A DNA stretch of 36,237 nt from Candidatus Methanoperedentaceae archaeon HGW-Methanoperedenaceae-1 (GTDB taxonomy: Archaea; Halobacteriota; Methanosarcinia; Methanosarcinales; Methanoperedenaceae), in NCBI GenBank assembly GCA_002839545.1, contig PGYG01000006.1, positions 1-36,237 on the forward strand. The letters are read 5' to 3'. Below, piece by piece: positions 1 through 36,237 of the stretch. Numbering within the stretch: position 1 is the stretch's first letter; each line of letters starts with the position of its first letter. A program made the position numbers and the translations under genes. The notes under the pieces were generated by a model. The model was not told the DNA's origin, did not search any database, and worked only from the letters and a program-made list of their open reading frames with translations.

Positions 1-304
1 TCAAATCTATATTAAAAAAATGATGCTAAAATTAGGTTGTTGTGATTTTGATAAATCGAATACTCATACAGTAGGAATTACAACTGTCAAACTTGGGCTT
101 ATAAAGTGTTTATTACATTATCATAAACCGCAAAACATACCGTTATTCTTAAATACAATGTCGTAATCTTAGGGGAATAGATGGGCAGGTAACAACTTTT
201 TTCACTAACCCCCACTCCCCACCTGTCCATCTTTACTGTTATTGTTTTTTAAGGGGAATTAGGTAAATAAACAGCAGGGTAATTACAATACAGGTCAGGA
301 TGGG
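1..304. other. intergenic region at left edge, no recognised gene
   Basis: AT-rich stretch downstream of the minus-strand aIF5B gene. A plus-strand frame is open from the window edge to a stop at 164-166 (about 54 codons), so it could be the 3' end of a gene cut by the edge. Its translation resembles nothing I know and it may be chance. An inverted-repeat element sits at 180-231 and is listed separately. Nothing else is supported here. Confidence 0.4.
180..231 (-). repeat. inverted-repeat element, copy A
   Basis: Two 11-base arms (180-190 and 221-231) can pair at 10 positions plus one G.U (plus-strand RNA) or A.C (minus-strand RNA) position. The interior is G-rich then A-rich when read on the minus strand. 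Read that way it resembles the element at 28065-28120: a TGGrCAGG start, GGGGA, GGG, GTG, an A-run, then CTGCCCA. It lies about 75 bases past the aIF5B stop. It may be a 3' RNA structure or a very small dispersed DNA repeat. Confidence 0.5.
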
Positions 305-2068
305 TTACTTTCCCCAGAAAGGATTATCCCTGCGTTTTATTTCCATATATGCCATCAGGCTTTCCTTATCCTCGATTCCCATGGATTCAAAAAGTTCCTG
401 TTCCGAGATTTTTGCGTGTTTCTCTGGCACATCGATATAAAGCGTATCCCCTTCCTTTATCTGGCGCCCCACAATAGGTCCGTCAATTGCAACCGCAACT
501 TCCATACCTGCCGTTGCCTCGCCTATGTTCTCGTTATGCTCCTGGATACCTTTAATTCTCCCGATAATAGAACCGTCCTCTTTCATCAATTCAAGTTTGG
601 TCTTGATGATGCCGCCAAGGACACGCACACCCACGACTGCGGGTTTGCTCTGCCTGAACGTGCAGTCAGGAAGTATCTTGAACCTGCCAGGCTTGATAAT
701 GGCTTCATACCGGCTTTTTTCCATTAGCTGTTTTTGTTCCAAAACCCAGTCCCTGTAATCCTCAATAAGCTTGTAGATTACATCATTCACGAAAAGCTTG
801 ATACCGGTATCTGCAAGTTCTTCCCTTGCATCAGGAAGTACATCCACGTCAAAGCCTACAATTACTGAAAACAGCGGCTCTTTTATGGTCTTAACCTCGG
901 CAATATCCCTTTTTGAGATGTCACCGATAGATGCCTTACGTATGGGGATTTCTTCTTTTTTAAATTCATTCAAAAGGGCTTCAAGGGAACCTATTGTGTC
1001 GGCTTTAACCATGATGCCGTTTGTTTCTGTCTCAATCAGTACCTCGTCTATCCCTGATTTTATCTGGGCTGAAATCTCGTCCACGTTGTCAGTAGCCACC
1101 CTTACTTCAGAACCCGAAAGGGCTTTTTCAAGGTTTGGCGCGGCGATTTTGATGCCTGACGCGGCAACCACTTTATCAACATGTTTGAATTTATCTTCAA
1201 CACGCATGTCAGAAAGCGGTCTTGGTTTCAAAAGAGCCCTGACTTTTGTCACGATTGGCGTGCCAAGACTTCCCACGACAATGGTATCCCCGACTTTCAA
1301 TTCCCCGTCATATAATATTACATCAAGGGTTGTACCAAGCCCTACCTCTTCCTTTACCTCAAGGACAGCACCGGTTCCGGGACCTACTGCCCTGTATTGC
1401 AGGTTCTTTTCGAGGAACTTCCGAGCCAGTCCCATCAGTACCATCAGGAGGTCGGGCATTCCTTCCCCTGTTTTTGCACTTATGGGTATAACGCCGATAT
1501 TCTTCTGGAAATCCCGAACCCTGTCATACCTGTCAGAGCTGAATCCAAGTTCATATAGTTTGCCTATGATAATGTATATTTTCTCATCAAGTGCGTTTCT
1601 CACACGCTCTTGTTGTTTCTGGAACGAGAGTATGAACGACTGGTCAGGCTGGGGATTCCATCCATGTATTTTATCAATCTTGTTCGCAACCACTACGAAT
1701 GGTGTCTTGAACCGTTTGAGGATGTCAATGACTTCCAGTGTCTGGGGCTGGAAACCTTCATTAATATCAATCACGACCACAGCAAGGTCTGACAGTGCGC
1801 CGCCCCTTGTCCTGAGTGTTGTGAACGCCCTGTGCCCCGGCGTATCGATAAAAAGCAGTCCTGGTATTGCCGTATCGCCTTTGAAAAGCGGACCGCATAC
1901 GCGTTTTACAACATCAAGCGGGACTTCTGTGGCTCCTATATGCTGTGTTATAAGACCTGCTTCCCTGTCAACGACAGCAGTGCCTCTTATTTTATCAAGT
2001 ACCGAGGTCTTGCCGTGGTCAACGTGCCCCATCACGCTTACAATGGGTGTCCGCAGGTTTTGTTCCAT
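305..2068 (-). CDS. infB: archaeal translation initiation factor aIF5B (IF-2 family GTPase)
   Basis: GTPase that promotes subunit joining and initiator tRNA placement on the ribosome in the cytoplasm. At 587 residues it has the compact archaeal length. The P-loop GHVDHGKT is at residues 14-21, followed by the DTPGH switch-2 motif near residue 75 and NKID near residue 130. Domain II beta-barrel, domain III and the C-terminal barrel follow, with the GRFKILPDCTFRQSKPAVVG region typical of archaeal/eukaryal IF5B. No intein is present. The ATG at 2068 has a TATA-like box about 25 bases upstream, so the message is probably leaderless or nearly so. It is transcribed divergently from the RPA genes. 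Identification is secure. Confidence 0.97.
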   Translation of the reverse strand: MEQNLRTPIVSVMGHVDHGKTSVLDKIRGTAVVDREAGLITQHIGATEVPLDVVKRVCGPLFKGDTAIPGLLFIDTPGHRAFTTLRTRGGALSDLAVVVIDINEGFQPQTLEVIDILKRFKTPFVVVANKIDKIHGWNPQPDQSFILSFQKQQERVRNALDEKIYIIIGKLYELGFSSDRYDRVRDFQKNIGVIPISAKTGEGMPDLLMVLMGLARKFLEKNLQYRAVGPGTGAVLEVKEEVGLGTTLDVILYDGELKVGDTIVVGSLGTPIVTKVRALLKPRPLSDMRVEDKFKHVDKVVAASGIKIAAPNLEKALSGSEVRVATDNVDEISAQIKSGIDEVLIETETNGIMVKADTIGSLEALLNEFKKEEIPIRKASIGDISKRDIAEVKTIKEPLFSVIVGFDVDVLPDAREELADTGIKLFVNDVIYKLIEDYRDWVLEQKQLMEKSRYEAIIKPGRFKILPDCTFRQSKPAVVGVRVLGGIIKTKLELMKEDGSIIGRIKGIQEHNENIGEATAGMEVAVAIDGPIVGRQIKEGDTLYIDVPEKHAKISEQELFESMGIEDKESLMAYMEIKRRDNPFWGK

Positions 2069-2090
2069 GGTAGTTAGATATTGCTAAAAG

Positions 2091-2100
2091 TATTTAAATT
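2091..2100 (-). promoter_or_regulatory. TATA box of infB
   Basis: Read on the minus strand this is aatttaaata. Its centre is about 27 bases before the infB ATG, the archaeal TATA-to-start distance, implying a leaderless or near-leaderless transcript. No ribosome site precedes the ATG. Confidence 0.5.
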
Positions 2101-2212
2101 TCGGTTTGCCGGGGGCTGGCATAAATAATCCACCAGCCAAAGTAATGTTGGGTACGATTATTATTTCGTTTTATTTACCGGAAAATATTACTTTCACCCT
2201 GCTTTGAATAGA

Positions 2213-2220
2213 TTTATATA
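2213..2220 (+). promoter_or_regulatory. TATA box of the RPA operon
   Basis: The octamer tttatata fits the archaeal TATA consensus. Transcription would start near 2243, giving a leader of about 40 bases that ends in a GAGG ribosome site (2273-2276) before the ATG at 2286. Confidence 0.5.
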
Positions 2221-2285
2221 TTCACGGGTAATTGTAGAATCTGCCTCTCAAATACAAAAACCAACTAGAGGCTTGAGGAAAATAC

Positions 2286-3233
2286 ATGAAAGAAATTGCA
2301 ACACAGATAGAAGCCCGATTTGCAGAACTGGGCATAAAAGTTGAGCCGAAAGACATAGAAACACGGTTGAACCAGTTAATCCATGAATTCAAGGTTCCAG
2401 CCGAAGAAGCACGCAGGAACGTAATTAACTACTTTTTAAAGGAATATGATATTCCGCGTACTGAATTTTATACTCCCCGTGAAACCCAGCCTGTGAAGGC
2501 GTCTGAGATTAATGAGGACGGCAAGTGGATTACCCTTCGCGCCAAGGTTGTACAGCTCTGGGAAAGCAACCACGAGTCAATATCCCAGGTAGGGTTACTT
2601 GGTGATGAGTCAGGGACAATAAAGTTCACGAAATGGGCGAAAGCGGAATTGCCTGATATTGAAGAGGGAAAGTGTTACCTGTTTAAGAACATCACAACCT
2701 CGGAATGGCAGGGACAGTTCAGTGTTAAGTTTAATAAGACAAGCGAGATTACACCAATTGACGAGGATATTGAGGTTGGTTCGACACCTGTTGAATTCAG
2801 GGGTGCGCTTGTTGATATACAGAGCGGTTCAGGGCTGATAAAGCGGTGTCCTGAGTGCAACAGGGCGCTTGTAAAAGGCGCATGCGGCGAACACGGCAAG
2901 GTGGATGGTGTTTATGACCTGCGCGTGAAAGCTGTGATGGATAACGGCGAGAAAGTGCAGGATATACTGCTGAACCGGGAAGTAACGGAAAACCTTACAG
3001 GCATAACCCTTGACGAGGCAAAGGATATGGCAACCGAAGCCCTTGACCAGTCGGTTGTACTTGATGCGATTAAGAATAAGCTTGTGGGCAGGTATTTTAT
3101 AGTAACGGGTGCTAAACTTGACAGGTTCATTCTTGTGGAGTCCATTAAACCTGATGAAGACCCGGTGGATGAAGATATAACTATGTTACTGGCATCCGCA
3201 GCACAGGCTGGAACGGCTGCACAGGAGGCGTAA
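2286..3233 (+). CDS. replication protein A, single-strand DNA-binding OB-fold protein
   Basis: Single-stranded DNA-binding protein for replication, repair and recombination. The 315 residues start with a helical segment (about 1-60), followed by an OB-fold around residues 75-160 (WITLRAKVVQLWES, GTIKFTKW) and a second OB region. The second region carries a zinc-binding pattern C188-x2-C191-x8-C200-x2-H203, characteristic of archaeal RPA large subunits. The ATG has a GAGG site 9 bases upstream. The next gene starts 2 bases after the stop and encodes the RPA-associated protein, the pairing seen in euryarchaea such as haloarchaea (COG1599 next to COG3390). Domain number is lower than in multi-OB RPAs, so it probably works with partners. 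Confidence 0.93.
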   Translation: MKEIATQIEARFAELGIKVEPKDIETRLNQLIHEFKVPAEEARRNVINYFLKEYDIPRTEFYTPRETQPVKASEINEDGKWITLRAKVVQLWESNHESISQVGLLGDESGTIKFTKWAKAELPDIEEGKCYLFKNITTSEWQGQFSVKFNKTSEITPIDEDIEVGSTPVEFRGALVDIQSGSGLIKRCPECNRALVKGACGEHGKVDGVYDLRVKAVMDNGEKVQDILLNREVTENLTGITLDEAKDMATEALDQSVVLDAIKNKLVGRYFIVTGAKLDRFILVESIKPDEDPVDEDITMLLASAAQAGTAAQEA

Positions 3234-3235
3234 TC

Positions 3236-3805
3236 ATGGCAGAAGGAGGATTTTTCAGGGAAGTGGCTCACCGTGTATTTGCCGCTGAGTTTAATGAATC
3301 GACACTCCAGGTACGTGACGGGGATGACCAGTATGCTCCGCAGTATCTCCTCACACCCACGGGTGCAAAGTGCAACCGTGTCTTTGTGATGGGTACGCTT
3401 ACCGAGAAGGAGGATGTTGGAACTGATGCGCAGTTCTGGCGCGGGCGCATTGTCGACCCGACCGGCGCGTTTACAGTGTATGCAGGGCAGTACCAGCCCG
3501 AAGCTGCACAGGTTCTTGCGAAAACAGCGCCGCCTGAGTTTATTGCTGTTGTCGGGAAGCCAAGCACCTATACGACAAAGGAAGGGCATATTGTTACATC
3601 AATAAGACCTGAGTATATACAGGTGGTGGATGCTGCCACACGTGACAGGTGGGTTGTGGATGCTGCAAAGCGGACGATGGCGAGGCTTGATAACCTTCAG
3701 GGGACAGAGCCTGATGTTGTAAAGGCAAGGGAGCATTATTCCACGAACGAGGCGCAGTATAGGGAAATGGTGGTGCAGGCGCTTGAGAGTTTGAGGGTTG
3801 AGTAA
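3236..3805 (+). CDS. RPA-associated OB-fold protein (COG3390 family)
   Basis: Predicted partner of the preceding RPA. The 189 residues carry an OB-fold-like core around residues 20-125 (RVFVMGTLTEKEDVG, FWRGRIVDPTGAFTVYAGQY, FIAVVGKPSTY) and a C-terminal helical part. COG3390 proteins are encoded beside RPA in euryarchaea and associate with it on single-stranded DNA. The spacing of 2 bases after the RPA stop implies a translationally coupled operon. No catalytic motif is seen. The family assignment rests on sequence pattern and synteny together. Confidence 0.88.
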   Translation: MAEGGFFREVAHRVFAAEFNESTLQVRDGDDQYAPQYLLTPTGAKCNRVFVMGTLTEKEDVGTDAQFWRGRIVDPTGAFTVYAGQYQPEAAQVLAKTAPPEFIAVVGKPSTYTTKEGHIVTSIRPEYIQVVDAATRDRWVVDAAKRTMARLDNLQGTEPDVVKAREHYSTNEAQYREMVVQALESLRVE

Positions 3806-3876
3806 AGGGCACTGTGGGAGTGTCCTTTAATTTTTAAATAAAAGACAACTGAATGATAAATATCAGAGGTTTACAT

Positions 3877-4245
3877 ATGAAACAATATGAACTTTATGAA
3901 AAATTAACTCAACTTTTTTATGATTGTTTAGTTCCGATTATAATCCTTGTGAGCATGGCCGTTGTTGGTTCAATTTTAGATGGCTTATTAGGGGGTGAAG
4001 GCTGGTTTAAGTATATATTTACTGGTATGGGTGGCGTTCCTTTGTTAATTGTCTATTATATTAAAAAAGGAAAAAAGTATATTACCGAAAATATCAATTG
4101 CAAAGGTAAAACAACCAATGACTTTGCAGGGGTACTTATAAAAATCGCCGCAATCGCCGCAATTTTCTTGATTTTGGTGATAGGAATTAATTATATTTTT
4201 AATAAGCAGGAATATAAAAGTCTATCACATATAGACAAAGTTTGA
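3877..4245 (+). CDS. small membrane protein, unknown function
   Basis: 122 residues from the preferred ATG at 3877, which has GAGGT six bases upstream. An in-frame ATG at 3853 lacks such a site. Three hydrophobic segments are visible: around residues 15-35 (CLVPIIILVSMAVVGSIL), 45-60 (FTGMGGVPLLIVYYI) and 88-110 (KIAAIAAIFLILVIGINYIF). It therefore sits in the membrane. I do not recognise the family. Its base composition is more AT-rich than the RPA genes before it, and its 3' end abuts a decayed nucleotidyltransferase remnant, which suggests a region of gene turnover. Confidence 0.7.
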   Translation: MKQYELYEKLTQLFYDCLVPIIILVSMAVVGSILDGLLGGEGWFKYIFTGMGGVPLLIVYYIKKGKKYITENINCKGKTTNDFAGVLIKIAAIAAIFLILVIGINYIFNKQEYKSLSHIDKV

Positions 4246-4247
4246 AC

Positions 4248-4367
4248 ACATATAGAAATGAGAAATCTCTTGGCAAGAAAACAGACATACTGACACCTGC
4301 CGGAATCAACAGCATACGGATTAAAAACGTTGCAGAGGATATTAAAAGGAATACAATCTATGTCTGA
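4248..4367 (+). pseudogene. 3' remnant of an MNT-type nucleotidyltransferase (antitoxin of a HEPN pair)
   Basis: This short open stretch ends in a tail typical of minimal nucleotidyltransferases: LGKKTDILTPAG, then a spacer and EDIKRNTIYV, matching the usual G(R/K)KVDLVTP...EAIYV ending. The catalytic GS-x10-DxD part is absent and the frame is closed at 4215-4217, inside the preceding gene's 3' end, so only the last third of a gene remains. An ATG at 4360 overlaps its stop, as HEPN partners often do, and opens a 44-residue frame to 4494. That frame does not look like an intact HEPN protein and runs into the 3' end of the opposite-strand chemoreceptor gene. I read this as the fossil of a MntA/HepT-like module. 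Confidence 0.5.
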
Positions 4368-4465
4368 AAAATGTAGGTATCAATCCCCTGAAGTAGTTAA
4401 AACCCTGATAACAACATTCGAGGTAATTGTGGGTGCCAAAACTCAGGAAGATTCAGCAAATTATC

Positions 4466-5791
4466 TCACACCCTTTCAGAATCTCCAATATTGAACTTAC
4501 CAACTTCAGCCTGCAAGTCATTGGACAATCTGGCAAGTTCCTGGGCTGCATTCACAAGCACCTCCATTGAAGCAGACTGTTCTCCTGCTGCTGCTGATGT
4601 TTCCTGGGTATTCGCCGCTGATTCTTCACTGATAGCTGATACATCCTCAACAGAGGCAGTCACTTCTTCAACCGAAGCTGACTGTTCCTCAGCCGCTGCT
4701 GCAATCTCCTGCACCATTGTTGCGACATCCGCAGCAGCCTTAACTATCTGGTTGATGGCAGTAACTGTTTCCCCGATTGTCTTTGCACCATCGACTACCG
4801 TCTTTGTGCCCTCTTCCATTGTAGTTACAGCCTGTTTCGTACCCAGCTGGATCTCTTTAATCAATCCTGTTATCTGGTTTGCAGCACCTCTTGATTCCTC
4901 TGCAAGTTTCCTGACTTCATCCGCAACTATCGCAAAGCCTCTTCCCTGCTCTCCCGCATGCGCAGCTTCGATGGCTGCATTCAGTGCAAGAAGGTTTGTC
5001 TGGTCTGCGATATTTGTAATTACACCGATAATCTCGCCAATCTGCTGTGATTTGCCGTCAAGCTGTTTTATCACAATTGCGGAATTATCCACGCTCGACT
5101 GGATATAATTCATCGTATTTCCAACTTCGATTGACATCTTTCCCACATTCTGGGCAGTCGTGCTAGCTGCTCGTGCACCTTCAGCCGCTTTCTGGGAGTT
5201 TGTTGCGACCTGCTGCACGCTGTCAGCCATCTCCTTCATCGCCCGCGTCACTTCAGCCATCTTGGATGCCTGCTGGCTTACACCTGTGGCAATATCCCGG
5301 GTTGTGCTTGATATCTGGTCTGTTGAGGTTTTCATCTGTTCGCTGGATGCAGAAAGTGTCTGGGCAGTTGACGAGACATCCACAGCCGATCTTTGCACTT
5401 TCCTGAGTACAGAGTTTAAACTATCAGTCATTGCCTGTATAACCCGCGAGAGCTGGCCAAGTTCATCCTTTGACGAAAGACTTACGTAAGTTGTTAAATC
5501 CCCGTCTGCAATCTTTCTGGCAGCATTATCAAATTGTTTCAGGGGCTGCATTATTGAACGGGTAAGACCTATGCACATGAGTATGGATGATACGATAGCA
5601 AAGAGCACACCAAGGATGATGGCATATACCGGGTTAATAAATGCGCTGGCACTCTCGCGGTATAAACCGATATACCCGACTATTAACATAAGAGAATCGG
5701 CAACAAAGAAACTATAAGCGATTTTCATGCCAATATTGAACCTGTCGAGGGTCAATTCATTGGCTTTATCTATGATTTTCATTAAATCCAT
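4466..5791 (-). CDS. methyl-accepting chemotaxis-type signalling protein without a sensor domain
   Basis: 441 residues. Two close hydrophobic segments lie near residues 22-43 and 52-77 with only a short loop between them, so there is no extracytoplasmic ligand domain. A HAMP linker follows (about 75-130, containing [17 protein letters not shown] and [10 protein letters not shown]). The rest is the long coiled-coil signalling domain, with its hairpin tip near residue 290 ([20 protein letters not shown]) that binds CheA/CheW. Glu/Gln-Ser/Ala-rich helices after the tip offer methylation sites. No che or archaellum genes are in the window, so it is an orphan receptor. It may sense a membrane or cytoplasmic state rather than an external ligand. 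A GGGAG site precedes the ATG. Confidence 0.92.
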
Positions 5792-6009
5792 AAAACTCCC
5801 ATAGGATTTTTTATATCAAAATCAAGAACACTCTTCCGGTTTAAAAACATATTTGTGAAAAACGTGTGAAAAAGGAAGATTACGAGACTTTAAAGAAAGA
5901 ATCGAATTAATAGTGCTTGATACAATTTTAATCAGGGCATTTACGCCGCTTACTTTTTTCCATTCAGAACACTTAAATACTTATAACCATATTATAATTT
6001 TCGAGACAT

Positions 6010-6408
6010 ATGGGTATTAAAATTGAGTCAAACGACTTTACAAGAGCGCTGGGTGTAGTTGTTGCCATGGCTTTGGTCATGATTTCCGTGGCATACGGAA
6101 TAACGTACATGTTTGATGTAGGAAATCCTCTCCCGATTTATATCATCCTTTTCGTATTCGCTGTATTGTTTGTCGTAGCATCCGTGTTCTTTGAAAAAAG
6201 AGGCGCAGAATATCCCTGGTTCCTTATAGGCGGAGGCATAGCATCAGCCTGCCTCGTATTCATTATAACAGCATCCATAGGCGGAATACGTTACGTTCTG
6301 GAAAAAGGAATTTACGGCGCCCTGAGTGTGGAAACAGTCCTTTACTCCCTGTCCATCTGCATGATACTGAGCATGATTCTGCTAAGCCTTCTAAGGCACA
6401 AACTTTAA
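6010..6408 (+). CDS. small four-helix membrane protein, unknown function
   Basis: 132 residues with four evident hydrophobic segments, near residues 10-33 (VVVAMALVMISVAYGITYMF), 40-60 (IYIILFVFAVLFVVASVFF), 70-93 (FLIGGGIASACLVFIITASIGG) and 105-128 (VETVLYSLSICMILSMILLSLL). There are no catalytic or cofactor motifs. The ATG at 6010 follows AT-rich promoter-like DNA (cttaaatactta at 5972). It is monocistronic: the gene on the right converges on it and the one on the left diverges. I do not recognise the family. Confidence 0.75.
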   Translation: MGIKIESNDFTRALGVVVAMALVMISVAYGITYMFDVGNPLPIYIILFVFAVLFVVASVFFEKRGAEYPWFLIGGGIASACLVFIITASIGGIRYVLEKGIYGALSVETVLYSLSICMILSMILLSLLRHKL

Positions 6409-6435
6409 TCCAGGCAGGGCAACAGGCAATCGGTT

Positions 6436-7446
6436 TTAAAGTAAAACATCCGCAAGTCCCGACTCCCTTACAATATCACTCGCAGTCTGGCACTCATCAG
6501 GCGTGAGATGCCTGTTAATTTCAGGGAACCCGCGAGCCCTGTAATGGGGCGAATACTGGAACATCAGGTTAAACCTGACCTTCGGGATATTCTCCTTTGT
6601 CCACTCAACAATTGGACGGGTGCAGCACTCAAGATGGTTCGGGAGGACAAGAGCACTACTGAAATTCCGGGTCACGGTTCCCATATAATCAGGCGCATTG
6701 GAATATTTCATGGCACATTCATCGTTCCCGTACCTGAAATCTCCCAGATAAACATCAACTGCGCCTTCAAGCAGCCGCGCCGTCTCTTGCGAATAATACA
6801 TGTTGGAATTCCAGACAACAGGCACATTTTTTTTAAGCGCGTTCAGTACTTTAAGGATGACATGCGTGTGCGGAGTCGGCGTCACGAAATTCACGTTCCT
6901 CGAACCGTATGCGCGGCGCATGGTGATTGTCCGTGCAAGTTCCTCAGGCAGTATTGGATGCCCCATTCCTGGTGACGTGGAAATTTCCCAGTTCTGGCAG
7001 TAAACACATGAAAAGTTGCAGCCTGTGAAGAATATCGTATGTGACGGCACAAGTTCAGGCTCCTCGCCCGTGTGCAGGAACTCGGCAGAATACCGCGAGA
7101 CAGCATCAATACCGCAAAATCCAATCTCTTTCTTCCTGCGGTTGATGCCGCAGCGCCTTTCACAGAAATGGCATTCAGAGAGAATCCTGTTTGCGATTTC
7201 AACTTTCAGGTCAAGAAGTGACATGCCCTCACAGGGTGTAAGTTCATCAACAGACGTGGTATTTTCCAGTTTTTCCCGGAACAGTTTCATCGCCTCGCCA
7301 TGCACGCCCCATAATTCATCAAGAGGTGCCTCTTTATTAAAATCAACACACAACGAGCCGGAAATTTGGAACTGTGCCGGGAGTTTATCAGCCGCAACCT
7401 GATAATATCTTTTGAGGTACAAAGGTTCACTGGAAATGGGGTTCAT
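6436..7446 (-). CDS. radical SAM protein, PflA/PflX-like (COG1313 type)
   Basis: 336 residues. The radical-SAM cluster motif C-x3-C-x2-C is at C143, C147 and C150 (GCNFSCVYCQNWEIS), with a TIM-barrel-like remainder (VNFVTPTPHTHVILKVLNAL, VVWNSNMYY, VDVYLGDFRYGN). A second cysteine set lies upstream (C92-x2-C95-x3-C99 and C111), which could bind an additional Fe-S cluster. This arrangement is typical of the uncharacterised COG1313 proteins related to pyruvate formate-lyase activating enzyme. No glycyl-radical substrate enzyme is in the window, so the substrate is unknown. It is transcribed alone, convergent with the small membrane protein. Confidence 0.85.
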   Translation of the reverse strand: MNPISSEPLYLKRYYQVAADKLPAQFQISGSLCVDFNKEAPLDELWGVHGEAMKLFREKLENTTSVDELTPCEGMSLLDLKVEIANRILSECHFCERRCGINRRKKEIGFCGIDAVSRYSAEFLHTGEEPELVPSHTIFFTGCNFSCVYCQNWEISTSPGMGHPILPEELARTITMRRAYGSRNVNFVTPTPHTHVILKVLNALKKNVPVVWNSNMYYSQETARLLEGAVDVYLGDFRYGNDECAMKYSNAPDYMGTVTRNFSSALVLPNHLECCTRPIVEWTKENIPKVRFNLMFQYSPHYRARGFPEINRHLTPDECQTASDIVRESGLADVLL

Positions 7447-7613
7447 TTAAAAACACACAATATCCCGTACACTTTATACTTTTGCACTGGCAGAGGGGCA
7501 GAGTATTCCTTTTCCACCTGTGGCGTATCGTGTTATGGGTGCAGGAAGGTATTATCCTGCTTTCTTGATTACCTGCAAGCTATTGGCGGCATCGATACAA
7601 TTAAATAATCTGG

Positions 7614-7625
7614 ATATATTTTATA
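7614..7625 (+). promoter_or_regulatory. TATA box of the cdc48 gene
   Basis: atatattttata, about 50 bases before the ATG, implying a leader near 25-30 bases. A GAAGG stretch (7658-7662) lies in the leader. The upstream part of this 227-base gap carries a small GCAGG/CCTGC hairpin around 7539-7562 whose role is unclear. Confidence 0.45.
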
Positions 7626-7673
7626 CATGAACTTAATTAATTTATTGAACATACCCGAAGGAATACTGAAACT

Positions 7674-9893
7674 ATGGACTCCACAGAACTAACTGTTGCA
7701 AAAGCCTATCCCAACGATTCGAAAAGGGGGATTGCACGCCTCGACCCGCATACAATGATGGTCTTCCAGCTAACACCAGGAGACATCATAGAAATAGAAG
7801 GCAGAAAACGCACGGCAGCCAAAGTATGGCGCGCTGACAGGAACGACTGGGACCAGGACATCATACGTATTGACCATTTTATCAGGAAGAATGCAGGCAT
7901 AGATATCGGCGACAAGGTCAGGATACAAAAAGTCGAACCGAAGAATGCGGAAAGTGTCGTTCTTGCACCGTCAGAAGGTAAACCCATCCAGTGCAGCGGG
8001 GATGCAGAAGAGATGGTGAAACGCCAGATTATCAAACACCCTGTCATCAAGGGCGATATTATACCGGTTATGAGCACGATGACCCATCCCTTCCTCGGAA
8101 TTGTGGGGACAGGGCAGGCAATACCGTTAATCGTTGTGGAATCCGAACCTGATGACATCGTACTGATTACCGAGAAAACAAGAATCACACTCAGGGAGAA
8201 ACCTGTGGTGATGGATGTCATAGGAACGGGAATTACGTATGAGGATATAGGCGGTCTTCGTGATGAAGTCCAGCGCCTGCGGGAAATGATGGAACTGCCG
8301 CTTAAACATCCTGAGGTATTTCAAAAACTGGGCATCGAATCCCCGAAAGGCGTGTTAATGTACGGACCCCCCGGAACCGGGAAAACCCTTATCGCAAAGG
8401 CTGTTGCTAACGAATCAGGTGCAAATTTCTTCTCAATAGCAGGACCTGAGATAATGAGCAAGTATTACGGCGAAAGTGAACAGCGCCTGCGGGAAATTTT
8501 CGAGGAGGCAAACAAGGAAGCACCGTCGATTATTTTTATAGATGAACTTGACTCAATTGCCCCGAAGCGGGAAGAAGTTACAGGAGAGGTTGAACGGCGT
8601 GTCGTGGCGCAGCTTCTTACCATGATGGACGGGCTTGAGGCGCGGGGAAATGTCGTTGTTATCGGCGCAACCAACCGCATAGATGCCATTGACCCTGCAT
8701 TGCGGCGCCCGGGCAGGTTTGACCGTGAGATTGAAATCGGGGTGCCTGACAGGGCTGACAGGATTGAGATATTCCAGATTCACACACGAGGAATGCCTCT
8801 TGCCGAGGATATTGATTATAAATATATTTCCGACAGGACGCACGGGTTTGTTGGCGCTGACATATATGCGCTGGCAAAAGAAGCTGCCATGAAAGCCCTC
8901 AGGAGATACCTGCCCCATATAAAACTGGATGAGGCGGTGCCGCGTGAAGTGCTTGACACTATGGAGGTTACAGCCAGTGATTTTGAGGAAGCGCTTAAGG
9001 AAGTTGAACCTTCTGCCATGCGGGAAGTGTTTGTTGAGGTTCCGAGGGTTTCATGGAATGAAGTCGGCGGGCTTGATGCTGTTAAACAGGAAATCGTGGA
9101 GGCTGTCGAGTGGCCGCTTGAGAATCCTGAGAAGTTCCTGAAAATGGGTATCAGACCCCCTAAAGGAATATTGCTTTACGGTCCGCCGGGAACCGGGAAA
9201 ACCCTTCTTGCAAAAGCAGTGGCTAATGAGAGTTCTTCCAATTTCATAAGTATCAGGGGTCCGCAACTGTTATCTAAATGGGTTGGTGAATCTGAAAGAG
9301 CCATCCGCGAAATATTCAAGAAGGCACGGCAGGTTTCACCGTCTATAATCTTCCTTGATGAACTTGATGCCATTGCACCCGTGAGGGGAGGCGATGGCGG
9401 TTCGAAGACCTCGGAGCGTGTGATTAACCAGCTCCTGACCGAACTTGACGGCATTGAGGTATTGAAGAACGTTGTCGTGATTGCTGCAACGAACCGACCT
9501 GAGATTATTGACCCTGCCTTAATCCGTTCGGGACGGTTTGACAGGCTTGTTTTTGTCGGACCGCCTGGCAAGGCTGGTCGGAAGGATATTTTCAAGATTC
9601 ACCTGAAGAACGTGCCCGTGTCTGAAGATGTGAATGTTGATGAACTGGCTGACCTTACTGATAATTACGTTGGGTCTGATATTGAGTCGCTGTGCAGGGA
9701 AGCCGTGATGCTGGCGCTTCGGGAGAATTTTGATTCTGAAGTTGTTGAGATGAGGCACTTCCGGGATTCGCTGAAGAAAGTCAGACCTGCGCTTGTTGAG
9801 GGTATGCTTGAGTATTACGAGAAGCTCCAGGAACAGTTTAAGGGCGGTGTGCAGAAGAAAGAGGAGCATAAGTCTTACATCGGGTACAGATGA
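7674..9893 (+). CDS. Cdc48/VAT-type AAA+ ATPase
   Basis: 739 residues, the usual length for archaeal Cdc48 (p97, VAT). The N-terminal substrate and cofactor domain (about 1-190) begins with the double-psi barrel. Two AAA modules follow. D1 has Walker A GPPGTGKT at 231-238 and Walker [14 protein letters not shown]2 has Walker A at 503-510 and Walker [13 protein letters not shown]. The arginine-finger regions ([13 protein letters not shown] and [13 protein letters not shown]) are intact in both. It forms a hexameric cytoplasmic unfoldase that can feed the proteasome. The last three residues are GYR; the penultimate Tyr recalls the HbYX proteasome-docking tail, but the residue before it is Gly rather than a large hydrophobic one. 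Monocistronic. Confidence 0.97.
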
Positions 9894-9974
9894 GAGAGGG
9901 CGATGGCGGGAGCGCTTCACCGGAAAAATTGATAAAAGATGAAAGTTAATATCCATTAATTAAAGAGGGAAAAT

Positions 9975-10604
9975 ATGACAAACAATAAGCCAAAAATTTT
10001 AGTGCTGTTTTATTCGATGTACGGACATGTGTTTGCGCTGGCAAATGAAATCGTTAAAGGAGTGGAAGAAGCAGGAGGAATTGCTGTTTTGAAACAGGTT
10101 GCTGAATTGATTCCTGAGGCGAACTGGGATGATAATATCAGGAATGCAAAGGAATTAATGAAAAATATCCCTGTAGCCGACCCTAAAACTGACCTTGAGG
10201 GAATCGATGGGATAATTGTCGGGACACCAACAAGGTTCGGGAATATGTCTGCGCAGATGAGGAATTTCTGGGACAGGACATCTTCAACTTGGCTGGCAGG
10301 GGGTTTGGTAGGCAAACCTGCTTCGGTATTTGTGAGCACAGCCACACAGCACGGGGGACAGGAAACTACCATTATTACGACCCTGGTAACTTTGCTGCAT
10401 CATGGTATGGTGTGTGTGGGATTGCCGTATTCTTACCAGGAACAGATGAGGATTGATGAAATTACAGGCGGTTCCCCGTATGGCGCATCGACTATTGCAG
10501 GCGGGATGGGCGAGAGGATGCCGTCAGTGAATGAGTTGAAACTTGCGAGGGATCTGGGCAGGCATCATACTGGAATTGCAGGGAAGCTGATGGGGAAAGT
10601 TTGA
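9975..10604 (+). CDS. WrbA-like NAD(P)H:quinone oxidoreductase (flavodoxin fold)
   Basis: 209 residues, full length for the WrbA family: FMN-dependent two-electron reduction of quinones in the cytoplasm. Signs are the FMN phosphate loop at the start (VLFYSMYGHVFALANEI), the family signature PTRFGNMSAQMRNFWDRT near residues 80-97, the TATQHGGQETT loop, and the SPYGASTIAGG region near 170. The ATG at 9975 has an AGAGGG site just upstream. Its stop overlaps the TTG start of the next small gene (TTGA), so they form an operon. Confidence 0.93.
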   Translation: MTNNKPKILVLFYSMYGHVFALANEIVKGVEEAGGIAVLKQVAELIPEANWDDNIRNAKELMKNIPVADPKTDLEGIDGIIVGTPTRFGNMSAQMRNFWDRTSSTWLAGGLVGKPASVFVSTATQHGGQETTIITTLVTLLHHGMVCVGLPYSYQEQMRIDEITGGSPYGASTIAGGMGERMPSVNELKLARDLGRHHTGIAGKLMGKV

Positions 10605-10804
10605 AAAAAAACTACATACGGATAATTGGTTTAATCTTCTGTCTTCCATTCATATATTTGCTCATTGCATGTACGGCTACTCAACCCGTATCATTAATTA
10701 TACCGTGTGCAGTGGGTGCTGGAACAGGTTTAGCAATTCAGGTGGATATTGCTTTAGTTATTGGTCTTTACCTCTTGTTTATAGGTGTTAGGAAAGGCGA
10801 ATAA
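10601..10804 (+). CDS. small two-helix membrane protein
   Basis: 67 residues starting at a TTG that overlaps the wrbA-like stop codon. There are two hydrophobic segments (about 5-24, RIIGLIFCLPFIYLLIACTA, and 28-60, SLIIPCAVGAGTGLAIQVDI onward) and a basic/acidic tail. It is too short to carry an enzyme domain and I recognise no family. The coupling to the flavoprotein gene suggests a shared transcript. The TTG start is inferred only from the overlap; the frame has no ATG start at its beginning. Confidence 0.5.
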   Translation: MKKNYIRIIGLIFCLPFIYLLIACTATQPVSLIIPCAVGAGTGLAIQVDIALVIGLYLLFIGVRKGE

Positions 10805-10808
10805 GAAT

Positions 10809-10872
10809 AACGTTTATAGGTAAAAACGGTAACAAGCCCTGTGTCCTTCAAGTACGGGGTATAGGTGACTGC
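10809..10872 (+). repeat. 64-bp dispersed repeat, copy R1
   Basis: A gapless 64-base match to 33483-33546 with 10 differences by my count. Both copies contain TTTATAGG near the left end and GGTATAGGTGACTGC at the right end. In the frame that starts with ACG at 10810, most differences are third-position or conservative, and both copies stay open, but no ATG start is visible here. It lies between the wrbA-like operon and the convergent Ntn hydrolase operon. Confidence 0.6.
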
Positions 10873-10929
10873 ATCCAAAACTCGTTTTGTGCATCGCCCT
10901 TAACTGAAAACGGGCATGTTTTTGAAATA

Positions 10930-11088
10930 TTAGAAAAGTTTACCATTTTTTATTTGTTCACTCAACGATTTACGTAGCTTTTTTTCTCCTTTTTTATAAG
11001 AATCTATTTGAATCCCTATTTTCAAATCTTTTAAGAATTGTTCCCTTAATGAATAATACCCCTGTATTTCTCTCTTTTCAATAAACAT
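10930..11088 (-). CDS. 52-residue basic protein, coupled to the Ntn hydrolase gene
   Basis: This short frame starts at an ATG directly after the stop of the Ntn hydrolase gene (TAA then ATG) and is preceded by GAGG within that gene's last codons, an arrangement that strongly suggests translational coupling. The product is rich in Lys, Glu and aromatic residues (start MFIEKREIQGYYSLREQFLK), has no hydrophobic segment, and is probably one or two amphipathic helices. No known family is recognised. It could be a regulator, adaptor or substrate of the enzyme. It is AT-rich like its partner. Confidence 0.6.
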   Translation of the reverse strand: MFIEKREIQGYYSLREQFLKDLKIGIQIDSYKKGEKKLRKSLSEQIKNGKLF

Positions 11089-11859
11089 TTAACCAACCTC
11101 TATTTTGATTTGATTCAATTTGTCGTTATTTTTACCATATTGAAGTTCTTCCATATAGATATTTGTGAGAATACTTAAATCATCATCGGAAATATTCTGT
11201 ATACCATCTTCTGTTAAAACTAGGAGCTCTGTTTCTTTTCCAACCCCACCACCCGCTTCTGCATTTTTTTTTGCCTTAAAGACATTATAAATTGTAGTCA
11301 ATACTGGGTTTGTTTTTGAATGTTTTTGAAATAATAAAGTGTTTGATGCCTGAATCGCACCCGACCCTATTGCATGAAAATTCATGGACCTAAAATCTAT
11401 AATCCCACTTTCTTCAATATTTGTTATTTGGGCTTCTGAATCTCTGAACCCAGTTAGTAAAATAGATGTATTTAATTTGAATTCTACGACTTTTGTTAAA
11501 ATAGTATTAACGAAAACATTTGGAACTTCTTTTTTTAAAGAATCTACAACAAATTCTTGATTTATCCCATAAGAATTAAACACTTCATTTTCAAGGATTT
11601 CTTTTCTTTTCTTTTTAAAATTGTCGAATATTTTTAATTTCATTTGATCATATTGAATATTATTATCATCTAATTTAATTAAATCATCAAACAACAATGC
11701 TTGTCCTGCCAGCATTGCAATGGTGTTTTTATTGAGTTTTGAATATTTGAGAATACTATGTTCAAACTCCCCCATATTTGTTGTAACCATGTGGTCTGTA
11801 GTGAAAATGATGTATTCTTTATCATTTTCTTTAGCAATAGCTGCAATACAAATCGTCAT
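11089..11859 (-). CDS. proteasome-fold Ntn hydrolase-like protein
   Basis: 256 residues from the preferred ATG at 11859. The start MTICIAAIA puts Thr at position 2, which becomes the N-terminal nucleophile once Met is removed. Asp22 (IIFTTDHMVT) and Lys38 (ILKYSKLNKNTIAMLAGQ) fall where proteasome beta subunits carry D17 and K33. The GSG near residue 165 (AIGSGAIQASN) and GGGVGKETELLVLTEDG near 215 match the later S129/S169 regions. The longer frame from 11883 adds eight residues, but a TATA box 26 bases before 11859 favours a leaderless start there. It is not a standard 20S subunit, HslV or connectase as far as I can judge. It is AT-rich, in a two-gene operon with a 52-aa protein. The substrate is unknown. 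Confidence 0.65.
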   Translation of the reverse strand: MTICIAAIAKENDKEYIIFTTDHMVTTNMGEFEHSILKYSKLNKNTIAMLAGQALLFDDLIKLDDNNIQYDQMKLKIFDNFKKKRKEILENEVFNSYGINQEFVVDSLKKEVPNVFVNTILTKVVEFKLNTSILLTGFRDSEAQITNIEESGIIDFRSMNFHAIGSGAIQASNTLLFQKHSKTNPVLTTIYNVFKAKKNAEAGGGVGKETELLVLTEDGIQNISDDDLSILTNIYMEELQYGKNNDKLNQIKIEVG

Positions 11860-11880
11860 AAATATGAAAACATTGTAATA

Positions 11881-11889
11881 CATATAAAA
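11881..11889 (-). promoter_or_regulatory. TATA box of the Ntn hydrolase operon
   Basis: Minus-strand ttttatatg. Its centre is about 26 bases upstream of the ATG at 11859, so transcription would begin at or beside that codon (leaderless). The alternative ATG at 11883 lies inside the box, which argues against it as the start. Confidence 0.45.
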
Positions 11890-12119
11890 AACTTTCTATT
11901 TAATTTCCATGCCCCCTTTAATTTGCACACCATATGCACCCTCCGTGATGCATCGGAATTGATTCCGGGGTAGTGACCACAAACATCAATTTTCGCACAC
12001 CTCGCCGAACCCCTTACCGTAAATTTAATTTATGTTAAACACCAGTAGTTTTTAGTTTAATGACAGCGTAAACAGAAACGTTATATGCAGATTAATACAT
12101 TATACAAAATGAGGTAACT

Positions 12120-12368
12120 ATGGCGAAAATTCTTGCAAAGAGTTTGTTCAACAAGAACGTGATGCTAATGGATGGGTCAAGACTGGGAATAGCAACCAAC
12201 GTGATAATGGATTCACACGGCGGGGAGCTTGTATATCTTGTAGTAAAACCGGATATAGGCGTTGATATTGAAAAATACGAGAAGCAGGACAATTCAATAA
12301 AGATACCTTTTATAGCTGTAAGGGCAGCAAAGGACTACGCTTTAGTCGATGAAACCCTGCTTGTCTGA
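12120..12368 (+). CDS. PRC-barrel domain protein
   Basis: 82 residues forming a single PRC-barrel. Typical features are the opening KSLFNKNVMLMDGSRLGIATNVIMDSHGG and the middle LVYLVVKPD, then IPFIAVRAAKDYALVDETLLV. Small archaeal PRC-barrel proteins of this size occur beside cell-division genes: CdpB proteins, which link FtsZ to SepF in haloarchaea and their relatives, belong to this fold. The nearby ftsZ (13825) makes such a role attractive but unproven. The ATG has GAGGT upstream. The next gene begins 60 bases later. Confidence 0.85.
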   Translation: MAKILAKSLFNKNVMLMDGSRLGIATNVIMDSHGGELVYLVVKPDIGVDIEKYEKQDNSIKIPFIAVRAAKDYALVDETLLV

Positions 12369-12427
12369 GACACCGGCTAATTCCCGCACCTAAAACAGAA
12401 TCAACCAATTAACCAGAAGGCAGTGTT

Positions 12428-13801
12428 TTGTCCGGTGAATCAAAGATTACAATCGTTTGCTCAACCCAGGACAGAGCCAGCCAGAACATCAAGAATAATC
12501 TTTTAAATATCCGTGAGTGGAAGCCCGTAAAATCAAGCAGCAACTACCCTGTATTTGAATTCAAGGATTTCAGGATTGTAGAGATTGATGAGGGACTTAT
12601 TTACCAGGACGGGCTCGATAAAAAATTAACAGGCTGCGGTTTATGCACCGACCTCCTGATCTTTGCCTCAAAACACAGAAGCAAAGACGGCAGGGCAATT
12701 TTCACAGTCCACTCAACAGGCAATGTCGATGAGGCAAAGTTCGGGGGCAGGGATAAAGAACTCGCAACAGCCGCGCCGCAGGCAGTCGGTTCGCTTTTAC
12801 GTTCACTCAAGATACTGGCGCAAAACGAGGATTATGAGGTCACTCTTGAATGCACCCATCACGGACCAAGCGAACTCAAGCTCCCCTCGTTATTCATCGA
12901 AATCGGAAGCGGTGAAGCACAATGGATTGATGAGGTTGCAGGAAGGATAGCCGCAAATGCAATACTTCTTATTAAAAACAACGAGGCTCCTGTTGCAGTT
13001 GGTTTCGGGGGAACCCACTACGCTCCAAGACAAAATGCACTCATCCTCGAAACAGATGTCACTTTCGGTCACATCTTCCCGAACCACGCACTTGATAAAC
13101 TGGATGAAAACCTTATAAAACAGGCATTTATGAAATCAAATGCTGATTTTGCATACTTTGACAGGAAATCCATGAAAGCAAAACAGCGTGATGCACTTTA
13201 TGCCATAATTAAAAAACTCGGCTATGAAGTGCTGAGGGAAAGCGACATCAGGGATATGGACGGCATCCCAAGGGAGTTCTGTTTGCACATCAGGCAGAAA
13301 GTCAGGGAACTGTGCCCGTCAGGCAGGGCAAAGATTACAAACGGCATAAAATGCGAACTCCTGACATGCCAGAATTGTATCTGCCCAAAGGTAAAAGTCG
13401 CCCGCATAAATCCTGTCCTCCTCGCAGAAGCCGAGAAAATCGATAAGAAACGGCTTGAAAATTTCCTTTCACATCACAATATTGCATATATGGAATATGA
13501 AAACGGCAGGTTTTCACATGTAATATTAGGGCTGGATGACAACTGCGCAAGAATCGTAGCAGAAGAACTTACCGGGGAATGTATAAAAATACTGGAAACC
13601 GAATATGACGTCACCGCCAAAAACGGGACTATTGAAATAACTGAGAAAAAGTTCAGTCCTGAACTTGCAAGCTCCTTTGGAATCCATGAAGGACCGCTCT
13701 TTGGGGAACTTGCAAGAGGGGAAACCATTTTTATAGATGGAAAAACTATAAATCCTGAGATGGTATATGAAATAAATAAAAGGGCAATTAAATTGAATTA
13801 A
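12428..13801 (+). CDS. dtdA: D-aminoacyl-tRNA deacylase, archaeal/plant DTD2 type
   Basis: Hydrolyses D-aminoacyl-tRNAs so that D-amino acids do not enter translation. The start [20 protein letters not shown], the CTHHGPSE motif near residue 140, [10 protein letters not shown] near 157 and the [12 protein letters not shown] region near 192 mark the COG1650 family. The [20 protein letters not shown] segment also belongs to it. At 457 residues it is longer than the single-domain deacylase; the part after about residue 290 includes a cysteine-containing linker ([13 protein letters not shown]) and a C-terminal domain of unknown role. The start is TTG at 12428, with AGAAGG at 12415-12420. It may share a transcript with the PRC-barrel gene and ftsZ. 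Confidence 0.9.
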
Positions 13802-13824
13802 TTCAAATAATTGAGGTATTAAAC

Positions 13825-14919
13825 ATGGAATCAATAATTACCGAGGCAGTTTCGAGGGAGGAGAATTTAAGGAATTCTGATATAATTGGCGCGTCTGATG
13901 AGGAACTTCAGTCAATTCTTGAAGAGTTAAAGACAAAAATTGTGGTTATTGGATGCGGCGGTTCAGGCTCCAATACAATCCAGAGGATATTTAATGAAAG
14001 CATACTCGGTGCAGAATTGTATGCGCTGAATACTGATGCCCAGCATCTCCTGAACATACAGGTGCCGCATAAGGTACTAATCGGGAGAAACAGGACAAAA
14101 GGACTGGGGGCTGGAAGTATACCCCAGCTGGGCGCGGAAGCTGCTGAGGAATCCCACAATCATATAGAAAAAACGATAGATAAAGCTGATATGGTTTTTG
14201 TGACGTGCGGTCTAGGCGGCGGAACCGGAACCGGTGCAGCGCCTGTTGTGGCTGAGATTGCCAGGAAGGCAGGGGCCTTGACAATAGCAATTGTTACGTT
14301 ACCGTTTTCTGTTGAAGGAAGGGTACGGATGGAAAATGCCGAAGCCGGGCTTGAGAGACTGCGCGAGGTTGTTGATACCGTAATTGTTGTTCCTAATGAC
14401 AAACTGCTTGAAGTTGTGCCTCATCTTCCGCTCCAGACAGCGTTCAAGGTCTGTGACGAAGTACTTATGCGCTCGGTTAAAGGGATTACCGAACTGATTA
14501 CCAAACCAGGTCTTGTAAATCTTGATTTCGCTGATGTGAGGGTAATATTGCAAAAGAGCGGTGTTGCAATGATAGGGCTTGGTGAAGCCGAGGGTGAGAA
14601 CCGCGCCATAGAATCCGTCCAAAAGGCAATAAGGAGTCCGCTGCTGGATGTCGATATTTCAGGCGCAACTGCTGCCCTTGTCAATGTCGTGGGCGGACCT
14701 GATATGACTATTTCAGAAGCAGAAAGCGTTGTAAATGAACTTTATACCCGTATTGACCCTAATGCAAGGTTAATCTGGGGTGCCATGATAGACCCTGACC
14801 TTGAAAACACAATACGGACAATGATAGTTGTTACAGGTGTCAAGTCACACCAGATAATGGGTAAAAACACAGAAGGCAGTGCCACATCTGCAAAATACGG
14901 TATCGATTTCATCAAGTAG
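13825..14919 (+). CDS. ftsZ: cell division protein FtsZ
   Basis: Tubulin-like GTPase that forms the division ring. 364 residues. An N-terminal extension of about 36 residues is followed by the nucleotide-binding start [13 protein letters not shown], the tubulin signature [10 protein letters not shown] at 131-140, the [13 protein letters not shown] stretch and the T7-loop region [13 protein letters not shown]. The domain end [16 protein letters not shown] and a short C-terminal tail follow. The sequence pattern, including the [14 protein letters not shown] segment, looks closer to archaeal FtsZ1 than to bacterial FtsZ, but assigning paralogue 1 or 2 needs a tree. A GAGG site precedes the ATG. 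queE follows within 30 bases. Confidence 0.97.
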
Positions 14920-14946
14920 GATAAAAAATAATATATTTTGACTTTA

Positions 14947-15687
14947 ATGCCGTCTGCACAGGTAAGTGAGATTTTTAATTCCATTCAGGGCGAAGGACCT
15001 TACGTAGGTGTACGCCAGGTATTTTTACGTTTCCAGGAATGCCAGCTCCACTGCGCATATTGTGATACGCCGCATACCCGCACAGTATCGGATTCATGCA
15101 GGATAGAGAAAAAAGCAGGAACTGGTGATTTTTTTAATGTTAAGAATCCCCTTGACAGGGAGCACATTGAGGAAAATATCCGGAAACTCTGGACACCTTC
15201 AACTAAACACGTTGCCCTGACAGGCGGTGAACCGCTCATTAACTCAGGGTTTATCAAGGAACTTGAACTTGAATATCCGCTCTACCTTGAGACAAACTCA
15301 GGATTCCCGGAAAAAGCCAGGGAACTCAGGGATATTATCGATATAGCATCATGTGATATTAAATTACCAGAACATGAAGCCACAGACCACTACCATGAAT
15401 TGCTGGAAAACGAGCTTGAAACCGTTTCGATTTTCAACGAAACGGCAAAGACTTTTGTGAAACTGGTTGTCCTCGCTGAAACTACCATACAATCGATTTC
15501 TCCTGCTGTTGAAGGCATTGCTTCGATTGACAGGGACATCCCGCTGGTTCTCCAGCCGGTAACTCCAGCAATGGGAAAAGAAAGCATAGCCACAGGCGTA
15601 TTGCTTGAGCTAATGGATTTTGCGGGAGAAAAATTAAAAGATGTGCGCGTGATTCCACAGACGCACAAATTGATGGGATTGCTCTAA
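14947..15687 (+). CDS. queE: 7-carboxy-7-deazaguanine synthase, radical SAM enzyme
   Basis: Converts 6-carboxytetrahydropterin to 7-carboxy-7-deazaguanine, the precursor of archaeosine in archaeal tRNA. The QueE start IFNSIQGEGPYVGVRQVFLRF is followed by the cluster motif C32-x3-C36-x2-C39 (CQLHCAYCDTPHTR), the GGEPL substrate/SAM loop and the LYLETNSG stretch. The ATG at 14947 gives 246 residues; a TTG at 14938 would add three. No ribosome site is obvious, and it is probably read from the ftsZ transcript. Its stop overlaps the 3' end of the convergent lipoprotein gene by 4 bases. Confidence 0.94.
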   Translation: MPSAQVSEIFNSIQGEGPYVGVRQVFLRFQECQLHCAYCDTPHTRTVSDSCRIEKKAGTGDFFNVKNPLDREHIEENIRKLWTPSTKHVALTGGEPLINSGFIKELELEYPLYLETNSGFPEKARELRDIIDIASCDIKLPEHEATDHYHELLENELETVSIFNETAKTFVKLVVLAETTIQSISPAVEGIASIDRDIPLVLQPVTPAMGKESIATGVLLELMDFAGEKLKDVRVIPQTHKLMGLL

Positions 15688-16178
15688 GAACCTGTTGCTA
15701 TTGCCATGTCAAGTACATCTTTTTCTGCTGCTGATGAACCGACTATCATCATTGAGGTTTCTGTTGCCCAGATTACAACATAACGTGCTTCCTGCTTTCC
15801 GTTTAGGGTGATATAATCCTTAACCTGTGTGGCAATATGACCGTTAAACCAGATATCTTTAAACGGTTCGTAATTGGCATCTTTATATTTTAACTTAAAC
15901 CGGGTTATTAGTCCGCCAGGGTTGTCGCTTTCAATGACCTGCACGTAAATATCTTCACTATTACTATTCCTGTAAACATCCTCTGTTGCTGGTAGTGTTG
16001 TGTTCCCGACTTCCACGTTTGCATCATGGCTTCCTAAAAAGGTAAAACCGTCAGGCAGTTTCGCATCGGGAATAATACCTGTGTCAGCACCTGTGCCATT
16101 ATCTTTATCAAAAATACATCCTGATAAAAAAACAGCGGTCACAAGTAAAACAGCGATTAAAAGAATCTTATTCGACAT
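15684..16178 (-). CDS. predicted lipoprotein, unknown function
   Basis: 164 residues. The N-terminal signal has a lipobox ending in LSGC (Cys21), so it is probably anchored outside the membrane. The rest is a compact, mostly beta-looking domain (FTFLGSHDANVEVG, EDIYVQVIESDNPGG, IWFNGHIATQVKDYITLNGK, YVVIWATETSMMIVGSS). I recognise no named family; it resembles the small hypothetical lipoproteins common in methanogens. It is divergently transcribed from the DUF4349 lipoprotein gene, with a gap of about 120 bases. Confidence 0.8.
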   Translation of the reverse strand: MSNKILLIAVLLVTAVFLSGCIFDKDNGTGADTGIIPDAKLPDGFTFLGSHDANVEVGNTTLPATEDVYRNSNSEDIYVQVIESDNPGGLITRFKLKYKDANYEPFKDIWFNGHIATQVKDYITLNGKQEARYVVIWATETSMMIVGSSAAEKDVLDMAIATGS

Positions 16179-16296
16179 TTTGTTATCTCCTTCCTGACTC
16201 TAATGTTCAATGGGGTTAAAAAATGTAACGGTTAACTGCGAAACAAATCGAAGTTAAAGCAATCGTTATATTGTTTCAGGGTTAATTTATCTTATT

Positions 16297-17169
16297 ATGA
16301 CCAGCAATAAATATTTCATTTTCTTTGCCATTATACTTGTGGTTGTAAGTGCAGGCTGCCTGTCTTACCAGTCAGGCGGTGGTTGGAAAAAAACAGCCCC
16401 GTCCATGAGCTATGATAGCTATGAACTAAATTATGAACTAAAGGATGAAATTAATGCAGAGTTTGCAGATACGGCATCTGAGAAAGGGAAAAATACACAA
16501 TTATACGGGGACAGGAAAATCATTTCCACTGCAAACCTCCAGATAGAAGTGGAAAGTGTCCAGACGGCTTTTAATGACATAAAAAAAATCACAGAGGATT
16601 CAGGCGGGTTCATTTCAAGTTCTTCAACCTATGACCTCGGCGGACGATATAATGGCAGGATGACTGTGCGGGTTCCGCAGAAGAATTTCTATTTAACAAT
16701 CGAACACTTCGAAACTGTGGGGAAAGTCAGGTCAAAGGATATTTCAGGACAGGATGTTACGGAGGAATATATTGACCTTAAAGCCCGCCGGGGGAATCTT
16801 GAAAAACAGGAGACACGGCTTCAGGAAATCCTTGGTATGGCAGTCACGGTGGAAGAAATCCTGAAAGTTGAAAAAGAACTTGAGCGTGTCAGGGGCGAGA
16901 TAGAACGCCTTACCGGCAGACTGAATTACCTTGATAAGAACATCGAGATGTCAACCATTACTGTCAGTATGGCTGAACCTGCGCCAATCGGGGGCGATGG
17001 CTGGGGCATAACAGATGCACTGCGTGAGGCTGCCAGCGGCTTCATTAATACCATCCTTGCAATAATTGTATTCGTGGGATATGTCATTCCGGTAGTGGTA
17101 TTTATCGTGTCTGTCATTCTAATCGCGCTTGGAGTGAAAAGGAAACTCCTGCCAAGACTTAAATTGTAA
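16297..17169 (+). CDS. DUF4349 domain lipoprotein with C-terminal membrane helix
   Basis: 290 residues. The signal ends in VSAGC (Cys21, lipobox). A DUF4349 domain spans roughly 70-225: IISTANLQIEVESVQTAF, the GGFISSSSTY step, GRMTVRVPQKNF, and a coiled-coil hairpin rich in Glu/Arg (EEILKVEKELERVRGEIERL). After the domain comes a hydrophobic helix pair (about 245-285, FINTILAIIVFVGYVIPVVV and onward) and a basic tail. It is thus tethered to the membrane with the domain on the outside. The function of the family is not established. The gene after it begins about 20 bases past its stop and encodes another lipoprotein. Confidence 0.85.
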   Translation: MTSNKYFIFFAIILVVVSAGCLSYQSGGGWKKTAPSMSYDSYELNYELKDEINAEFADTASEKGKNTQLYGDRKIISTANLQIEVESVQTAFNDIKKITEDSGGFISSSSTYDLGGRYNGRMTVRVPQKNFYLTIEHFETVGKVRSKDISGQDVTEEYIDLKARRGNLEKQETRLQEILGMAVTVEEILKVEKELERVRGEIERLTGRLNYLDKNIEMSTITVSMAEPAPIGGDGWGITDALREAASGFINTILAIIVFVGYVIPVVVFIVSVILIALGVKRKLLPRLKL

Positions 17170-17190
17170 GATGAGCAAATAACTGGATTG

Positions 17191-17868
17191 ATGAAAGAAC
17201 GAATGGTTGTTTTTTTGTTAATTGTGTTATTGTTTTTACTTTCAGGTTGTATCGGCGCGAATGATTCTACTGATAATAGCGGCGCAGTGGATGAGTATTA
17301 CCAAAAAGAAGTGCCTGATGTGAAAACACCACCTGCTGCACCAGACATAACTGAAACACGGATAGAACCGGACGCTGAACGTCTGCTGATAGACAATATC
17401 TCAGTTGACCTGGATTCTTATTATGGGAAGGGGTGGTCTCATCTTTACCAGCTTGATGAGCTTGACTGCTCAAGGATGTCCACGTATTTCTGGGATTACG
17501 TAAGGACGGAGTACAAGGTAGCGCCGAAAATAATCGTGTCCTATGAACGCCAGCATGCATGGCTTGCATTAAAAGTAAAGGATGTTGGGAACTCAACGAA
17601 ATTCAGGAAATGGACTTATAACAATGTGGATTACTATTTCCTTGAAGCCACTGTCCCGAAAATCGTTGCTGATGACAATGCGGTATTTGTTATTAACGGG
17701 AAGAAATACACTTCTGCTGAGTTCTATAATTCAACAATATACGTTTTTGATACGCCGCAGGAGGCAAACGATTTCCATGCGGATTATACGAGAATGGGCG
17801 GCTGGAACCAGGAGTTCAGGATGAGGAAGTATGACCTTGATAAGATTGCGGAGTTGCTAAATAGTTAA
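17191..17868 (+). CDS. lipoprotein with transglutaminase-like domain (inferred)
   Basis: 225 residues from the ATG at 17191 (a TTG directly precedes it). The signal ends in LLSGC (Cys20). A Cys-His-acid pattern follows in the order expected for transglutaminase-like cysteine hydrolases: Cys93 in LDCSRMSTYFWDYV, His122 in RQHAWLAL, and Glu152 in YYFLEATVP. The HAW and LEAT surroundings are typical of that fold. No Pfam match can be confirmed here. It probably acts at the cell surface, together with the DUF4349 lipoprotein encoded just upstream in the same direction. Confidence 0.7.
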   Translation: MKERMVVFLLIVLLFLLSGCIGANDSTDNSGAVDEYYQKEVPDVKTPPAAPDITETRIEPDAERLLIDNISVDLDSYYGKGWSHLYQLDELDCSRMSTYFWDYVRTEYKVAPKIIVSYERQHAWLALKVKDVGNSTKFRKWTYNNVDYYFLEATVPKIVADDNAVFVINGKKYTSAEFYNSTIYVFDTPQEANDFHADYTRMGGWNQEFRMRKYDLDKIAELLNS

Positions 17869-18222
17869 TCAATACTCCCCAATCGGCATATCTTTCCACC
17901 CTTTATCCACAGGAGCCGGGTTCTTCCTGAGTGAAAGCACAATCGATGCATCCCCGACCTTATGTCCCCCGGAATTCCGGTCATGCGCCCATGCATTGAA
18001 TTCCCCCCTGTTTAACATGTCACGCATGGCAAACTTGATACTCCCTCCGCCGTCCCTGCTCTGCGCATTCGCTGCGCCGTGGATTAGCCTGACAGTCTTA
18101 TACCCGTGCTCGTAAGCTTCCCTGACCTTCTCCCGCGCCACAATTAGTGCAGTCCTGTGGGTATATTCATGAAGGTCAACATCCACCGACTTATTGAATA
18201 TATCCACTTCGAACCATGCCAT
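17869..18222 (-). CDS. Smr-like domain protein
   Basis: 117 residues. VDLHEYTHRTALIVAREKV near the start and VRLIHGAAN near residue 42 match the Smr domain pattern (DLHG...A...IHG). The following Ser/Gly-rich loop and SIKFAMRDML helix also fit. Small stand-alone Smr proteins are proposed nucleases or nucleic-acid-binding proteins. The usual LHG glycine is Glu here, so the active loop is altered and nicking activity is doubtful. Its stop abuts that of the convergent lipoprotein gene without a gap. Confidence 0.72.
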   Translation of the reverse strand: MAWFEVDIFNKSVDVDLHEYTHRTALIVAREKVREAYEHGYKTVRLIHGAANAQSRDGGGSIKFAMRDMLNRGEFNAWAHDRNSGGHKVGDASIVLSLRKNPAPVDKGWKDMPIGEY

Positions 18223-18293
18223 GTGAAAAGGCTAATTATCCCGGATTACTTAAAATTTTCTGATAACATCACATTCAACCCGATAACCCGGAA

Positions 18294-18782
18294 TCACTCA
18301 ATCAAGCCTTCTGAAACCATAATATCAAGTGCCTTGGCAGCTTCATCCTTTCCTTTTCTCAGGATACCGGGCAACAGGATAAGGCGTTTCATTTTCTTGC
18401 CGTTCCTTGCTGTAAAATGCACAACGAAATGCGCCCGCCTCAAAACAGGAATTGCCCTGAAGAAAACCACCTTTTCTATCTGGCTTCTCTCAATTATAGG
18501 TTCTGCTGTTGTGTTATAATATTTTAACATTTTAATAGCAACAACAAGCCCTGAAACCAGAGCCACTAAAGACAGGAACACATTACCAACATTAATATAA
18601 ATTGCAAACAAGCCCAACAAAATCAATGAAGTAATACCATAGAACAGCAGTATCCTGAAATTATCCTTTCCATAAACCAAATCAGATAATTGCCCCCGTA
18701 TCCCTTCATTTATTAAAATAATCTTATCCGGCGAAACCTGGCAAAAACCTGTTTTTGTCCTGAATATTTTTATATCTTCCAT
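18294..18782 (-). CDS. two-helix membrane protein, unknown function
   Basis: 162 residues from the ATG at 18782, which has AGGG a few bases upstream; an ATG at 18821 would add 13 residues. A short N-terminal domain (about 1-45) precedes two hydrophobic helices (about 45-85, FRILLFYGITSLILLGLFAI and VFLSLVALVSGLVVAIKML). A basic, beta-rich cytoplasmic domain follows (IEKVVFFRAIPVLRRAHFVV, NGKKMKRLILLPG), resembling small PH-like membrane proteins. The family is not named. It is divergent from the antiporter operon. Confidence 0.7.
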   Translation of the reverse strand: MEDIKIFRTKTGFCQVSPDKIILINEGIRGQLSDLVYGKDNFRILLFYGITSLILLGLFAIYINVGNVFLSLVALVSGLVVAIKMLKYYNTTAEPIIERSQIEKVVFFRAIPVLRRAHFVVHFTARNGKKMKRLILLPGILRKGKDEAAKALDIMVSEGLIE

Positions 18783-19091
18783 AATCAACCCTGATAAGTA
18801 ATCGTATTCAAAAATAAGCATTTCTATACTTCATAATTTCCGGGCACCTCCTCATCATAATGTCCATGGGGATTCATGAGATAACGTTAATTTCAGCCAA
18901 TCTTTTTTTTCGAAGATGGAGTTTGATACGTAAGTCGTGCAAAAACCCGAAATCACAGTGCAAAAAACAGCATCAGTGTATGGAAATAATGGATTCAACA
19001 GTTAAAGGGATTAAACCGACAATTTCATATACAGTCAAAACATCTGGGGTTGCACAGTCATATACACAATGTATTAAAGAGATGGTTGAAC

Positions 19092-19622
19092 ATGCACGGC
19101 AAACTCGGTAGCGTCAGGACTTTCAGCTTCATATTTACATTTATTATGATGTATCTTTTCTGGCTTCTTAATTCAGGGGTATTTGAAATATTCTACATGT
19201 CACTTGGTTTGGCATGCGCCCTTGTAGTTGCATATGCTTTCCATAGCAGGTTTACGCTGGTAAAAGATTATCGCCACGCTCTTAAGTCATTAATTCGTTT
19301 TGCCGCATATTTACCATGGATAACATGGCAAATCATACTTTCAAACTGGGATATAGTCAAAAGGGTTTTAAGTCCGGGCATGCCCATTGATCCCTGTATA
19401 ATCTCCTTTCAATCCACATTAAAAAGTGACATTGCAATGACAACTCTTGGCAATTCCATAACACTAACCCCAGGCACCATTACCATCGATATAGACTACG
19501 ATGGCACGTTCTATGTCCATTCCATAGCCAGGGAGCCTGCGGATTCACTTCTCACAACGCCGCCATGTGAAATGGCTGCAAGAGTGGGTTACATATTCGG
19601 GGAAAGCAGGAAGTGGAATTAA
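19092..19622 (+). CDS. mrpE: Na+/H+ antiporter subunit MrpE (MnhE)
   Basis: First gene of an eleven-gene antiporter operon. 176 residues from the ATG at 19092, which has GAGATGG upstream; an earlier ATG at 19050 is less likely. Hydrophobic N-terminal helices (FSFIFTFIMMYLFWLLNSGV, IFYMSLGLACALVVAYAF) are followed by the MrpE hallmark segment (LIRFAAYLPWITWQIILSNW). The TTLGNSITLTPGTITIDID region near residue 125 also belongs to the family. It is an integral membrane subunit of the multi-subunit cation/proton antiporter. Upstream, 18822-19091 holds the divergent promoters; I see no gene there. Confidence 0.93.
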   Translation: MHGKLGSVRTFSFIFTFIMMYLFWLLNSGVFEIFYMSLGLACALVVAYAFHSRFTLVKDYRHALKSLIRFAAYLPWITWQIILSNWDIVKRVLSPGMPIDPCIISFQSTLKSDIAMTTLGNSITLTPGTITIDIDYDGTFYVHSIAREPADSLLTTPPCEMAARVGYIFGESRKWN

Positions 19623-19885
19623 TGGTCTATTTTGAAGCTTTCATCTGGGTAATCCTCGTATCAACCTCCCTTGTTCTTTACCGTATCATAAAAGGTCCAT
19701 CCACCTATGATCGGATGCTCGGTGTAAATGTAATAGGGACAAAAACCATTGTTATCCTTGTACTTATTGGATATGTATTTGAGAGACCTTACTTTTTTGA
19801 TATCGCCCTTCTCTATGCCATCCTTAATTTCATAGCCACTGTCGTAATAGCGAAGTATCTTGAAAGAGGGAGGATATGTGAATGA
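19622..19885 (+). CDS. mrpF: Na+/H+ antiporter subunit MrpF (MnhF)
   Basis: 87 residues from the ATG that shares its first base with the mrpE stop (TAATG). An in-frame GTG at 19613 is also possible, but AGGAAGTGG just upstream suits the ATG. The family pattern is LYRIIKGPSTYDRMLGVNVIGTK at residues 18-40, with three short transmembrane helices. Membrane subunit of the antiporter. It overlaps the next gene by 4 bases. Confidence 0.93.
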   Translation: MVYFEAFIWVILVSTSLVLYRIIKGPSTYDRMLGVNVIGTKTIVILVLIGYVFERPYFFDIALLYAILNFIATVVIAKYLERGRICE

Positions 19886-20223
19886 TTGAGGTATTGAGAT
19901 TAACACTGGTAATTGCTTTATTATCAATCGGGGCTTTTCTTATGCTTACCGCGGCTGTAGGTATGATACGATTTCCTGATGTATATTCCAGAATGCATGC
20001 CTCAGGCAAATGTGATACTCTTGGGTTAAGTTTGATGCTTGGCGGTTTAATCATATACCAGGGTTTTGACCTTGTGAGCGTGAAGATGCTTTTTATAATA
20101 TTTTTTGTACTATTCACTGGTCCAATCGCAATCCATTCCCTGTTCAGGGCTGCAATCAAAAGTGGACATGAGATGTGGACAAAGGATGGATGGATACAGT
20201 GGAAAAAGGGGAATAACAAATGA
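19882..20223 (+). CDS. mrpG: Na+/H+ antiporter subunit MrpG (MnhG)
   Basis: 113 residues with three helices. The family signature is AVGMIRFPDVYSRMHASGKCDTLG around residues 25-48, with a polar C-terminal tail. ATGA-type 4-base overlaps with both neighbours indicate tight translational coupling. Membrane subunit of the antiporter complex. Confidence 0.94.
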   Translation: MIEVLRLTLVIALLSIGAFLMLTAAVGMIRFPDVYSRMHASGKCDTLGLSLMLGGLIIYQGFDLVSVKMLFIIFFVLFTGPIAIHSLFRAAIKSGHEMWTKDGWIQWKKGNNK

Positions 20224-20468
20224 TACTGATTGTTGACCTGTTGATGCTGCTTCTGGTTATTGTTCTGGCGATAGCCTCCATCATGGTTAAGGACCTTCTG
20301 GAATCTACCGTGCTTTTTGCAGGTTTCAGCTTTATGATGGCAGTAATTTGGGTTGAGATGAACTCTGTGGATGTGGCTTTCACAGAAGCAGCAGTCGGGG
20401 CTGGCGTTTCCACTATATTACTTGTTGCAGCCATCGCATGTACTAAAAGGTATGAGGAGGAGAAATAA
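20220..20468 (+). CDS. MbhD-type antiporter subunit (MrpA C-terminal part, DUF4040)
   Basis: 82 residues with three helices. VLAIASIMVKDLLESTVLFAGF and VDVAFTEAAVGAGVSTILL match the MbhD/DUF4040 domain. In bacterial Mrp this segment is fused to the C-terminal end of MrpA; in the Thermococcales Mbh complex it is a separate subunit between the MrpG and MbhE homologues, exactly as here. The Glu in FTEAAVGAG is kept and may take part in ion transfer. Confidence 0.9.
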   Translation: MILIVDLLMLLLVIVLAIASIMVKDLLESTVLFAGFSFMMAVIWVEMNSVDVAFTEAAVGAGVSTILLVAAIACTKRYEEEK

Positions 20469-20743
20469 TGAGGCGATACCTTGCTATTTTGAGCTGTATT
20501 ATATTCTGGGCAATCCTTGTTTATGGAGTTTCCGACCTTCCAGCGCTTGGAGATCCTGAAGCTCCTGCTAATAAACATGTAGCTCCGAGATATGTCGAAG
20601 GGTCGTATAAAGAATCAGGCGTGCCAAATATTGTAACAGCCATACTAGCAAACTACAGGGGATACGATACACTTGGGGAAACTACGGTAATATTCACGGC
20701 AGGGATAACAGTTATGGTTTTGATAAGGAGGAAGGAAAAATGA
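20468..20743 (+). CDS. MbhE-type antiporter subunit (MrpA C-terminal part)
   Basis: 91 residues. An N-terminal helix, a soluble stretch (DPEAPANKHVAPRYVEGSYK) and the ending ILANYRGYDTLGETTVIFTA match the MbhE domain, also found at the C-terminal end of bacterial MrpA. The start overlaps the preceding stop by one base (TAATG), and the gene overlaps the next by 4 bases. Confidence 0.9.
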   Translation: MRRYLAILSCIIFWAILVYGVSDLPALGDPEAPANKHVAPRYVEGSYKESGVPNIVTAILANYRGYDTLGETTVIFTAGITVMVLIRRKEK

Positions 20744-21183
20744 AAGCTGCGCCTGTTTCAAATGATATTATCCTCAGGACAGGTGCCAGTATCATGGTAC
20801 CTGTTATCCTGTTATGGGGACTCTATGTGCTTATCCACGGTGCCATTGGACCCGGAGGCGGGTTCCAGGCAGGCGTTATTCTTGCAGCAGGCTTCATTCT
20901 TTATACAACTGCTTTTGGTCTTAAGGAAGCAAAGAAGATACTTTCTGTGAAGCTATTAATGGTAATAGCCAGTACCGGGCTTTTCATATATGCAGGCGTT
21001 GGCATGCTTGCCATAATATTCGGAGGGAATTTTCTTGAGTATGGCGTCATACCAATAGGCAGAACGCCAGCCGAAGCGAGCAAGTACGGCATAGAGATGG
21101 TGGAATTGGGAATTGGTCTTACTGTTATGTCAATAATGCTCTCAATTTTTTATGACATTGCTCTTAAAGAGAAGGGGGAATAA
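20740..21183 (+). CDS. mrpB: Na+/H+ antiporter subunit MrpB (MnhB)
   Basis: 147 residues with four helices. The MnhB signature GPGGGFQAGVILAAGFILY is near residue 38, and NFLEYGVIPIGRTPAEASKYGIE-type sequence precedes the last helix. It corresponds to MbhF in the hydrogenase nomenclature. It abuts the next gene without a gap. Confidence 0.94.
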   Translation: MKAAPVSNDIILRTGASIMVPVILLWGLYVLIHGAIGPGGGFQAGVILAAGFILYTTAFGLKEAKKILSVKLLMVIASTGLFIYAGVGMLAIIFGGNFLEYGVIPIGRTPAEASKYGIEMVELGIGLTVMSIMLSIFYDIALKEKGE

Positions 21184-21540
21184 ATGGTGCTTGAGCTCAT
21201 TTTTACAAAATATAATTATATAATCTATATTACCCTCATGACCATAGGTTTCTACGGAATGATAGGTAAGAGAAATCTCATAAAGAAGCTGATTGGCATG
21301 AGCATATTCCAGTATTCTATTTTCTTGTTCTATGTTTCCGCTGCGGACGTTAGCGGCGGTACTGCGCCTATTCTTTTAAAAGAGCCTGCTGTTTATGTAA
21401 ATCCGCTGCCCCATGTGCTGATCCTTACGGCTATTGTTGTAGCAGTAAGCACACTGGCAGTGGGACTTTCTCTTGCCATACGGATATACAGGGAATTCGG
21501 AACCCTGGATGAAGATAAAATTTTAGAGTTGAGCAAATGA
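21184..21540 (+). CDS. mrpC: Na+/H+ antiporter subunit MrpC (NuoK-like)
   Basis: 118 residues with three helices, the NuoK/MrpC fold. Typical stretches are MIGKRNLIKKLIGMSIFQYS near residue 25 and PLPHVLILTAIVVAVSTLAVGL near 75. It contacts the large antiporter subunits in Mrp and complex I. It overlaps the next gene by 4 bases. Confidence 0.94.
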   Translation: MVLELIFTKYNYIIYITLMTIGFYGMIGKRNLIKKLIGMSIFQYSIFLFYVSAADVSGGTAPILLKEPAVYVNPLPHVLILTAIVVAVSTLAVGLSLAIRIYREFGTLDEDKILELSK

Positions 21541-23009
21541 TAACAGACCATCTTCCCATACTGCTTATTGTAATTGGTTTCTTCGGGGCGTTTTTTACGC
21601 CCATCATTGGAATGATACGAAAAGAGCTATGCAGCCCGTGGGCAACTTTTATCACAATGCTCCAGTTCCTGATAAGCCTCCTTCTTCTTTATAATGTGAT
21701 AACCGCAGGAAACATAAGCTACTGGCTGGGCGGCTGGCAGCCCCCATGGGGAATAGAATATGCAGTTGATATCCTGAACGCCTTTGTGCTCGTAATAGTG
21801 GCAGGCGTTTGCTTCTCAGTTTCCATATATTCAAGGAAAAGCCTTGGATTAGAGGTACCAGGGAAGGAGATGCCGCTTTATACATTATACATACTTCTCT
21901 CAACAGGCATGCTGGGTATTGTGGTTACGGGAGACATCTTCAACCTGTATGTATTCCTGGAGATAGCTTCCCTGGCAGCCTATGCCCTGATAGCTCTTGG
22001 GGACAGGCAATCCCGAATGGCAAGCTTCAACTACATGATAATGGGCACAATTTCAGCTTCTTTTATTCTTATGGGCATCGGCTACCTGTATGTGATGACA
22101 GGTTCTTTGAACATGGCAGACCTTTCCAGACTTATTCCTGCGCTTTACGGAAGCCCCGTCCTCCTTGTAGCTATCGCGATGCTTGTAGTAGGGCTCAGCA
22201 TCAAGACCGCACTTTTTCCCCTGCATACCTGGCTCCCTGACGCTTACACCCACGCCCCTTCCGCTATAAGCGCTTTACTTGCAGGCACCTTTACCAAAGT
22301 CGGGATATACGCACTTATCAGGGTGATGTTTACAGTGATTTCCCCGTCTTATGTGATTGAGACTGTACCTGTAATGAGCATGCTCACATGGCTGGCAGCA
22401 ATAGGCATACTCGCCGGGTCAGTACTGGCAATAGCACAGTACGATATAAAGAGGATGCTGGCATATTCCAGTGTGAGCCAGATAGGTTATATAATCTTAG
22501 GGGTCGGTCTGGCTAACAATATTGCCATGACTGGCGGCATTCTCCATATTCTCAGCCACAGCCTGATGAAAGTAGGGCTTTTTATGGTCGCAGGTGCCAT
22601 CATATATCGAACTGGAATAAAAAACATCTATCAACTGAAAGGAATGGGTAAAAAAATGCCGTACACGATGGGAGCATTCGTGGTTGGGGCGCTCTCCATG
22701 ATAGGGATTCCGCCAACGATAGGTTTTGCCAGCAAGTTCTATCTTGCATGGGGCGCTCTTGAAGCGGGAAATTGGGTATTTGTTGTCGTAATTCTTTTAA
22801 GCAGCCTGCTAACTGCGGTTTACTTCTGGAGGATTTTCGAAAATGTATATTTTGGCGTACATGAAACCGAAGAAATAAAGAAAGATGAAGCGCCACTGAG
22901 TATGCTTTTACCCATCATTGCATTTGCAGTCCTGATACTTTTGGCGGGTTTATTTGCATCCCTTCCCATAGAGGTAATAAAAATATGGGTAACCGGAGTA
23001 TTGCCATAG
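21537..23009 (+). CDS. mrpD: antiporter subunit MrpD-like (first large subunit)
   Basis: 490 residues and about 14 helices of the NuoL/M/N-MrpA/D family. The essential Glu142 of the fifth-helix region (YVFLEIASLAAY) and Lys254 (LLAGTFTKVGIYAL) are kept. The LHTWLPDAYTHAPSAISALL stretch and the later Lys/His helices (YDIKRMLAYSSVSQIGYI, HSLMKVGLFM) are also typical. It is the predicted proton or sodium channel subunit, equivalent to MbhH. Two further paralogues follow. Confidence 0.95.
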   Translation: MITDHLPILLIVIGFFGAFFTPIIGMIRKELCSPWATFITMLQFLISLLLLYNVITAGNISYWLGGWQPPWGIEYAVDILNAFVLVIVAGVCFSVSIYSRKSLGLEVPGKEMPLYTLYILLSTGMLGIVVTGDIFNLYVFLEIASLAAYALIALGDRQSRMASFNYMIMGTISASFILMGIGYLYVMTGSLNMADLSRLIPALYGSPVLLVAIAMLVVGLSIKTALFPLHTWLPDAYTHAPSAISALLAGTFTKVGIYALIRVMFTVISPSYVIETVPVMSMLTWLAAIGILAGSVLAIAQYDIKRMLAYSSVSQIGYIILGVGLANNIAMTGGILHILSHSLMKVGLFMVAGAIIYRTGIKNIYQLKGMGKKMPYTMGAFVVGALSMIGIPPTIGFASKFYLAWGALEAGNWVFVVVILLSSLLTAVYFWRIFENVYFGVHETEEIKKDEAPLSMLLPIIAFAVLILLAGLFASLPIEVIKIWVTGVLP

Positions 23010-23017
23010 GAGGATAA

Positions 23018-24493
23018 ATGGAAACTATTACATCATTCAATCCAGGTCTTGCAATCCTTGTTTCTTTATTCGGAGCGTTAATGATACTTGTTTTCAGCAA
23101 GCGCCCGAATATAAGGGACGGGGTTTCTGTCTTAGCAGGGATAATCAAATTCGGGATTGTTGCCTCTATGATTCCTGTGGTAATGAGCGGAAAGCTGATT
23201 GAACTTAAATTATGGGATGTTTTGCCTAATCTGCCTATAATGTTCAGGGTGGACGCATTTGGCTTGCTTTTTGGGCTAATCGCCTCATTCCTCTGGATAT
23301 TTACTACGTTCTATTCAATAGGCTACATGAGGACATTGAAAGAGCATGCACAGACAAGGTTTTTCTTCTGTTTTGCCATTGCCCTATCTTCCGCAATAGG
23401 TATAGCGTTCTCAGCAAACCTATTCACACTCTTCATATTCTTTGAAATACTTACGATATCCACTTATCCCTTGGTTGTGCATATCGAAACCCCTGAAGCT
23501 ATGAAAGCCGGACGAAAATACCTGCTTTATCTTCTTACATCGGGTGTTTTTTTACTGTTCTCGATAATAGCAGTATACCACTATACTGGTACTACTGACT
23601 TTGCTTTCGGCGGCATTATTGCCGGAAAGGGAATCCCTAAAAATATACTGATACTGCTTTTCGTAACTTTCATGATAGGTTCTGCCAAGGCAGCTTTCAT
23701 GCCTTTACACTCGTGGCTGCCTTCAGCAATGATAGCTCCAACCCCGGTGAGTGCATTATTGCATGCTGTAGCCGTAGTAAAGGCAGGTGTCTTCACAGCC
23801 ACAAGGATTATCCTTTATATTTTTGGTATTGATGTCATGAGCGAAACCGGACTGGCACTTGCCATGGCGTATGTAGTGGCTTTTACCATTATAGTTGCCT
23901 CCCTTTTCGCCCTAATGCAAGATAACCTGAAGAAAAGGCTGGCATATTCAACGATAAGCCAGCTCTCGTATATTATTCTGGGTGTTGCTATGTTAACGCC
24001 TGCCGGTATTACAGGAGGGATGATGCACATTCTCAACCATGCCTTCATGAAAATAACCCTCTTCTTCTGCGCCGGAGCCTTCATCGTCGCATCTGGCAAA
24101 GAAAAAATAAGTGAAATGAACGGAATCGCAAAACAGATGCCATTTACAATGATTGCATTCAGTATTGGTGCGCTCGGTATGGCTGGCACCCCGATTACTG
24201 CTGGTTTCATAAGCAAGTGGTATCTACTGATAGCATCTATGGAGATATCGCAGATACCTCTGCTTCTCGTGCTGCTTGCAAGCTCACTCCTGAATGTGGC
24301 ATACTTCTTCCCAATAATAATAAACGCTTTTTTCAAAAAACCGGACAGGGTTTTATCTTATAAAGAAGCGCCATTATTCATGCTCGTTCCTCTTTTATTA
24401 ACAGCCCTTATATCAATTATTATCGGGATAATGCCTGACAAACCACTTGCTCTTATCGCGATTGCCGTTCAAAACCTTATAGGGGGGACATAG
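23018..24493 (+). CDS. antiporter subunit, MrpD/MrpA N-terminal-like (second large subunit)
   Basis: 491 residues of the same family as its neighbour. Glu143 (LFIFFEILTISTYPL), Lys255 (AVAVVKAGVFTATRI), LHSWLPSAMIAPTPVSALLH and the later Lys helix (DNLKKRLAYSTISQLSYI) are intact, so it should conduct ions. A GGAGG site lies before the ATG. It replaces the hydrogenase module expected at this place in an Mbh operon, and is probably an additional pump or channel unit. Confidence 0.93.
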   Translation: METITSFNPGLAILVSLFGALMILVFSKRPNIRDGVSVLAGIIKFGIVASMIPVVMSGKLIELKLWDVLPNLPIMFRVDAFGLLFGLIASFLWIFTTFYSIGYMRTLKEHAQTRFFFCFAIALSSAIGIAFSANLFTLFIFFEILTISTYPLVVHIETPEAMKAGRKYLLYLLTSGVFLLFSIIAVYHYTGTTDFAFGGIIAGKGIPKNILILLFVTFMIGSAKAAFMPLHSWLPSAMIAPTPVSALLHAVAVVKAGVFTATRIILYIFGIDVMSETGLALAMAYVVAFTIIVASLFALMQDNLKKRLAYSTISQLSYIILGVAMLTPAGITGGMMHILNHAFMKITLFFCAGAFIVASGKEKISEMNGIAKQMPFTMIAFSIGALGMAGTPITAGFISKWYLLIASMEISQIPLLLVLLASSLLNVAYFFPIIINAFFKKPDRVLSYKEAPLFMLVPLLLTALISIIIGIMPDKPLALIAIAVQNLIGGT

Positions 24494-24495
24494 AT

Positions 24496-24732
24496 ATGGG
24501 GTATCTTGATAAACCTGGGAATATAAAGATGCTTAAATACCTATTCTACTCAAGCCTTGTTGCTGTTGTGCTGGCTGATTTCTTTATCCACCGGGAAAAA
24601 GTAGAGTTCTTCTGGGATACGATTCCTGGATTTAGTGCAGTGTATGGTTTCATCTCCTGCGTTATTATAATAATCGTATCAAAGTTCATAGGACATAAAT
24701 GGCTGATGAAAAAGGAGGACTATTATGAATGA
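24496..24732 (+). CDS. small two-helix membrane protein in the antiporter operon
   Basis: 78 residues with two hydrophobic helices (about 14-28 and 46-62) and a charged C-terminal end. It sits between the second and third large antiporter subunits, preceded by a G-rich ribosome site and overlapping the next start by 8 bases, so it is almost certainly an accessory subunit. No named family is recognised. Confidence 0.75.
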   Translation: MGYLDKPGNIKMLKYLFYSSLVAVVLADFFIHREKVEFFWDTIPGFSAVYGFISCVIIIIVSKFIGHKWLMKKEDYYE

Positions 24733-26518
24733 ATGGGTACCTCCGGGTTTGATATTAATCCTTGGGGCTTTACTTATTCCTTTCCTGAAAGGAAGACTAA
24801 GACCGGGGTATATGCTCCTGCTTCCCATTATTGCCTTTACCAGCCTGCTGAACATGGGCGAAGGCACAGGATTTGTGACATCTTTCTTAGGATATGACTT
24901 GATATTTGGAAAGGTCGATAAATTAAGCCTTGCGTTTGGCTATGTGTTTGTCATCATGACATTCATAGGTATATTGTATTCCCTGCATGTCAAGAATAAA
25001 GGAGAGCATTTCTCTGCTGTTTTGTATGCCGGAAGCGCACTCGGTGTTGTTTTTTCCGGGGATTTCCTCACGCTTTTTGTTTTCTGGGAGGTAATGGCGT
25101 TTTCATCAGTATTCCTTATCTGGTATGGCGGAAACAAAAGCTCCTATGATGCTGGTTTCAGGTATCTTTTAGTGCATGTATTCGGCGGGCTTGTCCTGCT
25201 TGCCGGCATCATAATGCGTTTAGTAAATACAGGTTCTATCGAATTCGGTCCTATTGACTTTGGTACCACGGACTCCTACTTAATATTGATTGGTTTCATG
25301 ATAAACGCGGCTGTGCCACCTCTTCATGCATGGCTCTCTGATGCATATCCTGAAGCCTCTATCACCGGTGCTGTGTTCCTGAGCGCGTTCACTACCAAGA
25401 CTGCTGTTTACGTATTGCTCAGGTCATTCTCAGGTGTTGAGATATTAGTATGGTTCGGTGCAATAATGGCAATATTCGGCGTAGTATATGCAGTTCTTGA
25501 AAACGATATACGCCGGCTTCTTGCATACCATATCATCAGCCAGGTAGGCTATATGGTCGCAGGAGTCGGGATGGGGACGATGCTCGCAGTGAACGGCTCA
25601 GTAGCTCATGCTTTTTCCCATATACTTTATAAGGGTCTGCTATTCATGGGCGCGGGTGCTGTCATACATATGACTGGAAGAAGAAAACTCACAGAACTGG
25701 GCGGTCTATACAAGACTATGCCTATAACATTGGGCTTATACATGATAGGCGCATTTGCGATTTCAGCATTCCCATTGTTTAGCGGTTTTGTCAGTAAATC
25801 CATGGTAATTTCTGCGGCGGCTCATGAGCATCTGCCATTGATATGGCTTATGCTGACACTTGCATCAGCAGGCACATTCTTACATACCGGTCTCAAGCTG
25901 CCTTATTTCACTTTCTTTGCTAAGGATGCTGGAATAAAAGCAAAAGAGCCGCCTGTAAACATGCTTCTTGCTATGGGATTGGCAGCATTTTTGAATATCC
26001 TTATCGGAGTATATCCTGCTGCGCTCTATAATCTTCTTCCCAATCCGGTTGACTATGTTCCATACACATCAGAACATGTAGTTTGGACATTGCAGGTACT
26101 TCTGTTCACTGCTCTTGGATTTTTTATGTTGCGGAACAAACTTGGCGGTGAAAATACGATTAGCGTGGACACCGACTGGTTCTACAGGAAAGGGAGCAAA
26201 GTGTTTATGTGGTTTATAGAGAAACCCCTCTCTATTGCTGCACAGATACCAGTAACTATATTCCAGCGAATTGCTGATTATCTTATCTGGCTTGGAAAGA
26301 ACCCCACACGGGCAATCTTCCTTTATGCAGGTACCGTAGTGTTTAAACTGTTTGGCAGATTTCCGGGAATGCCGCCGCATGCTTCAGGAAAACTCCTTGA
26401 AGAAGAGTGGAAAAATTATCCTGGCGAGCCTGTAATAAAATCACCAATCGGGGATAGCGTTATTCTTGTGCTGATATTCATGGCAGTATATGCTGTTTAT
26501 TACTATATTGTGGCATGA
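24725..26518 (+). CDS. antiporter subunit, MrpA/NuoL-like (third large subunit) with C-terminal extension
   Basis: 597 residues. The antiporter core has Glu122 (LFVFWEVMAFSSVF), Lys225 (SAFTTKTAVYVLL), LHAWLSDAYPEASITGAVFL and the Lys/His helices later on (NDIRRLLAYHIISQVGYM, HAFSHILYKGLLFMGAG). After about residue 480 it carries an extension with a long amphipathic stretch (YRKGSKVFMWFIEKPLSIAA, RIADYLIWLGKNP) and a final helix. The extension recalls the lateral helix of NuoL. It could bridge subunits of the complex. This is the last gene of the operon. hdrC begins 173 bases later. Confidence 0.92.
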   Translation: MNEWVPPGLILILGALLIPFLKGRLRPGYMLLLPIIAFTSLLNMGEGTGFVTSFLGYDLIFGKVDKLSLAFGYVFVIMTFIGILYSLHVKNKGEHFSAVLYAGSALGVVFSGDFLTLFVFWEVMAFSSVFLIWYGGNKSSYDAGFRYLLVHVFGGLVLLAGIIMRLVNTGSIEFGPIDFGTTDSYLILIGFMINAAVPPLHAWLSDAYPEASITGAVFLSAFTTKTAVYVLLRSFSGVEILVWFGAIMAIFGVVYAVLENDIRRLLAYHIISQVGYMVAGVGMGTMLAVNGSVAHAFSHILYKGLLFMGAGAVIHMTGRRKLTELGGLYKTMPITLGLYMIGAFAISAFPLFSGFVSKSMVISAAAHEHLPLIWLMLTLASAGTFLHTGLKLPYFTFFAKDAGIKAKEPPVNMLLAMGLAAFLNILIGVYPAALYNLLPNPVDYVPYTSEHVVWTLQVLLFTALGFFMLRNKLGGENTISVDTDWFYRKGSKVFMWFIEKPLSIAAQIPVTIFQRIADYLIWLGKNPTRAIFLYAGTVVFKLFGRFPGMPPHASGKLLEEEWKNYPGEPVIKSPIGDSVILVLIFMAVYAVYYYIVA

Positions 26519-26691
26519 ATCAACTAAGGATTAACTTTTGAGATTTTTGGGTTGTGAATAAAATACGAATGAAGGGAATAAGAGCGCTAAAAAATCCAAC
26601 GAAATGATATTGAGGCTCAAAACCCAACTCCTCACCCCTCCTTCTCCCTCCTTAAAATATCTTAAATATTAGTTTACCCATTATCCAATCA

Positions 26692-27135
26692 ATGAAAAAT
26701 CCTGAAATCCTCACATGTTTCCAGTGCGGCACCTGCCATGCAAGCTGTCCGTCTGGAAAGTACACAAGCCTCAATGTCAGGAAGATTATCCGGGATTCCA
26801 CAAGGAAAGATATCTCGGAAGAACCTGAACTCTGGATGTGTACCACATGCTACAACTGCCAGGAGCGGTGCCCGCGCGGGATAAAAGTCACGGACTGCGT
26901 ACTTACCCTGAGAAGTGAAGCCGTTAAAAAAGGCATCATACTCCCTGCCCACAGGAAAGTATGTGCGTTCCTTATCGAAACAGGACACGCCATCCCGCTT
27001 GATGAAAAGCACAACTCCATCCGGGAAAAGCTCGGACTTGGCATGCCGGAAACTGTCAGCAAATACCCGAAAGCCCTCAAAGAAGTAAAAACACTTCTTA
27101 ACTCAACTAAATTTCCAGAGCTGGTAAACGAATGA
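26692..27135 (+). CDS. hdrC: heterodisulfide reductase subunit C
   Basis: Iron-sulfur subunit that passes electrons to HdrB, where CoM-S-S-CoB is reduced. 147 residues with two ferredoxin motifs, C9-C12-C15-C19 (CFQCGTCHASCP) and C50-C53-C56-C60 (CTTCYNCQERCP), for two [4Fe-4S] clusters. The ATG at 26692 overlaps nothing upstream; hdrB starts inside its stop (ATGA overlap). No hdrA is in the window, so the flavin subunit must come from elsewhere. Confidence 0.95.
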   Translation: MKNPEILTCFQCGTCHASCPSGKYTSLNVRKIIRDSTRKDISEEPELWMCTTCYNCQERCPRGIKVTDCVLTLRSEAVKKGIILPAHRKVCAFLIETGHAIPLDEKHNSIREKLGLGMPETVSKYPKALKEVKTLLNSTKFPELVNE

Positions 27136-28040
27136 AGGAATTATCACTTTTCCTTGGATGCCTTATCCCGAACAGGTACCCTGGGATTGAAAAAGCCACA
27201 AAGCTTGTTCTTGACAGGCTGGACATAAAATGGAGTGAACTTAAAGAGGCTTCGTGCTGTCCTGCGCCAGGAGTTTTCCGTTCATTTGACAGGACTACGT
27301 GGCTTACTCTTGCATCAAGGAACCTTGTACTTGCAGAAAACAAAAACACTGACATACTGACAATCTGCAACGGTTGTTTCAGTTCACTCATGGACGCAAA
27401 CAACATCCTGAAAAACGACGAAACCGCGCGGGATGAAGTTAACACCCATCTTAAAAAAATCAACATGGAATACAAAGGCACAATTGAAGTCAGGCACATA
27501 ACCGAATTCCTTTACAGGGAAATAGGTGCGGAAAAACTAAACCATGCAATCGAAAAACCCCTTGAACTGAACGTGGCAGTCCATTACGGATGCCATCTCA
27601 TGAAACCCACAAAAGACAGGAAACTCGGCGGCGCTGAATGCCCTGTATTCTTTGACGAGCTTGTTGAGGCGCTGGGTGCAGTAAGTGTGCCCTATGAAGG
27701 AAAAACAAGCTGCTGCGGTGCTGGCGGCGGTGTGAGGTCTGCAATGCTTGAAACCTCCTTTGAGATGACAGGATACAAGCTTACGCGTATGAAAAAAGCA
27801 GGCGTTGACTGTATCGTGAATGCGTGCCCGTTCTGCCACATGCAGTATGATACAGGACAGGCAGAACTTGCAAAAGCAGGGAAGAAATACGACCTTCCGG
27901 TTGTTCACTACAGCCAGCTTCTGGGAATGGCGCTTGGATACTCGCCTGAAGAAGTCGGGCTGCACTTAAATGAGATTGTAAACCCGGAATTTGAGGCAAA
28001 AATACGGCTCATACAGAAGCAGGACTTATCCGCAGTATAA
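27132..28040 (+). CDS. hdrB: heterodisulfide reductase subunit B
   Basis: Catalytic subunit that reduces the heterodisulfide CoM-S-S-CoB through two unusual non-cubane Fe-S clusters. 302 residues with two complete CCG domains: C10, C42-C43, C79 and C82; then C154, C194-C195, C232 and C235. The pattern matches cytoplasmic HdrB of methanogens. Coupled to hdrC by a 4-base overlap. A structured repeat follows 24 bases after the stop. Confidence 0.95.
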   Translation: MKELSLFLGCLIPNRYPGIEKATKLVLDRLDIKWSELKEASCCPAPGVFRSFDRTTWLTLASRNLVLAENKNTDILTICNGCFSSLMDANNILKNDETARDEVNTHLKKINMEYKGTIEVRHITEFLYREIGAEKLNHAIEKPLELNVAVHYGCHLMKPTKDRKLGGAECPVFFDELVEALGAVSVPYEGKTSCCGAGGGVRSAMLETSFEMTGYKLTRMKKAGVDCIVNACPFCHMQYDTGQAELAKAGKKYDLPVVHYSQLLGMALGYSPEEVGLHLNEIVNPEFEAKIRLIQKQDLSAV

Positions 28041-28064
28041 TGATAACGGGGAAAAGGAGGAGGG

Positions 28065-28120
28065 TAGTGGGCAGGAGGGGATTTTGGGTGGTGTTATTAA
28101 AAATGTTTGTCTGCCCACTA
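28065..28120 (+). repeat. inverted-repeat element, copy B
   Basis: Ten-base arms TAGTGGGCAG (28065-28074) and CTGCCCACTA (28111-28120) pair perfectly around a 36-base interior. Starting just before and running into this element are four G-runs of three or more (28062-28087), which fit a G-quadruplex rule. It resembles the element at 180-231 when that is read in the minus sense. It lies just after the hdrB stop. Confidence 0.55.
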
Positions 28121-28170
28121 TAATTCGTATATGTGCGAACATAATATTTATAGTTTATCCATCTGTATGA

Positions 28171-28178
28171 TTTAAATA
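28171..28178 (+). promoter_or_regulatory. TATA box of the dus-AOR operon
   Basis: tttaaata, with its centre about 34 bases before the ATG at 28209. This places the transcript start near 28200, downstream of the alternative GTG at 28194, which supports the ATG. Confidence 0.4.
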
Positions 28179-28208
28179 AATTAAAAATTGTAAGTGCCCT
28201 TAAAAAAA

Positions 28209-29186
28209 ATGAATATCGGGAAATTAAGATTAAAAGGCAACCTTGTCCTTGCGCCCATGGCAGACGTAACAAACCTGCCGTTTAGGTTACTCTGCAAAAA
28301 GTATGGCGCATCACTTGTCTATTCCGAAATGATTGCCTCGGATGCAGTCATCCGCCATAACAGGAAAAGCATAATCCGCGGGCTTACATGCAATGACGAA
28401 AGACCGCTTGGGTTGCAGCTTCTTGGCTCTTGTGCGCAGGTTATGGCAGATTCTGCCCTCATATTGCATGAGACGTATAAACCTGAACTCTTTGACGTGA
28501 ATATCGGATGCCCTGACTATAAAATTATGAAACACGGATGCGGCTCTGCATTACTGAGGACTCCTGCGGCAATCCGTGACATCATAACACAGCTTTGCGG
28601 CTCACTTGATGTTCCGGTTACTGCAAAAATGAGGATAACGGGTAATCTTGATGAAACACTAAAGCTCGCGCGGTGTATAGAAAGCTCTGGCGCAAGCGCA
28701 CTTTCTGTTCACGGGAAAACACCGGGACAGAAGTATGCCGGAACGTCAAACCTTGAATTTATTAAAAAGATTAAGCGCGAACTTTCCATTCCGGTAATTG
28801 CAAACGGCGGTATTAATAACGAGGAAACGGCAAAGCATGTGCTTGAATACACAGGATGCGATGGGTTAATGATAGGCAGGGCTGTAATCGGGGCTCCATT
28901 CCTTTTCAGGAGGATTTCACATTACCTTGATAAAGGCGAACTCCTGCCTCTAAGGACATTCGGGGAAACGGTTGATGACCTTCTTGAGTATTGCGAATTA
29001 TCGCGGAAGTTCGGTCTGCTGACGTACAGTGATTTCAAACTGAAATGCCAGTGGTTTGTCAGGGGCGGGGAGAACGTAAGAACTGTCCGTAAAAAGATAA
29101 ATGATGCAAAAGACCTTGAATCCGTGATTGGCATTGTTCGGGACTTGAAAGAGGATACATCTTTAATACAAAAAACCCCTTTCTGA
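28209..29186 (+). CDS. tRNA-dihydrouridine synthase family protein
   Basis: FMN-dependent reduction of uridine in tRNA. 325 residues from the ATG at 28209 (a GTG at 28194 is less likely). The TIM-barrel start LVLAPMADVTNLPFRLLCKK, the YSEMIASDAVI stretch, the NIGCP motif with the catalytic Cys101, and SVHGKTPGQKYAG are all typical. The flavin-phosphate region (VIANGGINNEE, CDGLMIGRAVIGAPFLF) and the C-terminal helical tRNA-binding domain follow. AOR begins 5 bases past the stop, so they probably share a transcript without an obvious functional link. Confidence 0.93.
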   Translation: MNIGKLRLKGNLVLAPMADVTNLPFRLLCKKYGASLVYSEMIASDAVIRHNRKSIIRGLTCNDERPLGLQLLGSCAQVMADSALILHETYKPELFDVNIGCPDYKIMKHGCGSALLRTPAAIRDIITQLCGSLDVPVTAKMRITGNLDETLKLARCIESSGASALSVHGKTPGQKYAGTSNLEFIKKIKRELSIPVIANGGINNEETAKHVLEYTGCDGLMIGRAVIGAPFLFRRISHYLDKGELLPLRTFGETVDDLLEYCELSRKFGLLTYSDFKLKCQWFVRGGENVRTVRKKINDAKDLESVIGIVRDLKEDTSLIQKTPF

Positions 29187-29191
29187 ATACC

Positions 29192-30907
29192 ATGTACGGA
29201 TGGAGCGGTAAAACCGTCACTGTTGATTTAACAGACAGTAAAATCACGGAAAATAAAATCGACCCCAATATCCTGCGCTCGTTTATCGGAGGCAGGGGAC
29301 TCGGTGTAAAACTGTATTACGATTCCGTATCTCCTGAGCTTGACCCACTGAGTCCTGAAAATCCCCTGATATTCGCAACAGGACCTCTTACAGGCACAGC
29401 CGCGCCCCTGTCAGGCAGGCATTCAATGGTAACACGCTCACCGCTTACAGGAACTATTTTCAATTCAAGCGCTGGCGGCTTTTTCGGGAAGGAATTGAAA
29501 TTTGCTGGAATTGATGCGCTTATCATAAATGGCAGGGCGCAAGAGCCTGTTTACCTCTCAATCAAAAACGATGACATTAGTATCCTTAAAGCAGACAAAT
29601 TGTGGGGAAAGAACGTGCGGGAATGTACGGACATTTTAAAACCAGAGGGTAGCGTGGCATGCATCGGGCGCGCAGGTGAGAAACTTGTTCCAATTGCAAA
29701 TATCATGAACGATTATATCCATGCCTGCGGAAGGGGCGGGCTTGGTGCAGTCATGGGTTCAAAGATGCTAAAAGCGGTTGTGGTGAAAGGAAGTACAAAA
29801 CCAGAAATAGCAGATGAAGCTGCGTTCGCAAAAGCGCGGGACGAGGCGCTGAGACAGCTTTACGAAGGTCCGATGCGCTCAAAAAGCCTCTCCACCTACG
29901 GGACATCATCCCTTATGAACCTGATAAATTACAATAAGATGCTGCCAACACAAAACTTCAGGAAAAGCGAGTTCACTGATGCTGATAAAGTCTCAGGCGA
30001 GTTCATGAAGGAAAACTACGAACTCAGGAACCATGCGTGTTACAACTGCATTATCGCATGTAAGCATATCATAAAAAGCGGCGCGTTTGAGGGGCATGAG
30101 ATTCCTGAATACGAGACATTGTGGGCGTTCGGACCTGATAATAACAATGCCGACATGGATGAGATAATCCGCGCAAACAGGATGTGCAACGAGTACGGGA
30201 TAGATACAATTTCATCAGGCTCAACCATTGCTGCGTATGCTGAACTCATGGGCAAGGATTTCAATGACCTGGCAGGACTTGTCAGGAAAATCGGGGAAAA
30301 AGAAGATGTAGGAGCGGAACTCGGAAAAGGCTCAAAATCCCTTGCAGAATCCAGCGGGAAAAATGTATCCATGACGTCAAAAGGACTTGAACTGCCTGCG
30401 TACGACCCGCGCGGTGTTTACGGTCAGGCGCTCTCCTATGCCACATCAAACCGCGGGGGATGCCACCTCAGGGGTTACATGATTCCGCGCGAGGTTTTCG
30501 GGAAGCCGGTGAAAATCGAGCGCAAGAGTTTTACTGGAAAAGCAGGACTATTGATTGGCTCCCAGAACGAGAATGCAGTTATGGATTCACTGGTACTGTG
30601 CATTTTCGCCTGGTTATATATTCCTGTAACTGAGTTTGCCAGTTTGCTAAGTGCTGCAACAGGGATTGATTATTCTACCAGTGAGTTCAAAAAATGCGGA
30701 GAGCGGATATGGAACCTTGAGCGGATGTTCAATAACAGCGCAGGTTTTTCACGGGAGGACGACAGCCTGCCTGAGCGGTTTTTCGGTAATGGTGGAATAA
30801 ACAGGGATGAGTTTGGGAGCGCGTTGGATGAATATTACATCTTAAGGGGATGGGATGAAAACGGTGTGCCGACAGTGGAGAAGCTGAAGGAGTTGGAACT
30901 TTTGTAA
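29192..30907 (+). CDS. aldehyde:ferredoxin oxidoreductase family protein (tungstopterin)
   Basis: 571 residues, slightly short of the usual 600-plus. N-terminal domain: GRGLGVKLYYDSVSP, FATGPLTGTAAPLSGRHSMV and GGFFGKELKFAGIDALII, as in the AOR family. Cluster cysteines C283-x2-C286-x3-C290 (ACYNCIIACKH) and a later Cys near 470 (LVLCIF) provide four ligands for [4Fe-4S]. It would oxidise aldehydes to carboxylates, or run in reverse, with ferredoxin as partner and a tungsten bis-pyranopterin cofactor. The substrate cannot be told from sequence. It lies 5 bases after the dihydrouridine synthase and converges on hepT. Confidence 0.92.
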   Translation: MYGWSGKTVTVDLTDSKITENKIDPNILRSFIGGRGLGVKLYYDSVSPELDPLSPENPLIFATGPLTGTAAPLSGRHSMVTRSPLTGTIFNSSAGGFFGKELKFAGIDALIINGRAQEPVYLSIKNDDISILKADKLWGKNVRECTDILKPEGSVACIGRAGEKLVPIANIMNDYIHACGRGGLGAVMGSKMLKAVVVKGSTKPEIADEAAFAKARDEALRQLYEGPMRSKSLSTYGTSSLMNLINYNKMLPTQNFRKSEFTDADKVSGEFMKENYELRNHACYNCIIACKHIIKSGAFEGHEIPEYETLWAFGPDNNNADMDEIIRANRMCNEYGIDTISSGSTIAAYAELMGKDFNDLAGLVRKIGEKEDVGAELGKGSKSLAESSGKNVSMTSKGLELPAYDPRGVYGQALSYATSNRGGCHLRGYMIPREVFGKPVKIERKSFTGKAGLLIGSQNENAVMDSLVLCIFAWLYIPVTEFASLLSAATGIDYSTSEFKKCGERIWNLERMFNNSAGFSREDDSLPERFFGNGGINRDEFGSALDEYYILRGWDENGVPTVEKLKELELL

Positions 30908-30926
30908 TGTTTCAATGTAAATATTT

Positions 30927-31358
30927 TTAATATTTATTTTTTTCTAAATATGATATAATGGCTGTTTCAAATTTATAGAAATCATCTAAATAATTACTTA
31001 CGTTATGATAGACCATTTCATCATTAACATGCCCGTAACGGTGAATCAGGATATTTCTAAAACCTTTCAAGTCTTTTAGCTTTTCACCAAATTCATGAGT
31101 TAATATTCCATTTTCAATAAGAATATCGAAAATATTTTCTTCATTTGAAGGTAAACCCAACTTTTGCGCGGAAACGATCATTGCCGACACATTTATCAAT
31201 GATTCTATCGCGACTTCAACCGTTTTTTCGCATGCTCTCCTTTTGATAAGGTTATGCAGATATTCTTCCTCCTCTGGCAGCATTTCCTGCAATTCTTTGA
31301 CATATCCTGTCATCTCATCAAGCTTTGTGAAAATGCGCTCCCTGTCTGTTCGTTCCAA
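30927..31358 (-). CDS. hepT: HepT-like HEPN toxin (DUF86)
   Basis: 143 residues, alpha-helical. The catalytic R-x4-H-x-Y motif (R101, H106, Y108; RNILIHRY) is intact, as in HepT RNases. Members cleave RNA and are neutralised by MntA, which adds AMP groups to the tyrosine. It lies 3 bases downstream of mntA in one operon. The 3' end contains a T-rich stretch that also ends the convergent AOR transcript. The similarity to characterised HepT is at the pattern level. Confidence 0.88.
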   Translation of the reverse strand: MERTDRERIFTKLDEMTGYVKELQEMLPEEEEYLHNLIKRRACEKTVEVAIESLINVSAMIVSAQKLGLPSNEENIFDILIENGILTHEFGEKLKDLKGFRNILIHRYGHVNDEMVYHNVSNYLDDFYKFETAIISYLEKNKY

Positions 31359-31361
31359 ATT

Positions 31362-31766
31362 TTATACCCCCATACCTGAATAATATAATTCAAGGTGCGG
31401 TTTAAAATCCTCGAATTCCCTGATGGTTTTCATGAAAATATTAAAAATATCTTTATAATCCCTGTAATAGATTACTTCGCCAGTTGACAGGATTTCATTC
31501 TGGATATACAACGGTAAATCCTGGAAGGTTTGAATATCAAATTTACTGCTGACCCTGCCGAGGATTTTTACCCTGAAATCAAATCTCTCCTTTTTATCGC
31601 CATCATGATAAACTGCAATATCAATATCGGATAAACTTGTGTTCTCCCCTTTTGCCGCTGACCCGTATAGCACTATGAATCTGATATTCGCTTCTCCGAT
31701 GTCTTTTATCTTTGTAATGACACTGGATATGCCAGGTTCCATAGGTTTTTTTGAATCCACTTTCAT
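31362..31766 (-). CDS. mntA: MntA-like nucleotidyltransferase antitoxin
   Basis: 134 residues. The catalytic GS-x10-DxD is at G35-S36 and D47/D49 (LYGSAAKG, SDIDIAVY), and a third acidic residue lies in SKFDIQTF near residue 79. This is the minimal nucleotidyltransferase that AMPylates the partner HEPN toxin. The typical order mntA then hepT is kept. In contrast to the remnant at 4.3 kb, this pair is intact. The region 31767-31934 before it holds its promoter; no other gene is seen there. Confidence 0.88.
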   Translation of the reverse strand: MKVDSKKPMEPGISSVITKIKDIGEANIRFIVLYGSAAKGENTSLSDIDIAVYHDGDKKERFDFRVKILGRVSSKFDIQTFQDLPLYIQNEILSTGEVIYYRDYKDIFNIFMKTIREFEDFKPHLELYYSGMGV

Positions 31767-31934
31767 TGAGCAATCTCTTCTTATACCTTTGATGTATTTT
31801 TTAGGTTCTTTCCTTGAAAATCATTTGACATTATATTATATTGTTGGATTCGTATTTAATACTTCGGAGCTTCTTATTAAAATAACACACTGCATACGCT
31901 CATTATTCAGCATGGGAAAATGCTGTACTTTCTG

Positions 31935-33167
31935 CTATAACACCGTACTTTTCCTGAGCCAGTCGATATCGCTCTGGTATAATTCCCGCAAATCCTTTAA
32001 CCCAAGCCTCAGCATCGCAACCCGGCTGACGCCAAGACCCCATGCAAGAACCGGATGTTTAATACCAAGCGGGGATGTGACTTCTTTCCTGAAAACACCT
32101 GCGCCGCCGAGTTCAACCCATCGTCCCATGCTTTCGATATAAACTTCAGGTTCAACGCTTGGCTCAGTGTACGGGAAGTATCCGGGTCTGAACCTGACTT
32201 CCTCAAATCCCATGCGGTGATAGAACTCTGTCAGGAGGGCGAGCAGGTTATTGAAACTCACGCCTTTGTCCATGACAACGCCTTCAAGCTGTTCGAATTC
32301 AGGAGTATGTGTCGGGTCGATAGCCTCGCGCCTGTATGCACGGTCGATGCAGAAGGCTTTCACAGGCGGGTCAGGATGTTCTGCGAGGTATTTTATTGTG
32401 ACTGCTGTTGTATGAGTCCTCAGTACTTGTTTACGTGCAATATCCTCGCTCCATTTTCCGCCCCAGCCTGTTGAGCCGGCGTTCCCTCCGGTTTCATGCA
32501 TGTTTTTTACAGGGGCTACATAACTGTCCGGCAGGTCGCATGTGGTATCAAGGTGGAAAGTGTCCTGCATCTCACGTGCAGGATGGTCCTGGGGCTGGAA
32601 CAGGGCATCGAAGTTCCAGAAGGAGCTCTGTACGATGTCGCCTTTGATTTCTGTGAAGCCCATGTCAAGGAAAATCCTGCGCATCTCGTTTATGAGGCGC
32701 TGGTACGGGTGTATTTTCGCGCCGTAAACGGGTTTTACAGGTGTATGGATGTTATAAGGGCGGATTTTTGCGGTTTTCCATGAGCCGCTTGTGATTATTG
32801 TGGGTGTGAGCTGGGCGATTTGTTCTTCTATAGTAATGCCGGAAGCTGCAAGGGTTTTACCGGATGCGGTGATTGTTATGGTGCGGGTTTTTTTCTCTGT
32901 TTTTTCAACGAGTTTTCGTTTTATTAGGTCTTTTACGCTGTCCCCTGCAGATGATGACGGTGCGTCCTGAAGCTTTGTGAGGATGTTTTCGTCCTCCCCT
33001 GTATCGGCTTTACCTGTCGGGATGAGCATGTCTTTTTCGATGTTTGCCCATTTCTTGTTCCTGAGCCAGCCAAGGGCAATTCCCACCATCTGGGGGGGGA
33101 ATTTCTTTTTCAATTCGGAAAGCGGCGTTGCCCCGGTGATGGAGTTGATTATCTGGCGTTCCGGCAA
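31935..33167 (-). CDS. pheS: phenylalanyl-tRNA synthetase alpha subunit, main part; 5' part out of frame
   Basis: Class II catalytic core of PheRS alpha, about 410 residues. [71 protein letters not shown] and [20 protein letters not shown] are all intact. The listed start is a TTG inside the conserved stretch [11 protein letters not shown], not a normal gene start. In-frame sequence continues upstream as AQEG, DQY and so on to a stop near 33223. The missing N-terminal winged-helix part lies in another frame (33336 downward). About 20 residues usually found between the two parts also seem absent. No pheT is in the window. Confidence 0.88.
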
Positions 33168-33336
33168 GCCTTCTTGTGCGTACTGGTCCTTTCTCAGCCA
33201 GCAGGAATGCTGACTGCATGGCTGCTTCGATGTTTAATCCTGAAGTTTGTGCGAGTTCTTCGGGTGGGATTTTGTCTTTTTTGGCAATAGCCTGCAAAAC
33301 ATGTTTTTCGTTGTTGGTGAGATTTACTTCGTTCAT
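33010..33336 (-). pseudogene. pheS: 5' part of pheS, shifted out of frame
   Basis: The first 50 or so residues ([46 protein letters not shown]) look like the N-terminal winged-helix domain of archaeal PheS. After roughly 33190 the frame leaves the family and reads a non-homologous tail to 33010, while the family sequence goes on in the next frame. The switch lies near 33188-33195. A deletion, an assembly or sequencing error, or (less likely) a +1 frameshift could explain it. A real pseudogene is unlikely unless another pheS exists. Confidence 0.6.
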
Positions 33337-33482
33337 AAGCCATCACGCTCGCAGCTTTAGAATGAACAGCACGATATTTAATGATTTGGAAAATATCAGT
33401 TCAGGAAATTTGAAAATCCAGATGGACGGGATAAACTGAGTGGCAAAAAAATATATTTCAACTCAATAAGCAATTACATAAA

Positions 33483-33546
33483 AACATTTATAGGCAAAAA
33501 CGGCAACAAGCTATGCATCTTTCAAGTACACGGTATAGGTGACTGC
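33483..33546 (+). repeat. 64-bp dispersed repeat, copy R2
   Basis: The partner of 10809-10872: same length, no gaps, 10 differences counted by eye. It lies 100 bases upstream of the NACHT gene, in the same direction. The frame that is open in both copies continues here past the repeat to a stop at about 33610, through WMEEDL. No ATG start precedes it in this frame. Confidence 0.6.
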
Positions 33547-33598
33547 TGGATGGAGGAGGATTTATGCTCGGATTTTAGGTTAGGAGATATAATATACC

Positions 33599-33610
33599 TT
33601 TTTATAAAAT
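33599..33610 (+). promoter_or_regulatory. candidate TATA box and ribosome site of the NACHT gene
   Basis: tttttataaaat fits a TATA box, with transcription starting near 33630. A GAGGAG ribosome site at 33635-33640 lies six bases before the ATG at 33647. A second AT-rich candidate is at 33585-33598. Confidence 0.45.
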
Positions 33611-33646
33611 GAAATTCACTAATAATGATTGCTTGAGGAGTGAAAC

Positions 33647-36085
33647 ATGCTAGAAACGATTATTCTCAATATTCTATCTTCCTTAACATTAAACACATCA
33701 AAATTTGCATTAAATAAAGTGAAAAATTATCAGAATGAAGATAACTACTACTCTCAGACTTTAAAGAAAACGTTGAAGGAATTTGACCTTAAAGCAGATG
33801 ATTTTGATACTGCAAAAAGTATCTTAAATACTTTCATTTCATTAGAAGGGGTTACACAAGAAGCTTTCAAATCATTTTTAAATAAAGAATTTCCTAATAA
33901 TAAAATTTCATCTGGAGAATTTTATAAGTCTTTTATTAATAATATCCATAGTGTATTAATGACGGATAAATATTTTAGAAATTATGTTGTTGATAATTTA
34001 ACAAATATATCTATACAGATGCAATATTTATCTAAATCTCAAGAAAAAATAAATGATTTTGGATTAAATATAACAGTATTATTAAAAACATTACATCAAA
34101 TTTCAAGTGAAATTAAAAATGAAATGGAAAAAAATGATAATAAAATTATTTCTTATTTAACAAATTTTAGTTATGAAATTTCCAAACAAAATGAATTAAA
34201 ATTTTCATTAATAGAACCTGAGTATCAGAAAAAAATACTTGATAAAATTTCTGAAATTGTTGATGAAATATATCCTAATATAGATCAATTAGAAAAGAAT
34301 CTTCATTTATATAATGAACAAACAATATTAAGATATGGTAAATTAGAATTTTTAGGCTTACCAGATTTCAAAGAAAAACCAAAAATTGAATTAGAAGATA
34401 TTTTTGTTTCTTTAAAATCAGTAGAATCAGAGTCGGATAAGCAGGTACAAATAGAAAAAGTATTGAATCAAAAAAGAAAAATAGTTGTTTTAGGAGATCC
34501 AGGTTCAGGGAAATCTACTTTAGCAAAGTACATTGCTATTATCCACGCAAAAAATAAAGCTGAGGAAGTTTTCAATACTTCAAACAAAATCCCTTTTTTA
34601 ATTACTTTAAGACATTTTGCTAATTCATTAAGGGAAAAAGGATCTGGTTATTCTATTTCACACTATATTATGGATCATTTATTAGAAGATATGAATTTTA
34701 AAATGGATAATCGATTACTTCAATATTATTTATCCATGGGAAAATGTATTGTTATATTTGATGGATTAGATGAACTTACACATGAAGAACTCAGATTCAA
34801 AATAAAGAAAATTGTAGAATCGTTTTCAATATCTTATCCCTTCAATACATTTATTGTTACTTCAAGAATAACGGGATATTATGATACAAGCTTGGACCCA
34901 CAAGAGTTCAATCATTTCAAAATACAAGATTTTTCAGATGAACAGATTAATAAATTTATCAAGTTATGGTATAATGCCCGAGAAACAAGCAACAGAGAAA
35001 GAGACGAAAAAATAAATAGTCTTATTTTAGCAATCCATTCAAATAAAGGAGTTAAGAGGTTAGCATCAAATCCTTTAATGCTAACAATAATAGCTTTAGT
35101 ACATAGAATCGAAGCAGAATTACCCAATGAAAGAGTTAAATTGTATGATAGATGTACTGAAGCATTAATCACCACTTGGGAAAAATATAAAAGAACTAAT
35201 ATAAAAAATATTGGTGATACAAAAAAAAGAAGACGTTTAGAAAAATTAGCTTATGAAATGCAAATACTGTCTAAAGAGGATTTTGAACAAACGGAGATAA
35301 AAACGGTTGAATTAAAAAAATTAATGAAGGATATACTTTTGGAAAGTGAATATACTGATGAAGATATTGCAGAAGATGAAGCAAATCAATTTGTGGAATT
35401 CATACGAAAGAGAGTTGGTATTTTAGTAGAGAGGGGGCATGGAATTTATAGTTTTGTCCATTTAACATTTCAGGAATATTTTGCTGCCTGCGATATTTCT
35501 AAAAGATATATCAGTAATTTAGATCAAATGTGGGAATTGATTGAGCCTAAATTAATAGACAGTCGTTGGAATGAGGTAATGTTATTATTAATGGGAAAAT
35601 TAGCTGAATATGATGAACCATTGAAAGATATTTTAACAAGAATAATAAATAAAAATGATCCTGAATATGATAACTTTATTTTTGATGTCTTGAACGATAA
35701 TATTGATATGCCTTATTTGATTAAAATAAATAGTATGGGCTACCTCATTCAAAGATCTTTGATAAAATTTGACATTAATCAACTTACAAATACAATTGTT
35801 AATCCTTTTATTTTAAAAAATCCATCACAGTTATTAATAAATATAAATAGATTATCACACACAGATGATTTTATATCTGTTTTAAAATTAAAATTGAAAA
35901 ATGAGGAAAATACACATAATTTCTTCAGACACATGAGTTATATAAACAATGCATTAAAAATTGGACAAATTGCTTCTCAATATGATAATTATAAACCCAG
36001 TGAAGAATTATTAAGTTTAATTATTAAATATAAAAACTTTAGTAAAAAGGGTGATTATTTTACTATAGAAGATATGATTCCTTAG
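33647..36085 (+). CDS. NACHT (STAND) NTPase, NLR-like defence protein candidate
   Basis: 812 residues. The N-terminal part (1-275) is helical with coiled-coil features (LLKTLHQISSEIKNEMEK) and holds no recognised effector enzyme. The NACHT module follows: Walker A GDPGSGKS at 283-290, Walker B IVIFDGLDEL near 372 with the DGLDE form, VTSRITGYYD as sensor-1 region, NPLMLTIIALVH, and the HLTFQEYFAA box near residue 605 typical of NACHT proteins. The last 190 residues are AT-rich-coded, helical and may be the sensor. Prokaryotic NACHT proteins can act in antiphage defence. Codon use is far more AT-rich than the neighbours, a sign of recent transfer. It is next to a MntA/HepT pair, with pheS in between. 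Confidence 0.88.
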   Translation: MLETIILNILSSLTLNTSKFALNKVKNYQNEDNYYSQTLKKTLKEFDLKADDFDTAKSILNTFISLEGVTQEAFKSFLNKEFPNNKISSGEFYKSFINNIHSVLMTDKYFRNYVVDNLTNISIQMQYLSKSQEKINDFGLNITVLLKTLHQISSEIKNEMEKNDNKIISYLTNFSYEISKQNELKFSLIEPEYQKKILDKISEIVDEIYPNIDQLEKNLHLYNEQTILRYGKLEFLGLPDFKEKPKIELEDIFVSLKSVESESDKQVQIEKVLNQKRKIVVLGDPGSGKSTLAKYIAIIHAKNKAEEVFNTSNKIPFLITLRHFANSLREKGSGYSISHYIMDHLLEDMNFKMDNRLLQYYLSMGKCIVIFDGLDELTHEELRFKIKKIVESFSISYPFNTFIVTSRITGYYDTSLDPQEFNHFKIQDFSDEQINKFIKLWYNARETSNRERDEKINSLILAIHSNKGVKRLASNPLMLTIIALVHRIEAELPNERVKLYDRCTEALITTWEKYKRTNIKNIGDTKKRRRLEKLAYEMQILSKEDFEQTEIKTVELKKLMKDILLESEYTDEDIAEDEANQFVEFIRKRVGILVERGHGIYSFVHLTFQEYFAACDISKRYISNLDQMWELIEPKLIDSRWNEVMLLLMGKLAEYDEPLKDILTRIINKNDPEYDNFIFDVLNDNIDMPYLIKINSMGYLIQRSLIKFDINQLTNTIVNPFILKNPSQLLININRLSHTDDFISVLKLKLKNEENTHNFFRHMSYINNALKIGQIASQYDNYKPSEELLSLIIKYKNFSKKGDYFTIEDMIP

Positions 36086-36134
36086 AATCATTCCTGATGC
36101 CCCGAAGTTTGCGATTTATCACGGTGTCCGTGAC

Positions 36135-36237
36135 TCATGCCAGGAACACCCAATAAACAACAATATTGCAAATCGTAAGAGGAATCCCGACTTTTGCAAA
36201 ATCCAAAAATGTAATTGAATCCCCAGTCCTCTTTTCA
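36135..36237 (-). CDS. C-terminal end of an ArsB/NhaD-type permease (partial)
   Basis: Only the last 33 codons are inside the window. The sequence TFLDFAKVGIPLTICNIVV and the hydrophobic end YWVFLA match the conserved C-terminus of the ion-transporter superfamily members ArsB and NhaD (DF-x-K-x-G-x-P-L-T). Its stop is at 36135-36137. The substrate cannot be told from this piece. Confidence 0.6.
   Translation of the reverse strand, partial: EKRTGDSITFLDFAKVGIPLTICNIVVYWVFLA

What the first reader, a model, noticed from the sequence alone, without database searches (positions are those of the whole stretch)
10930..11889. Proteasome-fold hydrolase coupled to a 52-residue protein in an AT-rich island
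Seen: a Thr immediately after Met, Asp and Lys at proteasome spacing, later GSG and GGG motifs, a TATA box placed for a leaderless start at exactly the codon that exposes the Thr, and a 52-aa gene that starts directly after the stop with GAGG before it. Known: Ntn hydrolases of the proteasome family need a free N-terminal Thr. Inference: a non-canonical self-compartment or single-ring hydrolase with a dedicated small partner, possibly a defence or stress module. The small partner is easy to miss because of its length.
Basis: partly seen in the sequence, partly recalled or inferred. Interest (0 to 1): 0.68.

Follow-up and report, generated by a model that had tools for sequence, protein, structure and literature searches.

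The report
Viral-mobile proteasome homolog with small partner
This stretch of an archaeal genome holds a two-gene mobile cassette: a little-studied relative of the proteasome (the cell's protein shredder), and right behind it a tiny gene that travels with it even into archaeal viruses, which gives the first clue to what this enzyme family works with.

Summary
On the minus strand, 11089-11859 encodes a 256-aa protein starting Met-Thr. Thr1, Asp17, Lys33 and Gly47 equivalents are invariant in 15 homologs, down to 23% identity. Profile search (M. jannaschii proteasome beta, E 1.3e-10) and AlphaFold/Foldseek agree on the proteasome fold. [quoted passage not shown] New here: (1) the 52-aa gene is real. 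It is under purifying selection, follows the stop codon in 11 of 11 clade members, and in the order occurs only in the four genomes with a full-length close PH. Unrelated-looking small ORFs sit at the same place in three further PH lineages. (2) The pair is mobile: a sister species has 18 bp where the window has 1.4 kb. The pair lies in a Methanobacteriota provirus head module and on two IMG/VR contigs, although Fuchs' table marks no phages for PHI. Best explanation: a mobile Thr-hydrolase whose co-translated small protein binds and controls or assembles it, probably serving virus-host or element-host conflict. Binding, oligomeric state, substrate and defence role are inferred. The small protein did not dock confidently.

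The parts
11089..11859 (-). Proteasome homolog (PH), 256 aa, MTICIAAIAK...; catalytic Thr is residue 2 (residue 1 after Met removal)
   Evidence: invariant T2/D22/K38/G52, profile match to proteasome beta, proteasome fold
11860..11883 (-). Upstream in-frame ATG extension (8 codons), probably not translated
   Evidence: absent from homologs; its ATG lies within the TATA-like stretch
11881..11891 (-). TATA-like TTTTTTATATG, placed for a near-leaderless start at 11859
   Evidence: Sequence inspection; spacing not visibly conserved in other loci
10930..11088 (-). Small companion gene, 52 aa (MFIEKREIQGYYSLREQFLKDL...IKNGKLF), starts on the base after the PH stop
   Evidence: conserved position, purifying selection, co-occurrence
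11097..11100 (-). GAGG, Shine-Dalgarno-like, 8 nt before the small gene's ATG, inside the PH coding end
   Evidence: similar GGAGG/GAGG in L005, L039, L040, L042
10602..12013 (.). Accessory segment holding the pair: 1412 bp here, 18 bp in a sister species of the same genus; the pair itself has GC 0.28 against 0.42 for the window

Best explanation
A mobile two-gene cassette. Gene 1 is a proteasome-like N-terminal-threonine hydrolase (PHI subfamily). After methionine aminopeptidase removes Met1, Thr1 is free, and with Asp21 and Lys37 (numbering after Met removal) it cleaves an amide bond by the proteasome mechanism. It has no propeptide, so nothing built into the chain keeps it silent or guides its assembly. 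Gene 2, translated from the next codon, supplies a 38-60-residue, mostly helical protein that binds gene 1's product in trans and controls it, as assembly chaperone, inhibitor or lid, doing the work a propeptide does in proteasome beta. The cassette is an accessory module exchanged among archaeal chromosomes and tailed viruses, most likely serving virus-host or element-host conflict. Shown: fold, active-site residues, the reality and tight linkage of gene 2, mobility, viral carriage. Inferred: catalysis, direct binding, mode of control, conflict role.
For: Fold and active site: A3 profile hits M. jannaschii proteasome beta at E 1.3e-10, aligning MT to the mature Thr; AF2 model pTM 0.69 with proteasome strand/helix order; top 50 PDB matches all proteasome, E about 1e-9, probability 1.0; T2, D22, K38, G52 invariant. 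Small gene: 11 of 11 distinct clade-A loci carry a 38-60-aa ORF starting -17 to +52 nt from the PH stop; pN/pS about 0.3-0.4; found only in the 4 genomes of the order with a full-length close PH. Other PH lineages have their own small ORF there: 42 aa overlapping the stop, five loci, under selection; 49 aa in two haloarchaea; 38 aa in L023. Mobility: sister-species site without the 1.4-kb segment, GC 0.28, no conserved flanking genes, tree at odds with family membership. Viral: inside a provirus head module between a Mu-F-like protein and the head protease; on two IMG/VR contigs.
Against: The small protein was predicted at pLDDT 36-49 with no trustworthy docking. Net-charge complementarity between partners fails in Methanobacteriota and haloarchaea. 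Small ORFs of different lineages show no convincing sequence similarity. Proteasome D166/S169 equivalents are not conserved. One PH subgroup (L020-L022) and two lone homologs (L026, L027) lack an evident small ORF. No known defence gene lies next to the pair in most loci, and PADLOC has no match.
Confidence: 0.5

Rival explanations
1. The small protein is the dedicated substrate or tag (Pup-like, or a ligation substrate as for connectase), and the hydrolase processes or attaches it.
For: A small, charged, co-encoded protein beside a proteasome homolog resembles pup next to prcBA (own knowledge); connectase shows that this fold can be a specific ligase (PMC8665760).
Against: No ligase (PafA-like) gene noticed beside it; no shared C-terminal motif across lineages; connectase's S3/S4 insertion is absent.
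Confidence: 0.17
2. Toxin-antitoxin or defence pair: the Thr-hydrolase damages the host or invader when released, and the small protein is its inhibitor.
For: Patchy distribution (full-length close copies in 4 of 186 genomes of the order), mobile segment, AT-rich, viral carriage, two-gene economy.
Confidence: 0.25
3. Virion morphogenesis factor: an extra head-maturation enzyme of tailed archaeal viruses, with chromosomal copies as domesticated or leftover genes.
For: In L088 the pair sits between the Mu-F-like gene and the head-maturation protease and capsid, same strand.
Against: That virus already encodes a head protease; in L082 the pair is separated from the head module by a transposase and a methyltransferase; in L083 and in chromosomes no recognised head genes flank it.
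Confidence: 0.12
4. Ordinary stress or quality-control protease with a small assembly factor; mobility is incidental.
For: Canonical proteasome genes are also present in this genome, and Fuchs et al. found proteasome homologs co-occurring without exclusion (PMC8665760). CDC48 lies close by in the window (7674-9893).
Against: CDC48 is not a neighbour elsewhere; presence in only a few genomes of the order argues against housekeeping.
Confidence: 0.15

Closest known systems
[quoted passage not shown]
   Same: Proteasome core, Thr1/Asp17/Lys33/Gly47, no propeptide, extra helices after H1/H2 before S5. PHI's representative WP_012956871.1 falls between two published M. ruminantium M1 accessions (WP_012956318, PMC7807696; WP_012956986, PMC5059525), and the genome of our clade member L040 has exactly the published M1 size, 2,937,203 bp.
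   Different: That paper reports no informative gene context and marks no phages for PHI; here a conserved small downstream gene and viral carriage are found. Identity of L040 with WP_012956871.1 was not checked letter by letter.
20S proteasome beta subunit
   Same: Fold, N-terminal Thr, D17/K33/G47, GSG
   Different: No propeptide, pore-loop helical insertion, D166/S169 not conserved, dedicated small partner; canonical proteasome subunits are encoded separately in the same genome
Connectase
   Same: Same fold family, methanogenic archaea, N-terminal nucleophile (PMC8665760)
   Different: Connectase lacks H1/H2 and has a two-helix S3/S4 insertion; here helices follow S4 and S3/S4 is a tight turn
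PPH/AAH phage proteasome homologs
   Same: Virus-carried proteasome homologs (PMC8665760); fold matches to Caudovirales HslV/proteasome-like proteins
   Different: Group I, bacterial and phage; no sequence match of this protein in the phage collection

Membership tests
Proteasome-like Ntn hydrolases | Nucleophile Thr/Ser at position 1 after Met or propeptide removal | tested here: met
   Thr2 after the start Met, invariant in 15 homologs
Proteasome-like Ntn hydrolases | Asp17, Lys33, Gly47 equivalents at proteasome spacing | tested here: met
   D22, K38, G52 invariant; aligned to M. jannaschii beta
Proteasome-like Ntn hydrolases | Four-layer alpha-beta-beta-alpha fold | tested here: met
   AF2 pTM 0.69, Foldseek PDB top 50 all proteasome
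Proteasome-like Ntn hydrolases | Hydrolytic activity | not testable with these tools
   Needs biochemistry
20S proteasome beta | Asp166/Ser169 beside Thr1 | tested here: not met
   Positions not conserved in the alignments
20S proteasome beta | Passes the curated family cut-off | tested here: not met
   TIGR03634 15.3 bits against cut-off 224; no Pfam hit for the window protein, although 12 of 15 relatives match PF00227 at E<=0.1
PHI | Helical insertion at the pore-loop site (between H1/H2 and S5) | tested here: met
   Four helices 54-125 between S4 and S5
PHI | Clusters with the PHI representative WP_012956871.1 | tested here: inconclusive
   Accession interval and exact genome size point to M. 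ruminantium M1, whose single match in the search is clade-A L040; sequence of the accession not available
PMI-2 to PMI-6 | Insertion between H3 and H4 | tested here: not met
   Only a short coil between helices 168-175 and 186-200
Connectase | No H1/H2; two-helix S3/S4 insertion | tested here: not met
Known anti-phage defence systems | Match to a PADLOC model | tested here: not met
Pup-proteasome system | PafA/Dop and Mpa next to a Pup-like gene | tested here: not met
   Not seen among the neighbours annotated or read

The most novel reading that the evidence does not exclude
Proteasome homologs of the PHI type and several sister lineages each come with a lineage-specific small controlling protein that genome surveys missed, and the pair is a virus- and element-borne conflict module in archaea: a proteasome-like effector gated in trans rather than by a propeptide or an ATPase.
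Probability: 0.3. Interest if true: 0.82.

Novelty: new variant of a known kind. Interest (0 to 1): 0.6.

Why it matters
Twenty-two new proteasome-homolog families were named in 2021, and the authors found no gene context suggestive of a specific function (PMC8665760). A conserved partner gene and a viral home turn one of them into something directly testable: co-purify, reconstitute, delete, and challenge with virus. If the small protein acts as a propeptide or gate in trans, it shows another way to control a proteasome-type active site.

Tried and rejected
Connectase and PMI-2 to PMI-6: excluded on helix and insertion pattern. Docking of the small protein through a natural read-through fusion (stop read as Gly): low confidence, no claim. 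Folding the PH alone gave a slightly poorer model. Charge complementarity: not consistent. Dispersed repeats flanking the operon: one 28-bp 93% match and two weak short ones in the genome, so not a clear repeat family. Phage and plasmid tblastn: no sequence matches. Profile scan of viral contigs with the L020-L023 group: none. Bacterial genomes could not be reached as a search centre, so whether bacterial PHI members carry a small gene is open. CDC48 neighbour: not conserved.

Full report
Observation. The minus strand of 10930-11883 holds two abutting genes in an AT-rich stretch (GC 0.28 for the pair against 0.42 for the window). The longer ORF could start at 11883, but every full-length homolog begins at the position of the Met at 11859 (MT[ILV]), and the upstream ATG lies in the TATA-like stretch, so the product is 256 aa with Thr exposed once Met is removed. 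The second gene, 52 aa, begins on the base after the TAA, with GAGG 8 nt before it.

The enzyme. Alone, the window protein matches nothing in Pfam and only weakly archaeal proteasome beta in NCBIfam (15.3 bits). An alignment of 15 relatives (A3) matches M. jannaschii proteasome beta at E 1.3e-10, with MT aligned to the mature Thr, and 12 of the 15 match PF00227. T2, D22, K38 and G52 are invariant, at the spacing of proteasome T1, D17, K33, G47; G165 and G167 of the GSG and a GxG at 205-207 are also invariant, while the window's GGG is not shared. AlphaFold2 gave the proteasome order of strands and helices (pTM 0.69), and the top 50 PDB matches are all proteasome entries (E about 1e-9). Between strands S4 and S5 lie four helices (residues 54-125), more than the two of proteasome beta. 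D166/S169 equivalents are not conserved. The genome carries canonical proteasome genes elsewhere.

Which homolog. Fuchs, Alva & Lupas 2021 (PMC8665760) named 22 new proteasome-like families. The pore-loop helical insertion without an H3/H4 insertion fits PHI. PHI's representative WP_012956871.1 lies between WP_012956318 and WP_012956986, both M. ruminantium. The genome of our clade member L040 has exactly the published M1 size of 2,937,203 bp, and L040 is its only match. So clade A is very probably PHI; this is inference, not a sequence comparison.

The small gene. All 11 distinct clade-A loci (window, L002, L003, L007, L004/L014, L015, L005, L039-L042) have an ORF of 38-60 aa starting -17 to +52 nt from the PH stop. 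In the four Methanosarcinales-type loci pN/pS is about 0.3-0.4. A profile of it finds, among 186 genomes of the order, exactly the four that carry a full-length close PH, plus one marginal hit with two internal stops. A separate PH clade (L009, L010, L017-L019) has its own conserved 42-aa ORF overlapping the stop, also under purifying selection. Haloarchaeal L024/L025 have a 49-aa ORF and L023 a 38-aa one; L020-L022 have none evident. The small ORFs of different clades cannot be aligned convincingly. In the fused prediction the small protein forms two helices at pLDDT below 50, so the interaction is not shown.

Mobility. In a sister species of the same genus the flanking genes (an FMN-reductase-like gene and the segment before the PRC-barrel gene) are 18 bp apart, where the window has 1412 bp. 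Insertion here is likely, though loss in the sister is not excluded. Flanking genes differ in every locus, often with transposases nearby. The tree places the window's protein with one from another family (96/91) and mixes viral and cellular copies.

Viruses. In L088 (Methanobacteriota) the order on one strand is terminase, portal, Mu-F-like protein, a 128-aa ORF, PH, small gene, head-maturation protease, SU10-type major capsid. On L082 (a 10.7-kb IMG/VR contig) the pair lies next to a transposase, a methyltransferase, then portal, S78 protease and capsid. L083/L084 is a 76-kb IMG/VR contig. Fuchs' table marks no phages for PHI, so this extends the known distribution.

Mechanism and rivals. 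The lack of a propeptide plus a tightly linked, co-translated small protein suggests control in trans: inhibitor, lid or assembly chaperone. A substrate or tag role, a toxin-antitoxin pair, a virion-maturation role and a housekeeping role remain possible and are weighed in the rivals. Nothing here measures activity, oligomeric state or binding. Bacterial genomes could not be searched.

Noticed in passing
window 33647-36085 (+): 812-aa NACHT/STAND NTPase-type protein (PF05729, E 3.5e-10) in a GC 0.25 island; possible immune or signalling protein.
   Followed up: no
window 10601-10804 (+): 67-aa putative lipoprotein-like ORF in the same accessory segment; a 74%-identical copy of this stretch lies elsewhere in the sister genome (G072:C66), as do matches to window 10805-10860.
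   Followed up: partly
window 10865-10900 and 11930-11980: Palindrome-containing stretches (TGCATCCAAAAC..GTTTTG; GATGCATCGGAATTGATTCCG) on both sides of the operon; the right one has a 28-bp, 93% match elsewhere in the genome.
   Followed up: partly
L005 4001-4731: Methanobrevibacter MAG copy is split by frame changes (MTICISAIC is in another frame at a poly-A run); pseudogene or assembly error.
   Followed up: no
L088 8690-10195 (-): Mu-F-like head protein of the provirus carries a C-terminal ADP-ribosyltransferase-like domain (PF03496, E 1.7e-9).
   Followed up: no
L023 2346-2459 and L029 1662-1811: Two related small ORFs share the motif RAPP[IL]TYD next to PH or PH-remnant genes.
   Followed up: no
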